Part shown: positions 1 to 64,000 of the stretch, in pieces
How positions within the stretch are numbered: position 1 is the first letter of the stretch
How the letters are laid out: every line of letters begins with the position of its first letter
Assembly: GCA_006503475.1 (NCBI GenBank)
Contig: RSEH01000189.1
Span: 29,088 to 93,087, forward strand
DNA length: 64,000 nt
Direction of reading: 5' to 3'
From: Stentor roeselii
Taxonomy: Eukaryota; Ciliophora; Heterotrichea; Heterotrichida; Stentoridae
The notes under the pieces: generated by a model
What the model was told of the DNA's origin: nothing
Seen by the model: only the letters and a program-made list of their open reading frames with translations
Database searches by the model: none
Translations under genes and position numbers: made by a program

Positions 1-39
1 ATAAACCTCGCGATTTTCTCTGTTCTCGTTGTTAAGGAT

Positions 40-1515
40 ATGAACGAAATCAACTGGGAGATAAAAAAATTTTTTAAAGTTGGAAACATTATCAATATAG
101 TCAGCTTCATCATTTGTCTCTTTTTAACCTGCCTCGCAGTAGTCAAACCTAACGAATTCAGTAAAAATAAAGATGAAGTCTCAGCGAATCTTATTAAAAA
201 AGCCAGGTTTAGCTCTGGAGCACGGTTTAGTACTCCTGAAGATCGAGGACTGGCAGGTGCTGTTCATGTTTCGATAAAGAATTACAAAATAAAAGTTGAG
301 AACACGAAACAAATTGTTCTTTACAACATCACCGTCAAGATTAAAGGCGAAGTTTATAAAATTAGAAGGACTTATTATGAATTTGACAAACTTTATAAAG
401 CGATTCGAAAAAGTTTTCCTTTGGAAGTCTTTCCTTATATGAGCTTTCCTTCTTTTCCTATTTTTTCTGGAATGAACTTCAGTCTTGAGCAGAAAACTTT
501 TGCACTTAATGAATTTTTAATTGGACTTTGTTGTCCTGAGTTTATGTTGCAGGAAACTTTGGATTTTTTAAATATTAAGGGAAACTTTAGGGAAAAATTA
601 CTTGAGGAACATCTGGAAATTTTAGAAGCGGAAAAAGCTGTTACGATTACGGAAGCTGATGAATGTATTTATGGGAATCGTGACTCGTTTAGCACTGATA
701 ATAGGATTTCGGTATTTGAAAAGTCGAGCAAAGTTCACACCCACTTCCACAATTTCTTCCAAATCAAGCTAACAGTATGCGAATCCTTAAACAACAAGCC
801 CGAGTACACCCTAACCTGGGTGATCCCAAGCACAACAGACCACTTCGAAGTAACAAAGCGTTTTCGAGATTTTTCAACATTAAACAACTCTCTAAAAAAG
901 TCATTAAATCCAGCCCTTCTTCCAAAGTTCCCAGAAAAGTCATACGTTCAGAACCTTCGAAAAGTAGACAGTAAAGGTCTTGAAATCCGTCGAAGAAAGT
1001 TAGAAAAGTACTTATCACACGTTCTAAACGACCCAGGTTTCCTTTGCCAAGATCTTTTAGATTTCATCGGTTGCCAAGCAGATCTCTTTTCCTTACTCGA
1101 CCGTCCCTGCAGTTCTGAATACGAACTAAACGGTCCAGTGGGTTGGGAAGGCGAGTTAGAAGGAAGTTCCTCATACATAATCTACGTCCTCAGCTTCGCG
1201 AAGTACTTCGAAGGCGAAAAAATTGCTGAGTGGTCAGTTAAAAGAGGCTTTAAAGACTTCGAATACATGGACCACTTCCTCTGCAAAAGGACAAAAAGTC
1301 CCATGTTTCTTGTTTATCTCAACCTTTTCAAGCAAAAACTCGCTGACTGGCCGAAACTTCCTAACAAGCACCCAACGAGTCTCAGCAACCCGACAGAAAT
1401 TGAAGTTTGTAGAAGTGAAATCCAGAATTACATGGAAGAGTTATGCTCAGTGACTCTTATCAGCACTGCCTACGCTTTCAAGTCTTTTATCGATGACCCT
1501 GATTCCAAGTTCTAA
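40..1515 (+). CDS. PX-domain (sorting-nexin-like) membrane protein, possibly truncated by window start
   Basis: The 491-residue product has one hydrophobic membrane segment near residues 17-35, then at least two phox-homology (PX) type regions: about residues 74-180 (with an RRTYYEFDKLYKAI stretch) and about 236-346 (RFRDFSTLNNSLKK ... LLPKFPEKS). A weaker third PX-like region lies at about 365-475. PX domains bind phosphoinositides, so an endosomal membrane role is inferred. The first ATG is at 40, but the reading frame is open and hydrophobic back to base 1, so the true start may lie outside the window. Codon usage changes abruptly near base 735. The stop lies only 8 bp from the stop of the convergent transporter gene. 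Confidence 0.85.
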   Translation: MNEINWEIKKFFKVGNIINIVSFIICLFLTCLAVVKPNEFSKNKDEVSANLIKKARFSSGARFSTPEDRGLAGAVHVSIKNYKIKVENTKQIVLYNITVKIKGEVYKIRRTYYEFDKLYKAIRKSFPLEVFPYMSFPSFPIFSGMNFSLEQKTFALNEFLIGLCCPEFMLQETLDFLNIKGNFREKLLEEHLEILEAEKAVTITEADECIYGNRDSFSTDNRISVFEKSSKVHTHFHNFFQIKLTVCESLNNKPEYTLTWVIPSTTDHFEVTKRFRDFSTLNNSLKKSLNPALLPKFPEKSYVQNLRKVDSKGLEIRRRKLEKYLSHVLNDPGFLCQDLLDFIGCQADLFSLLDRPCSSEYELNGPVGWEGELEGSSSYIIYVLSFAKYFEGEKIAEWSVKRGFKDFEYMDHFLCKRTKSPMFLVYLNLFKQKLADWPKLPNKHPTSLSNPTEIEVCRSEIQNYMEELCSVTLISTAYAFKSFIDDPDSKF

Positions 1516-1523
1516 TTATTAAC

Positions 1524-2855
1524 TTAATAAGTTTTCTTTTTTTGGTATTCTTGAACAACTATCGGCACCATTAAAACCGCAGCGAGTGAATTGATGGCTA
1601 AATTTCAATTACCCACTAAAAACATGAAGACACTTCCCCAGGAGTAAGCTTGAAGCCACCCGATCTGTTTAAGATTTACAATGATTTGTCCTGAAGCAGC
1701 TCCTAAACTTCCAGTTCCATTGATGATCCCGATGATAGTAGCCCTGGGCTCGTTGGTTTTGTTACAAATAGAAAGGTCGGCCGCTATAGCGGCCGAGATC
1801 AAATTGGCACTTCCTCCAATCATATACCCCGCAGCAGGGGCAAGGCCGTAAAAAACCCAAACATTGCTTTCATTAATCATCCGAAAGATCAAAACGATAG
1901 GAACAGCAAGAATGATCATAGCCAAAACAACAGCACTTCGAAATTTGACCTTATCCGAGATATACCCAACAATGATACTTCCTGAAATCGCTCCTAAGTC
2001 ATACAAAGTAGCTAAAAACCCGATGACAGTAAGACTCATCGAAAAACCTGTCGAGAGGTAAAAAGGAAGCCAAAGAAGAAATCCGTAGTTTAGCAGTTTA
2101 ACACAAGAATAGCATAAAGAACACCAAATCACTCCTGGAACTTTCCAAGCTTCTAGAAATGAAAGCTTTGCAGTGCTTGTTGGAATTAAAGATTCAGTCA
2201 GTATCGTCTGTGGCTTGTCTTTTATGCTGAGTTTCAACCCGATCCCCATACATCCGAGGAAAGTCCCAGCGACCAGGATGACTGCCTGCCAAGGCAAGTG
2301 CATTGTTTCATGAACGAAGGCAGCGATCCATTCCCCTGCAATGTTCCCGACTGACGCGTTGGCTCCCCAGATGCCCATGACCTTGCCTCGAATAGATGAA
2401 GGGAACCAGTTGCTCATGATGGCGACGGTGGTGGTCAGGATGCATCCTTGGGCAGGGCCTTCTAAGGCCCAAAGACCAAGATAAAGCCAGTAGTTTGTGA
2501 TTTTGAATATTCCTAATGTTGAGATCTGTGTAAGACTTACAAGCCAAAAGCAAGTCATTCCTAGACACATCCCAGATGCGAGAATTGTTGAAGGCTTGAA
2601 GTAGTCCGCAAGGACTCCAGAAGAGTAGTAACCCATCGCGTATAGAAATAAAAAAGTTGTGTCTATCATTCCGAGAACTATCGATGTGAAGCCCACCTCG
2701 ATTTGGAGGTCGGACTTTATCTGAGTGATTGTTACCATGTACCAGGATTCTCTTGAGGAATGAGCGGCAACCATGCACATGAAGCTTAGGATAAAGACTT
2801 TCATCTGCACGTTTGAAAGAGGTCCTTGCATTATATTTTGAATGATACTAGTCAT
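1524..2855 (-). CDS. MFS transporter, SLC37 (sugar-phosphate/glycerol-3-phosphate) type
   Basis: Two exons (2855-1613 and 1597-1524) give 438 residues with about 12 hydrophobic segments. The motif NWFPSSIRGKVMGIWGANAS followed by VGNIAGEW matches the SLC37/GlpT-type signature after TM4, so exchange of phosphorylated sugars or a related organophosphate is likely; the substrate is not readable. Without the intron the protein would stop after FLVGN; removing the 15-nt intron 1598-1612 adds a hydrophobic last segment and a short lysine-rich tail (VVQEYQKKKTY). The start ATG at 2855 is the first Met in frame. It converges with the PX gene with 8 bp between stops, so the 3' UTRs must overlap. Confidence 0.88.
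1598..1612 (-). other. 15-nt spliceosomal intron in the SLC37-like gene
   Basis: On the minus strand this reads GTAATTGAAATTTAG. It has GT...AG ends and an in-frame TGA. Removal joins the frame to 25 further codons that finish the last membrane segment. Confidence 0.85.
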
Positions 2856-3453
2856 GAATTAATTCTGTTGGTGGACTCTGATTATCAGGGGAAGTTAGAG
2901 GATTGGAGAGATTTTTAGGGATGTTTTGAGGGTTTTCAGGATTTGAATTGGAATGTTGAAGTGGAGTTGAATGAATTTCGAAGATTTTTAGAGGATTTGG
3001 GTTTATAGTTAATGGATTAGGGTTTTTTCTTGATTTGACTTGGATGGGTCAAGGTTTCATTTGATCTTTGATTTTTTTACTTAAAAAATTTTAGATCTCA
3101 GAAATTTGCAATTTCTGAGATTAACTCACTAGAAAAAAATAGCTCTGAAAATAGAGAAAAGTTAAACTTGTTTGTTTTTCTTTTGAATTTTAAGGATTTT
3201 TGATTGGTTTTAAACTTTTTTATTATTCCTGCTTTTCTGGAAAGATTTTATTTATATTAAAATTATTCAAGCCAATAAAAACTCAAGAAAATCCAGGTAT
3301 AATTTAAACTGACAATAAAATCAACCCAATAAAACAAATCCCCATCTTTTTCATTAAAACCCTTAAAATCCTTTAAAACCCTTTCAAAACCCAATCCACA
3401 ATCCACACATATTTAATCAGTACACTTCCATTTTTTTCCAGTCCAAATTATAA
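2856..3453. promoter_or_regulatory. Divergent intergenic region with opposite strand skew in its two halves
   Basis: This spacer separates two divergent starts. The left half (about 2880-3060) is G/T-rich on the plus strand and the right half (about 3290-3450) is C/A-rich, so each gene sees a C/A-rich upstream region on its own coding strand. The plus-strand gene has TTATAAA directly against its ATG. No other motif or gene is recognised. Confidence 0.5.
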
Positions 3454-3816
3454 ATGGAATCCTTCGCCTCAAGCCTCTCTGTAGATCTAAATTATTTCCT
3501 GTTGCCATCTCCACAAATTCCCGAATCTTCTCCAGTTGATCGATTCAAGTGTAAAAAATGCCAAGAAATCTTCAGATCATTCAAAGGTCTCGGAATCCAC
3601 GAAACAAAAATCCATGATTCAAGTCCGAAGATTTTCGCTTGTTTAGGCTGTTTCAAGAGCTACCGAACATCCTACGAGCTAAAAGTCCACCAGCGCAAAG
3701 TCCATTTAAACACTTTGCAAATTCTCTGTTCAAAGTGCGGAAAGTTATTCTCATCAAAAGGCAGTTTCAAGGTTCACTACAAAAAATTCCATCCAATAAT
3801 GCCAACAATAAATTAA
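3454..3816 (+). CDS. Small C2H2 zinc-finger protein (three fingers)
   Basis: The 120-residue protein carries three classic C2H2 fingers with the C-X2-C...H-X4-H pattern at about residues 32-54 (FKCKKCQEIF ... HETKIH), 61-84 (FACLGCFKSY ... HQRKVH) and 90-113 (LCSKCGKLF ... HYKKFH). Little sits outside them except a short serine/proline-rich leader. Nucleic-acid binding is inferred from the family; the target is unknown. The ATG is preceded immediately by TTATAAA. The next gene starts 99 bp after its stop on the same strand. Confidence 0.85.
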   Translation: MESFASSLSVDLNYFLLPSPQIPESSPVDRFKCKKCQEIFRSFKGLGIHETKIHDSSPKIFACLGCFKSYRTSYELKVHQRKVHLNTLQILCSKCGKLFSSKGSFKVHYKKFHPIMPTIN

Positions 3817-3914
3817 TCAGGCAAATTTCAATAATTCCAAGTTTTTATTCAAACCTGCAGAAAAGCTTTTTCTGGAAAAAATCATCAGATTTCACTCTTT
3901 TCGAATTTCTTATA

Positions 3915-5435
3915 ATGCATGGTATTTCTCCTAGATTCAAAGTCACTAAACTCCGCCCGGCGAGCAACAGCATCAAAATCGGAAAAAACATGACTTTGAA
4001 CCTGTCAGCGACTCACAAGACCGACTCAAAACCAATAAAATTCGAAAGCGTGACTCCGAAGCAGTCATCTTCAAGGAACAGTGCCGACAAGTCTTCCATG
4101 AATTTTACAATAAACTCGTCGTCTCTCGGAATCAAGTTGAATGGAAGTTTTAACAGAAGCTACGGCAACATCAGTCGAGAAGAAATCAAGTCGGCCAGGC
4201 CGCGTAAAAAGGTCTCATTGACGACGACTCAGAGGAGAAATTCACAGGTTCAAAGTGACTTGCCGATGATTTTGACTGATATTCCGATAGGGCCTCATGT
4301 GGCTTTGAAGCAGTTTCCTCATTTGCTGTCGAAGTATGAGTTGGCTGAAATTATGGGCTTTTCTGAAATTTATTACCTCGGGTTTAAACCTGCGAAGATC
4401 TCTGGAGACCCGAATTTGAATAACTATGGATTTGATGATGACCGCAGTGATTACCGACTTGTCCCGAATGATCACATTTCTTATCGATATGAAATACTTC
4501 AGATACTTGGAAAAGGGTCCTTTGGACAGGTTGTCAAGTGTTTGGATCATAGGACTAAACAGCAGGTAGCTGTTAAAATCATTAGAAATGAAAAAAGATT
4601 TCATCGACAAGGAAAAATCGAGGTGAAAGTCTTGGAACATATAAAAAAATACGACTTAGAAGGGAAAAATTGCATGATTTTCATTGTAGACTCATTCATC
4701 TTTCGAAGACATCTCTGCATTACTTTTGAACTTCTTAATATCAACCTGTACGAGTTGATCAAGTCAAACAACTTACGAGGTTTTTCTTCTTCTCTCATAA
4801 AACGATTCGCAGTGCAGATCCTTCACTGTCTGTCCTTTTTAAAGACTCACAAAATCATTCACTGCGACTTGAAACCAGAGAACATTCTATTAAGACAACC
4901 GAACAAGTCAGGTATAAAAGTGATAGACTTCGGGTCTTCATGTTTCGAGGCAGAAAAAATTTACACTTACATTCAAAGTCGCTTCTACAGGGCCCCTGAG
5001 ATTATTTTAGGAATTCCTTACACGACTTGCATTGATATGTGGAGCTTTGGGTGCATTTTAGCTGAACTCACAACTGGATTTCCTTTATTTCCTGGAGAGT
5101 CTGAAGCTGAACAGCTTTTGTGTATTATGGAAGTCAAGGGTGTTCCTCCACAGGAAATTCTGATGATTTCTTCTAGAAGACAACTCTTCTTCGAAGGTGC
5201 TAAACCGAAAATCGTCGCTAATAGTCGAGGGAAAAAAAGAGTCCCTGGTACTCGAAGACTGGAGGAAAAAGTTGGGATTAATGACCCTTTGTTCTTGGAT
5301 TTACTTGAACGTAAGGAATATTTAGGAACTCTTGATTGGAACCCTTTGACTCGCATTAGTCCGGATGAAGCTTTGGTCCATCCTTGGCTTGTTGAACAGC
5401 CCAGCAGGTTGAAAACTGGGAAAGGATATAATTAA
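3915..5435 (+). CDS. DYRK-family protein kinase (class II)
   Basis: The 506-residue protein has a basic serine-rich N-terminus, then a DYRK-homology stretch (ELAEIMGFSEIYYLGFKPAK) and a kinase domain from about residue 192. Visible motifs are GKGSFGQVV, the VAVKII lysine, HCDLKPENILL, DFGSSC and the autophosphorylated YTYIQSRFYRAPE loop typical of DYRKs. The HCD in place of HRD is normal for DYRK2-type kinases. The same frame is open upstream and overlaps the zinc-finger gene, but ATG 3915 leaves a normal spacer and starts just before DYRK-like sequence. DYRKs phosphorylate serine/threonine after self-activation on tyrosine and control growth and cytoskeleton; the ciliate substrate is unknown. 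Confidence 0.9.
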   Translation: MHGISPRFKVTKLRPASNSIKIGKNMTLNLSATHKTDSKPIKFESVTPKQSSSRNSADKSSMNFTINSSSLGIKLNGSFNRSYGNISREEIKSARPRKKVSLTTTQRRNSQVQSDLPMILTDIPIGPHVALKQFPHLLSKYELAEIMGFSEIYYLGFKPAKISGDPNLNNYGFDDDRSDYRLVPNDHISYRYEILQILGKGSFGQVVKCLDHRTKQQVAVKIIRNEKRFHRQGKIEVKVLEHIKKYDLEGKNCMIFIVDSFIFRRHLCITFELLNINLYELIKSNNLRGFSSSLIKRFAVQILHCLSFLKTHKIIHCDLKPENILLRQPNKSGIKVIDFGSSCFEAEKIYTYIQSRFYRAPEIILGIPYTTCIDMWSFGCILAELTTGFPLFPGESEAEQLLCIMEVKGVPPQEILMISSRRQLFFEGAKPKIVANSRGKKRVPGTRRLEEKVGINDPLFLDLLERKEYLGTLDWNPLTRISPDEALVHPWLVEQPSRLKTGKGYN

Positions 5436-5652
5436 ATAATGTATATTCGGGAGAATGGTAACTTTCAATACCTTCAAAACCTTTAAACATTCGAATCCCA
5501 TAATCACCTATTTCACTAAACCCAAATCAATCGATTCCCAGAAATTCTTCAAATTCTTCCAAGTCTCTCAACCTTTTCAATAATCCCTTCCTTCAAACTC
5601 TTTCTCAACTAATTCATTTTTACCCTGCTAAACGATTCAAACTATAAAAAAT

Positions 5653-8600
5653 ATGGACGTAATGGCAGAACGCCGATTTCAAAGTACTTTCTAAACAGCC
5701 TTAAAAAAGAAGCTCGACTCTTTGAAATACCCTCAAATTCTCAGCCCTGACTCTGTGGCCTTAGTCGAAGCTCTTCTGAGCGACTTGCTAAAAACTGCTG
5801 AAGGTTTCAACCAACTTAAAAAGCAGATGTCTGAGCTTAACGCGAAAAATCAAACATTAACCGAGCTGGTCACTCCTCTTCAAAATGAGGTTTCTTTACT
5901 TCAAAAAAAGAACAACGAGCTCCACTTGCACCTGATGTCGACAAAGGAAGACTCAGATTCAAAGACTTCCTTTTGGCGGGCTTCTATGACGAGACTAGAA
6001 GAGGAAAACTCGGATTTGAATTTTTATATAAAAAAACTGAAAGATGACCTTGCAAGACAAGCCTCTGCCAATTCAGACCTCCGCACACGACTTGATGTTT
6101 TGATGGGAAAGTCCTACACAAGCCAAAAGCCTTTAACAGAAGGTTCTCTGGGAAAGTCCCAGACTTTCGAGCTCAACCGTCCTTTGGCTTCATCTTCGCC
6201 GAGTCCTTTCTCGAAGCCTGATTCAGTCTGGGCGAACGAATTACGCGCGGCGGATGAACGCAGCAGAAAACTTACTCAAGACCTTGAAGAACAACGAAGA
6301 TTAAAAACGCTTTCAGAAGACGAAATAAAAAGACTTCAAACAATGCTTGAAAACCGAAACGTTGAAATCACTCGGCTTTCGTCAATGATTGGAACAGATT
6401 TCAAGCCAGAAATGATCACAACTAAATACCGAGAAACAGTCAGAAGTGCTAATATGGACCAAATGAATGACCGCATCGACCTTTTAAATAAAGAAAATGT
6501 TAAACTTGAAGCTGAACTTTCCAAAGCCCGTCAAGGCCTGGACCGCTTTTTCGAGCTTGAGAAGGAAAACAAGTTCATGGTTGAGAACTTGTCAGAACTT
6601 AGGACACAAAATCAGAGTCTTATGAATAAACTTGCTGAATTAGAACGAATTGGAAAAGGACTTTCATTGGCTTCAGAAGTGGAAAAGGTGAGAACTGTGA
6701 ATTTAGATCTGCAAAGAGAAAATAAAGCTCTTGAGAATGAAGTTTTAAGAATGCAGGACCAGGTCAGGATGATTGAAGGTAGTAGGTCAGCGCAAAGCGC
6801 TGACAAGGAAGTGTTGGAGGAAGCTGTGTCGAAAGTGAGTCTGGAAAGAGACAGGCTTCATGAACAGTTGGAAGAAGTCACAGAGTTACTTACTCAGACT
6901 CATCAGGAACTCAATAATGCCAAGGATAGAGAAAAAATTAATATGAGTCAAATTGCTTCTTTGAAAAAAGAACTTGAAAGTGTCAGTCAAACTCATTCTC
7001 GTGTTAATAAAGATCATCTTTATGCTACTGAAGAAGCTTATTCACTTAAACAGAAAGTTGCGGCACTTGAAAGTCAGAAAAATGCTTTACAGGCCGAAGC
7101 TGAAGCTGCTGGATTTGAATGTGAAAGACTTGCTAAGTTGAAGAGAATGACTGAAGAACAACTTGAAGATGTTAAGAAGGAATTACTTACTGTTAGAACT
7201 GAGAACTCGTCACTTATTGCTCAGAAACAGAAATTTGCTGTACTTTTAGAAGCTAGTCAAAAGGATCAGGCAACAGCAAAAGAAGAAGTAGCCCATCTAG
7301 TAAAACTGCGAGAAAAAGACAAACAAGCCCTCCTCGACGCAGAAGACCGCGAGCGTGACTTAACAAACCAATTATCCGCCGCAATGCACAACAACCGAGT
7401 GATCCAGAAAGACCACCAAAGCATGTCAGACGAGTTAGTAGGCAAGATGGACGACATGCGACGAGTGGCAATGATGAAAACATCCTACGAGCAAGAACTA
7501 GCCGAACTTCGTCCTCTAAAACTAAAATTCCAGCAATTATTAGAAGAGACCTCTTCACTGAAATCAGCTTCATTAAACAAAGAAGCTCTTCACACACGTC
7601 TTCAAAGACAAATCGATTCCTTAGAAGACGCCTTAAGACTTAAAGACATCTCCTTAGGGGAAAGCGCGCGGCTCGCCGCGCGGTATCAAGAAGAGATCTC
7701 AAGACTTGAAAGCGAAATAGACGACTTGAAAGACCACGCAGCTTTAATCAACAGCAACGTGAAACAAACTGAGTACCTTCATTCAGAGACCTCAGCCTTA
7801 AAACAACAGCTCAGCGAGTATCGAGACAAAGAGCGAGAACTGATAAGATCAGCCGAGCAGCTTAAGTCAGAACTGAAAAAAGCAGCTGAAACTATAAAAT
7901 CAATGCAAAAACAAATGACTCGTCTTTCTGAACTAAAAACGAATAGTGACCAAGACGTTGAAAAATTAAAAACAATGCTGGCAGATCTTCAGAATAAAGA
8001 ACTTCATGGGCAAAATGATTTTGTTAGACTTGAAGAAAAAGCTTTTCAAGTAGAACTACTTACAGAAGAATTGAAGAGGCAGGTGGGTCTTGAACAGCAT
8101 AATCGATATCGAGCTGAAGACGAGGTGGCTTCATTGAAAGCCATGCTAGACAACGAAAAAGCCTCTTCGATAAGAATGCTCGAGCAGAACACCCAACTCA
8201 AGTCCTTAATCACAAATTTAGAGAAAATGAAAGAAGAGCTCCTTCGGAAAATAAGCAGCTTTAACTCAGATAAAAACCTTGACGAAGAGCATAAATCTCA
8301 GCTGGCCTCTGAAGTCTCTCTTCTCAGAAAAGAACTCGCTAACAAAACCACTGAAAACTCGAAATTAACTGAAGCTCTCAAGTCACTTGACCAGGAACGA
8401 GACTACATTCAAACCTTGCTCGACTCGAAGACAGAAGAAAACCATGCCGTCGAATCCGCCTTGTCAAATGCACAAAAAGACTTGGCAATATTGAAAGACT
8501 CAATCAACTCTTTACAGTCAAAAGACTCCACAAGTTACAAAAGATTAGAAGAAAAAGACTTTCAAATCAAAAAACTTACTGAAAAGTCAAAACATCTGGA

Positions 8601-9576
8601 AAGTGAACTTGAAGAACTTAGAGTTGGAATCACTTCTCAAGCTCGACAAGTTCAAGAATTAAATGAACATCTTGTTGCTTTAACTAAAGAAAACTCTTAT
8701 GTGAATGAACAGCTCATGAAAGCAACTCATGAAAAGGAAAACTTGAGAAAGTTTTATGATGACAAGTCAAGAAATGAAAGACTTACCCAACAACTTGCAC
8801 GATCAGTGGAAAGAGAAAAGGAAGACCTTCTCCTTACATATAAAAAAGCCTGTGAAGAGAACGAAAGACTCACTCAGGCAGTCTCAGCTATCAGCGGTGA
8901 ACAACGAGAGACTTACACAAAACTCCAAGCATGTGAGCAAGAATTAGTAAATGCTCAAAGTCACATCGCGATGCAGGAACATGAAATTTTTAACCTTCAG
9001 CAAGAAGTTAACACCCTGGAAAGACAAATCTCTCATCTCACTCTTCAACTCGAAAACTCTGAGAAAAAAGGACATGAGTTCTTGGAGATCAAAGAAGGGT
9101 ATATGAGAGAAGTCGCAAGTGCAAGGCAAATCGCTCTTAATGTCGAAGCTTCTAAGGATGACTTGATTCGTAAGATGAGTGCTGCTGAGAATGAGAAGTT
9201 GATTCTAGAGAGTAAAATCAGGACTTTGCAAAGTGAAGTCTCTGCTGTTAGGAATCAATATGAGCTGGAAAAACAAAAATGTGATGACCTTCAAATGGTT
9301 CTTGCTAAAGAAAGGGATAATTTGTTCAAAACTCAAAAAGATTTAGGAAAACTTGAGAATATTAAAGGCGCGGATGATGAGTATATTTCTAGTCAGCTTC
9401 AGTCGACTCGGAACCAGTTGATGAACCTGGAAATGGAAAACCTTAAATTAAAAGAAGAAAATGGAAGGGCTACTCACAAACTGCATAAGTTTGAAGGAAG
9501 AATAAAAGAACTTGAATCACAGGCGAATAAGAGGACTAATGCGGCTTTTAGATATGGTGATGATTGGGATAGCTAG
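5653..9576 (+). CDS. CEP135: CEP135/Bld10-like basal-body cartwheel coiled-coil protein
   Basis: Two exons (5653-5683, 5699-9576) encode 1302 residues, almost all coiled coil. The N-terminus, restored by removing the 15-nt intron 5684-5698, reads ERRFQTLKKKLDSLKYPQ followed by LVEALLSDLLKTAEGF, closely matching the conserved start of animal CEP135 and TSGA10. Length also fits (about 1140 in human). The homology crosses the splice junction, which supports both the intron and the ATG at 5653; the ATG has TATAAAA 3 bp before it. CEP135/Bld10 links the centriolar cartwheel to microtubule triplets, so a role in basal-body assembly is expected. Codon regime switches abruptly near 7255. The stop is TAG. 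Confidence 0.85.
5684..5698 (+). other. 15-nt spliceosomal intron in the CEP135-like gene
   Basis: GTACTTTCTAAACAG, with GT...AG ends, an in-frame TAA and a CTAAAC stretch that could serve as branch site. It lies after codon 10. The homology to CEP135 runs across the junction. Confidence 0.9.
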
Positions 9577-9689
9577 AGTTTAAGATTTAATTAGATTATG
9601 TTAAAAATAGAAGATTTAATTTGGATTTTATGTTTAAATAAGGGTTTTGTTGAGAAAACTGGAGTTTCTAATTAGTTATTAATTTTCTT

Positions 9690-10157
9690 CTAACTTTCTA
9701 AGTCATTTTCGCTTAATCTGATCAAAACTCGTTCGATTCTTTTCAAGTCATGTTGAATCTCTTCCATTTCAATTTTAAGTAAATCAAGCTCTTCCTTCAC
9801 TTGACTTTTGTTTTGTTTATTCTTGAACAACTACATGTTTTATACAAAAAAACTTTGAATATGGTCAGAAAGTGTTTTTCCTGAAAGTTTTTCAATCGAT
9901 TCACATTTTTTCACGACGTTTTCTTGATCTTTGATTAAAGCTGAAGCTTTGTATTTGTGAAGTGGGACATAATACGCTAGAAATCTAGAAATTTCATTAT
10001 TTTCTTGAGAGTTGAATGATAAGATAAGTGGTTTGTCCTTTTTATTTCTTACAACTTCAAGTTTAGAGAGTTTCAAGTCAATCGGGTCTACTTCCACTTG
10101 AGGTACATGCGTGGTAACCTGAACGATAGCTGAAGGACTTTCAAGTTTATTTCCCAT
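9690..10157 (-). CDS. Small myristoylable protein resembling BORC subunit 5
   Basis: Two exons (10157-9846 and 9830-9690) encode 150 residues. The protein begins MGNK, a likely N-myristoylation site, followed by a short linker, an IDLKLSKLEV stretch and helical C-terminal sequence ending in a coiled coil (EMEEIQHDLKRIERVLIRL). This order, MG start, KL-rich stretch, then a helical bundle, resembles BORCS5, the lipidated subunit of the BORC complex that couples lysosomes to kinesin, but the match is weak and could be chance. A TTG nine bases upstream is in frame; the ATG at 10157 is preferred. Its stop lies 113 bp from the convergent CEP135-like gene. Confidence 0.7.
9831..9845 (-). other. 15-nt spliceosomal intron in the BORCS5-like gene
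   Basis: Minus strand GTATAAAACATGTAG, with GT...AG ends and an in-frame TAA as its second codon. Removal opens a further 46 codons of coiled-coil sequence. Confidence 0.85.
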
Positions 10158-10287
10158 TATTCTCAACCCAATTAATAACCCTAAATTTCACCTATTCCTA
10201 AAACTTCTCATTAAATATCTCAATCCACTAAAATAAACTAATCCCAAATCTTCACTTCACTAAAAAATCCTAAAATTTTTCCCATCC

Positions 10288-11298
10288 TCACTTTTTATAA
10301 TCTTTTTTCTTGAGAGAATTGGTGTAATTAGCTAATCTCACAGCTTCCACCCACCTGATTTCAGAACTTTTACATCCAAGTAAAACTCCAACAATTCCAG
10401 TTTTTTTCTTCCTGAAACTAAAACAAAGACAAAACCCTGCAGCAGGAGTAGTTCCAGTCTTGACTCCATTAAACCCTTTATCAAGTAATAAGTTTGTATT
10501 AGTCCATTCTACCTTTCTTTGAGTCCCGTCATTTGTAATGTTTAATGAAAAGGTCTTAGTTGCTACTATTGCTGAAAAAATCTGGTTTTTCATTGCCTGG
10601 CAGGCAAGTTTGCAGATGTCTGAAGCTGAACTGAGGTTGATACTTGTTGACATCCCATGCGGGTTGTTGAAAACTGTTTGGTTCATTTCGAGATCAACTG
10701 CGATTTTATTCATTTTTTCCACAAAAACACTTACAGGGCTCTCTTCTCGGTTGATGATCCCGCCGATGTACTCTGCCAGGGCCATAGCTGCATCGTTACC
10801 AGAAGGTAGCATCATGCCATAAAGAAGATCAATTACTTTGATCTGGTCTCCTTCAAGCAATCCAGCAGTGGTTCCATCAGTTTCAGCTGCGGCTCTAGAA
10901 ACAACAACAACTTCATCAAAACACCTTTTTCTTTGACTTATTTCATAAATGACAGTCAAACAAGTCATGATTTTAGTAAGACTTGCAACTTCTCTTTGAA
11001 AATCTTCGTTTTTTCCTTCAATTTTTATAACTTTTCCAGTTGTATAAACCACCCAACTTTCAGCTGAAAGTAAAGGTTTTACAACGATTTTTCTGGAAAG
11101 GCTTATCACATTTTTCATTCTTTTTTTGGACTTGGACCTTAAAATGAACTTGCTGTTAGTGGAGTTTTTTCGAATACCGGTTAAATTATCTCTTGTGTGG
11201 TTTATTGGAGTTAAGTTTTTGATTGTCCGTCCTCTGATGTGCTTTTTTAGGTTCAGGCTACAGCTGGGTAGGAAAGCCACTGAGGATTTTATCTCCAT
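10288..11298 (-). CDS. Peptidase S11 / D-Ala-D-Ala carboxypeptidase-like (penicillin-binding fold) protein
   Basis: The 336-residue protein shows all three active-site motifs of bacterial DacA-type enzymes in order: SLTK at 106-109 (nucleophile Ser106, Lys109), SGN at 166-168 and KTGTT at 280-284. Spacing matches the family. In bacteria these enzymes trim peptidoglycan pentapeptides; a ciliate has no peptidoglycan, so the target may be food bacteria walls or another amide or ester. A basic, serine-rich N-terminus of about 70 residues lacks an obvious signal peptide but could hold a targeting signal. It sits 22 bp downstream of the PC4 gene on the same strand, and its base composition looks like its neighbours, so any transfer is old. 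Confidence 0.9.
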   Translation of the reverse strand: MEIKSSVAFLPSCSLNLKKHIRGRTIKNLTPINHTRDNLTGIRKNSTNSKFILRSKSKKRMKNVISLSRKIVVKPLLSAESWVVYTTGKVIKIEGKNEDFQREVASLTKIMTCLTVIYEISQRKRCFDEVVVVSRAAAETDGTTAGLLEGDQIKVIDLLYGMMLPSGNDAAMALAEYIGGIINREESPVSVFVEKMNKIAVDLEMNQTVFNNPHGMSTSINLSSASDICKLACQAMKNQIFSAIVATKTFSLNITNDGTQRKVEWTNTNLLLDKGFNGVKTGTTPAAGFCLCFSFRKKKTGIVGVLLGCKSSEIRWVEAVRLANYTNSLKKKDYKK

Positions 11299-11320
11299 AT
11301 TAAAGTTTATTCGAGTTTAG

Positions 11321-11542
11321 CTAAACATGATATTTCAAGATCGTGTCGTTTATCTTCTCTGCGTTCTCGATTATTGTTGTCCATTGAGATACTGATAAAC
11401 TTATTCCTTTCTTACCTGGACGCATCTGTCCTGATTGGTCTTTGTAGTATTCTCGGATACTTATTAAGGTTTTACCTCGGAACTTTGTTACTTCGATGTA
11501 TCTGGTTTCTGATAATTGAACTTTTAACTCTTCTGAAGCCAT
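11321..11542 (-). CDS. SUB1: Transcriptional coactivator PC4/SUB1, minimal form
   Basis: The 73-residue protein is essentially only the ssDNA-binding core of PC4: YIEVTKFRGKTLISIREYY, then GQMRPGKKGISLSVSQW and a final helix. These are the hallmark residues of human PC4 (KVLIDIREYW, MKPGRKGISL). The serine-rich regulatory N-terminus of the animal protein is absent. PC4 binds melted or single-stranded DNA at RNA polymerase II promoters and dimerises through the C-terminal helix, so a nuclear role in transcription is expected. ATG 11542 is the first Met; the region upstream is C/A-rich on the coding strand. Confidence 0.93.
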   Translation of the reverse strand: MASEELKVQLSETRYIEVTKFRGKTLISIREYYKDQSGQMRPGKKGISLSVSQWTTIIENAEKINDTILKYHV

Positions 11543-12257
11543 TTATGGGGGGTTTAATTATTTTTAGATTAATTGTTTGGAGGGTTGGGATTTGGGCGAT
11601 GGTAGGGGATGGGATTTAGGTGTTGAGGTTTAGGATTTATTAGAAAGTTGGGATTGTTTGGATATTTTATGAATTATTTGTTTCATGATTTTTTATAATG
11701 AAAGTATTTGTGAAGAACTAAATTTTAGTTCCTCAGTTTCAAAGAAATTTCACAAATTTATTTGAATTATATGATGAGCTCTGTAAAGCGAAAATTCTTC
11801 TAAATTATTAATTACTTGAAGTAAAGTAACTAGCATATTGGATAATAAATTAAACAAATCTAACTGAGGCAATATTTATTTTCACATTCCTTCAGAGCCA
11901 AAACGTAGAGTTATGGGTAATAAAATATCCTAAATAACTTATCTATCACTTCTGAAAAACGTAAATAAAATGAATCTCACCTAAATCAAACATTTTCAAA
12001 TTTGAATACCTAAAAAATTTACACAATATAATATTACCAAATGATTATAAATATCAAACCCCTAATTTAAATTCAATCAAATCCCAACCCAAAAAGATGA
12101 ACACCATCCAATAATAATCTTCAAAACATCCATGATCCCTAAATCCTCTAAAATCTTCAAAAATCTTCTAAATCAATCCTCACTTTAAACCAATTTCCAT
12201 AAAACCAGTTCCTGCCATCTAACTTTCTAATTAATAAACAATAATCTAAGCCTCACT
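11543..12257. other. Gene-free spacer
   Basis: This 715-bp stretch lies between the PC4 start and the 3' end of the next minus-strand gene. It has no open frame of length and no RNA gene that I recognise. Its plus strand is G-rich near 11545-11640 (PC4 upstream side) and C-rich near 12060-12240 (3' flank of the next gene). Confidence 0.5.
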
Positions 12258-12971
12258 TCAAGCTTCAGTAATAGAAACCCCAAGATCCTTGATCATCTGA
12301 GTCATGACATAAGTTTTGAGTTTATTCCAATTTTCCTCACACTCAATACTATCAGTCCTGCTATTCCTATGAACTTTCGGCTTAAACCCAAACTTCCTAA
12401 TTAACACCTTGCAATCCAAACACGCGAAAACAACCTGAACAAACAAAGAATAAGCTTCTCTCACAAAAGATTCCGAAAAAAATTGTCTACAGAATTGATC
12501 ATTAAAAGATTTAGAGTTAGACTCAATCGTTCTTTGACTTCTCGCTTCAGTTTGAGGGCCAGTGTCAGTTCTCGAGATGCGAGTAAAAAACACAGAATAT
12601 TCATTAACATAATTCATGAAATCTTCCCAAGCTTGTCGAGATTGCGAAGAACTTTCAATGACTTCTCCAAGTTTTTTATTCGGCACTTTTCGGTTGAGGC
12701 CTTCTCGAATTGATCTTTTGAATGACCTGATGATTTGGATTCGAAGGTATTCTTTTTTAGGAGGTCTGTTGTTTTTGTTGATGAATAGTGAAAGAGTGTC
12801 TTTTTCGATTCTTGAGACTGATTGAGTTCGTTTTAGGGATTGATTTAAAAAAGTATCTGGAAAAGTTCCTTGGGTTGAGATTGGTTCGATGTTGTCGAGA
12901 TTTATTAGATCTGGAATGAAGTCGAGTTTTTCATCGGGGAAAGATTCGTCTTCTTGTAGCGGAGAGGCCAT
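12258..12971 (-). CDS. Unknown protein, 237 residues
   Basis: I do not recognise the family. The protein has an acidic N-terminus (EDESFPDEKLDFIPDL), a basic central part (RIQIIRSFKRSIREGLNRKV) and a C-terminal half that looks helical, with cysteines at about 183-187 (VFACLDCKV). There is no membrane segment or signal peptide. Composition and codon use match neighbouring genes, the ATG at 12971 is the first Met, and the stop is TGA. No intron is needed. A ciliate-restricted family is likely, but that is inference. Confidence 0.75.
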   Translation of the reverse strand: MASPLQEDESFPDEKLDFIPDLINLDNIEPISTQGTFPDTFLNQSLKRTQSVSRIEKDTLSLFINKNNRPPKKEYLRIQIIRSFKRSIREGLNRKVPNKKLGEVIESSSQSRQAWEDFMNYVNEYSVFFTRISRTDTGPQTEARSQRTIESNSKSFNDQFCRQFFSESFVREAYSLFVQVVFACLDCKVLIRKFGFKPKVHRNSRTDSIECEENWNKLKTYVMTQMIKDLGVSITEA

Positions 12972-13076
12972 TTGTTAATCTATAAATACGAATAAAAGAT
13001 TTGGCAGGTGGATTGAGAAGGGTGAAAACTTTAAGAGTGGTTAAATATGATGATGTTAGACTAATTATATTAACTA

Positions 13077-15392
13077 TTACTGCTTTTTGTTCATTATCTT
13101 CTTCATTCGGTCAGTCTCGTTAGCTACCAGCTTCGAGAAGTACTTTACCATCCTGGCTGATTCTTTCCAACATATGGTCAGTTCTTGATTTGTTCGCATT
13201 TGTTTCTCGTTTTCTTTTTCTAACTCAGCTAGGGCTAGCTTTAGCTTGTTTACCTCGTCGGTTGATACCATGCTTGGGTCTTTTAGCATCATTGCTTTTT
13301 TCCATTCAAGGAGATTGCTTTTTTTTACATTTAATAGCTGTGACTGGATTTCGTCTTTTTCTTTTTGAATTTGAGTGATGGCATCTTCAGCCTGACGAGC
13401 AAGTTGCTCCGATTTCCATTCAAACTCTTGTTTATGTTTAACAATAGCTTCAATCCTTTCATTCTCAAGTAATTTAAAAATCTCTTCCTTCGACCTCACC
13501 AGATCATCAATTTTTTCAGTTTTTTCCTTCAGCCTCTGATTAAGTTCATTAACTTCAAGAGTCAAAAACTTATTAATTTGTTCTAAGTTCATGATTTTCT
13601 GAGGCAATTCCTCAATATCCCCAGTGGCGGTAGTGACAGCTTCAAATGACTTAAATCTTTCATTCATAAGTTTTAAATTAAGTTCAAGATCCCTGATTTT
13701 ATATTCTTTTTCATGAATTTTGCTATTAAGCCCAACAGCTTCTTCCCTTCCCTGAACATACTTTTTATAAATAGAGTCTTTTTCTTCATACAAAACTCGA
13801 ATATCACTGAGCAGCTGGTCTTTATAGTTCTTCAAAGAGCTCAACTCATACTCAACATTCTTCAATTTTTCCTTTTCATTGTCGCTTTCAGTGTATTTCT
13901 CTGAAAGTCTCTGAAGTTGGTCAGACATGGCTTCATTTCGACTCATTAACTGACTGATAAGAGTAGAACTGCAATAATTTCTTCCTTCGATTTCTTCATT
14001 TTGCATTTTAATGGTTTCTCGAGAACGTTTTAATTCTGACTTCTTTGTAATTATCTTGGTTCTGACCTGGTTTAGTTCTTTCATCAAAGAGTCGACTGTA
14101 AGACTGGCTCCCATCAAGTTTCTGTTGTGTCTTCTGTAGTCCTCGTTATCAGGACGGCTGCTGATAAAAGAGTCTTCTGAGACGAAGGAGGAGTCAAGAG
14201 GAACTTCAAGTTCGTGGATTCTGTTTTGTAAGAAAAGGATTTTGTCACTCATTTCAATCATGGCTTTATTTAACTTTAACAGTTGTTTTTCCTTTGCCTC
14301 TAAAGTGACAGTCAGGCGGTCTACTTTTTCTCTTTCTTTGTTGAACTCTTCTTTTAGAGTGGTTGAAGATCTTTTGTATTGCTGGTAAGTTTCGATTTCA
14401 TCTCGATGTTCAATAATAAGTTTTTCCATGTTTTCATTGGCTCTCTTGATTTCTATCATCTTTCTTTTCATCTCAGTCATTTTTTCTATCTTTTTCTTGT
14501 AATTTTCTAAGGTTTTTTCCGACTGTTTCACCAGGTAAATCTTTGACTGGGCAATATCGAGTTCATCTTTTAAATGAGAAACATCTTTATCGTATTTATC
14601 TTTCAAGTCTTTCAGCTGATCCTGCAGCGACTCAAGAAGTAAATTTTTATGTGCAAGTTTTTTTTCCAGTTTATGATAAATTTCAATATTTTCTGGAGCA
14701 TTTCTTCCATGTCGAGATGAAAGCTGATGTTGAAGTTCAACAACAGTAAACTTCAAATCTTCATTTTCCTTGTAAAGTCCTTCTTTCAGGTCTCGATACT
14801 TAGAAACTTCAAGAGCCAGTTCTGACATCTGTTCTAAAAGACGATTTTTTTCGTTTTTAAGAATTTCTATTTCTTTCTTGTTCAGTTCAGTACTTTGTAT
14901 CAGGTCCTCTCCGCCCTCCCCAAGTGCTTTTTTAATGAAAAGCATTAATGAATACTGAGACCTTTCGTCAAGGTCCATGATTCTTCTGATAAAAGTTTCT
15001 TTTTGTGGACAGTTAATGATCACTACAAATACCAGCTCTAAAAACGCGATGATATCTTCAGGATTCGCTTTTCTCGCTATTGAGCCCAGACGTATATCAT
15101 TGAAGAGAACGTAAGGAATTTTTAAATAATTAGTCAAGTAATTGTCGATTGCTTTTTTAAGCCGGCGTAGATTCGCCAGTTTTAAAGCCCAGTTATTTTG
15201 AATGTCAAGAGTAATACTTCCGATATCAAAAACTTCAGGAGAGCTGAGTAAAGAGTACATATTTGACAATAGTTCAAATAAAATGATGCCGTCATTGAGG
15301 TCACTAAGTGAATAACATTTTTTGGTAAGGCCGTTGTTGTTTATCTAAGTAAGCCTTACCCAGTTGATTATGCCCTGGTGCAGGTCGTCCAT
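13077..15392 (-). CDS. HOOK-family protein (N-terminal calponin-homology-like domain plus coiled coil)
   Basis: Two exons (15392-15360 and 15344-13077) encode 766 residues. The first exon supplies MDDLHQGIINW and the second continues with LSDLNDGIILFELLSN, matching the start of HOOK N-terminal domains. The end of that domain is clear at about residues 90-155 (PEDIIAFLELVFVVIINCPQ ... RRIMDLDERSQYSLM). The rest is long coiled coil. HOOK proteins are dynein-dynactin activating adaptors that link microtubule motors to cargo; a transport role is inferred. Removing the 15-nt intron is needed to reach an ATG. This ATG lies only 18 bp from the start of the divergent gene on the plus strand. Confidence 0.87.
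15345..15359 (-). other. 15-nt spliceosomal intron in the HOOK-like gene
   Basis: Minus strand GTAAGGCTTACTTAG, with GT...AG ends and an in-frame TAG at its end. It lies after codon 11, close to the position of the intron in the CEP135-like gene. Confidence 0.9.
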
Positions 15393-15410
15393 GAAAATTA
15401 TTAGATAATT
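15393..15410. promoter_or_regulatory. 18-bp spacer between two divergent start codons
   Basis: Only 18 AT-rich bases separate the ATG of the HOOK-like gene (15392, minus) from the ATG of a small plus-strand gene (15411). Both promoters and 5' UTRs must lie in this spacer or inside the opposite gene. Confidence 0.6.
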
Positions 15411-15779
15411 ATGGATGCCTTTCAGTATGCTCAAGGGTTCGTTAGGGGACTCGGACCTTTTGAGTACCGTGGAAAAAACCCTGACTTTTACAAGCAGCGA
15501 CTCAGGGAAAACGCGAAGCCTTTGAGGAATTCTTTTCAAGTTGAAGACGGGTACAAGTACCTTGTACCTTCCAAGTGGCATACAACTGGATGGAAATATA
15601 CTCATCTTCCGAAGGTAGAAAAATCTACTGATTGTGAAAAAGGAGAGTTTTTAAGTACTTATTCAGCCGCTTTTCAAGTACCTAAGCTGAAAAATAGGCA
15701 GACTTCGCAAGTTCCTAGAAATTCTTACTCGCGTCCTTATACGAACTGGAAACTTTCTACTTTAAGGATGAGTTTATAA
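15411..15779 (+). CDS. Small unknown protein, 122 residues
   Basis: The protein is soluble and rich in aromatic and basic residues (FEYRGKNPDFYKQRLRENAK, later KWHTTGWKYTHLP). It has no membrane segment, coiled coil or recognised domain. Short proteins of this style are common among axonemal microtubule-inner proteins, but that is only a guess from composition. The ATG at 15411 is followed by an uninterrupted frame with normal local codon use. It shares an 18-bp divergent spacer with the HOOK-like gene, and converges with the MAP3K-like gene with 40 bp between stops. Confidence 0.75.
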   Translation: MDAFQYAQGFVRGLGPFEYRGKNPDFYKQRLRENAKPLRNSFQVEDGYKYLVPSKWHTTGWKYTHLPKVEKSTDCEKGEFLSTYSAAFQVPKLKNRQTSQVPRNSYSRPYTNWKLSTLRMSL

Positions 15780-15819
15780 TTCAGATAATTAAGATTTTAA
15801 TAACACATAACTGCAAAAG

Positions 15820-16851
15820 TTAGTCTGACACGTACCTGGTGCTTAGATTTCTGCAGCCATCGCCTGAGTACTTTTCAAACTCGCAGTTTTTCACAAATGG
15901 ATGTTCTAACAGCTCTGCGACGTTTTTTCTGAGAGTTGGACGTCGGCAGAAGCAAGAATTCAAAAAGTCCCTTAAGTTATGTGAGTACTCTTCAGGTATC
16001 TTCGGAAGACTCTGACTTCCAACAACGGCTTCGACAACTTTTAAAGTGTCTCCAAACTCCGACCACGGTGCTTTGCCAGTGGCCATTTCAACAACAAGAC
16101 ATCCAAGACTCCAGACATCAGCAAACCGTCCATGTCCAGTTTCCAGAATGACTTCGGGTGCCATCCAGTTAGGTGTCCCAGTGACAGAAGCAGTGAACTC
16201 GACACCTAAAAGGCTTTTAGCAGATCCAAAGTCGGCTAACTTACAAAGGCCATCATCAGTGACAAGAATATTCGTTCCTTTAATATCCCTATGAATCACT
16301 CCATGCATGTGGAGGTACTCAAGTCCTCTCAAGATCTGAAATGTGTAGATTTTTATTAAACTTTCACAAAACGCCCCGTGTTTTTGAAGTAAGCTGTTAA
16401 TTGTTCCTCCTGAAACGAATTCCATGAAGATTTGAAGAGAATTCTCTGAAACTTTACTTCCCAGGTACCGGACGATGTTAGGATGATGTAGTTCGCTGAG
16501 GATTGAAACTTCTTCAGTGACTCGGCTAGACCCTGCTGATATGCAAAAAGGAATTTCTTTTATTGCAATTAAGTCACCTGAAGGTATAGTCTTTGCTAAT
16601 AAGACACTTCCGTAGCTTCCTTTACCTACACAGCCGATTAGCTCGTAGTCTGTCGGACATACTGGTGCTAAAGAAAAACCTTCTTGAAGAAGTAGTTTTT
16701 GATAATGACTTTTTTGTCTGTTTTTAAAGTAAAGTGAATCTGAGTAGATCTCAGGATGTTCTACTCCAAGTTTCGTGTCTACTTTGAAGGTCTGGAATTT
16801 TTTATTCAGTTTCACAGGTTTTGACTGAGAACCACAGCAAATGACTCCCAT
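15820..16851 (-). CDS. MAP3K/MEKK-like serine/threonine kinase with lipidation-type N-terminus
   Basis: The 343-residue protein begins MGVICCG, a likely myristoylation plus palmitoylation signal. The kinase domain spans about residues 69-327: glycine loop GKGSYG at 76-81, Lys98 in AIKEIP, HRDIKGTN at 187-194, DFG at 207-209 and the STE-type activation segment TGTPNWMAPE at 224-233. These place it with MAP3K (MEKK/NPK1) kinases that phosphorylate MAP2Ks. Little lies outside the kinase domain, so membrane attachment may be its main regulation. A MAPK gene lies 2.8 kb away; a functional link is not shown. Confidence 0.9.
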   Translation of the reverse strand: MGVICCGSQSKPVKLNKKFQTFKVDTKLGVEHPEIYSDSLYFKNRQKSHYQKLLLQEGFSLAPVCPTDYELIGCVGKGSYGSVLLAKTIPSGDLIAIKEIPFCISAGSSRVTEEVSILSELHHPNIVRYLGSKVSENSLQIFMEFVSGGTINSLLQKHGAFCESLIKIYTFQILRGLEYLHMHGVIHRDIKGTNILVTDDGLCKLADFGSAKSLLGVEFTASVTGTPNWMAPEVILETGHGRFADVWSLGCLVVEMATGKAPWSEFGDTLKVVEAVVGSQSLPKIPEEYSHNLRDFLNSCFCRRPTLRKNVAELLEHPFVKNCEFEKYSGDGCRNLSTRYVSD

Positions 16852-16922
16852 TTATACACATTTATTCAATGTGATCACCACTGATACTTTCTTTAATTTC
16901 TGTCATTTTCTATATCATATCA

Positions 16923-18763
16923 TTAGATTCTATTCTTATAAGCGATGTAAGCATTCAACTCATTAGTCTGCAACTGCAAAACCAAAAACTTTCCTTCAAC
17001 GTTCTCTTCAATAAGCGACAAAATCTTGCAAGCATATCTCCAGACCTTCGTATTTTCAATGAAAAATCCTGCAGCGACACAGTGTAAATCTCCACAATTT
17101 GGAAGAGCAGCTAAAAAGTACTCTAAATTTTCAGCATTCCACAAAAGTTCTAAAATTTCTTTATAAACCGTTTCAATTCCTTCAAACTTCTCAGTGATAT
17201 GCATAAGTCTCAATTTTAAAAGTGCTAAAAAAACATCTTCGCACATATTTCCTTCACTTTTCGCTTTAAGCGCGAGGTACTTCAAGGAAAGTTCTCCACA
17301 ACTTCCGATATCAGGCAGTTTACTTTGAAACATTTCAAAAACATTAGGGTGCACCTTTGAATCCAGCACATGTCTTGTAAAGTCAAAAAACTGGCTTCGA
17401 AGAAGCAGCTCTGGACTTGGGTCGAATTTCAAGTTTTCCATCAAGTTTTTCATGAAATCATTTAAAATTTGAGGAGTGGAAACAGATGTCAGGACTTCTC
17501 CTGTGTCAAGATCTGCAAGTAAGTCCCACCATTGTTCTCGATGGCGGAAAAGTGGGTTGTTCGCCCCGGCAACGAAGAAGGAAGAGTTGAGAAGTTCTAA
17601 GTCACTTAAGGCAACGTAAGGAAAGACGTGTTCTTGAAGGATAAAAGGAATTGGCGGTGAAATTAAACTTGCAACTGCCAAGGTCATGTTACAGATCAGG
17701 TGACAAGGCTTGTTCCTTGCGAAGATCACGACTCGCTTTTCTTGAAGTAAACAATTATAGATTTTTATCAGTTTTTCTTGAAAAATATCAAAAAGTTTCT
17801 TGAGTCCTGGAACGATTAACTCATCGTCGAGTAGTAAAGAGTTGATTTCTGTGAAGATGTTGAGACTGTCATATGAAAAATTTATTGTTTTGGATGACTC
17901 GAACTGGTAACCACGGTCAATGCAGGACCTGAGCAGCTTTATTCGAGGTTCTGGAAGGTCTGAAGAGGGCCAGTCGACTGAGTTGACTGTCTTGTAAAGT
18001 CTTTTTAGGATTCTTGATGATCTTTCAGGTCTTTCTAAGAGTTTGGTCAGTGCGATTGAGATGAGACTGTCGAGTTGGACTACGTGTTTACTTGGAGATA
18101 TCACGGCAAGACCCATTATTTTTACTCCTCGCTGAGATGATGAGGACTTTTGGATTGAACCTACTGTTAAACAGTAAACTAGTTCAGTTGAAAGGACTTT
18201 TGACTCTGTTTCGCATGGAGGGTCTTCTATCATTAGGTGGAGAATTCGATCTAGCTCTTTTATATGATTTTTAGAAGTGTGTAAACCGAATGCTCTTCCT
18301 TCTAGTGAGTAAAAACTTGAAAAGTCTTCTTTTAGGATCGTGAATTGAAGGTCGGAATGGATTTCTCTGTGTTTTTATTACATTTCTTGTAATTTTTTCA
18401 TGTCTGAGGAGATTACAAGGAAAAATTTACCGTTTGATTCTGAAAATGATAGAAAACATAATTCTGAAGTTGGAGATACTTCTACCCAGTCATCTTGATA
18501 CTCATAAAGTTCAACTTTAAAGCGAATCCTAGAAAGTCTTTTGAACCTACTTAACTCTACCAAGTTTTCCCTTGAAAATCCTTATTTTTCCCTTTCCTTC
18601 TAATCAAGACAACAGCAGAGTCCTGTGTAAAATTATGCAACCCTTCAGGCAAGATATAATTTTCCAGTGCAATCTGATCATCATCCAACAACGAAGGGTA
18701 CTTAAGAGTGCATTTGGCGCCTTCAGTATCATGAAATTCAGCAACCACAAGAGACTGAATCAT
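16923..18763 (-). CDS. DENN-domain protein (Rab-GEF type) with two tiny introns
   Basis: Three exons (18763-18561, 18546-18382, 18366-16923) encode 603 residues. An upstream-DENN part begins at once (VVAEFHDTEGAKCTLKYPS), and the central DENN part is visible at about 300-400 (IYNCLLQEKRVVIFARNKP; FVAGANNPLFRHREQWWDLL). DENN proteins are nucleotide-exchange factors for Rab GTPases in membrane traffic; the WWD-type ending resembles the AVL9/Afi1/DENND6 group, but the Rab partner cannot be read. The introns are 15 nt (18367-18381) and apparently 14 nt (18547-18560). With both removed the frame is continuous from the first ATG, and the total length is divisible by three. A downstream ATG at 18233 is in frame but would lose the uDENN part. 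Confidence 0.85.
18367..18381 (-). other. 15-nt spliceosomal intron 2 of the DENN gene
   Basis: Minus strand GTAATAAAAACACAG, with GT...AG ends. Retention gives TAA at once. Removal joins the frame to the rest of the DENN protein. Confidence 0.88.
18547..18560 (-). other. Apparent 14-nt intron 1 of the DENN gene
   Basis: Minus strand GTAGAGTTAAGTAG. It is the only GT...AG segment between the limiting stops of the two frames that restores the reading frame. At 14 nt it is one base shorter than every other intron here; a one-base sequence error making a 15-nt intron look short is the main alternative. Confidence 0.65.
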
Positions 18764-18785
18764 ATTTACTAATTAAAATTTCTAT

Positions 18786-19532
18786 CTAAACCACTTCACA
18801 ATTCTGACAATTTCCTGACCCGTCTTCCGTTTCATTTCCAAACCTTTCAAAGCTATCATTAAGTCTTTCAATGACTTCTTTGAGTTCTCTATTTTCCATT
18901 TCCTTTTGTTTCAAGTCCTGCTCACTTCTCTCAATTCTCGACTGGATCAAGTAAATCTCCTGATGCAATTCTTTTATTTGTTCCAGCAGAAGATTCGAAG
19001 AGTCCGAAGGGACTTTGCAAGCACTCATGTCATACTCTTCATACTTTTCTTCATCATTATCTAATTTTTCCTTCATTTTCACAATTTGCTCTTTAGTCCC
19101 TTGAGCCTCGTCAATGATTTCAATGACAGATCCTTTCATTTCATTGAGTTCACTTTGATAGACTTTTAGTTCTTTTTCAGCTCGGATTGCGTCGTTCCGA
19201 CTTTGTTTGTTCGCTGATTTAAACAGTTGTAGCTGGTCTTGAAGCGCTTTAAACATATTTTGACTGCTTTGCTTGATCTTCTTCACACTGCTTGACTCGA
19301 CAGAAGAGTTCAGAATTGAAGCGTCTTCTCTTGCAGATGCGTTGAGAGACTCAAGTTTGGCTTCGCGCTTTGAAGATGAAATTGACATTTCTTTCAAAGT
19401 CTCTTCGAGTTCATTTGGGATTTCGACACCTGAGTCTTTGCTGAGATGGTTTATTATGTTTAGCTTGTCGGAGACTTCTTTTAAAAAATCGGTGCTCACG
19501 CCTTTGGACTTTCCGTTTGCTTTAGGTTTCAT
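18786..19532 (-). CDS. Coiled-coil protein, unknown function
   Basis: The 248-residue protein is dominated by coiled coil from about residue 80 to 235 (heptads such as ELKVYQSELNEMKGSVIEI and IKELHQEIYLIQSRIE), after a polar serine-rich N-terminus. It ends in a small cysteine pair (NCQNCEVV). No family is recognised. The start ATG at 19532 is the first Met in frame. It sits 22 bp upstream of the DENN gene on the same strand, but as a separate gene by frame and start; no operon is implied in a ciliate. Confidence 0.82.
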   Translation of the reverse strand: MKPKANGKSKGVSTDFLKEVSDKLNIINHLSKDSGVEIPNELEETLKEMSISSSKREAKLESLNASAREDASILNSSVESSSVKKIKQSSQNMFKALQDQLQLFKSANKQSRNDAIRAEKELKVYQSELNEMKGSVIEIIDEAQGTKEQIVKMKEKLDNDEEKYEEYDMSACKVPSDSSNLLLEQIKELHQEIYLIQSRIERSEQDLKQKEMENRELKEVIERLNDSFERFGNETEDGSGNCQNCEVV

Positions 19533-19665
19533 TTAAATATAATGTCATGATTTTGAGAAAGGGTTTGGGTTTATCATTGATGGAGTGGCTTTTGATGTCA
19601 TTTCTAAATTGGAAAATTTAGGGTATGGAAGTCATTTAGTATCTGAAATAAATTGGTAATAAAGT

Positions 19666-20925
19666 ATGGACAGGAATAGCAAAGCACAGTCTGCTTCTAA
19701 AGGGAACTATAGTGTTTCTGAACTAGGGGGTCCTTGCTCTATCTATAAAAAACCTACGAAGGTCATTGGGTCGACTTTTCTGCTTGACGAAAGATATGAA
19801 ATTATCGATACCATTGGAAGTGGAGCTTATGGAGTTGTCGTTTCCGCCCGAGATACAAAGACGGGTGAGATGGTAGCAATAAAGAAGATCGAGAAGGCAT
19901 TCGAGCACTCAACCTTCACAAAGCGAACCCTCCGAGAGTTAAAAATAATGCGTTTGCTGAACCACGAGAACCTAATCCGAATAAAAAACATCCAACTTCC
20001 AAAGTCACGAGAAGAATTCGACGAAATCTACGTGATAAGCGAGTTGATGGAAACAGACCTAAGTTCAATCATCAAGTCTCCTCAGCCCTTATCCGACGAG
20101 CACGTTCAGTTCTTCCTCTACCAGATCCTGCGAGGTTTAAAGTACATGCACAGCGCTTGCATCTTACACAGAGACCTAAAGCCTCGCAACCTTCTGGTAA
20201 ACTCGAACTGCGACTTGAAAATATGCGACTTTGGCCTTGCGCGGCCTTTTATCAATGAAATGAAAGTAACGTCAAGTCAAATGACAGACTACGTCGCAAC
20301 GCGCTGGTACCGAGCGCCTGAAGTGCTTTTGACTTACAAGAAGTACACAGCCGCTATGGACATGTGGTCAGTTGGATGTATTTTTGGAGAATTACTGCTG
20401 AGGAAACCTCTTCTTCCAGGAACTGACGCGAATCATCAGATTGAAATCATTTTTAATTTATTGGGAACTCCAAGTGATAATGATGTTGAAAGTATTCCTA
20501 ATCCTAGAGCGAAGGAAAAAGTTTTGAGAACTAGTAAGAGGAATGGAAAACCTTTTGAGAATGTTTTTAAAGATTGTAATCCTCAGGCTTTGGATTTGTT
20601 GAAGAAAATGCTGGAGTTTAACCCTGATAAGAGGATTGGAGTTGAAGATGCTTTGAGTCATCCTTATTTGGCGACTTTACATTTCCCGGATGATGAACCT
20701 GTCACTGGACCTGTTAGTCTTTTTGATTTTGAGTATGAGAGACAATTGCTTACTATGAGGGACTTGAAGGATTTAATGTATGAAGAAATTCTTTTGTATC
20801 ATTTTAATGGAAAAAGACATGAATATGAAGTCAATAAAGCTAACTTTTTAGCTACTTCTAATGCTTCTGTACCTAGTCAGGGACTCGTCAAGAATGACAC
20901 TGATAGCGATGATGATATAAATTAA
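19666..20925 (+). CDS. MAP kinase with TDY activation motif
   Basis: The 419-residue protein is a MAPK: glycine loop GSGAYGVV, catalytic Lys in VAIKKIEKAF, HRDLKPRNLLV, DFGLARPF, activation loop T207-D208-Y209 followed by VATRWYRAPEVLL, and a MAPK insert. TDY rather than TEY is known from plant group D and some protist MAPKs. The usual KPSN is KPRN here. The C-terminal 70 residues continue past the kinase and end in an acidic DSDDDIN tail that might bind partners. Codon regime switches near 20400. Its TAA stop overlaps the TAA of the convergent gene on the other strand. Confidence 0.94.
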   Translation: MDRNSKAQSASKGNYSVSELGGPCSIYKKPTKVIGSTFLLDERYEIIDTIGSGAYGVVVSARDTKTGEMVAIKKIEKAFEHSTFTKRTLRELKIMRLLNHENLIRIKNIQLPKSREEFDEIYVISELMETDLSSIIKSPQPLSDEHVQFFLYQILRGLKYMHSACILHRDLKPRNLLVNSNCDLKICDFGLARPFINEMKVTSSQMTDYVATRWYRAPEVLLTYKKYTAAMDMWSVGCIFGELLLRKPLLPGTDANHQIEIIFNLLGTPSDNDVESIPNPRAKEKVLRTSKRNGKPFENVFKDCNPQALDLLKKMLEFNPDKRIGVEDALSHPYLATLHFPDDEPVTGPVSLFDFEYERQLLTMRDLKDLMYEEILLYHFNGKRHEYEVNKANFLATSNASVPSQGLVKNDTDSDDDIN

Positions 20926-21686
20926 TTAGGATTGTTCCGCAGTTTTGATAAGTCTTCCCGCATTCTTTTATTTTCTTCTGCAATACTCGAGAAAAAATTA
21001 GGAATCGAAGATTTAGAACGTTCATTTTTCGTAGAAATTTCCAAATTTTTCAAATAATCTTCATTTTCCTGTAATTTCAAATCATAACATTCATGAAGCG
21101 AATGCAATTTTTCAATATTTTCTTTAGAACATCTCGAAACCCTATTAAAATCCTTGCAAATATTCGAAAACTGCAAATCAATGCAATTTTTCGCAGCCTT
21201 CACAGCCTTCTCAACTTTTTTCTCAATATTTTCCCTAACATTAACATGACTCCTAATCGAAAACCTAATAAAAGCGACCTGTTCATGAACATCTAAAATT
21301 TTCTGATCAGTTTCAATCTGAAAGCTTTTCAAGTTACTATCAAGTAACTTCAAAGCCTTTTCAAACTTAATTCCCTGCTCTTCGACATTTCGATAAAAAC
21401 TTTTGCATTCCGGTTTAAAATTCTCATCCAAAGGAAAATGCCCGGAAAAGTCGATATCAAGTCTTTCCTTGCGAGAAATCTTAGAAACATCAAGAGACTC
21501 ATTAAAACTGTTCTCACGTGCTGCAGGGTTACTTGAACTCCTTCCAAAGTTCGGCGTTTGTGAAGATCCCGGCCTGGCAACTGGATGAATCATTTTTTTG
21601 TTGGACTTCATCGACTTGGGAAGAGCGGGTCTTGCTTTGTTCATGCTTTCTTTGTAAGAGTTGCTTGATCGAAGAGGTTTTGACAT
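20922..21686 (-). CDS. Unknown protein with helical C-terminal half
   Basis: The 254-residue protein has a basic, serine/proline/asparagine-rich disordered N-terminus (about 1-75) and a helical, coiled-coil-prone remainder (ENIEKKVEKAVKAAKNCIDL). No domain is recognised. Start ATG 21686. The last four coding bases overlap the end of the convergent MAPK gene (20922-20925), because the palindromic ATTAAT holds a TAA stop on each strand. A cytoskeletal role is possible but not shown. Confidence 0.82.
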   Translation of the reverse strand: MSKPLRSSNSYKESMNKARPALPKSMKSNKKMIHPVARPGSSQTPNFGRSSSNPAARENSFNESLDVSKISRKERLDIDFSGHFPLDENFKPECKSFYRNVEEQGIKFEKALKLLDSNLKSFQIETDQKILDVHEQVAFIRFSIRSHVNVRENIEKKVEKAVKAAKNCIDLQFSNICKDFNRVSRCSKENIEKLHSLHECYDLKLQENEDYLKNLEISTKNERSKSSIPNFFSSIAEENKRMREDLSKLRNNPN

Positions 21687-21757
21687 TTTTTAAAATAAGA
21701 ATCGTTTTGAATGAAGAGTTTTGTTTAACTGACTTGAATGGTTATACTTTATGCAAG

Positions 21758-22462
21758 ATGTGGAGGGCTTTTGTTAACTCTTTTAATATCAACACTTATG
21801 AAAACTACTTGAAAAAACATCTCGTGGCTCAAGATATTGGGAAAAATAAACAAAAAAGAGAAAATAGTGATTTGGTTTCTAGAGAAGCTCAAAAAATGAC
21901 TAGCGATTTTCTTGATTTACAGAAAAAAGTTCAGGAGCAGAGGAGGAATATCAGGGAAACTGATGAGATTCGGGAAAATCGCAGAAAAATGAAGATTCGA
22001 AGGGATAATCAGATGAGACTTGAGGAAAAAAGTGAGAAAAAATCGTTTTTGCAGAGAATCAGGAGTTATTCCAATAATAAAGCAAAGAAAAAAAAGGTTT
22101 TAGATGATTTGGATAAAGAGAGCGAGAAAGAAGGAATTGAGGTTGTGAAGGAAACTACTTTTGTTACTTGTTTACGACCGTCTTCACCGATTAAGGCAAT
22201 TTTTAGACCTTCAACAAGAGCTAATTCAAAAAAAAATACTATAAAATTGAAGGAGTATCAAGAAAAGGTGATGAAAGAGTTCAAGAAAACTTTACCTAGA
22301 GATTATTATGATCAGCTGGAAACTGAATTTTTGAAGATAAGAAAAAAAAGTGAAGAAACATTTGAACAGTACAGTATGTCGAAGAAACTCAAGAAAAGCA
22401 ACCCTTTTGATATTCGGCCGAAAACCAGGGCATGTTCAAGCATAGATTTTTTATTTAAATGA
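21758..22462 (+). CDS. Unknown basic coiled-coil protein
   Basis: The 234-residue protein starts at MWRAFVNSFN, is strongly basic and charged, with helical stretches (REAQKMTSDFLDLQKKVQEQ) and a C-terminal part ending ACSSIDFLFK. The frame is open further upstream, but that sequence is antisense to the divergent gene and has no ATG in the spacer except 21758, which leaves 71 bp between the two starts. No family is recognised; the composition resembles cytoskeletal or axonemal proteins. Confidence 0.75.
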   Translation: MWRAFVNSFNINTYENYLKKHLVAQDIGKNKQKRENSDLVSREAQKMTSDFLDLQKKVQEQRRNIRETDEIRENRRKMKIRRDNQMRLEEKSEKKSFLQRIRSYSNNKAKKKKVLDDLDKESEKEGIEVVKETTFVTCLRPSSPIKAIFRPSTRANSKKNTIKLKEYQEKVMKEFKKTLPRDYYDQLETEFLKIRKKSEETFEQYSMSKKLKKSNPFDIRPKTRACSSIDFLFK

Positions 22463-22685
22463 TTTTCATAAAAAAAATTTACATATTTCTTCATACTTTG
22501 AGGAAATGAGATCAATTAGTTTTATTTCTTTAGTTCAAGGTGTTATTCATATTTTCATCAAACTAATTTTTCAATCTAAAATAAAAGAATCTCTTTAAAT
22601 ATTCATCTTATGCATTAAAGTAACTTTGAATCTCGTAAAATTTCATAATAATCTTCATTCCATTATATAATTATACCAGATTAGA

Positions 22686-23039
22686 ATGAGAAGGAACAAA
22701 AAAAAGAATATTTTCACATCACATACCTTGAAATATTGCCCGGATTGCTGTAATTTCTGTTATATTTGCAAAGGTGCATGCAAGGCTGAAATCATTAATG
22801 GAATTGACTCTGATATGATTCCTGAAAATCATCCTGTACCTAAAAAAAAACTTAAGTCTCACAAATTTGGAATCGGCTCTTTAAGAAAAGGAAGGACTTT
22901 TGTTAGAGCTATGTTTGGACGACATCGATGTTGCAGTCGAGAAACCAAGAATTTCGAAACTCGCAAAAACAAAGAAAAAAGAATTTCTGATGACCTTCAA
23001 GAGCAGCTTGTTCTTTATCGCTTGGGTCATTCTAATTGA
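22686..23039 (+). CDS. Small cysteine-containing protein, unknown
   Basis: The 117-residue product is basic and has a cysteine cluster near its N-terminus (YCPDCCNFCYICKGAC, about residues 17-32), which could bind zinc, and another CC at about 82. It has no membrane segment and no recognised family. The start ATG at 22686 follows an AT-rich leader. The coding look is supported by ordinary codon use, but short length keeps confidence moderate. Confidence 0.62.
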   Translation: MRRNKKKNIFTSHTLKYCPDCCNFCYICKGACKAEIINGIDSDMIPENHPVPKKKLKSHKFGIGSLRKGRTFVRAMFGRHRCCSRETKNFETRKNKEKRISDDLQEQLVLYRLGHSN

Positions 23040-23356
23040 ATCTTGATTTAGTTAAACTATTAATTTTAAGCATGCCTTTTGTAATCTCTTTAATCAAATT
23101 ACTACGAGGTAGAATGAACTTTAGTTATTTTGATTAAAGATGGTTTAAAATTTGTCATAAATTTTAGGATTATTGCCAGGTGTTGAATAGTTTTATATTT
23201 ATGGAAATGGTAACTATTTTATATAAATAGAAAAATATCCAGTTAATATTTACGAATCTCGAAGATAGTCTTTATGGTATAAATATTTAAAGAATTTTTC
23301 ATTTGTCAACACTTAGTTGAAGATCGAACATTAGCTTATTAGAAATTAATATTTAT
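23040..23356. other. Spacer between convergent small genes
   Basis: A 317-bp AT-rich stretch with no recognised gene, RNA or repeat. Confidence 0.4.
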
Positions 23357-23593
23357 TTAAATATGCATGGCTTTAGTTTCTTTCGATGTTGAATCTTGAG
23401 GTTGGACTGAATCTGATATATCATATTCCAGAGGATCTTCTAATATTGGAGTGATTTTGTAGTCTTTAATATGCAGTTTCTTAGGGTGGCTAAATTTTAA
23501 TAAAAGTAGGTTTAAACTGATGTTATTTTGATTGTGTTGGTCAATATAGAGAGTTTGATTCGCTCTGTGATACCTTGTAAAGGAGCATCCCAT
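23357..23593 (-). CDS. Small protein with MGCS lipidation-type N-terminus, unknown
   Basis: A 78-residue frame begins MGCSFTRYHR, the pattern of an N-myristoylated and palmitoylated protein, and continues with polar sequence containing KFSHPKKLHIKDYKITP. No domain is recognised. ATG 23593 is a clear start and the frame ends with TAA. The MGC start is shared with other small lipidated proteins and argues that this is a real gene, but there is no other support. Confidence 0.5.
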   Translation of the reverse strand: MGCSFTRYHRANQTLYIDQHNQNNISLNLLLLKFSHPKKLHIKDYKITPILEDPLEYDISDSVQPQDSTSKETKAMHI

Positions 23594-23899
23594 TAATTAA
23601 TTACATCCTTATCTTGGCTCCTATTTTAGTATAAAAATGTTCAAAGCTTTTATGAAATGTTGCCCTTATCAAAGTGACCCTTCGTAATTCAATACAAAAC
23701 ATCTCAGAATGAATTCCTAGCAAACAAGATAATAAATATTACTTTACAATAAATTGCGTTACATATTTATAATTTTTCGAGCTAATGTTTCAAAGAAATT
23801 CAAAAACTTATCCTGAATCATTCAAATCTGATCAGGTAAATATTGAATAATTATTAATATTACGAATGATTTAGCATCGAAACTGTCTTCAGCAGTCTC
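23594..23899. other. Spacer between two minus-strand genes
   Basis: About 306 bp of AT-rich DNA with nothing recognised. Confidence 0.4.
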
Positions 23900-25825
23900 T
23901 TAACTACTTATAAAAGTCCAGCCTGATATATGAGTTGCTGGGTCAAAAGAAAAATGCGATCCCATGATATTCTCTTGAGGTATCGATCCAGGAATTATTG
24001 GAGTGTGGTTTGGTCTTGGTGGTCTAAGTTCTTTTCTCAATGTGCTTTCCCAGTTGATTCCATAAAAGAAAGGATGGTCCTTAATCTCCTCAGCATCTCT
24101 CCGACATCCTAGTCTTTTAAGTGGGTCTCTATTCAAAAGTTCCTTGAGTAAACTTCTCGCATCAACACTTAAAGATGTGGGAATTTTTAGTTTACCTTTC
24201 TGTATATTGCTAAACATCTGTTCTCTATTCGTTGAAAAGTAAGGAGGAAATCCAACAATCATCTCATAAAAAAGCACTCCAAGTAAATACCAGTCAACAG
24301 ATTTGCCATGTCCCTGCCGTTTAAGCATTTCCGGTGCCAAATACGCGACACTCCCACAAAATGAATGAGCCGAATGATTATCCATGATCCCTTCCTTCGA
24401 GAGTCCAAAGTCAGTTAACAGCGCATGTCCTTCTTCATCAAGAACAATATTATCAGGTTTCAAGTCCCTATAAATAATATCCCTTCGATGCAGTTCTTCA
24501 ATAGCCAAAAGAATTTCACAAAGATAAATCCTCGCCCTGTTCTCCGTGAACCTTTTCTCCCTATTAATCATTGCTGCCATGCTTCCACCAGGACAATAAT
24601 CAAGTATCAAGAACAACTTACTTGAAGTTTGAAATGCGTATTTAAGTCCCACAATAAACGGATGTTTAATATAACTCAAAACATTTCTTTCAGTCATTGC
24701 ATACTTCACCAAGTTCTGCCCCATAATTTTACTTTTCATTAAAATCTTCATCGCATAAAGTTCCTTATTTTTCTTATGCTCAACAAGATAAACCTCTCCA
24801 AAACTTCCCTTTCCTAATAATTGAATAGCTTCAAAATCCCTAGCAGAGACTTTTTTGCTTTCCCCTCGGTCTTCCACCCTAAGTCCTGAAACGGGTGGTC
24901 TTAAAATACTACTGGCTTCATCTTCTCCAGTATTAATAATCTGAACATGTTGAGGTGTTAAGTCAACAACAGGAGGTGGGACTCTGCTGATTTTCATTAA
25001 CTCCTGAATACTAACACTGCTTACAAGGTCCAAAGGTGTCTTTCCACTTCGATTTTTAATAGACAAATCAGGGTATCGGTAAAGAATCCAGCTTAAAAAT
25101 TCCTTATCCCCTTTCTCCACCGCGTAATGAGTCGGCGTATTCCCCAGCTCGTCAACGACATTAATATGCGCGCCTGACCTTAACAGCAACTGCGCTGCAG
25201 GCAACTGGACCTCGACACAAGCCAAGTGAAGAGGAGTCCTTCCAAGAGGGTCCTTCGCGTTGAGGTCAGTCATATGTCCGTAGTCAAGCAGAATCTCGCA
25301 GACCTTGACCAGTCCAAGACTGGCAGAGATGTGAAGCGCGTTTTGCCCTTGACTATTCCTGCTGTTGGCATCAGCTGCCAGTTCTCCATAAGTCTTCTTG
25401 TCTAAAAGGATCCTGCACAGTTCGAAGTCGCCATTTCCAGAAGCTTGCCATAAAGCTGCATTCATTTTTGACTTCTGCTCAGAAATGTGGTCCATCGCTT
25501 CTGAGTACTTTTCTTCGTTTATCAGCTCGTTCAAGGCTGCGAAAAAACTCTCGCCTGGCTTCAGAAGCGCCAGCTCTTGACCCGTGTTCAGGTTTTTTAG
25601 GTGGAATAGGTTGTCTGATAGAAGACCTGGGTGGAAACTTGACTTTGGAATGTTTTGAGCGAGAATGCCTTCGCTCACTGAACCCATTGGGGTTAAGGAG
25701 TTGTTTGAAAGTGCTTCGGAGAATTTTTGAGGAGCTTCTTCGAGGGTCAGCTCTGCTGAGATTGTTTGAGCTGTTGCTAGACTCTCGAGAACCTTTTTGA
25801 TTGACTTTAGCACAGAATCTTCCAT
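23900..25825 (-). CDS. Ankyrin-repeat AGC-type protein kinase
   Basis: The 641-residue protein has a leader of about 120 residues, about four to five ankyrin repeats at 122-270 (GQNALHISASLGLVKVCEIL; GRTPLHLACVEVQLPAAQLL; GNTPTHYAVEKGDKEF) and an AGC kinase domain at about 330-590. Motifs: GKGSFGEV, Lys360 in YAMKILMK, YRDLKPDN at 452-459, DFG at 472-474 and activation loop SFCGSVAYLAPE. The C-tail includes HPFFYGINW and ends near a GWTF hydrophobic-motif-like sequence, as in PKA/PKC/S6K relatives. The ankyrin part probably selects partners or substrates. The start lies 36 bp from the divergent PI4K gene. Confidence 0.93.
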   Translation of the reverse strand: MEDSVLKSIKKVLESLATAQTISAELTLEEAPQKFSEALSNNSLTPMGSVSEGILAQNIPKSSFHPGLLSDNLFHLKNLNTGQELALLKPGESFFAALNELINEEKYSEAMDHISEQKSKMNAALWQASGNGDFELCRILLDKKTYGELAADANSRNSQGQNALHISASLGLVKVCEILLDYGHMTDLNAKDPLGRTPLHLACVEVQLPAAQLLLRSGAHINVVDELGNTPTHYAVEKGDKEFLSWILYRYPDLSIKNRSGKTPLDLVSSVSIQELMKISRVPPPVVDLTPQHVQIINTGEDEASSILRPPVSGLRVEDRGESKKVSARDFEAIQLLGKGSFGEVYLVEHKKNKELYAMKILMKSKIMGQNLVKYAMTERNVLSYIKHPFIVGLKYAFQTSSKLFLILDYCPGGSMAAMINREKRFTENRARIYLCEILLAIEELHRRDIIYRDLKPDNIVLDEEGHALLTDFGLSKEGIMDNHSAHSFCGSVAYLAPEMLKRQGHGKSVDWYLLGVLFYEMIVGFPPYFSTNREQMFSNIQKGKLKIPTSLSVDARSLLKELLNRDPLKRLGCRRDAEEIKDHPFFYGINWESTLRKELRPPRPNHTPIIPGSIPQENIMGSHFSFDPATHISGWTFISS

Positions 25826-25861
25826 TATTTGTTTTGGAAAGTTGGTTATATTATTGAAAGA

Positions 25862-27718
25862 ATGTCAGAAGGATCCCTGCTTAGACTTTTTAATTGTGAA
25901 AATTTCACATTGGAGATGCTAATCGAATACCTCTACAAACAATCTAAAACAGGTGTTCTTTCCTTTTTAATCAACAAACTCTACAACTACCCATACACCT
26001 CCTACCAAGAGTACATCCCCCAACTCCTGAACATCTGTTTCTTCAAAGAAGGTTGCAGCGATCTCGAAACTGTTCTCCTCCGGGCAAGTATCGACAGTCA
26101 CAATTTCGCGTTAACCCTTCATTTCCACCTAAACGCCTTTGTCGGTGACTGCAAAGAATCAGTGCGCCTTCGAGCCCGTGAATTTTTAGAAAACCTAGAC
26201 ATGGCAGTAGTGAACGCATCGATGCCCAAACAATCCTCAGAATCAGCTCCTCCACATTTATTCAATTTAGCTTCATGCGATTCCGACATTGACGGCTTCA
26301 TCCGAAAGAGTTTGCGAGCTGAATATTTTTCTTACCAGCTTCGAGTGACAGACCTTTTATGCAAGATTTCAGTTGGTCTTAACAAGATTCCTTTAGAACT
26401 GCGGGACTCAAAGCTGATGCTTTGGCTTGAAGGTGTCAATAATTTGATTTCCGATACCCGCAAAAAGTACTCAAGGCAGATTAAAGGATCCACTCGACTT
26501 TTTCGAGGACCGGTTTTAAGTCTTTCTTTTCATGCTGACCCTGACCTGGGCACTGCCCAGGTTGTGAGGATTTTATATGATAAAAGTTTGTGCTTTTGCA
26601 CCAAGGCACGGGTCCCTTATAAGATGGTCTTTGAAACTATTGAGATACAAGAAGAAGAAATCGCCTCTGAAACTGTCTCTGCTCATAGTATTGATGAAGA
26701 AGTTTTTGATGATCTCTCTGGTGTTGATGTTTTAAGTCTACAGAAAATGGCTCAGAAAGAAGTCAGGTTTGAAGGGTATTCGGAGTATGTTGAAAAAGTA
26801 GAAAAGGAACATGATGAAATTGCAACTCCTCGAAATAAATTGGGGAATCAAGAAAGTAAAGATATCTGGGGAGAGTCTTGGGGAACTCTTGCGAATAAGG
26901 TTAAGGAAAGTTCGAATTTTGGGAAATATTCTTCATGGAAACTTAGAGGGATTATTGTTAAAGGACTTGATGACCTTCGGCAGGAGTTCCTTGCGATGCA
27001 GCTTATCACGAAGATCAGAAAGATCTGGGAACAGGCTCAACTTTCTCTTTATCTTCGTACATATGAGATCCGTGTTATTAGTGACTATATGGGAATCATC
27101 GAATTCATCCCTGACACTCTTTCAATTCATGGAATTAAGAAAAATTTCCCAGATTTCTCTACTTTGGCTGATTTTTACAAAAGAAACTGGGGACCTTCAT
27201 TTGAAGAGGCTCAGAGAAACTTCGTCCAAAGTATGGCTGGGTATTCTTTGGTCTGTTATTTACTTAACCTGAAAGACAGACACAATGCAAATATTTTGAT
27301 TGACTCTGCAGGGCACATCATTCACATCGACTTCGGCTTCTTTTTAACTACTAGTCCTGGACGCATGGGATTCGAAAGCGCGCCTTTTAAACTGACCTCG
27401 GAAATGGCAGAGGTCATGGACGGCTCTCAGGGAGAAATGTTTCAGTATTTTAAGATGCTGCTTTTTCAGGGATTTTTAGAAGTCAGGAAACATGCAAATG
27501 CCTTGGTTATGATCTTGGAAGCCATTGGGGAAAACTCGAATTTGCCTTGCTTGGCTGATTTCCAGGTGGCTCTTGATGGGTTTAAGAATAGACTTCAACT
27601 TAATTTGACTGATGAAAAGTGTTTGCTTTTTATTGATGAACTCGTGGCTGCTAGTTTGGCTAATTGGAGGACTATGAAGTATGATGATTTTCAGTACCTA
27701 ACAAATGGAATTTTATAA
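25862..27718 (+). CDS. Phosphatidylinositol 4-kinase, beta (PI4KB/Pik1) type
   Basis: The 618-residue protein ends in a PI3/4-kinase domain beginning near residue 355: IVKGLDDLRQEFLAMQLI, then FVQSMAGYSLVCYLLNLKDR, catalytic DRHNANIL and metal-binding IHIDFGFFL, with GFESAPFKLTSEM after it. These are the signature strings of PI4K-beta. The N-terminal 350 residues are weakly conserved and include a helical part. It makes PI4P at Golgi or endosomal membranes from phosphatidylinositol. The ATG at 25862 is chosen; the in-frame codons before it have no ATG and would run into the divergent kinase gene. Confidence 0.93.
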   Translation: MSEGSLLRLFNCENFTLEMLIEYLYKQSKTGVLSFLINKLYNYPYTSYQEYIPQLLNICFFKEGCSDLETVLLRASIDSHNFALTLHFHLNAFVGDCKESVRLRAREFLENLDMAVVNASMPKQSSESAPPHLFNLASCDSDIDGFIRKSLRAEYFSYQLRVTDLLCKISVGLNKIPLELRDSKLMLWLEGVNNLISDTRKKYSRQIKGSTRLFRGPVLSLSFHADPDLGTAQVVRILYDKSLCFCTKARVPYKMVFETIEIQEEEIASETVSAHSIDEEVFDDLSGVDVLSLQKMAQKEVRFEGYSEYVEKVEKEHDEIATPRNKLGNQESKDIWGESWGTLANKVKESSNFGKYSSWKLRGIIVKGLDDLRQEFLAMQLITKIRKIWEQAQLSLYLRTYEIRVISDYMGIIEFIPDTLSIHGIKKNFPDFSTLADFYKRNWGPSFEEAQRNFVQSMAGYSLVCYLLNLKDRHNANILIDSAGHIIHIDFGFFLTTSPGRMGFESAPFKLTSEMAEVMDGSQGEMFQYFKMLLFQGFLEVRKHANALVMILEAIGENSNLPCLADFQVALDGFKNRLQLNLTDEKCLLFIDELVAASLANWRTMKYDDFQYLTNGIL

Positions 27719-28450
27719 TAGATGATTAGGGAGGAGATAAAATTATAAGGTTTGCTGTTGTTTGGATTGAGATTTTGTTTTGATAGAAATAGGGGATTTG
27801 GGTATTATGGAAAAAATCTTGAAATTTAAGATTATTTTTAGTTTAATTATTAAATTATGATTAAGGATTTTAAGGTTCAGAGACTTAGACATTACTTCTG
27901 GTATCGAAACTTATAGAAAGAGTTAGTGGATGATAAAGAGAGTTGGATTTTTACATCTGATTACTTTGAATTAAAAGTAAGTTTAAAAAGTAATGGAAAG
28001 GAAGCACTTTGAAGGAATAAATATCACTTTGGGTGCTAGTTTAATAAAGGAATGTTGTGGGAGAATGTCTAAATGGGTAAAAAATGTAATGGTAAATTAA
28101 ATGGCATGATGAGTCTGCTTGATTTTTAATTGTATCAGTTGTATTAAAATATGCTAATCCAATAAAGATATTCGTCTTTGTTTAGAAAGAATTGTTATAC
28201 CATCATTTACAAGCACCTGAAACTATGAGAATGGATTAAACGCAGTGAATATGATGAAAAGTTTGTCTATAATAAAGTGATTATTTTATAGAATTTTTAA
28301 TAATAATTAAGATTTAACTTCACTTATAAAAAAGTATTGAAACTTTCTTTAGAATCAAAATCTAAATGTTCAACAATTATCTAAAATCGCCTTATATAAT
28401 CTAAAGCCTCAGTCTAAACTGGTATTCAAATATTATATGTAAATATTCCT
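27719..28450. other. Gene-poor stretch
   Basis: About 730 bp of AT-rich DNA downstream of the PI4K gene. Short coding-like snatches occur on both strands, including a 35-codon plus-strand frame from an ATG near 27992, but nothing that makes a gene. It may be more decayed parts of the neighbouring pseudogene. Confidence 0.35.
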
Positions 28451-29640
28451 TTGTTTTTCTAAAGCACAACAGTATCAATCAAAAGAGGTTTAATTATCTT
28501 TGTAATAAATCCAGGATGCCTTTAGCCTCAGCTTCTGAATTTCATTTTACTGATCATATTTACTATTTCTGGATAGTCACTCAATACAAAAGTCTTTATT
28601 TCATCAGATCCCACAAGATAAAGTATATTTAAAACATCAATTTTGAAAAATTATATTCGCTCATAATTTCATATAAACTTCTAACATCGAAAGGCAAATT
28701 TTATAAGATTCTATAAGCATTTTCATAGTTTTTCTAAATTAAATCCCTTACAATCTGAATTATCTAGCTGAACTTCGAGAGGAGGCCTTCGCAATAGATT
28801 CCAAGTATTTAATCATCACTCTAAGTTCCGCATGGATTGCGATCGTGACATGCCAGATGTTGAAAAAAGCTGTAGCTCTGCAATGCCTGTGCCTGATAGT
28901 TTGAATAGCCCTTCAGAAATTACTTGTTGTTTGAAGTTATGGAAGCCATTTCTCACTTTGACATCTGCATCAGTTAATTCATTTAATTGTTTAAGCATGT
29001 ACTTAAATTACTATGTAGGATACCCTGATATAATAACTTCTTTATCATTATACTGATATACTTCATCACTTCTACAAAGGATAATACATTAAAATTTAAG
29101 CACCTTTCGATACCTGGTATTTTTTTTTAATAATTGACTTATAGATTGCCAAAATAGCAGTGCTATTATAAGGTAAGCAATATAATTAGAATGATAGACA
29201 TATGCTTGCTGGTGAGTTTTGTTTGAATTCTATAACTGGACTGAATGTATAATTATAATAAATATCTCCAGGAAGAAAATCATAATTGTGATTATCGTTA
29301 TCATCAAAAGAAACATATTTACTCTCGTTTAATATTTTGCTCATAATATCATAGACTGCGTGAAAGTTTGTGAGAGCAAATGCCAGGAATTTTTGTTATC
29401 TTATATAGATGCTTCCTATAGGTTACTGAAAACAAAGCATGTCCCTGATGGTTAAATTTTTCCCAATGAAGGTTTTTAGGTGATTCTGCTTTGGAGTCAA
29501 CTATTAAGTAGCACTTGAGGAGTCAAAATTATCTGAAAGAAAAGGCTGTTATAAGACTATCAAAACAATTAACTGAATTACTATAAAACAATTCAGAAAT
29601 ATTTATTATAAATGCCATTTACATGTTTTGTCGATATTAA
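28450..29640 (-). pseudogene. Decayed protein-coding gene, family unknown
   Basis: Read on the minus strand, this tract shows a chain of protein-like segments in shifting frames. Around 29510-29410 is HWEKFNHQGHALFSVTYRKH; around 29400-29205 QKFLAFALTNFHAVYDIMSK and SKYVSFDDNDNHNYDFLPGD; around 29150 YNSTAILAIYKSII; at 28998-28870 LKQLNELTDADVKVRNGF; around 28850-28750 NIWHVTIAIHAELRVMIKYL; around 28700-28520 LPFDVRSLYEIMSEYNF and VLNILYLVGSDEIKTFVLSD. They are broken by in-frame stops (a TAA near 29200) and by frame shifts, one at a run of six T near 28865, that no 15-16 nt GT...AG intron repairs. I do not recognise the family. Confidence 0.6.
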
Positions 29641-30001
29641 CTATAATAATTTGAAGTTTGGTAATGAGATAGTTTTTCAAGGAGATTTCAAGACAGGCGT
29701 CTTTTAAGATCTCTTATAGGACAAATAATTCATAAGGCCTTGTTTAATTAGTTATGAATTTTATTGGTTTAGGACTAGGACTACTTGCCAGTTTTGGGCC
29801 TCTGGTAAAAGGTAGATAGAGTAGTTTTCTGGGCTTTATGAAAACTCTCAATTCCAAATCAAGTTCTAAATAAATTCCTATCATTCTCTAAACTTCCCAA
29901 ACTAACAACAAGAGAAAATCAAAATAAATCCTTGAATCCTTGATTAACTTTCCAAGAAAATCTTATTAACACACCTTAACATTACCTAATTAAAATTCTA
30001 A
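29641..30001. other. Spacer upstream of the otubain-like gene
   Basis: About 360 bp. The last 120 bp are C/A-rich on the plus strand, as upstream of other plus-strand genes here. No motif is recognised. Confidence 0.4.
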
Positions 30002-31213
30002 ATGGACTCCAAAAGACTTCCAATGCAAGCGTTAAACCTAAAAGGCGATTTAAAAGATTTCATCTACATCTCCCCCTTGATTCCAGCAAGTTCCTCATTT
30101 TTCCTATCCTTCGGTATATCATTACTAGAGTCCTTAATTCGTCTAAAATGCTGTTCAGACCTAGAAGTGGAGACCTGGAGTTGCATAATAGACCATTTCC
30201 CATCAATGCAAGAAATCAGTAAAAAGTTCCAATTAGACCAAGTATACGATTCCTTTATCCACTTTTTCTCCTTAGTTCAAAGCAGTTCACGTAAAGAGTC
30301 AATGGAAATCCTTGAAAACCTAGAAACATCCAACAAGCTCATCACCCTAGACCTAGGAATAAGAATGTTGATGGCTTCCCTAACAAACAACTTCCTACTT
30401 CTTCGAGCAACAGTTCGAAACCACGAGGCGATTTTTAACCAGGTGGTGAAAAAGCTGAAAATCAGTGTTTTTCTCATCAACAACTCGAATTACAAAGTCT
30501 TCAAAGAAACAGACGGGGTGCCAGTGGTCTGTTTATACTGCAACAATTCACACTTTGCTGTCTTGTATCATCGAGCCACGAAGTACGTTGATGAAAAACC
30601 TGACCCGGTTCACTTCGACCCGAACAAGTTCCCCTTCGCGAATAGTTCTCTTCCACTTGCTGATGTTGATCCTGCCAGTTCTCCTGTTATTGATTTAGTC
30701 AATTTTCTGGCTTCGCAAGTACATTTTTTGACTTCTGCTGATAAAGAAGTGCTGGAAATTAAATTAAGAAATTTGGAGGAAAAGTTTAGAATTGTTTCGT
30801 TGTTGCCTTCAGTTTGTAATTTGCTTGAAATGACGAGTTGTTCACATAACTCTGGAAGTGTTGTTGGAGGTTGTGGAAAAATGCATTGTGCGGAATGCTT
30901 GAAAAATAGCAGCAGATGTCCTTGTGGAAGTTTTGGAAATGCACCGAGTGTTCTTTCGAATAAGATCAGGATTAGGTCTGTTAGCAATAATCGGTCTACT
31001 AGGGATGGAGATAAAATTATGTGCTTGGATTGTAGGAAACCTTTTGAGGCTCATTCTTTTAGCTTGATTCAGTGCAAGAGTCATTATATATGTAATAGGT
31101 GCAGGGCTAAAAAGTTACTAAAAGGAAAAGCGAGTTGTCCAACTTGTAACCGAGTTTACACATCAGAAGAAAAAAACTTCTTAATGGCTGTTTCAAATAA
31201 CTTAAATAACTAG
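30002..31213 (+). CDS. Otubain-like (peptidase C65 fold) pseudoenzyme with C-terminal RING-like zinc finger
   Basis: The 403-residue protein aligns with otubains over about residues 20-190. The active-site segment PASSSFFLSFGISLLESL lines up without gaps with the otubain PDGNCFYRAFG... segment, so catalytic Cys is replaced by Ser32 and the Asp by Ala29, while the His of the NNSHFAVLYH segment (His184) is kept. It should therefore bind but not cleave ubiquitin. The C-terminal 130 residues are cysteine-rich: CGKMHCAECLKNSSRCPCG, then CLDC ... CNRCRAKK ... CPTC, a RING/treble-clef-like arrangement. A ubiquitin-binding scaffold or E3 is inferred. Its stop is 2 bp from that of the convergent CFAP45 gene. 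Confidence 0.8.
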   Translation: MDSKRLPMQALNLKGDLKDFIYISPLIPASSSFFLSFGISLLESLIRLKCCSDLEVETWSCIIDHFPSMQEISKKFQLDQVYDSFIHFFSLVQSSSRKESMEILENLETSNKLITLDLGIRMLMASLTNNFLLLRATVRNHEAIFNQVVKKLKISVFLINNSNYKVFKETDGVPVVCLYCNNSHFAVLYHRATKYVDEKPDPVHFDPNKFPFANSSLPLADVDPASSPVIDLVNFLASQVHFLTSADKEVLEIKLRNLEEKFRIVSLLPSVCNLLEMTSCSHNSGSVVGGCGKMHCAECLKNSSRCPCGSFGNAPSVLSNKIRIRSVSNNRSTRDGDKIMCLDCRKPFEAHSFSLIQCKSHYICNRCRAKKLLKGKASCPTCNRVYTSEEKNFLMAVSNNLNN

Positions 31214-31215
31214 AC

Positions 31216-32757
31216 CTAAACTGTGATCTTCTTCCTAGCAAGATCCGAGCAGTACTTCTCAGGGACTCCATCATTTCTCAATCCTCCAAGTTTATCCATC
31301 CTAATATTTTCAAGTTTTTTCTGTTCATTTTCAATCTCAGTCCTCAACTTGCGCCCTTCTTCAAGATACTCCCGTTGTTGCAGACTCGACTTTTCAGCAT
31401 TCGTCAAAATCTGCGTTTTCAGCTGATTCGCATGTTGTCTTCTGATTTCCGCTTTGGCTTCCTCCGCTCTTCTTTCAGCTTCCGCGGCTTCTTTTTGTGC
31501 TAAAATGATTCTTTCAAATTCGTCTCTTTCATGTTTTGCCTGAATGATAAGTCTTATTTCTTTTTCACGGGCCTGATTGCTTCTTGCTTCTTCTAGTTCT
31601 TGATTGATTTTCGCGATTTTTTCAGCTTCTTTTCTTTCTTTTTCTCTTTCAACTCGTTCCTGGGCTTCTGAAGCTCGTTTAGCACGAAGTGCATCGAGTT
31701 CAGCTTGTCGGTCTTTTGCCCTTTCCTGACGTTCTCTTAATCTTTGGACTTCTCTTTCCTTTTCAGCTTTGATCCTTTCCATTTCCTCAACGATTTCTTG
31801 TTCCCTTTTCGCTTTTTCTAGATTATACTTCATGATTTTTTCATCTTCTTCTTTTTCAAGACGTTTTTTTTCCTCTTTGATCAAGATGGCTTTTTTATTG
31901 ACTTCTTCGACTTCTGCCATGAGTTTCTGTTGAAGTTCCATTTTTTCCTTAGCCTGCCTGACTTCATCTTCTTGCAATACTTGAATCTGCTTAAGCATCT
32001 GTTGTCTTTCCTTTTCAAGAGCCTCCTGTTCCCTCATCCTAAATATTTCCCTTTCCTTGATCTGGTCTTTAATAACAACAGCTCCAAGAAGTCGATCTTC
32101 TTTCCACTTCTGTTCCCTTTCATCATGATATTTAATAACTTTCAACCTTTCAATTTCCATCATCAAGTCCAACTGGTCCTCAATTTTTTTCTTATCATTT
32201 TCAATCATTTTCTTTTCCTTCAGCTGTTCATCCCTGACAGTGACGACCTTTGAATAAAGAACCATCTGGTTCATTTCTTTCACTTGGTCGAATTCCTGGT
32301 CAAGCATCTGCCGGGCTCTATCTTTGAAGAACTTGTCTCGTTCTTTCTGTTCTTTTTCACTTTCAGTCAAGGGAGCGGCCTTCTGCCGTTCATTCTCCAA
32401 TTGCATCATTCTGTCCTTCCTCGCTCTAGCCGCTGCTCTTTGCTGTTCTTTCTGCTCGGCGAGGATTTTCTGTTCAGAGAGTTCCTGTTCTTTAGACTTG
32501 AGGACAGCTGCAGCTTTCATTCTTTGGATTTCACTTAATGGAATCACTGAAGCGTTTTCAGGGACTGTCCCTGCGAGAACTTTTGACTTGATTTTCAGGA
32601 TTTCTTCTTGATTCACTGCAAGTGGAACCGCCGCCATGCCTTTTGAACCGAATAAAGCTTCGTCTACTTCTGAGTTGCTTGAGACTTTCTTGTAGTTGCT
32701 TCCGGATTTCTTGGAAGATGCTACACTGCCGTTGGATTTCTGAATAACGCTTACCAT
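31216..32757 (-). CDS. CFAP45: CFAP45 (axonemal microtubule inner protein)
   Basis: The product is one long charged helix of 513 residues ending GVPEKYCSDLARKK, matching the CFAP45/CCDC19 C-terminus (GLPEKYCIEAERK in animals). Other matches are MVLYSKVVTVRDEQLKEKK, QAELDALRAKRASEAQERVE and RDEFERIILAQKE. CFAP45 lies inside doublet microtubules and binds adenine nucleotides. I start at ATG 32757 (MVSVIQKSNGS); an in-frame ATG at 32778 would add MILNKVK but shares its A with the TAA stop of PXMP4. The 3' end almost abuts the convergent otubain-like gene. Confidence 0.94.
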   Translation of the reverse strand: MVSVIQKSNGSVASSKKSGSNYKKVSSNSEVDEALFGSKGMAAVPLAVNQEEILKIKSKVLAGTVPENASVIPLSEIQRMKAAAVLKSKEQELSEQKILAEQKEQQRAAARARKDRMMQLENERQKAAPLTESEKEQKERDKFFKDRARQMLDQEFDQVKEMNQMVLYSKVVTVRDEQLKEKKMIENDKKKIEDQLDLMMEIERLKVIKYHDEREQKWKEDRLLGAVVIKDQIKEREIFRMREQEALEKERQQMLKQIQVLQEDEVRQAKEKMELQQKLMAEVEEVNKKAILIKEEKKRLEKEEDEKIMKYNLEKAKREQEIVEEMERIKAEKEREVQRLRERQERAKDRQAELDALRAKRASEAQERVEREKERKEAEKIAKINQELEEARSNQAREKEIRLIIQAKHERDEFERIILAQKEAAEAERRAEEAKAEIRRQHANQLKTQILTNAEKSSLQQREYLEEGRKLRTEIENEQKKLENIRMDKLGGLRNDGVPEKYCSDLARKKITV

Positions 32758-32777
32758 TTTAACTTTATTTAAGATCA

Positions 32778-33386
32778 TTAAGTTCTAATCAGGTTCAATA
32801 GAGTGGATTTTAAAGTGTCTTTCCAGGAATGCCAGGAGTTGCTGGAGAGGTAAATGAATTTTAAACTACTTGCTAGGGAATGTTGTAGAACTGAAATGTC
32901 TTTATCCATGAAGTAGATACTTGAAGCGAAACCGTAAACTGCTAATAGACCGACCCAGTTCTTTTGAAGGGTTGGAAAGTTGAAAAGAGCTTTTTTGTTG
33001 AAAAGTCTTGTGAGTCCTACGAGGACTCTTGAAAAGAGATAAAGAGCGATTTGAGAGTTTAGACTATTGTCTTTATCGAAGATCAAAAAGGATCCGATGA
33101 CTGCCGCGAAGAAAGAGTGAACTGGTGACGAGACCTGTCTGATCCTCGTTAAAAAACAGATGACTGACTTGTAAATCAGTACAAAAAAGGCAAGTTTCGA
33201 TGCATGTTCCAAAGTATTTGAAAAAATTCTCTTTATTCTCGCCCGGACCGGCTCTTTGCTGAACAAAATCGCGATGACCAAAGAATGAGTGAACCTGACC
33301 TTGGCTCCGTAGGTGAAACCATTGTGCATTCCTTGAATCGCTGAGAAAAAGCAAGAATCGTGAGGACAAAGAGGCTTACTTTCCAT
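32778..33386 (-). CDS. PXMP4: Peroxisomal membrane protein PXMP4 (PMP24, Tim17-like family)
   Basis: The 202-residue protein matches PXMP4 throughout: GMHNGFTYGAKVRFTHSLVI, then RIKRIFSNTLEHASKLAFFV, PVHSFFAAVIGSFLIFDKDN, SLNSQIALYLFSRVLVGLTR and a C-terminal SSNSWH motif. The human protein is 212 residues. It is a multi-pass peroxisomal membrane protein whose transport role is not settled. The ATG at 33386 is the first Met. Only 15 bp separate it from the upstream amidase-like gene. Confidence 0.93.
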   Translation of the reverse strand: MESKPLCPHDSCFFSAIQGMHNGFTYGAKVRFTHSLVIAILFSKEPVRARIKRIFSNTLEHASKLAFFVLIYKSVICFLTRIRQVSSPVHSFFAAVIGSFLIFDKDNSLNSQIALYLFSRVLVGLTRLFNKKALFNFPTLQKNWVGLLAVYGFASSIYFMDKDISVLQHSLASSLKFIYLSSNSWHSWKDTLKSTLLNLIRT

Positions 33387-33401
33387 TTGGTAACTATTAG
33401 G

Positions 33402-34058
33402 TTAATGATAATTGCAGAATTTTGAAGTGTCGGCTGGAGTGCATGATGAACAGTCTAAGTCGAAACATGACTCTGGGTGCTTCGAACTGGAGTATGTCAT
33501 CCAGCCGATTATCGAGTTGTCTTTGTCGACTATGAATAGCTCGTCGTGGCTGTGGATTACTTTTAGTGAACGTGAATAGTTACCTGGCCAGATGGTGTTG
33601 TCCCAGTTTTGTTCTGCTATTTTTATTGAGCCTTTTGATACCTCGGTGATTATCGCCACATGGCCGTATTCGGCTATTGAATTTTTTCTGTAAATTAGTA
33701 AATCTCCTTCAATCGGTTCACACTTTGACCCATTTTGAATTCTCTTCAATAAAACCTGATTTTCAGTATTAATATCTAACAAAAAGTTCAAATGCCAAAT
33801 ATCAAGAGCGCAAGGCAAACTTTCAAAAGTGAGATTTTTCCTAGTAATCAAAAATCTTCTAGCATACTCAACACATTCATATTTCAATCCAGTATATATC
33901 CCGTCTTGATAATTTTCATATTCATAGTTAATACCATTTGTTTCACTTCTAAAATTAGAGTACGCATCAACCCCTTGATAACTTCCAAGTAAAGTCCCAA
34001 AAGCTGGAGGTTGTTGAGAGTAAACAACAGCAAAAACAACCAAAATAAAAAGCCTCAT
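33402..34058 (-). CDS. Secreted glutathionylspermidine/trypanothione amidase-like CHAP protein
   Basis: From ATG 34058 the product is 218 residues: a signal peptide (MRLFILVVFAVVYSQQP), then a CHAP-type amidase domain. Conserved parts are GVDAYSNF, GLKYECVEYARRFL with catalytic Cys62, YGHVAIITEV with His133 and IKIAEQNW with Glu149, and a final SIIGWMTYS. These align well with the amidase half of E. coli glutathionylspermidine synthetase and trypanothione synthetase; the synthetase (ATP-grasp) half is absent. It should hydrolyse an amide, possibly glutathionylspermidine or bacterial wall peptides, in a secretory or digestive compartment. An in-frame ATG at 34085 would add MDLENLDYN before the signal. 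Confidence 0.85.
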   Translation of the reverse strand: MRLFILVVFAVVYSQQPPAFGTLLGSYQGVDAYSNFRSETNGINYEYENYQDGIYTGLKYECVEYARRFLITRKNLTFESLPCALDIWHLNFLLDINTENQVLLKRIQNGSKCEPIEGDLLIYRKNSIAEYGHVAIITEVSKGSIKIAEQNWDNTIWPGNYSRSLKVIHSHDELFIVDKDNSIIGWMTYSSSKHPESCFDLDCSSCTPADTSKFCNYH

Positions 34059-34137
34059 ATTATAATCTAAATTCTCCAAATCCATTACACATCCAATAAC
34101 AAGTTGACCAGTTGACACCCGATTTCTTTTATAAACA

Positions 34138-34800
34138 ATGGCTACAAAGCGATCAGAACAGCAATCATCTCGTCTAAACTCTCCGAAATTCAACTCGCCC
34201 AGGTACCTCAACCCTGAGTACTCAGAAGACCCTCGTTTCAGCAGCACAAACACACAAGAGACGAAAGGAAACTACGACAAAAGCCACTTACATCACTTAG
34301 AACTACGAGGAAGCAACGATGCAAGTGTCCAGGCAAGCACTCAGCATTCTCTTAGCTTTAAAAGCTCTTTCGGTCCTTCATCCCCTCAAAAGTCTTTAAA
34401 ACATTCAGACTTTTTAAGAATTAATCACTTGCGAGCCGATTCGATGAAAAGTTCTTTGAGACTTGAGGAGAAAGTAAAAGATTTGGATGACTTTTCAATG
34501 CTGAAAAATTCTGGTTTTATGAAATTGGATGAAACAAATGCTTTAAATGGAGGGATAAGAGAGCCGATTGTTTTTGAAGGTCAAGATGATTTAAAAATTC
34601 CTACTTTGAGGTGGTGTGCGCATTGCAGAGGAGAAGTGATGACTGAGATTAGTTATGTGAATAATGAGAAGACGTTTTGGTCTGCTGTTGGGATTTTTTT
34701 AAGTGGAGGCGTTTTTGGATGCTTTTTACTTCCGTATATGAGTAATTCTTGCAAGGGTGTTAGGGTGAAGTGCAGCAGGTGTGAAAGGATCCTGAGTTAA
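34138..34800 (+). CDS. LITAF-domain membrane protein, copy 1
   Basis: The 220-residue protein has a disordered serine-rich N-terminus and a C-terminal LITAF domain: CAHC at 160-163, a hydrophobic membrane-dipping segment around 180-200 (FWSAVGIFLSGGVFGCFLLP) and CSRC at 212-215. LITAF/SIMPLE proteins are monotopic zinc proteins of late endosomes and lysosomes. A second gene with the same ending lies at 54079-54648. The start has TTTTATAAAC just before it. The first half is C/A-rich in codons and the end G/T-rich. Confidence 0.9.
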   Translation: MATKRSEQQSSRLNSPKFNSPRYLNPEYSEDPRFSSTNTQETKGNYDKSHLHHLELRGSNDASVQASTQHSLSFKSSFGPSSPQKSLKHSDFLRINHLRADSMKSSLRLEEKVKDLDDFSMLKNSGFMKLDETNALNGGIREPIVFEGQDDLKIPTLRWCAHCRGEVMTEISYVNNEKTFWSAVGIFLSGGVFGCFLLPYMSNSCKGVRVKCSRCERILS

Positions 34801-34905
34801 ATTAAGTGACTTTAAGTAAATAAGTGATTTTTTAAGATCTATGTAGGATATCTGGAGATATTTTTATGAGATTAAGAGGAATGGAATCATTAGCCTTAAG
34901 ACTAG

Positions 34906-35247
34906 CTACTCTTGACTTGCTATCTTTGATAGGAATGTCAAACACTCAGTTTCTTTTAGGTTTGACTGGTAATCATGCCAAATCATCTGAATCGTACTGT
35001 AAAGGATCAAAGAATCGTTGCTTATGTCGTCACTGACACCCTTTCGCTCGTTGCTTACTTCATATGAAGAGTTCGACACAGTTGAGAGGTCAACCCCAGC
35101 AAATTTTTTCTTTTGAGCTAAAATTTTTTTCATGAAATTTTTATCGCCATGTTTTAAAACCATAATTAAGACATCAGAGATCAAATCTGAACAGAATCCA
35201 TTTAGATTCCAATATAAAAAAATGTTAAGAATGATTATCCCACTCAT
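34906..35247 (-). CDS. Small unknown protein, 113 residues
   Basis: The frame starts at ATG 35247 with a hydrophobic stretch (MSGIIILNIFLYWNLNGFCS) that could be a signal or anchor, then polar sequence (KNFMKKILAQKKKFAGVDLS). No family is recognised. It lies head-to-tail 28 bp after the MORN gene on the same strand. Its coding status rests on frame length and position only. Confidence 0.5.
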   Translation of the reverse strand: MSGIIILNIFLYWNLNGFCSDLISDVLIMVLKHGDKNFMKKILAQKKKFAGVDLSTVSNSSYEVSNERKGVSDDISNDSLILYSTIQMIWHDYQSNLKETECLTFLSKIASQE

Positions 35248-35275
35248 CAATTAAAAATCTAGAATTTTCATGAAA

Positions 35276-36199
35276 CTAGAGATATTTTACTAGCCTATCA
35301 TCTTTCCATTCACCTCTTCTCGAGTTGCCTTCAGAAGAAGTGAATGTGCCAACCCCTTCTTGCTTCCCTTTAACCCATCCCCCAGCATAAGAAGACCCGT
35401 TGCTATGTTTATAAATCCCATGGCCATCCCTAAGGTCATCTTTAAAACTTCCTTCATAAACCGCTCCAGAAGCCCAGAAATATTTCCCTTCACCTTGTCT
35501 AACATTATTCACAAATTTCCCTTCAAATCGATCTCCATTAGGCCAGTTATACACCCCAAAGCCTTGAATTTTATCATCAATCCAGTCACCTTGAAATCTT
35601 TTTCCATTTGGGAATTTTTTAACACCCTGACCATTGGGTTTGCCATTCACGATATCTCCGGAGTATTCAGAATTATCAGGAAAAATGATTTTTCCCTTTC
35701 CAGTGATTTCATTCGCTGCGAAAGTCCCTTCATAGATGCAGTCGCCGCTTTTAAACTGATATTCTGATCGATATTCCAGGTCTTTGTCGATAAATGCAAG
35801 AATTTCTTTTACATTTATACAACTTTGAATGTTTTCTATGATTTTTTTTATCTCGGCTTCTTGGATGTAAACGATTCCGATCGATGAGGTGTTGTTCATC
35901 ATTTGGATTCGATTGTCGAGTTCTTGGATTAGCTTGTTTGTGACTTCTTGCAAGGTTGAAATGATTTTTGATGTGCTTTCGATTATTATTTTTTTGGATT
36001 GCTGGATGTTTTTTTTCAATAAAGCGGTTCTGATTGGAAGGTCTTTTTTGTATACTGAGATTGGAACCATTGATCTTTTGCAGACCTCGTAGTGATAGCT
36101 TGCGTGCTCGTCACAGGAAAGTAACTTTTGACTGCAGAGACAAATTGTAGATGCTTTCGTTTTGCATAGAGGGTAGTGACATTTGTCGAAATTATCCAT
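35276..36199 (-). CDS. MORN-repeat protein with N-terminal B-box-like zinc site and coiled coil
   Basis: The 307-residue protein starts with a Cys/His cluster (CHYPLCKTKASTICLCSQKL ... CDEH ... HYEVC) resembling a B-box, then a helical region at about 55-145, then about six to seven MORN repeats from about 155 (YEGTFAANEITGKGKI, FQGDWIDDKIQGFGVY, FEGKFVNNVRQGEGKY, YEGSFKDDLRDGHGIY, YAGGWVKGKQEGVGTF). MORN repeats bind partners or lipids at membranes and cytoskeleton; this architecture is common in ciliates. Start ATG 36199. Confidence 0.9.
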   Translation of the reverse strand: MDNFDKCHYPLCKTKASTICLCSQKLLSCDEHASYHYEVCKRSMVPISVYKKDLPIRTALLKKNIQQSKKIIIESTSKIISTLQEVTNKLIQELDNRIQMMNNTSSIGIVYIQEAEIKKIIENIQSCINVKEILAFIDKDLEYRSEYQFKSGDCIYEGTFAANEITGKGKIIFPDNSEYSGDIVNGKPNGQGVKKFPNGKRFQGDWIDDKIQGFGVYNWPNGDRFEGKFVNNVRQGEGKYFWASGAVYEGSFKDDLRDGHGIYKHSNGSSYAGGWVKGKQEGVGTFTSSEGNSRRGEWKDDRLVKYL

Positions 36200-36302
36200 T
36201 TTAAGTTATTCTAAACTTTTCTATAGGCGAAATTAGATCTTTGAACAACCAAATATAAAAAACGATACGACAGACCTTCATATAATTTTACAACTATTCT
36301 TA

Positions 36303-37076
36303 ATGATAGATAAAAACCGGGGGAGTAATTCAAATATTATGGAGCCAGGGAACAGTCATTCAATAATCAAAAAGCGACAAGCCCTAGATATGGAAACCGA
36401 AGACAACATCAGCAGATCACTTTCAAAAAAAGTTTCATTCGGGAGAGACTCATTGATCGAGGTTCAAAAATTCGATCCTCTGAAAGACATCTCAAAATTT
36501 CTCTTAGAAACCGAGAACCAGATCGAAAAAGAAAAAAAGGAAGTTTTTTCACTTCTAACTCAACCTTCTAAAGCAGGATTGATTCTCGACAAAGACCTGA
36601 GTTTTTTAAAGCAAGATCTAAGACTTTGTGTTTTAGTCGACCAGACCCATTTGAACCAAACTCGAGCGAAACTCGACTGTGACAAAAAAATCATCGAAAC
36701 CCTGCAGCTTCTCAAAGAAAATACTGTAAAAAACTGCCAGAACAGTGTAAATATTGCTTTAAAACAATGGGAAGCAGCAAACTTCAGCCAAAAAGAAGCA
36801 AAGAAGAATTTAAGTGATTTGAAAAAACAGCTTGTAAAGGAAAAACAAATCAAAGGGTGCTATAAAGACTTGGCAAAGCACTTTGGAGTGAAATTTCAAG
36901 ATAGTGAATCGTCGAAGATAGTGCAAATCAATGAGTTTTTGTTTAAGTTGGAAAAAAACAAATCGGAGTTCATTGTCAGTCAGCAGAATGGACCTGAAAA
37001 GATGCTGATGGATGGAAAAAATAGGCTTCATAGGGAAGAACTTGGCACCTTTTTTTTCAGAGTTTTAGACAGGTAA
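36303..37076 (+). CDS. Unknown coiled-coil protein (gene A, left border of tandem triplication)
   Basis: The 257-residue protein is charged and helical (ETENQIEKEKKEVFSLLTQP; SQKEAKKNLSDLKKQLVKEK). No family is recognised. Its last part, from about 37001 (GATGCTGATG) to the stop and beyond, is repeated as fragments near 37964 and 38953, showing that this gene lent its 3' end to the duplicated unit. The copy here is the only complete one. Confidence 0.78.
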   Translation: MIDKNRGSNSNIMEPGNSHSIIKKRQALDMETEDNISRSLSKKVSFGRDSLIEVQKFDPLKDISKFLLETENQIEKEKKEVFSLLTQPSKAGLILDKDLSFLKQDLRLCVLVDQTHLNQTRAKLDCDKKIIETLQLLKENTVKNCQNSVNIALKQWEAANFSQKEAKKNLSDLKKQLVKEKQIKGCYKDLAKHFGVKFQDSESSKIVQINEFLFKLEKNKSEFIVSQQNGPEKMLMDGKNRLHREELGTFFFRVLDR

Positions 37077-37086
37077 TTTTATATAA

Positions 37087-37375
37087 ATGGATCATGAGGA
37101 AGTATCTGGAGGTCACAGATTTTTCAAAAATTGAATAAAGAATACTGTTTTTACAAGTTTAGGTGTTGTAATATGAGCCCTAAAGCTTTTAAGCGCATTG
37201 AGAACAACCGAAAACTAGGGTTTTCATCGATTTTAGCATTTAGTACCATGTTTATTTGGAAATTTGTATGATGACAGATTTGGTTAATTCATTAATTTAA
37301 ACACTTTGAGATTACCCTGAAAATGGTTTGGATAGATATTTGATGGAACATGATCAAGAGTAGACTTTCTGAGGA
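37087..37375 (+). pseudogene. Decayed first copy of small membrane gene B
   Basis: The stretch begins ATGGATC like the intact copies and keeps AGGAAGTATCTGGAGGTCAC (intact: AGGAAGTATCCGGGGGTCAC), CGATTTTAGCA and CAAGAGTAGACTTTCTGAGG at matching places. Between them it is full of stops and small deletions and cannot make the protein. Confidence 0.75.
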
Positions 37376-37614
37376 TGATTATTCAGTGAGTTCTTAATTT
37401 TCATGAAGAAACTAAAGGCTGATTTAGGTATTAGCTTATTTTTCATAATATTTCTAAAATAACGATTAAATTTAAGAATTAGAAAATTTTTAATCTCAAG
37501 GGAAGCAAATATAGTATCGACCAACAATATTTAAACTTTTTTATCTAGACCTAATCTCTGAAACCTTATTCATTTTCCATCCTTTTATTTTATAAAAATT
37601 CACAATCTTTGAAA

Positions 37615-37955
37615 TCATAGATTTTTCAAATCCATCCGTTGATGTTACCAAAACCATCAATTAAGTGGTTCTCCTATGCTTTCCACTGACTATTATATGA
37701 AAAAAACTCTAACTTTTCAATCTTACCCCAACGAAACCCTTTCCCCGAAGTCTATCTAATTTTCATAATCGAAGTAAGTTGTAGCTAATCTGTTCTGTCG
37801 TAAAGGTTGCATCATTTTTTCAGTAACTTAAAGACTCTAGCACTTTCCTCATGATCTGTTGTTAAGAAAATAAAAGCTGTATGGATTTGATTTAAAAATT
37901 CTGACCATTATTCCCATTCAGCTCTCGAAACTCAAACATTGTGAGTATCAGAATT
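37615..37955 (-). pseudogene. Decayed 3' fragment of gene C, unit 1
   Basis: Similar in order and sequence to the last two thirds of gene C (39593-39945), for example the plus-strand TCAAATCCATC...GATGTTACCAAAA part. No open frame survives and the 5' part of the gene is missing. It runs directly into the A-tail fragment of unit 2. Confidence 0.65.
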
Positions 37956-38038
37956 ACCTGAAAAATGCTGATGAAGTGAAAAACGGCATCATTGAAAGAA
38001 CTTGGCACCTTTTTTAGTTTCGTCAATTAGTTTAATAA

Positions 38039-38344
38039 ATGGATCCTAAGAGAGAAGCAAATATTAAGGATAGGAAGTATCCGGGGGTCACCAATTATCG
38101 AGGACTGGCCCTAGAATGCACTTTTTACGGTATTGGGTCTATCGCTATGAGCTATCAAACTTACAAGCATATGATGAACAACAGAAATTCACTCTATTCA
38201 TCGATTTTAGGACTAAGTTGCTTGTGGATGCTTAATTTGAAAACTGATATGATGGCTGATTTGCTTATTCATATGGATACTCATCCTGAGCTTTACACTC
38301 CGAATGTTCCTGATAAAGATTTGAACGAAGATGGACAAGAGTAG
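38039..38344 (+). CDS. Small two-TM membrane protein, copy B2
   Basis: The 101-residue protein has a polar N-terminus (MDPKREANIKDRKYPGVTNY), two hydrophobic segments at about 25-43 and 52-70, and a conserved C-terminus with HPELYTPNVPDKD. About 60 percent of residues are shared with the third copy at 39035. No known family is recognised. It is the second of three tandem copies. Persistence of two open copies beside a decayed one suggests selection on the protein. The ATG follows TTTAATAA. Confidence 0.8.
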   Translation: MDPKREANIKDRKYPGVTNYRGLALECTFYGIGSIAMSYQTYKHMMNNRNSLYSSILGLSCLWMLNLKTDMMADLLIHMDTHPELYTPNVPDKDLNEDGQE

Positions 38345-38589
38345 ACATTCTGAGGTTAATAATTTTAGAAAGTTCTTCATAAACCATGAAGAATTTTAAA
38401 GTTGAATTTTGTATTAACTTTGTTTCATAATATATTGAAAGTAAAGATTTATATAAAGTATTAATTTATCATCTTAAGCGAGAAAACTCAGTATCTACAA
38501 TAATATTTAAACCTTGATCATCTAAACCTAATTAGTAGAAACTTATTTTCATTTTCAATCACTTTATAAACATTCATATTCCATTGAAA

Positions 38590-38945
38590 TGATAGATTTT
38601 CAAATCCATCTATTGATGTTGCCAAAAAGCATCATTCGAGTGGTTTTCATGTCCTTTTCCCTGGGTAATATATAAAAAAACCTCTATCTTGCCATGGCAA
38701 AAACCCTTTTCCCAATATATTTATCCCTAATCCTTAAATTTTGAAGTTAGGAGTAGCGAAATTCTTCTGTAACAACAGAGTGCATTATTTTTCCAGCACC
38801 CTGAAGATTTTCAACAACTTTCCTCGTGTTCTGTCTGTTAAAAAAAATCAAGTATATACCGATTCTTCATCCATTCTCTGAATATTTTAAGACTCTCAAA
38901 ATTTTCAATTCAACTTTTAATATTCGAATTATTTGTACAATTTAT
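38590..38945 (-). pseudogene. Decayed 3' fragment of gene C, unit 2
   Basis: It matches the end of gene C (for example plus-strand GTTGCCAAAAAGCATCATT, nearly identical to 39620-39641) but the frame is broken by indels and stops, and it lacks the 5' third. It abuts the A-tail fragment of unit 3. Confidence 0.7.
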
Positions 38946-39034
38946 CTTAAAAGATGCTGATGAATGGCAAATTAGCTTCACAGGAAAGAACTTGACTCAT
39001 TTTTTTATGGTGTTAGTCAATAAGTTTAAAATAA

Positions 39035-39340
39035 ATGGATTCCAAGGGAGAAGCAAATACAAAGGAAAGGAAGTATCCGGGGTTCAACAATTATCGAGGA
39101 CTGCTTATAGAGTGCACTCTTTACGCTTTTGGGACAGCCACATTTGGATATTTAACTTACAGAAATATAAAAAATAAGCAAACTTCCAAGTTTACATCGG
39201 TTTTAGGACTGATTTACTTGTCGATGCTTTATTTAAAAACTGATATTATGTTTGATTTGGTCACTCATATGAAGAATCATCCTGAGTTATACCCTCAGAA
39301 TGTTCCTGCTAAGGATATGAAGCAAGATGTACAAGACTAG
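39035..39340 (+). CDS. Small two-TM membrane protein, copy B3
   Basis: The 101-residue protein matches copy B2 along its whole length: same KERKYPGFNNYRGL start, same two hydrophobic segments, same HPELYPQNVPAKD end. Differences are mostly conservative, indicating an old duplication with both copies kept. The family is not recognised. It stands between an A-tail fragment (38953 on) and the complete gene C on the opposite strand. Confidence 0.8.
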   Translation: MDSKGEANTKERKYPGFNNYRGLLIECTLYAFGTATFGYLTYRNIKNKQTSKFTSVLGLIYLSMLYLKTDIMFDLVTHMKNHPELYPQNVPAKDMKQDVQD

Positions 39341-39592
39341 ACTTTCTGATGTCAATAGTTTTAGAGAGTTTTTCATAAAATATCAATAAACTAAAATTTG
39401 ATTGGATATTAACTTTTTTTCATAATATTTTGAAAGTAACGAATTAAACAATCATTAGAAAATTTAAGATCTTCACCTGAGTAAAGCTCAATATCTTCCA
39501 AAAAAAATATAACTTAGCATATCTAAACCAAATTACAAGAAATCCGATTCATTTCTATCAAATTTATTTAAAAACATTCATACACGTTGAAA

Positions 39593-40156
39593 TTATAGAT
39601 TTTTAAACCCACCTCCTAAAGTTGCCAAAAAAGCATCATTTGATTGCTTTTCCTGGGCTTTCCTCTGACTAATACTATCAAAAAACCTTGATCTTTTCGA
39701 TCTAGCCCTTGCAACAATTCTTTCCCCGATAGATTTCTCCCTAATCACTTCATTTTTGAAGTAAGGAGTAGCGACATCTCTTCTATCACAGCAGGTTGCC
39801 TCATTTTTTCCAGTACCCGAAAGATTCCCAGCAACTTTCCTGGTATTCTGTTTATAGCTAAAAATCAAAGGAAGTACAGATTCCACTCCAATTTTCTGAA
39901 CATTGAATACTCTCGAACTATTCCCATTCAAACTTTCAATACTCTGACATTTGCGATGCTTGTTGATTATAGGCCTTAAAGCAGGTCTTTTATTTTCCGA
40001 GAACTTCATATTCTCAAAAGGATCAGCACTCGAAAGAACCCTGAAACAAGCAGAAGGTCTAGAACTGTCACATCGTTGAAGTTCCCGACACTTTAAAACA
40101 TTTAAAACAGGAGACCTGGAAGGCAAGAGCTGAAAACTCGAAGATTTACTTTTCAT
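39593..40156 (-). CDS. Unknown basic protein (gene C, right border of tandem triplication)
   Basis: The 187-residue protein is basic and mostly disordered, with a leader rich in serine (MKSKSSSFQLLPSRSP), a few cysteines (CRELQRC, TCCDRRD) and a helical C-terminal part (SIGERIVARARSKRSRFF) ending GGGFKNL. No domain is recognised. Start ATG 40156, 78 bp from the divergent chromatin gene. Its last two thirds occur as broken copies in the two units to the left. Confidence 0.75.
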   Translation of the reverse strand: MKSKSSSFQLLPSRSPVLNVLKCRELQRCDSSRPSACFRVLSSADPFENMKFSENKRPALRPIINKHRKCQSIESLNGNSSRVFNVQKIGVESVLPLIFSYKQNTRKVAGNLSGTGKNEATCCDRRDVATPYFKNEVIREKSIGERIVARARSKRSRFFDSISQRKAQEKQSNDAFLATLGGGFKNL

Positions 40157-40234
40157 ATTTATTTCGATATCTCTAGACGTTGATTAAACATTTAAAAACT
40201 TTTTCCTTCCCCTATTAAACCTGGAACTATAAAA

Positions 40235-42025
40235 ATGCTTGACCCCGACATTTACTTTGAAGAAGCTCTGGAAAAGCAGAAAATCCGACAAAGCATAAAA
40301 TGTCCTCGACAACAGCCGAACTACCACAAGTTGAACATTGAAAGAATGATCGTCCCCATCGTCCTTTGCGTGAAAGTAAGGCCGAATCTTGTGATTCGTG
40401 ACAGGTTCGACTGGGACCTGAGCAAGCAGTACCGAAGTCCTTACGTCTTCGCCCGAGGACTGAGAGAAAAGCTGGGACTTACTGAGTTGGAAGAGCAGAA
40501 CATCGCAAGTTCAATCTTCGAGCAGTTGATTGAGCACATTGAGCGATACACAATTCAAACTCGCACTAGAATCCCGAAAAAACTTGAAGAACATGCAGCA
40601 AGTAACTTGACTTGCCTTCAATGCAATAGTATTTTGTATTCTAATGATATCTGCAGGGCTTGTGGTATCAGTTTAGAGAAACTTAGGCAAAAGTATGGGA
40701 ATTTAAGTGGACTTAATCAGGACTCGAAGACTGTTGAAGATGATAGTCATACTCAGAGACAGACTGAAAGGCAGAAGACTTTAGAAAGCTCTAGGAGGAG
40801 ACTTGAACCTACTGTTGGAGGAAGCAAGAAGATATGTAAGAAATGTGGAGAATACAACCATACACTTAGTATTGAATGCAGACAATGCGCTAAGCCCATC
40901 GCAAGCACAAACAAAAAAGTAAAAAATGTGAATGAAAGTCTCGCTTTTCATTTTTGGAAAATCCTTAATCGTGATACTGCCTTCGCACAGATGGTCTTCG
41001 CCTCAGATTCCATAAAAGAAGAAGACTTCTTATCAGTAAGTCGACTTTTTGCTAGGATAAAAAAAGTGATTGAAGAAAGTGAACAAAATTTCGTCCTTAC
41101 TCCTCCAAAAGCAAGTGAAATGTTGATAAACGTGACTTACAACTATGAAAGAATTTTAACAGGTTGCACAATAGACCAGATCACGAACCCTTCTCAATCC
41201 AGCAAAGGAGATTCTGAGATTAAAGAGCTTGACTTGACAAGCATCCACACAACGGCGCCAGTCCCCGAAGCGAATTCCTTTCTCCAGCCTTCTCAAGGTA
41301 TCGACTACCGTCAAAAGTCCTACAGACCAGAAATCCAAAGCCGCCGTCGAGGCAGGCCGAGGAAGTACCCTCTTCCTGAGCCGATAAAAGAAATCGAAGG
41401 AGACCAAGAAGAAGAAGGCGAGCCGAAGTTCAAAGAAGAAAAAGATCAAAGCATGAATGAATGTGGAGTTTGTGGAGACCCTGGACAGCTCATCTGCTGT
41501 GAGGCCTGTCCAAGTGTTTACCATTTGAGTTGTTTAAACTTGAAATCAACGCCTAAGGGCAAATGGATGTGTTTTTTTTGTAGAGTGGTCCGAGACGGGC
41601 TTGACAGTGCCTTGACAGACGATAATACAATCACTCAGAGCATGAATGAGTTTCGTCAACCTGCTTCAGGTTTAAAGTCCCAAGGTTTGCAGATCTTGAA
41701 TATTTTACTGTTGAACCCCTGCAGCCAGAACCTGCAAGTGGAAGGCGTCGAGCTTAACCCTGCTGATCTTCTCACTATCAAAGACCTGGTCAATGAAGGA
41801 CATTACCGTACTTTAGAAGATGTCGATGCCAACATTCGTGCGATTTTCAAGGCAGTGAGTAAGATGTATAAGAAGAAGAATCAGACTTTGTATTCTCAGG
41901 TGTTCAACTTGCAGCTTTATTATAATAAAATACTTTCAGAGCTCCAGACGTCGGCGGGACTTCAGATTAACACCCAGCCGATTAACCTGCCGGTGAACAA
42001 GGAGAAGAAACAAAAGATTAATTAG
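40235..42025 (+). CDS. SNF5-like / PHD finger / bromodomain-like chromatin protein
   Basis: The 596-residue protein combines a SNF5/SMARCB1-like repeat near residues 38-105 (IVPIVLCVKV ... FDWDLSKQYRSPYVFARGL), two C4 zinc motifs (127-143 and 201-218), an AT-hook (RRRGRPRKYP, 370-379), a C4HC3 PHD finger at 410-449 (CGVCGDPGQLICCEACPSVY) and a C-terminal bromodomain-like helical region at about 508-570 (DLLTIKDLVNEGHYRTLEDV). SNF5 is a core subunit of SWI/SNF remodellers; PHD and bromodomains read histone tails. A nuclear remodelling-complex subunit is inferred. TATAAAA touches the ATG. Its stop is 11 bp from the convergent gene. Confidence 0.82.
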   Translation: MLDPDIYFEEALEKQKIRQSIKCPRQQPNYHKLNIERMIVPIVLCVKVRPNLVIRDRFDWDLSKQYRSPYVFARGLREKLGLTELEEQNIASSIFEQLIEHIERYTIQTRTRIPKKLEEHAASNLTCLQCNSILYSNDICRACGISLEKLRQKYGNLSGLNQDSKTVEDDSHTQRQTERQKTLESSRRRLEPTVGGSKKICKKCGEYNHTLSIECRQCAKPIASTNKKVKNVNESLAFHFWKILNRDTAFAQMVFASDSIKEEDFLSVSRLFARIKKVIEESEQNFVLTPPKASEMLINVTYNYERILTGCTIDQITNPSQSSKGDSEIKELDLTSIHTTAPVPEANSFLQPSQGIDYRQKSYRPEIQSRRRGRPRKYPLPEPIKEIEGDQEEEGEPKFKEEKDQSMNECGVCGDPGQLICCEACPSVYHLSCLNLKSTPKGKWMCFFCRVVRDGLDSALTDDNTITQSMNEFRQPASGLKSQGLQILNILLLNPCSQNLQVEGVELNPADLLTIKDLVNEGHYRTLEDVDANIRAIFKAVSKMYKKKNQTLYSQVFNLQLYYNKILSELQTSAGLQINTQPINLPVNKEKKQKIN

Positions 42026-42036
42026 CGTATAGGACA

Positions 42037-42771
42037 TTAACTGTTGATGTCGTCTTGCCATAGAGCTAGGTCACTTCCATCGATATGCAAAAGCTTTATC
42101 AGCTTTTCCCAGTCTTCTGACCCGCCCATCAAAGTAATGGCTTCATTTCTATTGAGTTCTAATGTGAAACTTTCTTTGTTTTCTGTGTCGTATGCAACGA
42201 TTCGCACTCGGTAGTTTCCTTTCGTGATCTCGATTTTAAAGGCTTTGTTCTCGATGAAGACACTTTTGTTGTAAACTTGCTGCTGGATGTCGAAGAGGAT
42301 TGGAGAAAGCTTTAAAGATTTTATTGTCTCGGGGGGAATTGAGGACTTTGAGCTTTTTGACTTTGGAGAGAAGAATTCGGTGTTGAAGTCGTAAAAAGAC
42401 TTCTTGCTTTGAAGTCGCTTTAGAAGTTTTAAGTTGTCGATTGAGATCTGCCGCTGTCTTCTCACGCGCTGGGAGAAGTTTAGTGACTTGTAAGGCTTTG
42501 GCTTCACGTTTAATGAGTTTCCGTTCATTATTCGGTGGATCTTCTCTAGAAGGATTCGGTTTTCTCTTTCGATTTCGGTGAACTTGTCTGAGTATTAATT
42601 ACCTTCCATCAGTTGCTCTTTTTTCCGGTTTTCTCTTTGTTGTTTTGGAGTTTGGTTGTAGCCTGGGTTGTTTCGCACTCGGTAACCTGAGAAGTCGATT
42701 AAGTGCTTCGAGAAGTCTGCATCTGAACCGCGATACGACGAAAAACTACTGGGATGTTGGCTTTTTTTCAT
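42037..42771 (-). CDS. CFAP97/Hemingway (KIAA1430)-like ciliary protein
   Basis: Two exons (42771-42603 and 42587-42037) encode 239 residues. The part spanning the junction, KFTEIERENRILLEKIHRIM, followed by RRQRQISIDNLKLLKRLQSK and SFYD, is the paired IxxENxxLLxRI signature of the KIAA1430/CFAP97 family, which functions in cilia and flagella. The C-terminal third (KIEITKGNYRVRIVAYDTEN) may form a small beta domain. Exon 1 gives MKKSQHPSSFSSYRG and is needed for half of the signature, supporting the intron. An internal ATG at 42528 would lose this. Confidence 0.78.
42588..42602 (-). other. 15-nt spliceosomal intron in the CFAP97-like gene
   Basis: Minus strand GTAATTAATACTCAG, with GT...AG ends and an in-frame TAA. 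The conserved family signature runs across the junction. Confidence 0.88.
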
Positions 42772-42935
42772 TATTATTTAAGGAAAAGTGAATTTCTTTG
42801 ATTTCTTAGAATTTTTGAATAGAAGAATTTTAATAAATAATTTTACTGAGAATGGAAGTTTGAAAAAGATATTATTTTAAGATTAGGGAATTTTAGGATT
42901 GAAGAGAAATAAGGGATTTGTAAGATTTATTATAA

Positions 42936-43169
42936 ATGGGAGCTGGAAAAGTTAATAAAAAACAGAATATCACTGTGCAGTATAAGGAAGAAGCTTCAGA
43001 AGACTCCCTTGATGTTAATGAAAATTTGAAAGCTGTCATGATGGTCGACGATGATGAGCTTTCAAAACATGAAGACCTTTTAGTCCAGGCCTGTTTCTGT
43101 GAAGTTCCGAAACCCAAGGAAAATATTTATGTTTTCGAACGGTCAATTCTTGAAAAACTGGGGAAATAA
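42936..43169 (+). CDS. Small acidic protein with myristoylation-type start, unknown
   Basis: The 77-residue frame begins MGAGKVNKKQ, a plausible N-myristoylation site, and continues acidic (EEASEDSLDVNENL, VDDDELSKHED). No domain is recognised. TTATAAA directly precedes the ATG, as at other plus-strand genes here. Short length keeps confidence moderate. Confidence 0.6.
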   Translation: MGAGKVNKKQNITVQYKEEASEDSLDVNENLKAVMMVDDDELSKHEDLLVQACFCEVPKPKENIYVFERSILEKLGK

Positions 43170-43240
43170 GTAAGCCTAAGAATGCCACATTGAACTAGAT
43201 AATGATTAAAAATAAGAAATTTTTAGCTATTCTTAATTAA

Positions 43241-43645
43241 CTATTTAGATTTTTTTATAGAGTCTGACCTGATATGTTTTTGTTTAAGTTTTTTTAACTT
43301 TGAGTCGATTTGAAGCAAACTTTTTTCAATTTCTTTAGTTTTGGTTTCTTGAATGTCTTCTTTTATCAGGTTTTTTTTACTTTGGTTTATTCTTGCCTTT
43401 GCAGCGTTGTATCTAGTGTTAAGGTCTTTGATTGCTTTTAATAATGCTTGCTCTTGTTTTGTGAGTTTTTCCATGTCACGGTTCCATTGTTTTTTGTCAA
43501 AACTGAGGTTTAGTGATTTTTTTTCTTTTGGGCTGACTGATCTTGGCTTGACTGGCGAAGTTGATTTGTATCTTGTGATGTTACTATTCTTGGAATGTCT
43601 CACTTCCAGTTTACTTAAACGTTCTGGTTGTTGTTTCGGTTCCAT
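43241..43645 (-). CDS. Small basic coiled-coil protein, unknown
   Basis: The 134-residue protein has a basic N-terminus with SPVKPRSVSPKEKKS, possibly phosphorylated, and a helical C-terminal half (MEKLTKQEQALLKAIKDLNT). No family is recognised. Start ATG 43645; it converges with the small acidic gene. Confidence 0.65.
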   Translation of the reverse strand: MEPKQQPERLSKLEVRHSKNSNITRYKSTSPVKPRSVSPKEKKSLNLSFDKKQWNRDMEKLTKQEQALLKAIKDLNTRYNAAKARINQSKKNLIKEDIQETKTKEIEKSLLQIDSKLKKLKQKHIRSDSIKKSK

Positions 43646-44789
43646 TTATAATAAGGAATTTTAAACGTTGTGGGAAAATGTTTGGATTTTGAGGGTAGCT
43701 TGAAATGTTTTAGAGAATTTTGAATGGGTTTAGATGTTTTGAATCTGGAAATTTTTTTTTTTTTTTTGTGGGTTGGAATTAATTAGTTATCAAGAATTGA
43801 ATGATTTTCACATGTTTAAGATATTTTAAATTGGACTAGTGAAACTCTACTCATTACTTTAGTTTTTATAGTATGATTATTAAAGAGCTTATATAGATTT
43901 CATACTTCAATGTATTCGAAGTAGTATTATATTGTAATTATTATAATCCTTTTTTTCATCTTCTTGCTTTATAATCAAATCTGCTGATTTTCTTCTAATC
44001 TTAACCTTATTAATTTCCAACTTATGGTGAAATTTTTGTGGATCAGTTTCATGTTAGGCAGAGTTTGCAATCTAACGATTAGTTAAACTTCGCAAACTTC
44101 TATCAAACTCTGAAAATAATGATTGCTTCCTCAGACCTTTCTTGATTTTTCGAAGAATTTTTGTGAGTTTTATTTTTAATGATTAGTACCTGTTATTATT
44201 TCCTCATGATATGATATTGAACTGCTTATGAATGAAGTGATCTGGTGTTTTCCTAAATATACGACATTTATTGCTTTTACAAAATATTTTAACTTTATTA
44301 TACAAGGAGTTAATTTTTATTTTGTTAGAATGTTTCAAAAGAAGAAGAAAACTGTAAATTAACTTAAAATATTTTATAATTATATCATTAAGCTTTTTGA
44401 ATTATTTTATGCAATAAATTACTAAGACATACGGAATTATAAGATGAATTAAATAAATTGATACTTAATATCTATTTTAATCTAATATTTCGTGCAGCCA
44501 AAGGATTTTCTTCAACTTTAAACATTTTAATATTGAAATAATTTACATAAGAGTATGAAGATAAAAAATTAAACAGAATATTTCTTCAAAAATGTAAAAA
44601 GATCAGTTTAATAAGTGAACAAACATCGAAATCATGCCTAAATATTTCTTTGTATTTTTTTAACAGATTGATATCGATTATTGATAATTTAAATAAAGCT
44701 TACTGAATCCCTTATCGTCTCCGATCACCTCTAACTGAACCATTCCTAAAACACCTTAAAAACTACCTAAATGAAACCTTCAATAAAAA
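43646..44789. other. Gene-free stretch with a 16-base T run
   Basis: About 1.1 kb without a gene that I can support. It has a run of 16 T at 43752-43767. The rest is AT-rich with mixed stops; no tRNA-like fold or conserved protein string was seen. Confidence 0.45.
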
Positions 44790-45812
44790 ATGTTAACCCT
44801 AATCCTCCCCCTAGTTCAAAGTCTAACCTGTGACCTCGAAGTTTCATCAGGAATCTGTCTCTACTCAGGTAAATCAGTTTTAAAACCATTCTCAAAATCC
44901 GACTACCTAACCGGTTACTGGTCCTTCGACGACAGTTCAAGTTTAGACTACTCAGGTTATTCAAACCACGGTCTTTCCGGAGTATCATCAGGAGGTTCAT
45001 ATTCAGGTCAAGGTTCAAGCAGCCGTTTTTCCGGTTCTTCATTCATAACAATCCCGAACTCATCCTCCTTAACAAGCGAAGTTTTTTCCCTATCCTTCTG
45101 GCTCTACCTGGAAAAAGAAGACACAATAAACCAGACCGGTTTGAAATGGTGCCCAATCCTGCAAAAAGGCTCAGATGATGAATCTTCAGGCGTCTACCAA
45201 AGATCCCCTGCGATTTTTTTAAATCGAGAAAACCGGTCATTGCAAGTCTTCATCACAACAACTGAAACTGAATTCGTGGAAGGCGAGTCAGTCCTAAGCA
45301 ACGCGCGTTTGCCTTACAATAGATGGACTCACGTGTCAGTTTTGAGAAGTACTCAAAAAGTCAAACTTTATGTGAATGGAATCCTTGACAGCAGCAACTC
45401 GACTCAGGGCTGGACTGAAACGAATGACTCGCCTTTGTATGTGGGAAACACCCCGAGCAAGATGCAGGACTGTCCTGTTCCGATGTTGATTGACGAGCTG
45501 AAGTTTTTCAATGATGAGATAAGTGAAAGTGAGGTCTTGAGCGAAGCAAGTAACGCTTTTGGACAGTACGAGTCCCGGTTTGTTAATTTTGGCTGTTCGG
45601 AGTGCTCGCTTGATGTCGCTAGTGAGTCCTGCAGCTCCGGGTACCACCTGTGCACGACTATTGAATTACACTCTGGAGGGTACTCCATCATCAAGGCCAT
45701 GGGCTGGGATAAGCTCTCGGAAAAGGTCTGGAGTTATTCGGCCTTATCGAAAAAAAATCAGTATCAAGGAGAAGTCGGGCTGGGAGTCTGTTGTTTAGAC
45801 TTAGGTTATTAG
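44790..45812 (+). CDS. Secreted LamG-like (jelly-roll) domain protein
   Basis: The 340-residue protein starts with a signal peptide (MLTLILPLVQSLTC), then a concanavalin/laminin-G-like fold at about 40-250: GYWSFDDSSSLDYSGYSNHG, FSLSFWLYL, YNRWTHVSVLRSTQKVKLYV and MLIDELKFFNDEISESEV. These are landmark strings of LamG_3 domains, which bind glycans or proteins. The C-terminal 90 residues are cysteine-rich (CSECSLDVASESCSSGYHLC). Surface or secreted location is inferred. The ATG at 44790 is selected because it begins the signal peptide; ATG 44771 is out of frame. Confidence 0.87.
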   Translation: MLTLILPLVQSLTCDLEVSSGICLYSGKSVLKPFSKSDYLTGYWSFDDSSSLDYSGYSNHGLSGVSSGGSYSGQGSSSRFSGSSFITIPNSSSLTSEVFSLSFWLYLEKEDTINQTGLKWCPILQKGSDDESSGVYQRSPAIFLNRENRSLQVFITTTETEFVEGESVLSNARLPYNRWTHVSVLRSTQKVKLYVNGILDSSNSTQGWTETNDSPLYVGNTPSKMQDCPVPMLIDELKFFNDEISESEVLSEASNAFGQYESRFVNFGCSECSLDVASESCSSGYHLCTTIELHSGGYSIIKAMGWDKLSEKVWSYSALSKKNQYQGEVGLGVCCLDLGY

Positions 45813-45839
45813 TTCAATTAAATAAGCGGGTTGAGAAAT

Positions 45840-46838
45840 TTAGAGTCTTGGAGATGGAAGCATCTTGGTAGTCTGGAAGGCGAAGATTTCTTTTAGACTC
45901 TCGGATTCTTCTGAAAAAAGAAACTCGCTTTGTGAAGGGAAGTCGATAAATGTTGAGTGAAGGATGCAGAAGGCCAGGTCTGAGTAAATCCCTTCTGTTT
46001 GACTTCTGGCATTCGCTGTGATGATACCGATTAGCTCGAATGACTCGTTGAATACACCTCCTCCACTTTGACCGTTGAAGACCTTCGCGTTTATCATGGC
46101 GATTAGTGGGAATCCTTGGAAATAAACGACTTTAGTCAAGTACCCAGCAGTGACAATTGGAGAATGTCCGTCAATGACCGCGAATCCAACAGTGAAGATT
46201 TTCTGGCCTTCTATGAATTTCAAGGCTTTTTTAATAGGTGTTGAGTTGAGGTCAGTGTGAAACAAGGCCAGGTCTATCGTTTTTCCTTTTTTCATCAGTT
46301 TTCCCTTGTTTTTACCGTGATTGAGAATGCATCGGTCTGAATTTCCAATGACGTGAGCGTTGGTCACCATCAGGCCGTCGCCAAGAAGCACCCCTGAGCC
46401 TGACATGGAAGAACTCACTTGAACTACAGGAAAGTCGAAGACAAGATCTGGAACAAAAGGCACTTTTGAAAGGAAAGTCAAAGAAAGACCAATTGAAAAC
46501 TCGGAGTTTAATGATATTGGAAGAACTACTCCTAATAATAAATTGTCTGATTTGGAGAAGATGTTCCCTGCGCAGTTCAATGGAGGAAGGTTCAGCAGGA
46601 AAAAGTCGTTTTTTATACCTGAGATTAAGGAAGTGTAGTCTAATGCACCGAATTGGCTTGAAAGGTAAAGAGTTATTGATTCACCGATTTTTGCTCTGCG
46701 GAATTTGGAGGATGGAGATTTTGAGGATTTTTTTATTGAAACTGATGGAACTAAGGTGTAAAGCTCTGAAAAGGAGGAGATTGTTTGAGGTTCGAAGTAA
46801 ATGGATATTTCGTATGAGTTTATGTAAATTTTGTTCAT
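45840..46838 (-). CDS. Trypsin-like serine protease, TYSND1 (peroxisomal) type
   Basis: The 332-residue protein holds a DegP-type protease fold: His162 in LMVTNAHVIG, Asp189 in TIDLALFH and Ser258 in NGQSGGGVF, followed by FELIGIITANARSQTEG. That last part resembles the GIVTSNTRDNNTG string of TYSND1, the peroxisomal processing protease. The protein ends SPRL, a possible variant of the type-1 peroxisomal signal (SKL/SRL), but not a canonical one. The N-terminal 130 residues are poorly conserved. Catalytic residues are intact, so it should be active. Confidence 0.8.
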   Translation of the reverse strand: MNKIYINSYEISIYFEPQTISSFSELYTLVPSVSIKKSSKSPSSKFRRAKIGESITLYLSSQFGALDYTSLISGIKNDFFLLNLPPLNCAGNIFSKSDNLLLGVVLPISLNSEFSIGLSLTFLSKVPFVPDLVFDFPVVQVSSSMSGSGVLLGDGLMVTNAHVIGNSDRCILNHGKNKGKLMKKGKTIDLALFHTDLNSTPIKKALKFIEGQKIFTVGFAVIDGHSPIVTAGYLTKVVYFQGFPLIAMINAKVFNGQSGGGVFNESFELIGIITANARSQTEGIYSDLAFCILHSTFIDFPSQSEFLFSEESESLKEIFAFQTTKMLPSPRL

Positions 46839-47450
46839 TTATTATGGTGATTTAGAGATAATTTACCTGGCATCTATTATTTTGAATACTTGTAATCTTA
46901 CTCACATCACTTTAAAGTCTTATTTGCTGATGAATATTTGCTTATCATTCTCACATCAATATGAAATCTTATTCCTCAAATAAAGATTCCTCTATTTTAG
47001 GTGATTCTATGATTTCATTTATCATTAAGAAACATCTTAATCGTCCTGACATGATGATTTTTCAATGTATAAATCATGATTTATAAACCTATTACAGATA
47101 ATTTGAAACTTAGTCAGTTCATGAAACAATAAAGCCAGAATATTTAAATTTTAATTTTGAAAAGATCACTTCTCAATCTCAAGTAAAATAATAATTCAAG
47201 TTCATCGCGAAGCTCTAATAATTCTGCTTAAAAGCAATAAAGTAATTATTTATTACTCAGAGATTTATTAATACTCCTAAAAAAATCCTCTAAATCCTCT
47301 AAAATTTTCATATAATTTCCACCTTTCCTATATACAAAACACTATAAAATCTAAAATCTCCACTATTAAAATCATCAATCTCTCCTCGAAATTCCATAAA
47401 AATCAAAACCAAACCTTCCAAAAATCAACCCAATTCAAAATAAATAATCC
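46839..47450. other. Divergent intergenic region
   Basis: About 610 bp between two divergent starts. The right 170 bp are strongly C/A-rich on the plus strand, as upstream of other plus-strand genes. No gene or motif was recognised. Confidence 0.4.
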
Positions 47451-48122
47451 ATGAGTAACTTCAGACCAACTAAATCATCAAGATCAAACCCAATGTTTTA
47501 CTCTCCAAAAAGTATCAAAAGTTCCTCAGACAAGTTCAGAACTTTTCCAACCGAGTCAAGCGACGAGTCCGAAAACGAAGAAGTCCGAAGTGCATTCACA
47601 AGTTTGACAATAGACTTTCAGCAGATATTTAACGAGTTAAATCATTTAAAATCAGAGAACCTTTCCTTAAAAGACCAGCTTCGCCAAGTGACCCAAGAAA
47701 AAAACAGTCTGGCTTCTCAATATCAGCAAAGCAAGGAACATATGGAAAAACAAATAAACGACTTGAAATTCTCCCTTGACCGAGAAGAGCAGCAAAGAAA
47801 AAGACTTGCGCAAGACGCTCAGCTTCAAAAGGCTGAATTGGAAAACAGAGTAAATCAAATTTTGAATGAAAAATCCGCTTCTGAAAACGGGCTGAAGAAA
47901 GCAATGGAAAAAAATCGCAGTTCTTTTAAGAAGATGATTGAGGAAAAGGAGTATAAAATAAAGAAACTGCTTGGAGCTTTGAATTCTGTTAAGAAAATAG
48001 AAACACAGGTTAAGTCTATGTTGAATAGTAAAGATTCTCATGTGGCTCAGTCTGAAGGGAATCTTTCAAGACCTTTTGATTATAGACATATGAAAAGTAG
48101 GTCTTATGTGCCTTTTGAATGA
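47451..48122 (+). CDS. Coiled-coil protein, unknown
   Basis: The 223-residue protein has a serine-rich basic N-terminus (1-45) and a coiled coil at about 55-195 (LNHLKSENLSLKDQLRQVTQ; DREEQQRKRLAQDAQLQKAE). The C-terminus is basic and aromatic (DYRHMKSRSYVPFE). No family is recognised. The start ATG at 47451 is the first in frame. Confidence 0.8.
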   Translation: MSNFRPTKSSRSNPMFYSPKSIKSSSDKFRTFPTESSDESENEEVRSAFTSLTIDFQQIFNELNHLKSENLSLKDQLRQVTQEKNSLASQYQQSKEHMEKQINDLKFSLDREEQQRKRLAQDAQLQKAELENRVNQILNEKSASENGLKKAMEKNRSSFKKMIEEKEYKIKKLLGALNSVKKIETQVKSMLNSKDSHVAQSEGNLSRPFDYRHMKSRSYVPFE

Positions 48123-48260
48123 TTATAATTTACTTGATTTTAGTTTGAGGATTTATGGATTTTTTAGAGGGTGGAATAATTTTTGTTTGTTTTTGTTCAG
48201 GAATTCTGTTGGATTTGTTTTACTTTTCGGTTATCTCCACCCTTTTTATAAACTATCTCT

Positions 48261-48710
48261 ATGAGAAGAACTAGAGATAACTGGCTTGTGACTCCTCCTC
48301 CAAGACAAAAAGAAATTTCAGGTCTAAGAATTTTTAACGGAGAAGACTTGCACTTCCATGAAAGACGAAGATCGATGATGGAAGTTCAGAAGAAATGGCT
48401 TGATCAGCAAATGAAAGAAATTAACGAACAAAAATTAAAACAAGAACAAGAAAAAAAACTATTCGAATATCAAAGCTTTACTTTAAACCAAGCAAGAGCT
48501 CGAGCTATGGACCAGGCTGAGAATAAAAAGAGAAAAGTTTATCGATCTGCCAGAGATTTTAATAAAAGACTTGCTGAAGAGTCCAGAGAAAGGAAAAAAA
48601 GTGAAAAAATGCAAAAGATTTTATATGAAACTGCGGATTTGAAGTACTTAGAAGATGCTAGAAAAGTAGGAGCTTTTATAAACCCTTTGATGGACCATTA
48701 TTTTAATTAG
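48261..48710 (+). CDS. Short RIB43A-like axonemal protein
   Basis: The 149-residue protein resembles RIB43A (RIBC1/2): FNGEDLHFHERRRSMMEVQK followed by KWLDQQMKEINEQK matches the conserved central part FxGEDLxxxERxxxQxEQxxxWL. RIB43A proteins lie in the ribbon protofilaments of doublet microtubules and are normally about 370-390 residues. Here only this central block and a short C-terminus (ARDFNKRLAEESRERKKSEK) are present, with intact start and stop. It may be a shortened paralogue or a distinct family sharing the motif. Confidence 0.75.
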   Translation: MRRTRDNWLVTPPPRQKEISGLRIFNGEDLHFHERRRSMMEVQKKWLDQQMKEINEQKLKQEQEKKLFEYQSFTLNQARARAMDQAENKKRKVYRSARDFNKRLAEESRERKKSEKMQKILYETADLKYLEDARKVGAFINPLMDHYFN

Positions 48711-48821
48711 AATGCTTTTAATTGATGATTGGGATTAGAAAATTATGAGAATTAGTTTTAGATTGAATTAATTATAAGGATCATTTTAAGATTTTCATAT
48801 TTCTGCAAAGCCACAAAATAA

Positions 48822-49871
48822 ATGTCTAAAACAATCCACTTATTCAAATTATTTCACGATTCTGACATCATTCTTAAAATTCCAGTGCCCCGAACCATAA
48901 TCAAAGGTTTCGGATTCGAGAGTTTAACCTACATGAAAACTGAAAACGATTCAATAAAGTTCGAAAAAATCTCTGAGGAAGAAATCCCTAAAATCCTTGA
49001 ACAATGGAAGAAAACCGAAGAAGACAAAATCCTTCTAAAGCAGAACAAGCAAGTCACTCCTTATTCCCCCAGCCGCCTCTCAAAAGAATTCGTTTTGCAA
49101 GAGTTCATAAAAGACTCAAAAGAACTAAAAGCGATCAAATCTTCCACCTCATTAAAATTCAGCATTATTCTAAGCGAAAGCCAAGAAAGACTCATTCGAA
49201 ATCACATGAAAAGTATTTCAACTCTCATCAACTCCCAATTAAAAACAGTATCTTCCAAGTTAAACAAGCTAGAAGTCACTTTTCTGATCAACCCTTCAGG
49301 AATTTACTGCCTTGGGTTACATTTTTACTCATATAGCTCAATTTCTCTTCCGAAACTCGGAAAAAACTCAAAAAAAAAGAAAATCCAAGATTTTTCCTCA
49401 AAAAGTCCTAAAAGCATCCAGGTCCAAATCGAAAAAGCAATCGAAGACATCACTAAAAACCAAGAATCAATCAAAAACATCAGGTACCAGTCCTGGATCT
49501 CAAAAGTAAAAAAAGGTGAAAAACTTTTCCCAAACGAAGAACTTTTCGCAAAAAATCTTGCAAAAAGTTCCAAATTTAAAGCGAAAAGTGCAGCAAAATG
49601 TTTAAAAGACTTAAAAATGCTTTCAGTTCAGCTTCGAGTATCTCTAAGTGAAAAGAAATTCCAAGCCCAGTTAAACGAAGGGATTCGAATGCGTTTAGAA
49701 AACGCTTTAAACAAGCGAAGAATGACTTTTATGATAACCCGTTTATCTCTATCCCCTCCAAAATCAATGAATTTAGAAGACATCGCGTTTCAATCAGCTC
49801 GCGACTTGATCTCGTCATCAGAGCGTAATCTTTTCAATTTATCTAAATTTCATAGGTTAACTAGTAAGTGA
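48822..49871 (+). CDS. Unknown protein, 349 residues
   Basis: No domain is recognised. The protein is basic, lysine/serine-rich and mostly helical, with a more hydrophobic central part (VTFLINPSGIYCLGLHFYSY, about 152-171) and no membrane segment. Codon use fits a real gene over the full length. Start ATG 48822 is preceded by ACAAAATAA. Its last 11 coding bases overlap the end of the TTLL gene on the other strand. Confidence 0.78.
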   Translation: MSKTIHLFKLFHDSDIILKIPVPRTIIKGFGFESLTYMKTENDSIKFEKISEEEIPKILEQWKKTEEDKILLKQNKQVTPYSPSRLSKEFVLQEFIKDSKELKAIKSSTSLKFSIILSESQERLIRNHMKSISTLINSQLKTVSSKLNKLEVTFLINPSGIYCLGLHFYSYSSISLPKLGKNSKKKKIQDFSSKSPKSIQVQIEKAIEDITKNQESIKNIRYQSWISKVKKGEKLFPNEELFAKNLAKSSKFKAKSAAKCLKDLKMLSVQLRVSLSEKKFQAQLNEGIRMRLENALNKRRMTFMITRLSLSPPKSMNLEDIAFQSARDLISSSERNLFNLSKFHRLTSK

Positions 49872-51711
49872 TTTGTAATGTTTTTAACACATTAGTCGAG
49901 GACTTCAAGTGCTTCCAAAGCAGGGTGTTGTTATACCGCGACACGTCGAAAAAACCAGAGTAAAAGTCGATATTTTCTTTCACCGGGAAGACCAATTTGA
50001 AATCACCATTTTTTTCAGGGTCTTCTTCGCAGTCCGCTAGAAGTTCCAAGTCTTCTGCACTGAATGAGTAGTTCTCGAAGACTTCACATGAAAGAAGACT
50101 TGTTAGGTTCCTGTGACCTGATTTAAACTGTTTTTCTAGTCCGTAAAGACGACTGGACTTTGCAAATTCGACTTCTTTTTCATATGCGCTTCGATCGTAA
50201 GGAACAATATTTGAAAGAGTGAAAATATCGCACATTAAGGCAGTTTTGATTTGTCTGTCAAGTGGAGATGATGAAGCTAAAGAAGGACAAACATTGACTT
50301 CTAAGAGCCAAGGTGTCAAATTCGAGTCAATTAAAATATCGAAGCCATAAGTTTCGAAGCAGTTGCTGCGATTTTTACTTCCTTGATTTAATGCATTGAC
50401 AACGTGAGGTTCGACAGCGATCATAGTTTTAATAACAATATCTTCAATTTTTCTAAAGATAACATCATAGTCAATTCCGATTTCCAGGTACTTAGCTCTT
50501 AAAGCCTTTAAACTCCATTTAGACCCCATGCCATCTTGACTAGGGTCAGTATTTTTTACGAATTTTTTCGAGTTTTTATTAACACTGAAGTTAGTCAAAT
50601 GTACATATCGTTTTTTCAAAGACTTTCCATCAGTTGAGTACTTTTCAGTGGCGAACCTGACAAGTCCTTCCTTATAAACAAAGACCCTCAAAGGGTCGAA
50701 GGAGTTAACCCCGACATAAATCCTCAAGTCATATTTGAAGCCATTGATCAAATGAGGGTTGGCAAGGTACTTCGACACCAAGAACCCAGTTTTTTTACTG
50801 GAAAGTTTCGACTTAGACGACAAGACCTTTATTCCCCTGCCACAAGAAAGTGCTGAAGGTTTCAAAATCCACAAACTCTTCGGATTCTCATCTCGATCAG
50901 CCTGAAGCCTCGAAAAGTCCTCAGGTAAAAGGTAAGTATAAGGACAAAACTCATAAACTTTCCCGAATTTTCTTCTCATCTTCAACATGTTTCTCCACAA
51001 GTTGTCCTTACGGCCCAATTGCCAAATGCCTGGAAAATGGTTGGTCTTCTGATAAGGACTCAACTCGCGAATGAAGTCTGGCTTCGGGACTCCAGATATC
51101 ACAACGTTGAAGGTTTCTCTGCTTGTTTGCTCGAAACCTGCTGTTAAAAACGCGTTGATGAAACAGTTGTAAGACACTGCTGAGTCTGTTACTTTGAAAT
51201 ATAATGGCTTTAGCTTTAGGTCTTCTTCTTTCAGTTGCACTACTCGGGATGATAGACGAGAAGGCTTTAGACATTGGCTTGGGTAGTCGAATAATACTGT
51301 TGATGGTCGCCAGGGGTAGAGGCTTTTTAGAAGAAGAACGATTTTTGAGTTCTCGCTACGGAGTCGGTCGATGCTTAGGACTTCGTCGGGCTCTGAATCG
51401 ATTTCTTCGAAGTTTTTCTTGCATTTGCATTGGAGATCTTTGCAGGTCTGGCAGGCTTTTTTCAACTGGTAAGTATTTTTGCACTGAACAGTCCTGATTT
51501 TATATTCTCTAGTCACCGCATCAGTTTTCGGTCGAGTAGTACTTCTAACCTGAGATCCAGTGAGAGTTTTTTTGCCAGAAGGAAAACGGTCAAGAGTTTG
51601 GTACTTTTCTTGCAGTTTGTTTTCAACATCTGTCTTATGAACTGAAAACTTGTCAGTATTGACTGAAGTGGACCTAATGCTAAAGGTCACAGGAGTTTTG
51701 TTTCTGTTCAT
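49861..51711 (-). CDS. Tubulin tyrosine ligase-like (TTLL) glutamylase
   Basis: The 616-residue protein has a cysteine-containing N-terminal region (CQTCKDLQCKCKK, about 88-99) and a TTL domain at about 215-485: NHFPGIWQLGRKDNL, SLWILKPSALSCGRGI (ATP-grasp lysine), YDLRIYVGVNSFDPLRVFVY, KKRYVHLTNFSVNKN and FETYGFDILIDSNLTPWLLE. The HLTN and EVN motifs are those of TTLL4/5-type polyglutamylases, which add glutamate chains to tubulin tails in cilia and basal bodies. Catalytic residues appear intact. The stop (TAG) lies inside the convergent neighbour, overlapping 11 bp. Confidence 0.92.
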   Translation of the reverse strand: MNRNKTPVTFSIRSTSVNTDKFSVHKTDVENKLQEKYQTLDRFPSGKKTLTGSQVRSTTRPKTDAVTREYKIRTVQCKNTYQLKKACQTCKDLQCKCKKNFEEIDSEPDEVLSIDRLRSENSKIVLLLKSLYPWRPSTVLFDYPSQCLKPSRLSSRVVQLKEEDLKLKPLYFKVTDSAVSYNCFINAFLTAGFEQTSRETFNVVISGVPKPDFIRELSPYQKTNHFPGIWQLGRKDNLWRNMLKMRRKFGKVYEFCPYTYLLPEDFSRLQADRDENPKSLWILKPSALSCGRGIKVLSSKSKLSSKKTGFLVSKYLANPHLINGFKYDLRIYVGVNSFDPLRVFVYKEGLVRFATEKYSTDGKSLKKRYVHLTNFSVNKNSKKFVKNTDPSQDGMGSKWSLKALRAKYLEIGIDYDVIFRKIEDIVIKTMIAVEPHVVNALNQGSKNRSNCFETYGFDILIDSNLTPWLLEVNVCPSLASSSPLDRQIKTALMCDIFTLSNIVPYDRSAYEKEVEFAKSSRLYGLEKQFKSGHRNLTSLLSCEVFENYSFSAEDLELLADCEEDPEKNGDFKLVFPVKENIDFYSGFFDVSRYNNTLLWKHLKSSTNVLKTLQITY

Positions 51712-51763
51712 TTGAATGAATTATGAAGATAATCCTTAAAATAACTAATTAATTTACAGCTTT

Positions 51764-54025
51764 TCAACACAACGCAGGAGCATCATCTTTATGCTTGGTC
51801 ATATAATTCTCCAACTCCACATCATTTATAAAATTTTGCTTAAACTTGCTCCATTCCACAAATGAGCTTCTCAAAAAATCATCAGACCATTGTTTAGGAC
51901 AGTCAATTTCATTAGTCTTCGTCAAAAAAACTTTGAGTTTATTTAAAATCTCTTCAGAAAGCAGTGGAAAATGCTTCTTAGTCAAAATGAAAACTTTTAC
52001 CTCTGCACTTTCAGCGACTACTGAGAACTTCGCAGGGTCAGCCGAGATGAGTTCAAAGGAAACAGCGCGTTGATGTTCATGATGCGAGTTGGTATCAAGA
52101 AGTCCTTCAATAAGTGCACGTCCTCCAAAAAAATCCCCTTCTTTAAGAGGACTACACAAAATCCTATCTTTCTGAATGACCCTATCCTGAAGATTTTTCG
52201 GTAAATAAGGTTTAGCCTTTTGAAAGTCATTACTGAAATCGCCACTTAAGTTGTTTTTTCGATGTTTTTCTGGATTTTTGAAGACTTTTGGAGTTTTTGG
52301 CCGAATCTTGATGTTTGAGAATGGGTTGGCTTGAGGTGGTTTCGCGACGTAGCCTTCCCAGTAAAGACTGCATCTTCCTTTATAGATGATGTAAAGACCT
52401 CTGGGTTTTTCACCAAGTTCAATGATGACCTGGTCGATCTTGTAAAGGACTGGCTCGATGTTGGAGGCCAGGGGGATGAGACTGATGCTGTTACAGTCTT
52501 CGAAGAACGGAAGACTTTTGAAGAACAAGACCTTCCCAGTGATATCATTTTGCATCTCGTCAAGTAAAATTCGTTTGTAGTCCTGTTTGGAAATCGCCAA
52601 GACCATCGTTTTTTCACCTGCCACACAAGTCGCGCTTCTTTTAATGTTATCCGAAATGCCTTCACTCAGTAAAGCGAGTTCTCCAAAAGTTTCTCCGTCG
52701 TACATCGAGTTTATAATCAACTCAATATTTCCATAGTCAGGAGATTTTTTCACTATCAAAATAGACCCGCTTAAAATCACGAACATTGAATCTCCCACCT
52801 CGCCTTGTCGAATGATGATCTCTTCACATTCGTATTGTTTGTAAACTGCTGATTTTAACAACTTGAATCGAATTTCACCTGGAAACTTTGAAAAAAAAGG
52901 TAAATGTTTCAGGATTTTCTCTAGTTTTACGTAGTCTCGAGAAGTGGGTTCTTTTTGGAACTCGCTGAGAACTAGGCTTAATGTTCTTTCATTCAACCTC
53001 TTTGTTATGATTTTCTTTGAATATACTGGTTTAAGCTCTGGAGTTTTAAAGGAATTTGAAAGCTCTTCATGGATCTTTTCGATTTTTTTACGAATTTCGA
53101 TGTTATCTTCGAAGTCTTCTGATGCGAATCTTGGAGCATTTTCCAGTTTTTGTTGAACGAAGCCATCATATTTCCAGAGTGGAAAGTTAGTAGATATTGT
53201 TTCAACTATTGTATTATGACGGATTCTGATCATTCTATCAAAAATTCTCTTTTTTTCGATAATGTCTTCAAATGTCGCAAGTGCCTGTCTTGACTTATTC
53301 GGGTAATCAACTCCGAAGTTTTTTTTTGTAAGAATTTTTTTCTTCGTATTTTTTTTCTTAAAGTTTTGTCCTCGTGTTAAAGAATTTTCAAGACTGTTCT
53401 TCCCAGAGCATCTCGTACTTGGACCAGAGTTATTCCTCATTTTTCCTAAAGTCGCGATTTCCCCTACTTTGAACGGAAAAAGAGTATTCGGGTCCTTCAC
53501 AAACCTTAAATTTCTTTCATCTTCCATCAAAGACTCCCCCGGGAGAACATCTTGAAAGTTCTCTAAAGCCTCAGAGACCCTTCCAGCCCTGAACAAGGCC
53601 AAAGCCAAAAGTTGAAAAAAACTAGGCTGGGGGTCGATTTTCGTGACTTTTTCAAGTAAAGGAAGAGCTTTGAGGTAGTCCTGCCGAGTGATGTGACAAA
53701 TACTTGAGTTTATCAAAGCAGGAATGCATTCTAAAGACTGGAACTCGTCTAAAGCTCTGTTAATCAGCCCGATGCGCATGAGGCAGACTCCCAGGTTGTT
53801 CCTCAGCCCGACGTGGGACTCGTCGAGTCGAAGGCCTTGTCGATATAAAATGATTGCTTTGTCGAAGTCTCCTTTTAACCTTGAAGAGTATCCTTGTACC
53901 CAGTACCAAAGAGGGTCGTTTTCTTCAGGTTTTGATGAAGGAGGACGGATTTCGATTGGTTTTAAACACTTGTTTTCTATTAATTTGATGATTTCTGCAG
54001 AGTTCTGCTCGATTGACTCGGACAT
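51764..54025 (-). CDS. TPR protein with two cyclic-nucleotide-binding domains
   Basis: The 753-residue protein has an N-terminal TPR region (about 40-165: FDKAIILYRQGLRLDESHVG, NNLGVCLMRIGLINRALDEF), a basic linker, and cyclic-nucleotide-binding domains at about 370-490 and 500-700. The first has IIIRQGEVGDSMFVILSGSI and phosphate-binding FGELALLSEGISDNIKRSAT; the second is more divergent, with an inserted loop and FFGGRALIEGLL. There is no kinase or channel part. It may be a cAMP/cGMP sensor or scaffold. Start ATG 54025; stop TGA. It shares a 53-bp spacer with the divergent LITAF gene. Confidence 0.88.
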   Translation of the reverse strand: MSESIEQNSAEIIKLIENKCLKPIEIRPPSSKPEENDPLWYWVQGYSSRLKGDFDKAIILYRQGLRLDESHVGLRNNLGVCLMRIGLINRALDEFQSLECIPALINSSICHITRQDYLKALPLLEKVTKIDPQPSFFQLLALALFRAGRVSEALENFQDVLPGESLMEDERNLRFVKDPNTLFPFKVGEIATLGKMRNNSGPSTRCSGKNSLENSLTRGQNFKKKNTKKKILTKKNFGVDYPNKSRQALATFEDIIEKKRIFDRMIRIRHNTIVETISTNFPLWKYDGFVQQKLENAPRFASEDFEDNIEIRKKIEKIHEELSNSFKTPELKPVYSKKIITKRLNERTLSLVLSEFQKEPTSRDYVKLEKILKHLPFFSKFPGEIRFKLLKSAVYKQYECEEIIIRQGEVGDSMFVILSGSILIVKKSPDYGNIELIINSMYDGETFGELALLSEGISDNIKRSATCVAGEKTMVLAISKQDYKRILLDEMQNDITGKVLFFKSLPFFEDCNSISLIPLASNIEPVLYKIDQVIIELGEKPRGLYIIYKGRCSLYWEGYVAKPPQANPFSNIKIRPKTPKVFKNPEKHRKNNLSGDFSNDFQKAKPYLPKNLQDRVIQKDRILCSPLKEGDFFGGRALIEGLLDTNSHHEHQRAVSFELISADPAKFSVVAESAEVKVFILTKKHFPLLSEEILNKLKVFLTKTNEIDCPKQWSDDFLRSSFVEWSKFKQNFINDVELENYMTKHKDDAPALC

Positions 54026-54078
54026 TAATTAAGAAGGTCTAACTATTTAAAGGTTTCCATTTTACTGTTAATATTTAA

Positions 54079-54648
54079 ATGAACTCTCATAGAACGAATT
54101 TGAAAGGAACCTCGAAACCGGAAGATATTCTTTTTTCGTTTTCTAGCAGATGTGCTTCACCTGTGCCCAAGGGGAAGATTTATTCTACTCCTTGTGAATA
54201 CTCGGAAAATGTTAAGAGCTGCTCTTTTATTTCGGTTAATACTTCGGTATCTAGGTTTTCAAGCATGTCAGGAACTCATGAACCTTATCAGAAGTCTACT
54301 GATGACTCTTTGACGAGGCTTAAAAACCAGATCAATGCAATTCATGATGAATTTCAAACAAATGTATCTGAAAAAATTACATCGGTTGAAGCGGCCAGGA
54401 CTGACTTTAATGACCTTGAATTGGATAATGGAATTCCTACTTTAAGATGGTGCGCTTATTGCAAGGGAGAGACATCAACTGAAGTACTTTTCGTTAATTC
54501 AGAAAAAACTTTCTGGTCAAGTGTTGCAGTTTTTCTCGCTGGAGGGGTCTTGGGCTGTTGCTTAGTTCCTTACTCGTTGAATTCTTGTAAGGATATGCAA
54601 GTGCGCTGCCATAAGTGCAAACACATTCTTGAAAATAACTGTACTTAA
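54079..54648 (+). CDS. LITAF-domain membrane protein, copy 2
   Basis: The 189-residue protein ends in a LITAF domain: CAYC at 125-128, membrane-dipping segment around 145-165 (FWSSVAVFLAGGVLGCCLVP) and CHKC at 177-180. The last 70 residues closely match the gene at 34138 (TLRWCAxC, SEKTFWS, LNSCK), while the N-terminal halves differ. Endolysosomal membrane location is expected from the family. Confidence 0.9.
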   Translation: MNSHRTNLKGTSKPEDILFSFSSRCASPVPKGKIYSTPCEYSENVKSCSFISVNTSVSRFSSMSGTHEPYQKSTDDSLTRLKNQINAIHDEFQTNVSEKITSVEAARTDFNDLELDNGIPTLRWCAYCKGETSTEVLFVNSEKTFWSSVAVFLAGGVLGCCLVPYSLNSCKDMQVRCHKCKHILENNCT

Positions 54649-54700
54649 TGTGAACATATTGAAAATTAGATTTTCCATAAGTTTTCAAAGAAACTATTAT

Positions 54701-55312
54701 TTAGCTAATCTTTCTTAGAATCATCAAGCTGATGTCTTCTCCGATAGAACCATTCTGGATACCTGCTTGAACTATATTGAAGAATTTAAAGGAAAACCCT
54801 TGACGGTCATCTAAAGCTATTGGTGAGTTCTTCATCCCATCGTATAATTGTAAGCCAGGAAGAACTGCTATGAAGTGATGGTCCGGCGCATCAGTCAAGT
54901 TAGACTGTCCTTCAGCAGCATAAGCACCATGAGCCTGCTGTAAGGCCTGGTTTGCCAGAAGCCAAGCAGCAGCTTCTGCAGGAGTCTTGTCCTGAATGCC
55001 TATTCTGAGCTGATCTAAAATACTTCCAGGATTCACTTCAGCGTTCGAGTTAAGTATTCCGTGAATGCCCGCCAAGAGTCCACAAGCATTATCCAACTGT
55101 TCGACCTGCTTGATGTAATATCGTGAATCAAATGCTTCTCCAGTAAAGGCAGGACCCTGTCCTGCTGATCGATAGACCAAAATCAAGGCAGCTCCATCAA
55201 TCTCTTCGTCCATTGCAAACACTTCGGCGAATTCCCAGTCATGGGAAAGTCCCAAGTTGCGGAAGTAATTCGTGAAAATTTCTGGGTCACTTTCTAAAGC
55301 TGGCCAACTCAT
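54701..55312 (-). CDS. Ubiquitin C-terminal hydrolase (UCH-L1/L3 type, peptidase C12)
   Basis: The 203-residue protein aligns with UCHL1/UCHL3: start WPALESDPEIFTNYFRNLG, oxyanion Gln69 and nucleophile Cys77 in YIKQVEQLDNACGLLAGIHG, His146 in DHHFIAVLPG and Asp158 in LYDG. QALQQAHGAYAAEGQ matches the crossover-loop flank (IQAAHDAVAQEGQ). The triad is complete, so it should release small adducts from ubiquitin. The usual NSCGT is NACGL. The ATG at 55312 lies only 19 bp from the divergent kinase start. Confidence 0.93.
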   Translation of the reverse strand: MSWPALESDPEIFTNYFRNLGLSHDWEFAEVFAMDEEIDGAALILVYRSAGQGPAFTGEAFDSRYYIKQVEQLDNACGLLAGIHGILNSNAEVNPGSILDQLRIGIQDKTPAEAAAWLLANQALQQAHGAYAAEGQSNLTDAPDHHFIAVLPGLQLYDGMKNSPIALDDRQGFSFKFFNIVQAGIQNGSIGEDISLMILRKIS

Positions 55313-55331
55313 TTTTATAAGTTTTATTGTT
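55313..55331. promoter_or_regulatory. 19-bp spacer between two divergent start codons
   Basis: Nineteen bases, including TTTTATAAG, separate the ATG of the UCH gene (minus) and that of a kinase gene (plus). Any promoter for both genes must overlap coding sequence. Confidence 0.6.
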
Positions 55332-56351
55332 ATGAATTCTCCTTGCTCTAAAACTCCTATCGACTTTGACCTTACCTTAAGCGGAGCCAGGTCATGCTTG
55401 ACTCAAGACACACTTTCGCCTAGGTCACCTTTTGGTCCTAAGGCACGAGCTTCTCTAGTAAAACCGAAGACGTTCGAAAGAACATTGATCGAGCTGGACA
55501 CGCTGGAAAACTACTTCATCTGGTCAGACATCGGTAAAGGCACATTCGCAGTAGTAAAATTCGGGACCCAGAAGTACTCAGGTGAAAAAGTCGCAATAAA
55601 AGTCTACGAAAAAAGCAAGCTATCCGACCCTCTTCGAAAGCGAAGTATAGAAAACGAGATAAAAGTCCTTCAACGTCTTCGCCACAGGAATCTAATCAAG
55701 CTTCACGAGTACCTCGAAGAAAAGATGAACGTGTATCTAATTCTTGATTACGTGGAGGGTTCTTCTTTGCATTCTTTTATATCCCGTCCAAGCTGGTGCC
55801 AAATGGACGAGCCTCGATGTGCTGCGATTTTCCATCAGCTGATGCAAGCGATTGACTATTGCCACAGACACAACGTGAGCCATCGCGATATAAAACTAGA
55901 AAACGTTATAATTGACTCAAATGGAAAAGTCACTTTAATCGACTTCGGGTTCGCAACAGTCAGTTCTGTGAAGAACAAGAAAAGCTTTGTTTATTGTGGA
56001 ACTCCTAATTATATGGCACCAGAAATCGTTAAAAGGGAACAATTTGCTGGAGAACCTGCTGATGTCTGGGCTGCTGGGGTCTTGTTGTTTATGATGCTTG
56101 TTGGAAAATTTCCTTTTGCTAGTCCTAAAGAATCGGGAGTTTTTCATAGGATCTTGAAAAATGATGTCGTTTTTCCGGATTTTTTGAGTTTTAAGTGTCT
56201 GATGCTGTTGAAGGCAATGTTGGAACCTTGTCCTTGTAAAAGGATTACTGCTAAACTTGTTTTAAGGCATCCTTGGGTGGTTCAGAAAGGGAAGAGTATT
56301 AGTAAGAATACTCCACTTTTAGGAGATGATGGGGATGTTGAATGTTTTTAA
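55332..56351 (+). CDS. CAMK-group serine/threonine kinase
   Basis: From ATG 55332 the protein is 339 residues with a kinase domain at about 62-320: GKGTFAVV loop, Lys90 in VAIKVYEK, HRDIKLEN at 184-191, DFGFATV at 204-210 and YCGTPNYMAPEIV. The HRDIKLEN and DFGFA strings are typical of CAMK/AMPK-like kinases such as MARK and SNF1 relatives. There is no calmodulin-binding tail or UBA domain. The frame is open upstream but has no better ATG outside the UCH gene. Codon regime changes near 55740. Confidence 0.92.
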   Translation: MNSPCSKTPIDFDLTLSGARSCLTQDTLSPRSPFGPKARASLVKPKTFERTLIELDTLENYFIWSDIGKGTFAVVKFGTQKYSGEKVAIKVYEKSKLSDPLRKRSIENEIKVLQRLRHRNLIKLHEYLEEKMNVYLILDYVEGSSLHSFISRPSWCQMDEPRCAAIFHQLMQAIDYCHRHNVSHRDIKLENVIIDSNGKVTLIDFGFATVSSVKNKKSFVYCGTPNYMAPEIVKREQFAGEPADVWAAGVLLFMMLVGKFPFASPKESGVFHRILKNDVVFPDFLSFKCLMLLKAMLEPCPCKRITAKLVLRHPWVVQKGKSISKNTPLLGDDGDVECF

Positions 56352-56703
56352 GTATTTAACTGATTTTTTTAAAGTAAAGGGATTTTAATTATTGTATTTA
56401 TTGAAAGGTTACCATTTAGATTAATAATGGAAAAGTTCAGGATATAATTTAATCAATTAAAAGTTAATGATTTTCAGATGTATCGCAATATAATAATGAT
56501 TTTATCAATTTAACTCAAATTTTCTGTTAGAACTTAGATTTAAACATTATTTTTCATTCAGATACTTTAAAAGTAATCTCATTTAAACCTATTAAATTCA
56601 ACTTCTGCATTTAAGCTCTTCAATTAACCCTCTTCAACCAAATCTCCATAAGAAACCTTCTCTCATTCCCTCTTAATCCCTATTATCCAATATAAATAAA
56701 ATT
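56352..56703. other. Spacer upstream of the channel gene
   Basis: About 350 bp. The last 120 bp are C-rich on the plus strand, and TATAAAT lies at 56691-56697, 6 bp before the ATG. Nothing else recognised. Confidence 0.45.
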
Positions 56704-59700
56704 ATGTCAAAACGATCCTTCAATGAATTTTCTCGAAAATTAAGCATCAACTACGGCCTGGAGCGTTTAAATCTTCACATCGAGAAGAATGCAATGCAAC
56801 AAGACAAAACTTTTTATGAGAACAAACAAATGCCAGGAATGGAAATACTTGAAAAATTTCTTCCTTTCAATCGCCACAGTTTTCCCTTCAAATGGGCAGT
56901 TTTATTATTTATCACAAACATCTACAACTGTTTCACAGTAGCTTACTTTATCGGCTTTGTAGGTTTTCCGAAAGGGACTTGGCTGGCGTTGGAGTCTGGG
57001 TTCGAAGTGGTTTTAATTGTTGACTTATTCTTAAGAGCTTTACTTAGAAATTGCTCTGGGTACAAACAAATGTGGTTTATTCATGAAGACTCGTCGATTT
57101 TTGCAGGGATTTGCTTGTTTTTCTCGTCTCTTCCGTACTCGATGTTGTGCTTGGCATATTCTCATAATTTAGAACACTGGGGAGTAGCATTGATCCGACT
57201 ACCAAAGCTCCTAAGAGGTGGTTCAATCCTGAAGTTTTTTACCAACATGAAGATAATCACAAGGAACAAAGGTTGGGTTTATGTTGACCTATTCAAATAC
57301 TTGCTATTCGGTCTGATAACGACTCACTTCTCAGCAATGCTTTTCCTTCTAGTAGACCGAATCCAAACCAACCCTGAGGACACAGGAAAGAGTTACGAAG
57401 AGACCTGGAAAGAAAAAGAATTCGATTCCTTCGAGATCTTCATGGACATCGAGTTCTGGGCTTTAGGCTCCTTAGCAAGTATCACGATTTCCTACATAAT
57501 TCCTTTAAGTTTACTTCAAAACACAGTCTGCGTGATTTTCATGATCCTGGGCAACACTCTTTTCGGTTCAGTATTCACAGCGATGACTTACAAACTAAAC
57601 AGAAAAAACGAAAGAAACTTGATAAGCAAGGAAAAATATCAACTCGCAAAGTACTGGACAAGTAAAAGAAAACTTCCAGATGACTTAAAAGTCCGAGTTC
57701 TGAATTTTTACAACATCGCTCATGACCGGTTTAACGAGACTTCTCAATTTCGCATTCTCGACGAGTTGCCATTGTCTTTAAAGACAGAAATCGCGATGTA
57801 CCTTTACAAAGACCTGATTCCTAAAGTGAAACTATTTGAATTAGGAGAGCCTTCTTTCATCATGGGCTTCGTCAGGCACCTCAAGCCTAAACTTTTCATG
57901 GCTGAGGATTTCATCGTTAGAAAAGGAGACCTCGCTAAAGAATTCTTCTTGGTCAACGTCGGGTCGGTCGAGGTGCTCACTGCTGACGACTCGACAACCA
58001 TTTGTATTTTAGAGCAAGGAGGGTACTTCGGTGAAATAGGAATTATTTTAAATATTTGTCGCACTGTTTCAGTTAGAGCGACTATTGCAACGATTTTAAC
58101 AAGTATCAGCCGTGAACATTTACTCAGTCTTTTGAAAAGTTTTCCTGAACATTTTCAGTACTTGAAAAAAGTTGCGGAACAGAGACTTAAGACTACTTCG
58201 AGTAGTGATATTGACAGGAATTATGATATTATTGAAGAATATTCGGACTTTGGAAGTAGCAGCTCGGGTGAAAGCGAATGCGACTTTTACGCTCCGGCTC
58301 AACACTGTGAAAAGAACTGGATAGAGAAGATTATTACTGTTGCTGAGTCGAAAGCGATTCCTTATCGGTATTTTATTGACCCTTTTTCTTACTTTTACTA
58401 TTTTTGGATCAGTTTATTGCTACTGTCGAATGTTTTTTACTTGTATTATATTCCTTTCGCAATCGCATTTTTAGATAGAGGCGGGCCAGTCTTGATGATT
58501 TTAGATGGGTGCTCGTTTGGGGTGTTCGTTCTTGATGTGTGGGTCTCGCTTCACTCAGCGATTTTCACGAAATTCGGGAATTTCGTTCATGATTCACATG
58601 AAATCCGGAAGGATTACTTTAACAGATTTTTTTTCCTTGACATGCTGAGCATTATTCCCTCTGACCTTTTTGCTTATGTCTTCAATCTTCACTTATACGT
58701 GATTATTTCAAGTAAAGTCCTCCGACTCTTTAAATTGAAAAGAATGTTTCAGGTGATAAGACAGATAAGATACCGACACTCAATGCTAAGATTCAGTTTT
58801 TTCGCATATATTCCAGTTATTTTTTACTTTTCACATCTGGCAGCGTGCTTCTTCATGTTAACCTGCAGACTCCAATACCGTTATTATCAGTTGATTGAAA
58901 ACATGAGGCCTTGTTACTTAAACGAGTACCAAAAAAACCACGATTTTTCCTTTTTAGACCTTCCAATTAACACCCAGTACATCGAGATGTGGTTTTTCAC
59001 AAGTTCAATTTTTTCCTCGAACACCTACAACATCGTGATTCCCACAAGTCCCTGTGAAAAAATCTTCGGAATGATTTTGCTGATCATCAGTCGCTCATTC
59101 ATCGCTTTTTTACTTGCAGAGTCCTCCAGTTTCCGAGGACTGGAAAATTCTTTGTATATCTCTGAAAAAGCAAAACTCAGCATCTACAAAGAATGGGTTT
59201 CGCAGCACCAGCTGCCCACTTCTCTGAAAAATCGCATCACAAATCACAACCGCCTCGTCTGGCACAAACTTCGAGGATACGAAGACTCAGAAATCATCAA
59301 AGACCTTCCAGAATCCTTACAAGTCGACATCAACTGTTACCTCTTCAAAAGTCTCATTCAAAGTGGTCTGTTTCCCAGTCATGAAGAAGGCTCAATTCGA
59401 GAAATTATAAAAAAATGTCAAATTTGTATTCAATGTGCTGGAGAAGTCATTTTGCAGGAAGGAGAACTTGGATTTGAAATGTTTTTTATTTTAGATGGAG
59501 AAGTCGAAGTGAGAAGCTCGAGTAGCTTTTTCACGGTTATTGGAAAAGGGAATGTTTTTGGAGAAATGGCCTTGATTAATAATGTGCCTTGTGTTCGAAA
59601 TGCTACTGTTGTTGCTGCTAGTGATGTCACTTTAGCTGTTTTAAATTCTGAAGATTTTTATGAAGTTTCTAGAGTTTTTCCTGAGTTTTGCAAATCGCTT

Positions 59701-62700
59701 CGGGTCCAGGCTGCGAAAAGAGAGGAGATTAATCAGCGAGATAGTTTGACTTGTAGTATTTTTTTGAATCCTCAGGGAAAAACACAGAATTTTAAAAATA
59801 TTTTGGATCAAAGTGTTGTAAATCATACTGAAATTAGAGAAAACTTTAGAAATTCTTATGATATTGCTTTGGACATTCAGGTAAGGGCTTCGTTTTTAGA
59901 TAAATTTTTGAGGTTTTATCAGTCGAGATATTCAGTTTTACCTCAGCTGGGTATGGGATTATGCATAATTATTTACTGTCCTCTTTACATCGCTTTCAAG
60001 TTATCCTCAACAGCAACTCTAGTCCTTCAAATGCTAAGCAGTTTAATATTTTTCCTATACTCCCTTTACTACTTCTACATCTACGTTCTTCTCCAAAGAC
60101 TAAACGAAGAAGCAATAGAAAACATTTTCCACGACTCAGCTCCAAGTTTTCCATTACTAAGAGTTGCCCACCACCTGATTCTAAGTCTTCCTCTCGAGTT
60201 AATCTTTGAATCATTCCCAAGATCCGGGTGGCTGAATCTTTTGTATTTATTGATTCGAGTGTCTTTTTACCCTTATCTGTTCGAATACATTGCAAGTCTC
60301 AAAGAAAGACTGGAGTTGATCCACATAGTCAAAACTTTTGAATCAATTTTTCACTTTATTCTTACAAGTCACATCCTTGCTTGCATTTACATCGAGTTGG
60401 CAGACTGGGAAGAGCAGAACTGGATAGTTTTCACTGCAAAACAACCTGGAAAGTTTAATTCTCAGTCATCGGTTTATATTTATAGTGCTTATTGGGCGTT
60501 TTCATGTCTTTCTCATGCATCTTTAGGAGATATTATTTCTCAGTCTAATACGGAAAAAGTATTTAATTCACTGGTTTGCATTTTAGGATGCTTTCTTTAT
60601 GCGTTTTTGTTTGGAAATATCTGCTCTTTGGTCTTTGGGTTCAGTTCGAAGCTCCGAAGTCGATTGTATACTTCTTATATTTTTGTTAATGACTTTATCA
60701 AGAAAAAAAGGGTGGAAAATCTTTTTAAAAGGCAGGTGTCGAACTATCTGAACTTCTTGTGGAGGGCGAATAAACGAGTTATTGATAGAGAAATTTTAAA
60801 ACAACTGCCTTTAAGTATCGCGACTGATGTTCAGATCTTTAAGTACTCTTTGGCTGTGAACAATTCTTTTATCTTTAAGGACCAGTTCAATAAAGTCAAT
60901 TATCCACTCATTAAGTCTATTTTTAGGCTGATGGAAATTCAGTTTTATCTTCCTGCTGATAATATTGTTAGGATTACTGATAAGTCAAGTGATTTGTTTA
61001 TTATTTTAGATGGAGAAGTAGATGTTATTCATTTGAAGGCTGATAGAATTATTAACTCACTTAGGTCGGGTGATCATTTTGGAGAAGTAAACTTCCTCCT
61101 AAAAACCGGCATCCGTTCCGCAAGTGTAATCGCAACAAGCATAAGTGAAATCGGTGTAATATCTAAAATCCACTTCGAGAAACTATCGCAAGCATTCGAA
61201 GACTGGTCCTCAAAATTACTAACTCTAGCAACCGATCGTTTAAAACATTCATTTTCCGTAGACTCACTAGAAAGAGTTCACGAAAAGTTATCAAAATACG
61301 AAAATTCCTTCAACAACGACCCAGAAGCAGTTCAAGTTTACATGAAAAGAGCAGAAAAACTAGTAACCGAGAAGCTGATCTCAAAAGAAAAAAAAATAAA
61401 CAAAAATCAATGGGACTGGCTGAATTTCATTCATTTAGCTTTTATCATCTACTCAGTCTTCTCTATTCCAGTCGAAATCGCATTGGACTACCCAGTGCAG
61501 AGTTACTTACTTTACTTAGAGTCCCTCGTCGTAATCGAAAGCTGCGGGTTTTTTTTACTCACCTGCCGACTGACGTTGTTACTGCGAATGAAACCTGAAA
61601 GTGACAGTCAAGAACTACTGAAATTATTTTACAAGAACTACGTGATTCATGATTTTCTAGCATGCTCTCCTTTTAATGTACTTTTTCCTGTGTTAGGAAT
61701 TGTGAAACCTGTTTCTTTGATTTATCTTCTGAGAATGGTGAGACTTGTTTCAGTCTTTCGTCTGCCAAGTTTGATTCACAAGTTCGAGCTTTATTTTAAA
61801 GAGTTTTCTGATGTCATCGGGGCTTTAAAAGCTATTTTTTTCATGTCAGTTTTAATGCATTGGTTCAGTTGTCTATGGTTTTTCAGTGTCGAAGCGCAGG
61901 AAGAGACTAATTCCTGGAAAGTGAAAGAAAACCTTGATAACAACGCGGAGTCTTCACATAAGTGGGTCAAGTCGATTTACTTTGTGATGAATGTGACGAC
62001 TGGGACTGGATTTTCAGATAGTTGGCCTGTGACGATAGTAGAGATCTGCCTTACAATGTTACTTATTTTAGTCGGGAACATCTTATTCGCCATTGCTTTT
62101 GGCCTGCTTTCGTCCATCAGCCAGTCAATAAAGCCGAAAACTGACTCATTACTTGAAAAATTTTCATCAGTTTTCAGCTTGTTGCAGAAATTCGGACTTT
62201 CCAGAGAGACATCTCCAAATATCATATCAAGACTAGAAGCTTACTACGCTTTTAACTCGTCGATTCTCAGTACTTTCGGATCACTGGACTTCAAAGTGCT
62301 TCATTTTCACCTGCCGAGTAACTTGGTTAACAAGATTGCAAGTGAGTGCAATAAACACATTCTCAGAAAAATGAATATTTTTAAGAATAAAGAGTTTGAA
62401 GAAGTCATTCAGCTTGTCAGTCTCTGCATGAGTCCTCGGGTTTACCTCCCTGGAGATTACATCTTGTATCAAAATGACGTCGGAGAAGAAATGTACTTTA
62501 TTGTCATTGGAAATGTCGACATAATCGCCCAGAACTCTGAAAAAGTTTTAAAAACTCTTGAAAAAGGAGAATATTTTGGAGAACTCGCATTAATTTATGA
62601 TACTAAAAGAAATAACTCAGTTGTTTCGAAAACTCTTTCTTTGCTTTACTTGTTAGAAAGTAAAGATTTTCGGAGAATCATCGGCGATTACCCTCGAGCT

Positions 62701-63075
62701 TTGCAGCAAATCGTTCTTGAGTCACGGTCGAGAAGGCCTGGTTATCATAATGATTCTCGAAAAGCTGGAAAAGAGGAAAATGAAGAAATTTTAAAAGCTT
62801 TGAATATTTTTCCTGCGAATATTAATCCTTTTTTTCAGAAGAAACCGAGACAGAAGCAAATGACAATTATTGGAGGAATGGAAAATGTCAATGCTGAACT
62901 TGCACGTGATCATTTCTTTCAGGGCAATGAACATGTTGAAATGCATAAAAGAAGACCTGGGTTTTTTATTGCTGATGAGAGGAGGTTCAGTCAGGAGTCA
63001 CTTGGAAAGGAACTGGTTTTGTCGAACTTCTCGAAGTTGAAGATGAAGTGGACTGTGGAGCAGATGAGTAATTAG
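56704..63075 (+). CDS. Four-repeat cyclic-nucleotide-gated-type channel in one polypeptide
   Basis: The 2123-residue protein contains four successive units of about 500 residues, each with a six-TM-like region, a C-linker and a cyclic-nucleotide-binding (CNB) domain. Pore regions centre near residues 257, 773, 1270 and 1765; CNB phosphate cassettes are at about 438 (YFGEIGIIL), 951 (FGEMALINNVPCVRNATV), 1458 (HFGEVNFLLKTGIRSASV) and 1956 (YFGELALIYD). C-linkers show LPDDLKVRV and DELPLSLKTEI-type strings. S4-like segments carry arginines in units 2 (KVLRLFKLKRMFQVIRQ) and 4 (LLRMVRLVSVFRL), few in 1 and almost none in 3. Only unit 4 has a K-channel-like filter, TGTGFSD. A pseudo-tetramer forming one channel is inferred, as in the four-repeat CNGK/tetraKCNG channels. 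No intron is needed. Confidence 0.88.
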   Translation: MSKRSFNEFSRKLSINYGLERLNLHIEKNAMQQDKTFYENKQMPGMEILEKFLPFNRHSFPFKWAVLLFITNIYNCFTVAYFIGFVGFPKGTWLALESGFEVVLIVDLFLRALLRNCSGYKQMWFIHEDSSIFAGICLFFSSLPYSMLCLAYSHNLEHWGVALIRLPKLLRGGSILKFFTNMKIITRNKGWVYVDLFKYLLFGLITTHFSAMLFLLVDRIQTNPEDTGKSYEETWKEKEFDSFEIFMDIEFWALGSLASITISYIIPLSLLQNTVCVIFMILGNTLFGSVFTAMTYKLNRKNERNLISKEKYQLAKYWTSKRKLPDDLKVRVLNFYNIAHDRFNETSQFRILDELPLSLKTEIAMYLYKDLIPKVKLFELGEPSFIMGFVRHLKPKLFMAEDFIVRKGDLAKEFFLVNVGSVEVLTADDSTTICILEQGGYFGEIGIILNICRTVSVRATIATILTSISREHLLSLLKSFPEHFQYLKKVAEQRLKTTSSSDIDRNYDIIEEYSDFGSSSSGESECDFYAPAQHCEKNWIEKIITVAESKAIPYRYFIDPFSYFYYFWISLLLLSNVFYLYYIPFAIAFLDRGGPVLMILDGCSFGVFVLDVWVSLHSAIFTKFGNFVHDSHEIRKDYFNRFFFLDMLSIIPSDLFAYVFNLHLYVIISSKVLRLFKLKRMFQVIRQIRYRHSMLRFSFFAYIPVIFYFSHLAACFFMLTCRLQYRYYQLIENMRPCYLNEYQKNHDFSFLDLPINTQYIEMWFFTSSIFSSNTYNIVIPTSPCEKIFGMILLIISRSFIAFLLAESSSFRGLENSLYISEKAKLSIYKEWVSQHQLPTSLKNRITNHNRLVWHKLRGYEDSEIIKDLPESLQVDINCYLFKSLIQSGLFPSHEEGSIREIIKKCQICIQCAGEVILQEGELGFEMFFILDGEVEVRSSSSFFTVIGKGNVFGEMALINNVPCVRNATVVAASDVTLAVLNSEDFYEVSRVFPEFCKSLRVQAAKREEINQRDSLTCSIFLNPQGKTQNFKNILDQSVVNHTEIRENFRNSYDIALDIQVRASFLDKFLRFYQSRYSVLPQLGMGLCIIIYCPLYIAFKLSSTATLVLQMLSSLIFFLYSLYYFYIYVLLQRLNEEAIENIFHDSAPSFPLLRVAHHLILSLPLELIFESFPRSGWLNLLYLLIRVSFYPYLFEYIASLKERLELIHIVKTFESIFHFILTSHILACIYIELADWEEQNWIVFTAKQPGKFNSQSSVYIYSAYWAFSCLSHASLGDIISQSNTEKVFNSLVCILGCFLYAFLFGNICSLVFGFSSKLRSRLYTSYIFVNDFIKKKRVENLFKRQVSNYLNFLWRANKRVIDREILKQLPLSIATDVQIFKYSLAVNNSFIFKDQFNKVNYPLIKSIFRLMEIQFYLPADNIVRITDKSSDLFIILDGEVDVIHLKADRIINSLRSGDHFGEVNFLLKTGIRSASVIATSISEIGVISKIHFEKLSQAFEDWSSKLLTLATDRLKHSFSVDSLERVHEKLSKYENSFNNDPEAVQVYMKRAEKLVTEKLISKEKKINKNQWDWLNFIHLAFIIYSVFSIPVEIALDYPVQSYLLYLESLVVIESCGFFLLTCRLTLLLRMKPESDSQELLKLFYKNYVIHDFLACSPFNVLFPVLGIVKPVSLIYLLRMVRLVSVFRLPSLIHKFELYFKEFSDVIGALKAIFFMSVLMHWFSCLWFFSVEAQEETNSWKVKENLDNNAESSHKWVKSIYFVMNVTTGTGFSDSWPVTIVEICLTMLLILVGNILFAIAFGLLSSISQSIKPKTDSLLEKFSSVFSLLQKFGLSRETSPNIISRLEAYYAFNSSILSTFGSLDFKVLHFHLPSNLVNKIASECNKHILRKMNIFKNKEFEEVIQLVSLCMSPRVYLPGDYILYQNDVGEEMYFIVIGNVDIIAQNSEKVLKTLEKGEYFGELALIYDTKRNNSVVSKTLSLLYLLESKDFRRIIGDYPRALQQIVLESRSRRPGYHNDSRKAGKEENEEILKALNIFPANINPFFQKKPRQKQMTIIGGMENVNAELARDHFFQGNEHVEMHKRRPGFFIADERRFSQESLGKELVLSNFSKLKMKWTVEQMSN

Positions 63076-63419
63076 TTGGGATTTGTTAGAGTTTATTATA
63101 ATGAGATTTTAGTTTAGAGGATTAGATGATTGAGATTGGGAGTTTTGAGGTGATATTGGAGATTTATTAATGAATATTTACTAGGTTATTTTTTAGGATT
63201 GGGGAATAAGAAAATTTTAAAGTGATTGGGTTATTTATTGATGAAGAGGTAGATGATATGAAAGGATTGCAATTAAGTCTATCAATTAGCATCTGGTATA
63301 TCTCTTGCTAGATATTATTGAAGAATGCTAATCTTTGTTCGTGATGTTAAATTGATAGTTGCAATGGTGATAAGTCATAAAGAATCATTAAACTATTAAA
63401 AAATCCCAATTATTCTAAT
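63076..63419. other. Spacer between convergent genes
   Basis: About 340 bp; the first 160 bp are G/T-rich on the plus strand, the 3'-flank pattern of this region. No gene recognised. Confidence 0.45.
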
Positions 63420-64000
63420 CTATAACAAATTACAAGCTTTTGAATGGCACCCAACACATCTGACCTTCTTTTTCGGTACATGATGAGCAATCTCTTTAAT
63501 CGGCCTGGAAACGACTTCAGAGACTCGCGGTTCAACTTCTTCAACCTTCTGTTCTTCCTGAGGTTTGACCACTTCAAGACTCGGGATCTGTTTATCCAAA
63601 TCAGCGAAAACCTTGAAATAAAAGACTTCGAACTGTTCATAGTTAAGCGCGCTCTTCAAGTAATTAATTGATAAATCTTTTCCTTTGTCACTCAAATAGT
63701 TCTCATTCATCTTCAACACCCTTCCAAGTCTTTTGAGCCTTTCAAAGTTGATGTCTTGTCGATCGCCTCCAGCTATTAGCTGAAAGACTTTTTTGCCATG
63801 CAAGTAAAGAAAAAATTTCAATTGCCCTGATTCAGAAGCTGCAAATAAATAGATGATGACCAAGAATTCCCTGAAAGAAATGGTCATGTCTTGGGCGAAC
63901 GTGTCAAACATCTCCCATGTCATTGTTTCAGTGACTCCATTACAAGCAAGTTTCAGTATCTTGAATAAACCATATTCATCCACCTCACTTCCACCCTGAC
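63420..64000 (-). CDS. EF-hand-like protein, 5' part outside the window
   Basis: The frame is open to the window edge, reading GSEVDEYGLFKIL and then a helical part (MTWEMFDTFAQDMTISFREF followed by LVIIYLFAA) that looks like degenerate EF-hands of the calcineurin-B/recoverin sort. The C-terminal 60 residues are acidic then basic and end in CVGCHSKACNLL, with three cysteines. No clear 12-residue calcium loop is complete in the visible part. The start codon is not in the window, and GTG at 63983 is not a credible start. Confidence 0.7.
   Translation of the reverse strand, partial: QGGSEVDEYGLFKILKLACNGVTETMTWEMFDTFAQDMTISFREFLVIIYLFAASESGQLKFFLYLHGKKVFQLIAGGDRQDINFERLKRLGRVLKMNENYLSDKGKDLSINYLKSALNYEQFEVFYFKVFADLDKQIPSLEVVKPQEEQKVEEVEPRVSEVVSRPIKEIAHHVPKKKVRCVGCHSKACNLL

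What the first reader, a model, noticed from the sequence alone, without database searches (positions are those of the whole stretch)
56704..63075. A single 2123-residue polypeptide with four cyclic-nucleotide-gated channel units
Four six-TM/C-linker/CNB units follow each other at about 500-residue spacing with no stop or intron. Four-in-one CNG-type channels are known (sea urchin tetraKCNG, CNGK relatives), but here the units have diverged so far that each has a different pore, S4 and CNB cassette. This fixes the stoichiometry of what is normally a tetramer of separate subunits and would allow four non-equivalent nucleotide sensors in one channel of a large, contractile, excitable cell.
Basis: partly seen in the sequence, partly recalled or inferred. 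Interest (0 to 1): 0.85.

Follow-up and report, generated by a model that had tools for sequence, protein, structure and literature searches.

The report
Ciliate four-in-one cyclic-nucleotide-gated ion channel
One gene of a probably ciliate single-celled organism encodes what looks like a whole ion channel in a single protein chain with four nucleotide-binding parts, and its pore has lost the usual potassium-selecting motif that the one-unit relatives examined in the same genome keep.

Summary
Window 56704-63075 (+) is one unbroken frame of 2123 codons with four 6-TM/pore/C-linker/CNBD units about 500 residues apart. It belongs to a family: five more four-unit genes in the same genome (29-47% identical) and 22 other four-unit records in a protein search (one is the C59 gene itself, one is annotated in Blepharisma stoltei). 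In a tree of units from 12 of 27 proteins, each unit position is its own clade (support 100/99 or better), so the four-unit gene predates the family's divergence. Nearly all 27 proteins keep the cassette Glu and Arg in all four CNBDs. The residue after that Arg is Thr/Ser in units 1 and 3 (27 and 26 of 27) but seldom in 2 and 4 (5 and 2). The K+ motif G(Y/F)G survives in 8 of 108 unit filters, 0 of 4 in the window, but in 23 of 23 single-unit relatives examined from this genome. So it fails the pore criterion of animal CNGK channels. Most likely it is a single-chain, asymmetric, nucleotide-gated, non-selective cation channel; ligand, selectivity and role are inferred. A 2020 survey did not identify tandem CNBD channels in ciliates (PMC7576140).

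The parts
56704..63075 (+). single open frame, 2123 aa: four-unit CNBD channel
56836..58218 (+). unit 1 (residues 45-505): S1-S6, pore, C-linker, CNBD; S4 R165, K168, R171
57475..57495 (+). unit 1 filter heptad ASITISY (aligned to TTVGYGD)
57895..58140 (+). unit 1 CNBD Pfam stretch (398-479); T/S after the cassette Arg in 27 of 27
58201..58374 (+). unit 1-unit 2 linker (500-557), acidic and Ser-rich in most but not all relatives
58321..59739 (+). unit 2 (540-1012); S4 K671-R674-K677-R680
59014..59034 (+). unit 2 filter heptad SSNTYNI
59437..59667 (+). unit 2 CNBD Pfam stretch (912-988)
59905..61248 (+). unit 3 (1068-1515); S4 region with R1185 (27 of 27) and K1200 (26 of 27) only
60511..60531 (+). 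unit 3 filter heptad SHASLGD (His 25, Gly 27, Asp 25 of 27)
60943..61191 (+). unit 3 CNBD Pfam stretch (1414-1496); T/S after the cassette Arg in 26 of 27
61387..62733 (+). unit 4 (1562-2010); S4 R1677, R1680, R1686
61999..62019 (+). unit 4 filter heptad TGTGFSD (fourth-position Gly 24 of 27)
62437..62685 (+). unit 4 CNBD Pfam stretch (1912-1994)
62980..62991 (+). tail motif RRFS (2093-2096): Ser 26 of 26, Arg at -2 26 of 26, Arg at -3 23 of 26 (P0036 has no tail); resembles a PKA/PKG site (consensus recalled)

Best explanation
A pseudo-tetrameric ion channel in one chain: four CNBD-channel units fold around one pore in fixed order 1-2-3-4. Binding of cyclic nucleotide to the four non-equivalent CNBDs pulls on the C-linkers and opens the S6 gate. 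Units 1 and 3 carry the Thr/Ser that, from memory, suits cGMP; units 2 and 4 mostly do not (Asn in both in the window). The asymmetric filter, with no G(Y/F)G in the window's protein, most likely passes cations without K+ selectivity, so opening would depolarise the cell or admit Ca2+. The C-terminal RRxS may be phosphorylated by cyclic-nucleotide-dependent kinases. Shown: one frame, four units, cassettes with Glu and Arg, lost K+ motif, conservation across a family. Inferred: pore assembly, gating by nucleotide, lack of selectivity, phosphorylation.
For: Four Ion_trans and four cNMP_binding stretches. Each unit's profile matches solved CNBD channels, best E 3.3e-58, 3.5e-56, 5.9e-49, 3.5e-56 for units 1-4. 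1-5 residues between the predicted S4 and S5 helices in all units, in line with the short linkers of CNBD channels (PMC7576140, passage). Cassette Glu in 27, 27, 27, 26 and Arg in 27, 26, 25 (two Lys), 26 of 27 proteins for units 1-4; T/S after the Arg in 27, 5, 26, 2. G(Y/F)G in 8 of 108 unit filters, 0 of 4 in the window, against 23 of 23 single-unit channels examined. Pore helix plus filter is better conserved than S5 and S6 in every unit (38.6, 36.8, 50.0, 41.9% mean pairwise identity against 28.5-36.4% for S5 and 30.9-39.3% for S6; 24 proteins), which does not look like decay, though the filter was not measured apart from the pore helix. Each unit position is one clade. The genome has 77 guanylate-cyclase-domain and 56 PDE matches.
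Against: No electrophysiology, transcript or whole-chain structure. Two-unit models have pTM 0.57 and 0.54, so the relation between units is not predicted with confidence. Zebrafish CNGK has four CNBDs yet is gated by pH and not by nucleotides, and in sea urchin CNGK only the third CNBD is thought to work (PMC4749565), so intact-looking cassettes do not prove nucleotide gating. Some relatives keep near-canonical filters (P0021 TSIGFGD in unit 1 and TSLGYGD in unit 4; fragment P0006 TGLGYGN in unit 1, not in the 108), so selectivity may differ in the family. Loss of GYG can also mean a poorly conducting pore. HCN channels have Thr after the cassette Arg yet prefer cAMP (recalled), so the cGMP reading is weak.
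Confidence: 0.55

Rival explanations
1. A K+-selective four-repeat channel of CNGK type: nucleotide binding hyperpolarises the cell.
For: Same four-repeat CNBD architecture; CNGK is described as pseudotetrameric with a CNBD in each repeat (PMC4749565, passages). Unit 4 keeps the first filter Gly in 24 of 27, unit 3 the second in 27 of 27.
Against: CNGK pores carry GYG or GFG; here 0 of 4 in the window and 8 of 108 in the family, while 23 of 23 single-unit relatives examined keep it.
Confidence: 0.15
2. A voltage-operated channel whose CNBDs only modulate it, or hold an intrinsic ligand as in KCNH.
For: Unit 2 has a regular S4 (K671, R674, K677, R680 positions basic in 24-27 of 27) and its profile's best solved match is KCNH2.
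Against: The unit 3 S4 region has one conserved Arg and one Lys. The cassettes keep Glu and Arg in nearly all proteins.
Confidence: 0.17
3. A non-conducting nucleotide or voltage sensor: the pore has decayed and the protein signals through its cytosolic parts.
For: The unit 1 filter has Gly at the two motif positions in only 4 and 5 of 27. The CNBD is the best-conserved part of units 1, 2 and 4.
Against: Pore helix plus filter is better conserved than S5 and S6 in every unit. Unit-specific filter residues are kept, e.g. unit 3 His and Asp 25 of 27 each.
Confidence: 0.1
4. Assembly or prediction artefact: several neighbouring single-unit genes read as one.
For: None found; transcripts could not be examined, and the protein search admits only proteins of 0.55-1.75 times the query length, so split relatives would not be listed.
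Against: No stop in 2123 codons; the same four-unit frame in five other genes of the genome, in records from other sources and as one annotated B. stoltei protein (P0033).
Confidence: 0.02

Closest known systems
CNGK / tetraKCNG (sea urchin, zebrafish, choanoflagellate four-repeat channels)
   Same: Four 6TM-CNBD repeats in one chain.
   Different: CNGK carries GYG/GFG in the pore; sea urchin CNGK is gated by one cGMP at repeat 3, and zebrafish CNGK by pH (PMC4749565, passages). Here the motif is mostly gone and all four cassettes keep Glu and Arg. Descent from CNGK was not tested.
[quoted passage not shown]
   Same: Tandem CNBD-channel units within the SAR supergroup.
   Different: Two repeats, filters TVGYG or close; [quoted passage not shown]
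CNG (CNGA/CNGB), HCN, KCNH, SthK-type single-unit channels
   Same: Fold, C-linker, CNBD, short S4-S5 gap.
   Different: Separate subunits. CNGA/CNGB are known members without GYG (recalled; the CNGB3 record P0008 reads ITIG-GL).
Four-domain Cav/Nav channels
   Same: Four homologous six-TM domains in one chain with unequal filters (recalled).
   Different: No CNBD (recalled). Cav-like frames of this genome score 150-197 bits per match to Ion_trans; the window's whole chain scores 90.1.
P0037, EukProt g544.t1
   Same: Four CNBD-channel units in one 2788-aa chain.
   Different: EF-hands; filters LTVGFGD, STVGYGD, VVVVIGD, STVGYGD; distant (23% identity over 16% of the query).

Membership tests
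CNBD-channel superfamily (CNG/HCN/KCNH) | 6TM pore unit followed by C-linker and CNBD | tested here: met
   (profiles of all four units)
CNBD-channel superfamily (CNG/HCN/KCNH) | short S4-S5 linker (under 10 residues, PMC7576140) | tested here: met
   4, 2, 5 and 1 residues between the predicted helices in units 1-4
CNGK (four-repeat K+-selective CNG) | four 6TM-CNBD repeats in one chain | tested here: met
CNGK (four-repeat K+-selective CNG) | GYG or GFG selectivity motif | tested here: not met
   0 of 4 in the window, 8 of 108 in the 27 proteins
CNGK (four-repeat K+-selective CNG) | common descent with animal/choanoflagellate CNGK | not tested
   no CNGK sequence was at hand; the 1~3 and 2~4 pairing reported for CNGK is unresolved here: U1+U3 65/65, U2+U4 p-AU 0.472
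CNGK (four-repeat K+-selective CNG) | K+ selectivity | not testable with these tools
   needs electrophysiology
nucleotide-binding CNBD | cassette Glu and Arg (recalled as key contacts) | tested here: met
   Glu 27, 27, 27, 26; Arg 27, 26, 25, 26 of 27 for units 1-4; all eight present in the window
Cav/Nav four-domain channels | no CNBD, closest relation to Cav/Nav domains | tested here: not met
   four CNBDs; after the paralogues, one search lists frames of 622-800 codons, of which those on C54, C76, C374, C310 and C215 I read as CNBD channels, and none of the 1400-1860-codon Cav-like frames

The most novel reading that the evidence does not exclude
A ciliate-lineage transduction channel in which one chain combines two kinds of nucleotide sensor in alternating positions (1 and 3 cGMP-type, 2 and 4 of another kind) around a pore built from four different filter segments: a single-molecule coincidence detector for two cyclic nucleotides, and the missing cGMP-gated conductance of heterotrich light avoidance.
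Probability: 0.15. Interest if true: 0.88.

Novelty: new variant of a known kind. Interest (0 to 1): 0.62.

Why it matters
Four-repeat CNBD channels were described from animals and choanoflagellates (PMC7576140, PMC4749565; passages read). A conserved family of several genes in a probable ciliate genome, with a member in Blepharisma stoltei, widens that range. It also offers natural concatemers in which one unit's filter, S4 or nucleotide site can be changed alone, so the roles of single subunits in gating and selectivity become directly testable. Stentor light avoidance has been linked to cGMP (PMC4588039, passage read); I know of no molecular identity for a cGMP-gated channel there (recalled, not searched exhaustively), and these genes would be candidates if the organism is a heterotrich.

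Tried and rejected
Hidden tiny introns: of six loose GT[AG]..[CT]AG stretches of 15 or 16 bases in the frame, none has the GTAA..TAG form; the window as a whole shows no excess of either form over shuffles. The alignment to P0002 needs only 1-2-residue gaps.

Lone freak gene: rejected.

P0005 as a distant four-unit protein: rejected, one unit and a long low-complexity tail.

Order of the four units' origin: unresolved (U1+U3 65/65; U2+U4 p-AU 0.472; the tests of U1+U2 and U3+U4 did not finish). In the quick tree of 79 rows the four unit clades stand together with 84, and long branches meet among P0037 units and outgroups. The careful tree of 68 rows left out all four P0037 units, P0005, P0008 and five single-unit rows; there all unit rows are separated from all 19 single-unit rows with 98/93. 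Both trees are unrooted. Of the 27 four-unit proteins 12 were used, plus unit 1 of P0006.

C88: one search lists its match in two pieces with one TAA inside the second; the TAA is the gene's own stop, which the match overruns by one codon (frame of 2020 codons).

Fold comparison: Foldseek's best for units 1-2 is HCN4 (6gyn_A, E 5.4e-19, but TM-score only 0.29 by query and 0.49 by target). The rows for units 3-4 span only unit 4, so unit 3 is untested by fold; it is covered by sequence profile.

Four-fold pore by prediction: not done; the whole chain exceeds the stated single-chain limit, and no model coordinates were laid in the box.

Organism: the Stentor genome paper is not held; no rRNA comparison was made.

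Rows dropped: the 27 proteins are the six own-genome genes and 21 database proteins (P0002, P0003, P0018-P0036). P0001 (the window itself) and P0017 (identical to C59) were left out; P0018, P0035 and P0036 also in the conservation averages. The 108 filters hold near-copies (P0034, P0035, P0036 at 84-90%; C59 and P0018 at 81%). The 23 single-unit channels come from 20 loci taken in rank order from the Ion_trans list (C295, with a stop, skipped), so they may lean to canonical pores. admits only proteins of 0.55-1.75 times the query's length, so split relatives would be missed; score only the best candidates.
Full report

The family. The search with the single chain gave an identical record, a 71% and a 46% identical protein over 100 and 99% of the length, and two partial matches (P0004, P0005). 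The search with seven aligned sequences returned 27 proteins: 23 four-unit proteins of 1918-2163 aa, one distant four-unit protein with EF-hands (P0037), and three ATP:ADP antiporters that share a CNBD. Of the 23, one is the window's own, one the C59 copy; P0030 lacks its N-terminal part and P0036 its tail. P0033 is an unnamed protein product of Blepharisma stoltei, a heterotrich ciliate. The own genome holds five more genes: C59 (47%), C7 (37%), C92 (34%), C15 (31%) and C88 (29 and 34% in two pieces), each one open frame of 2020-2143 codons.

The units. In the careful tree (68 rows, 440 columns; 12 of the 27 proteins) units 1, 2, 3 and 4 are each one side of a branch with support 100/99, 100/100, 100/100 and 100/100, and all units are separated from 19 single-unit rows with 98/93 (quick tree of 79 rows). 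So the four-unit gene arose before these paralogues and species diverged, and all 27 proteins examined still hold the four units. The search's length limits would hide split relatives. The order of the internal duplications is not resolved. Descent from animal CNGK was not tested.

The sensors. Over 27 proteins the cassette Glu is present in 27, 27, 27 and 26, the Arg in 27, 26, 25 (two Lys) and 26, for units 1-4. The residue after the Arg is Thr or Ser in 27, 5, 26 and 2; in units 2 and 4 it is most often Leu or Met, and Asn in the window. From memory, Thr or Ser there favours cGMP in CNG channels and PKG, but HCN channels have Thr and prefer cAMP. So the pattern shows that sensors 1 and 3 differ from 2 and 4 and only suggests which ligand. 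In sea urchin CNGK only the third CNBD is thought to work, and zebrafish CNGK answers to pH in spite of four CNBDs (PMC4749565, passages).

The pore. Aligned to TTVGYGD the window reads ASITISY, SSNTYNI, SHASLGD, TGTGFSD. G(Y/F)G is present in 8 of 108 unit filters: unit 1 of P0021, P0034, P0035 and P0036, unit 3 of P0033, unit 4 of C59, P0018 and P0021. The fragment P0006, not in that count, has TGLGYGN in unit 1. All 23 single-unit CNBD channels read from the same genome have the motif; they were taken from the top of a score list. The loss does not look like general decay: mean pairwise identity of pore helix plus filter is 38.6, 36.8, 50.0 and 41.9% in units 1-4, against 28.5-36.4% for S5 and 30.9-39.3% for S6 (24 proteins), and single residues are held (unit 3 Gly 27 of 27, His and Asp 25 of 27; unit 4 Gly 24 of 27). 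S4 is regular in unit 2, has three conserved basic positions in units 1 and 4, and in unit 3 only R1185 and K1200.

Other conserved parts. The C-terminal tail has a motif with Ser in 26 of 26, Arg at -2 in 26 of 26 and at -3 in 23 of 26, which resembles the PKA/PKG consensus (recalled). Among the best 150 CNBD matches of the genome many lie in frames of about 850-930 codons; one frame of 988 aa reads by eye as a CNBD-kinase. The linker between units 1 and 2 is acidic and Ser-rich in most members but not in P0034-P0036.

How it most likely works. One chain makes the pore. Cyclic nucleotide, for which the genome has many makers and breakers (77 cyclase-domain and 56 PDE matches), binds up to four unequal sites, moves the C-linkers and opens the gate; the asymmetric filter passes cations with little K+ preference. 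In CNGA/CNGB, absence of GYG goes with non-selective conduction (recalled). The step from sequence to selectivity is the weakest one. Stentor light avoidance has been linked to cGMP (PMC4588039, passage), but nothing here ties these genes to light.

Literature. PMC7576140 (passages) reports four-repeat CNGK in metazoans and choanoflagellates, two-repeat tandems in dinoflagellates and oomycetes, and states that tandem channels were not identified in ciliates. My searches listed no paper that I recognised as describing a four-unit CNBD channel in a ciliate; I saw titles, abstract starts and some passages only, and the library holds open-licence papers only.

Verdict. It is like CNGK in architecture but fails CNGK's pore criterion. 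New variant of a known kind.

Noticed in passing
51764-54025 (-): A 753-aa protein with TPR repeats and a cyclic-nucleotide-binding domain lies about 2.7 kb before the channel's start.
   Followed up: no
G000 C391:143038-145864 and C54:53597-55490: PDE matches lie within 1.5 kb of single-unit CNBD channel matches at two places. PMC8670190 (passage) reports PDE and Ion_trans genes always adjacent among four Euplotes subgroups.
   Followed up: no
G000, many contigs: 77 guanylate-cyclase-domain matches, most of them two per frame of about 1900-2300 codons, and 56 PDE matches: a very large cyclic-nucleotide repertoire.
   Followed up: partly
G000 C55, C97, C131, C502 and others: Frames of 1400-1860 codons with up to four strong Ion_trans matches each, Cav-like.
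   Followed up: no
G000 C488:50723, C130:29604, C80:59337, C85:56990: Frames of 2618-2715 codons with a partial Ion_trans match (later part of the profile); nature unknown.
   Followed up: no
P0006 and P0009: Shorter records that begin with unit-1-like sequence and run into the start of a second unit: probably further members of the family; P0006 filter TGLGYGN.
   Followed up: partly
P0037 (EukProt g544.t1): A 2788-aa four-unit CNBD channel with EF-hands and mostly canonical filters in another protist.
   Followed up: partly
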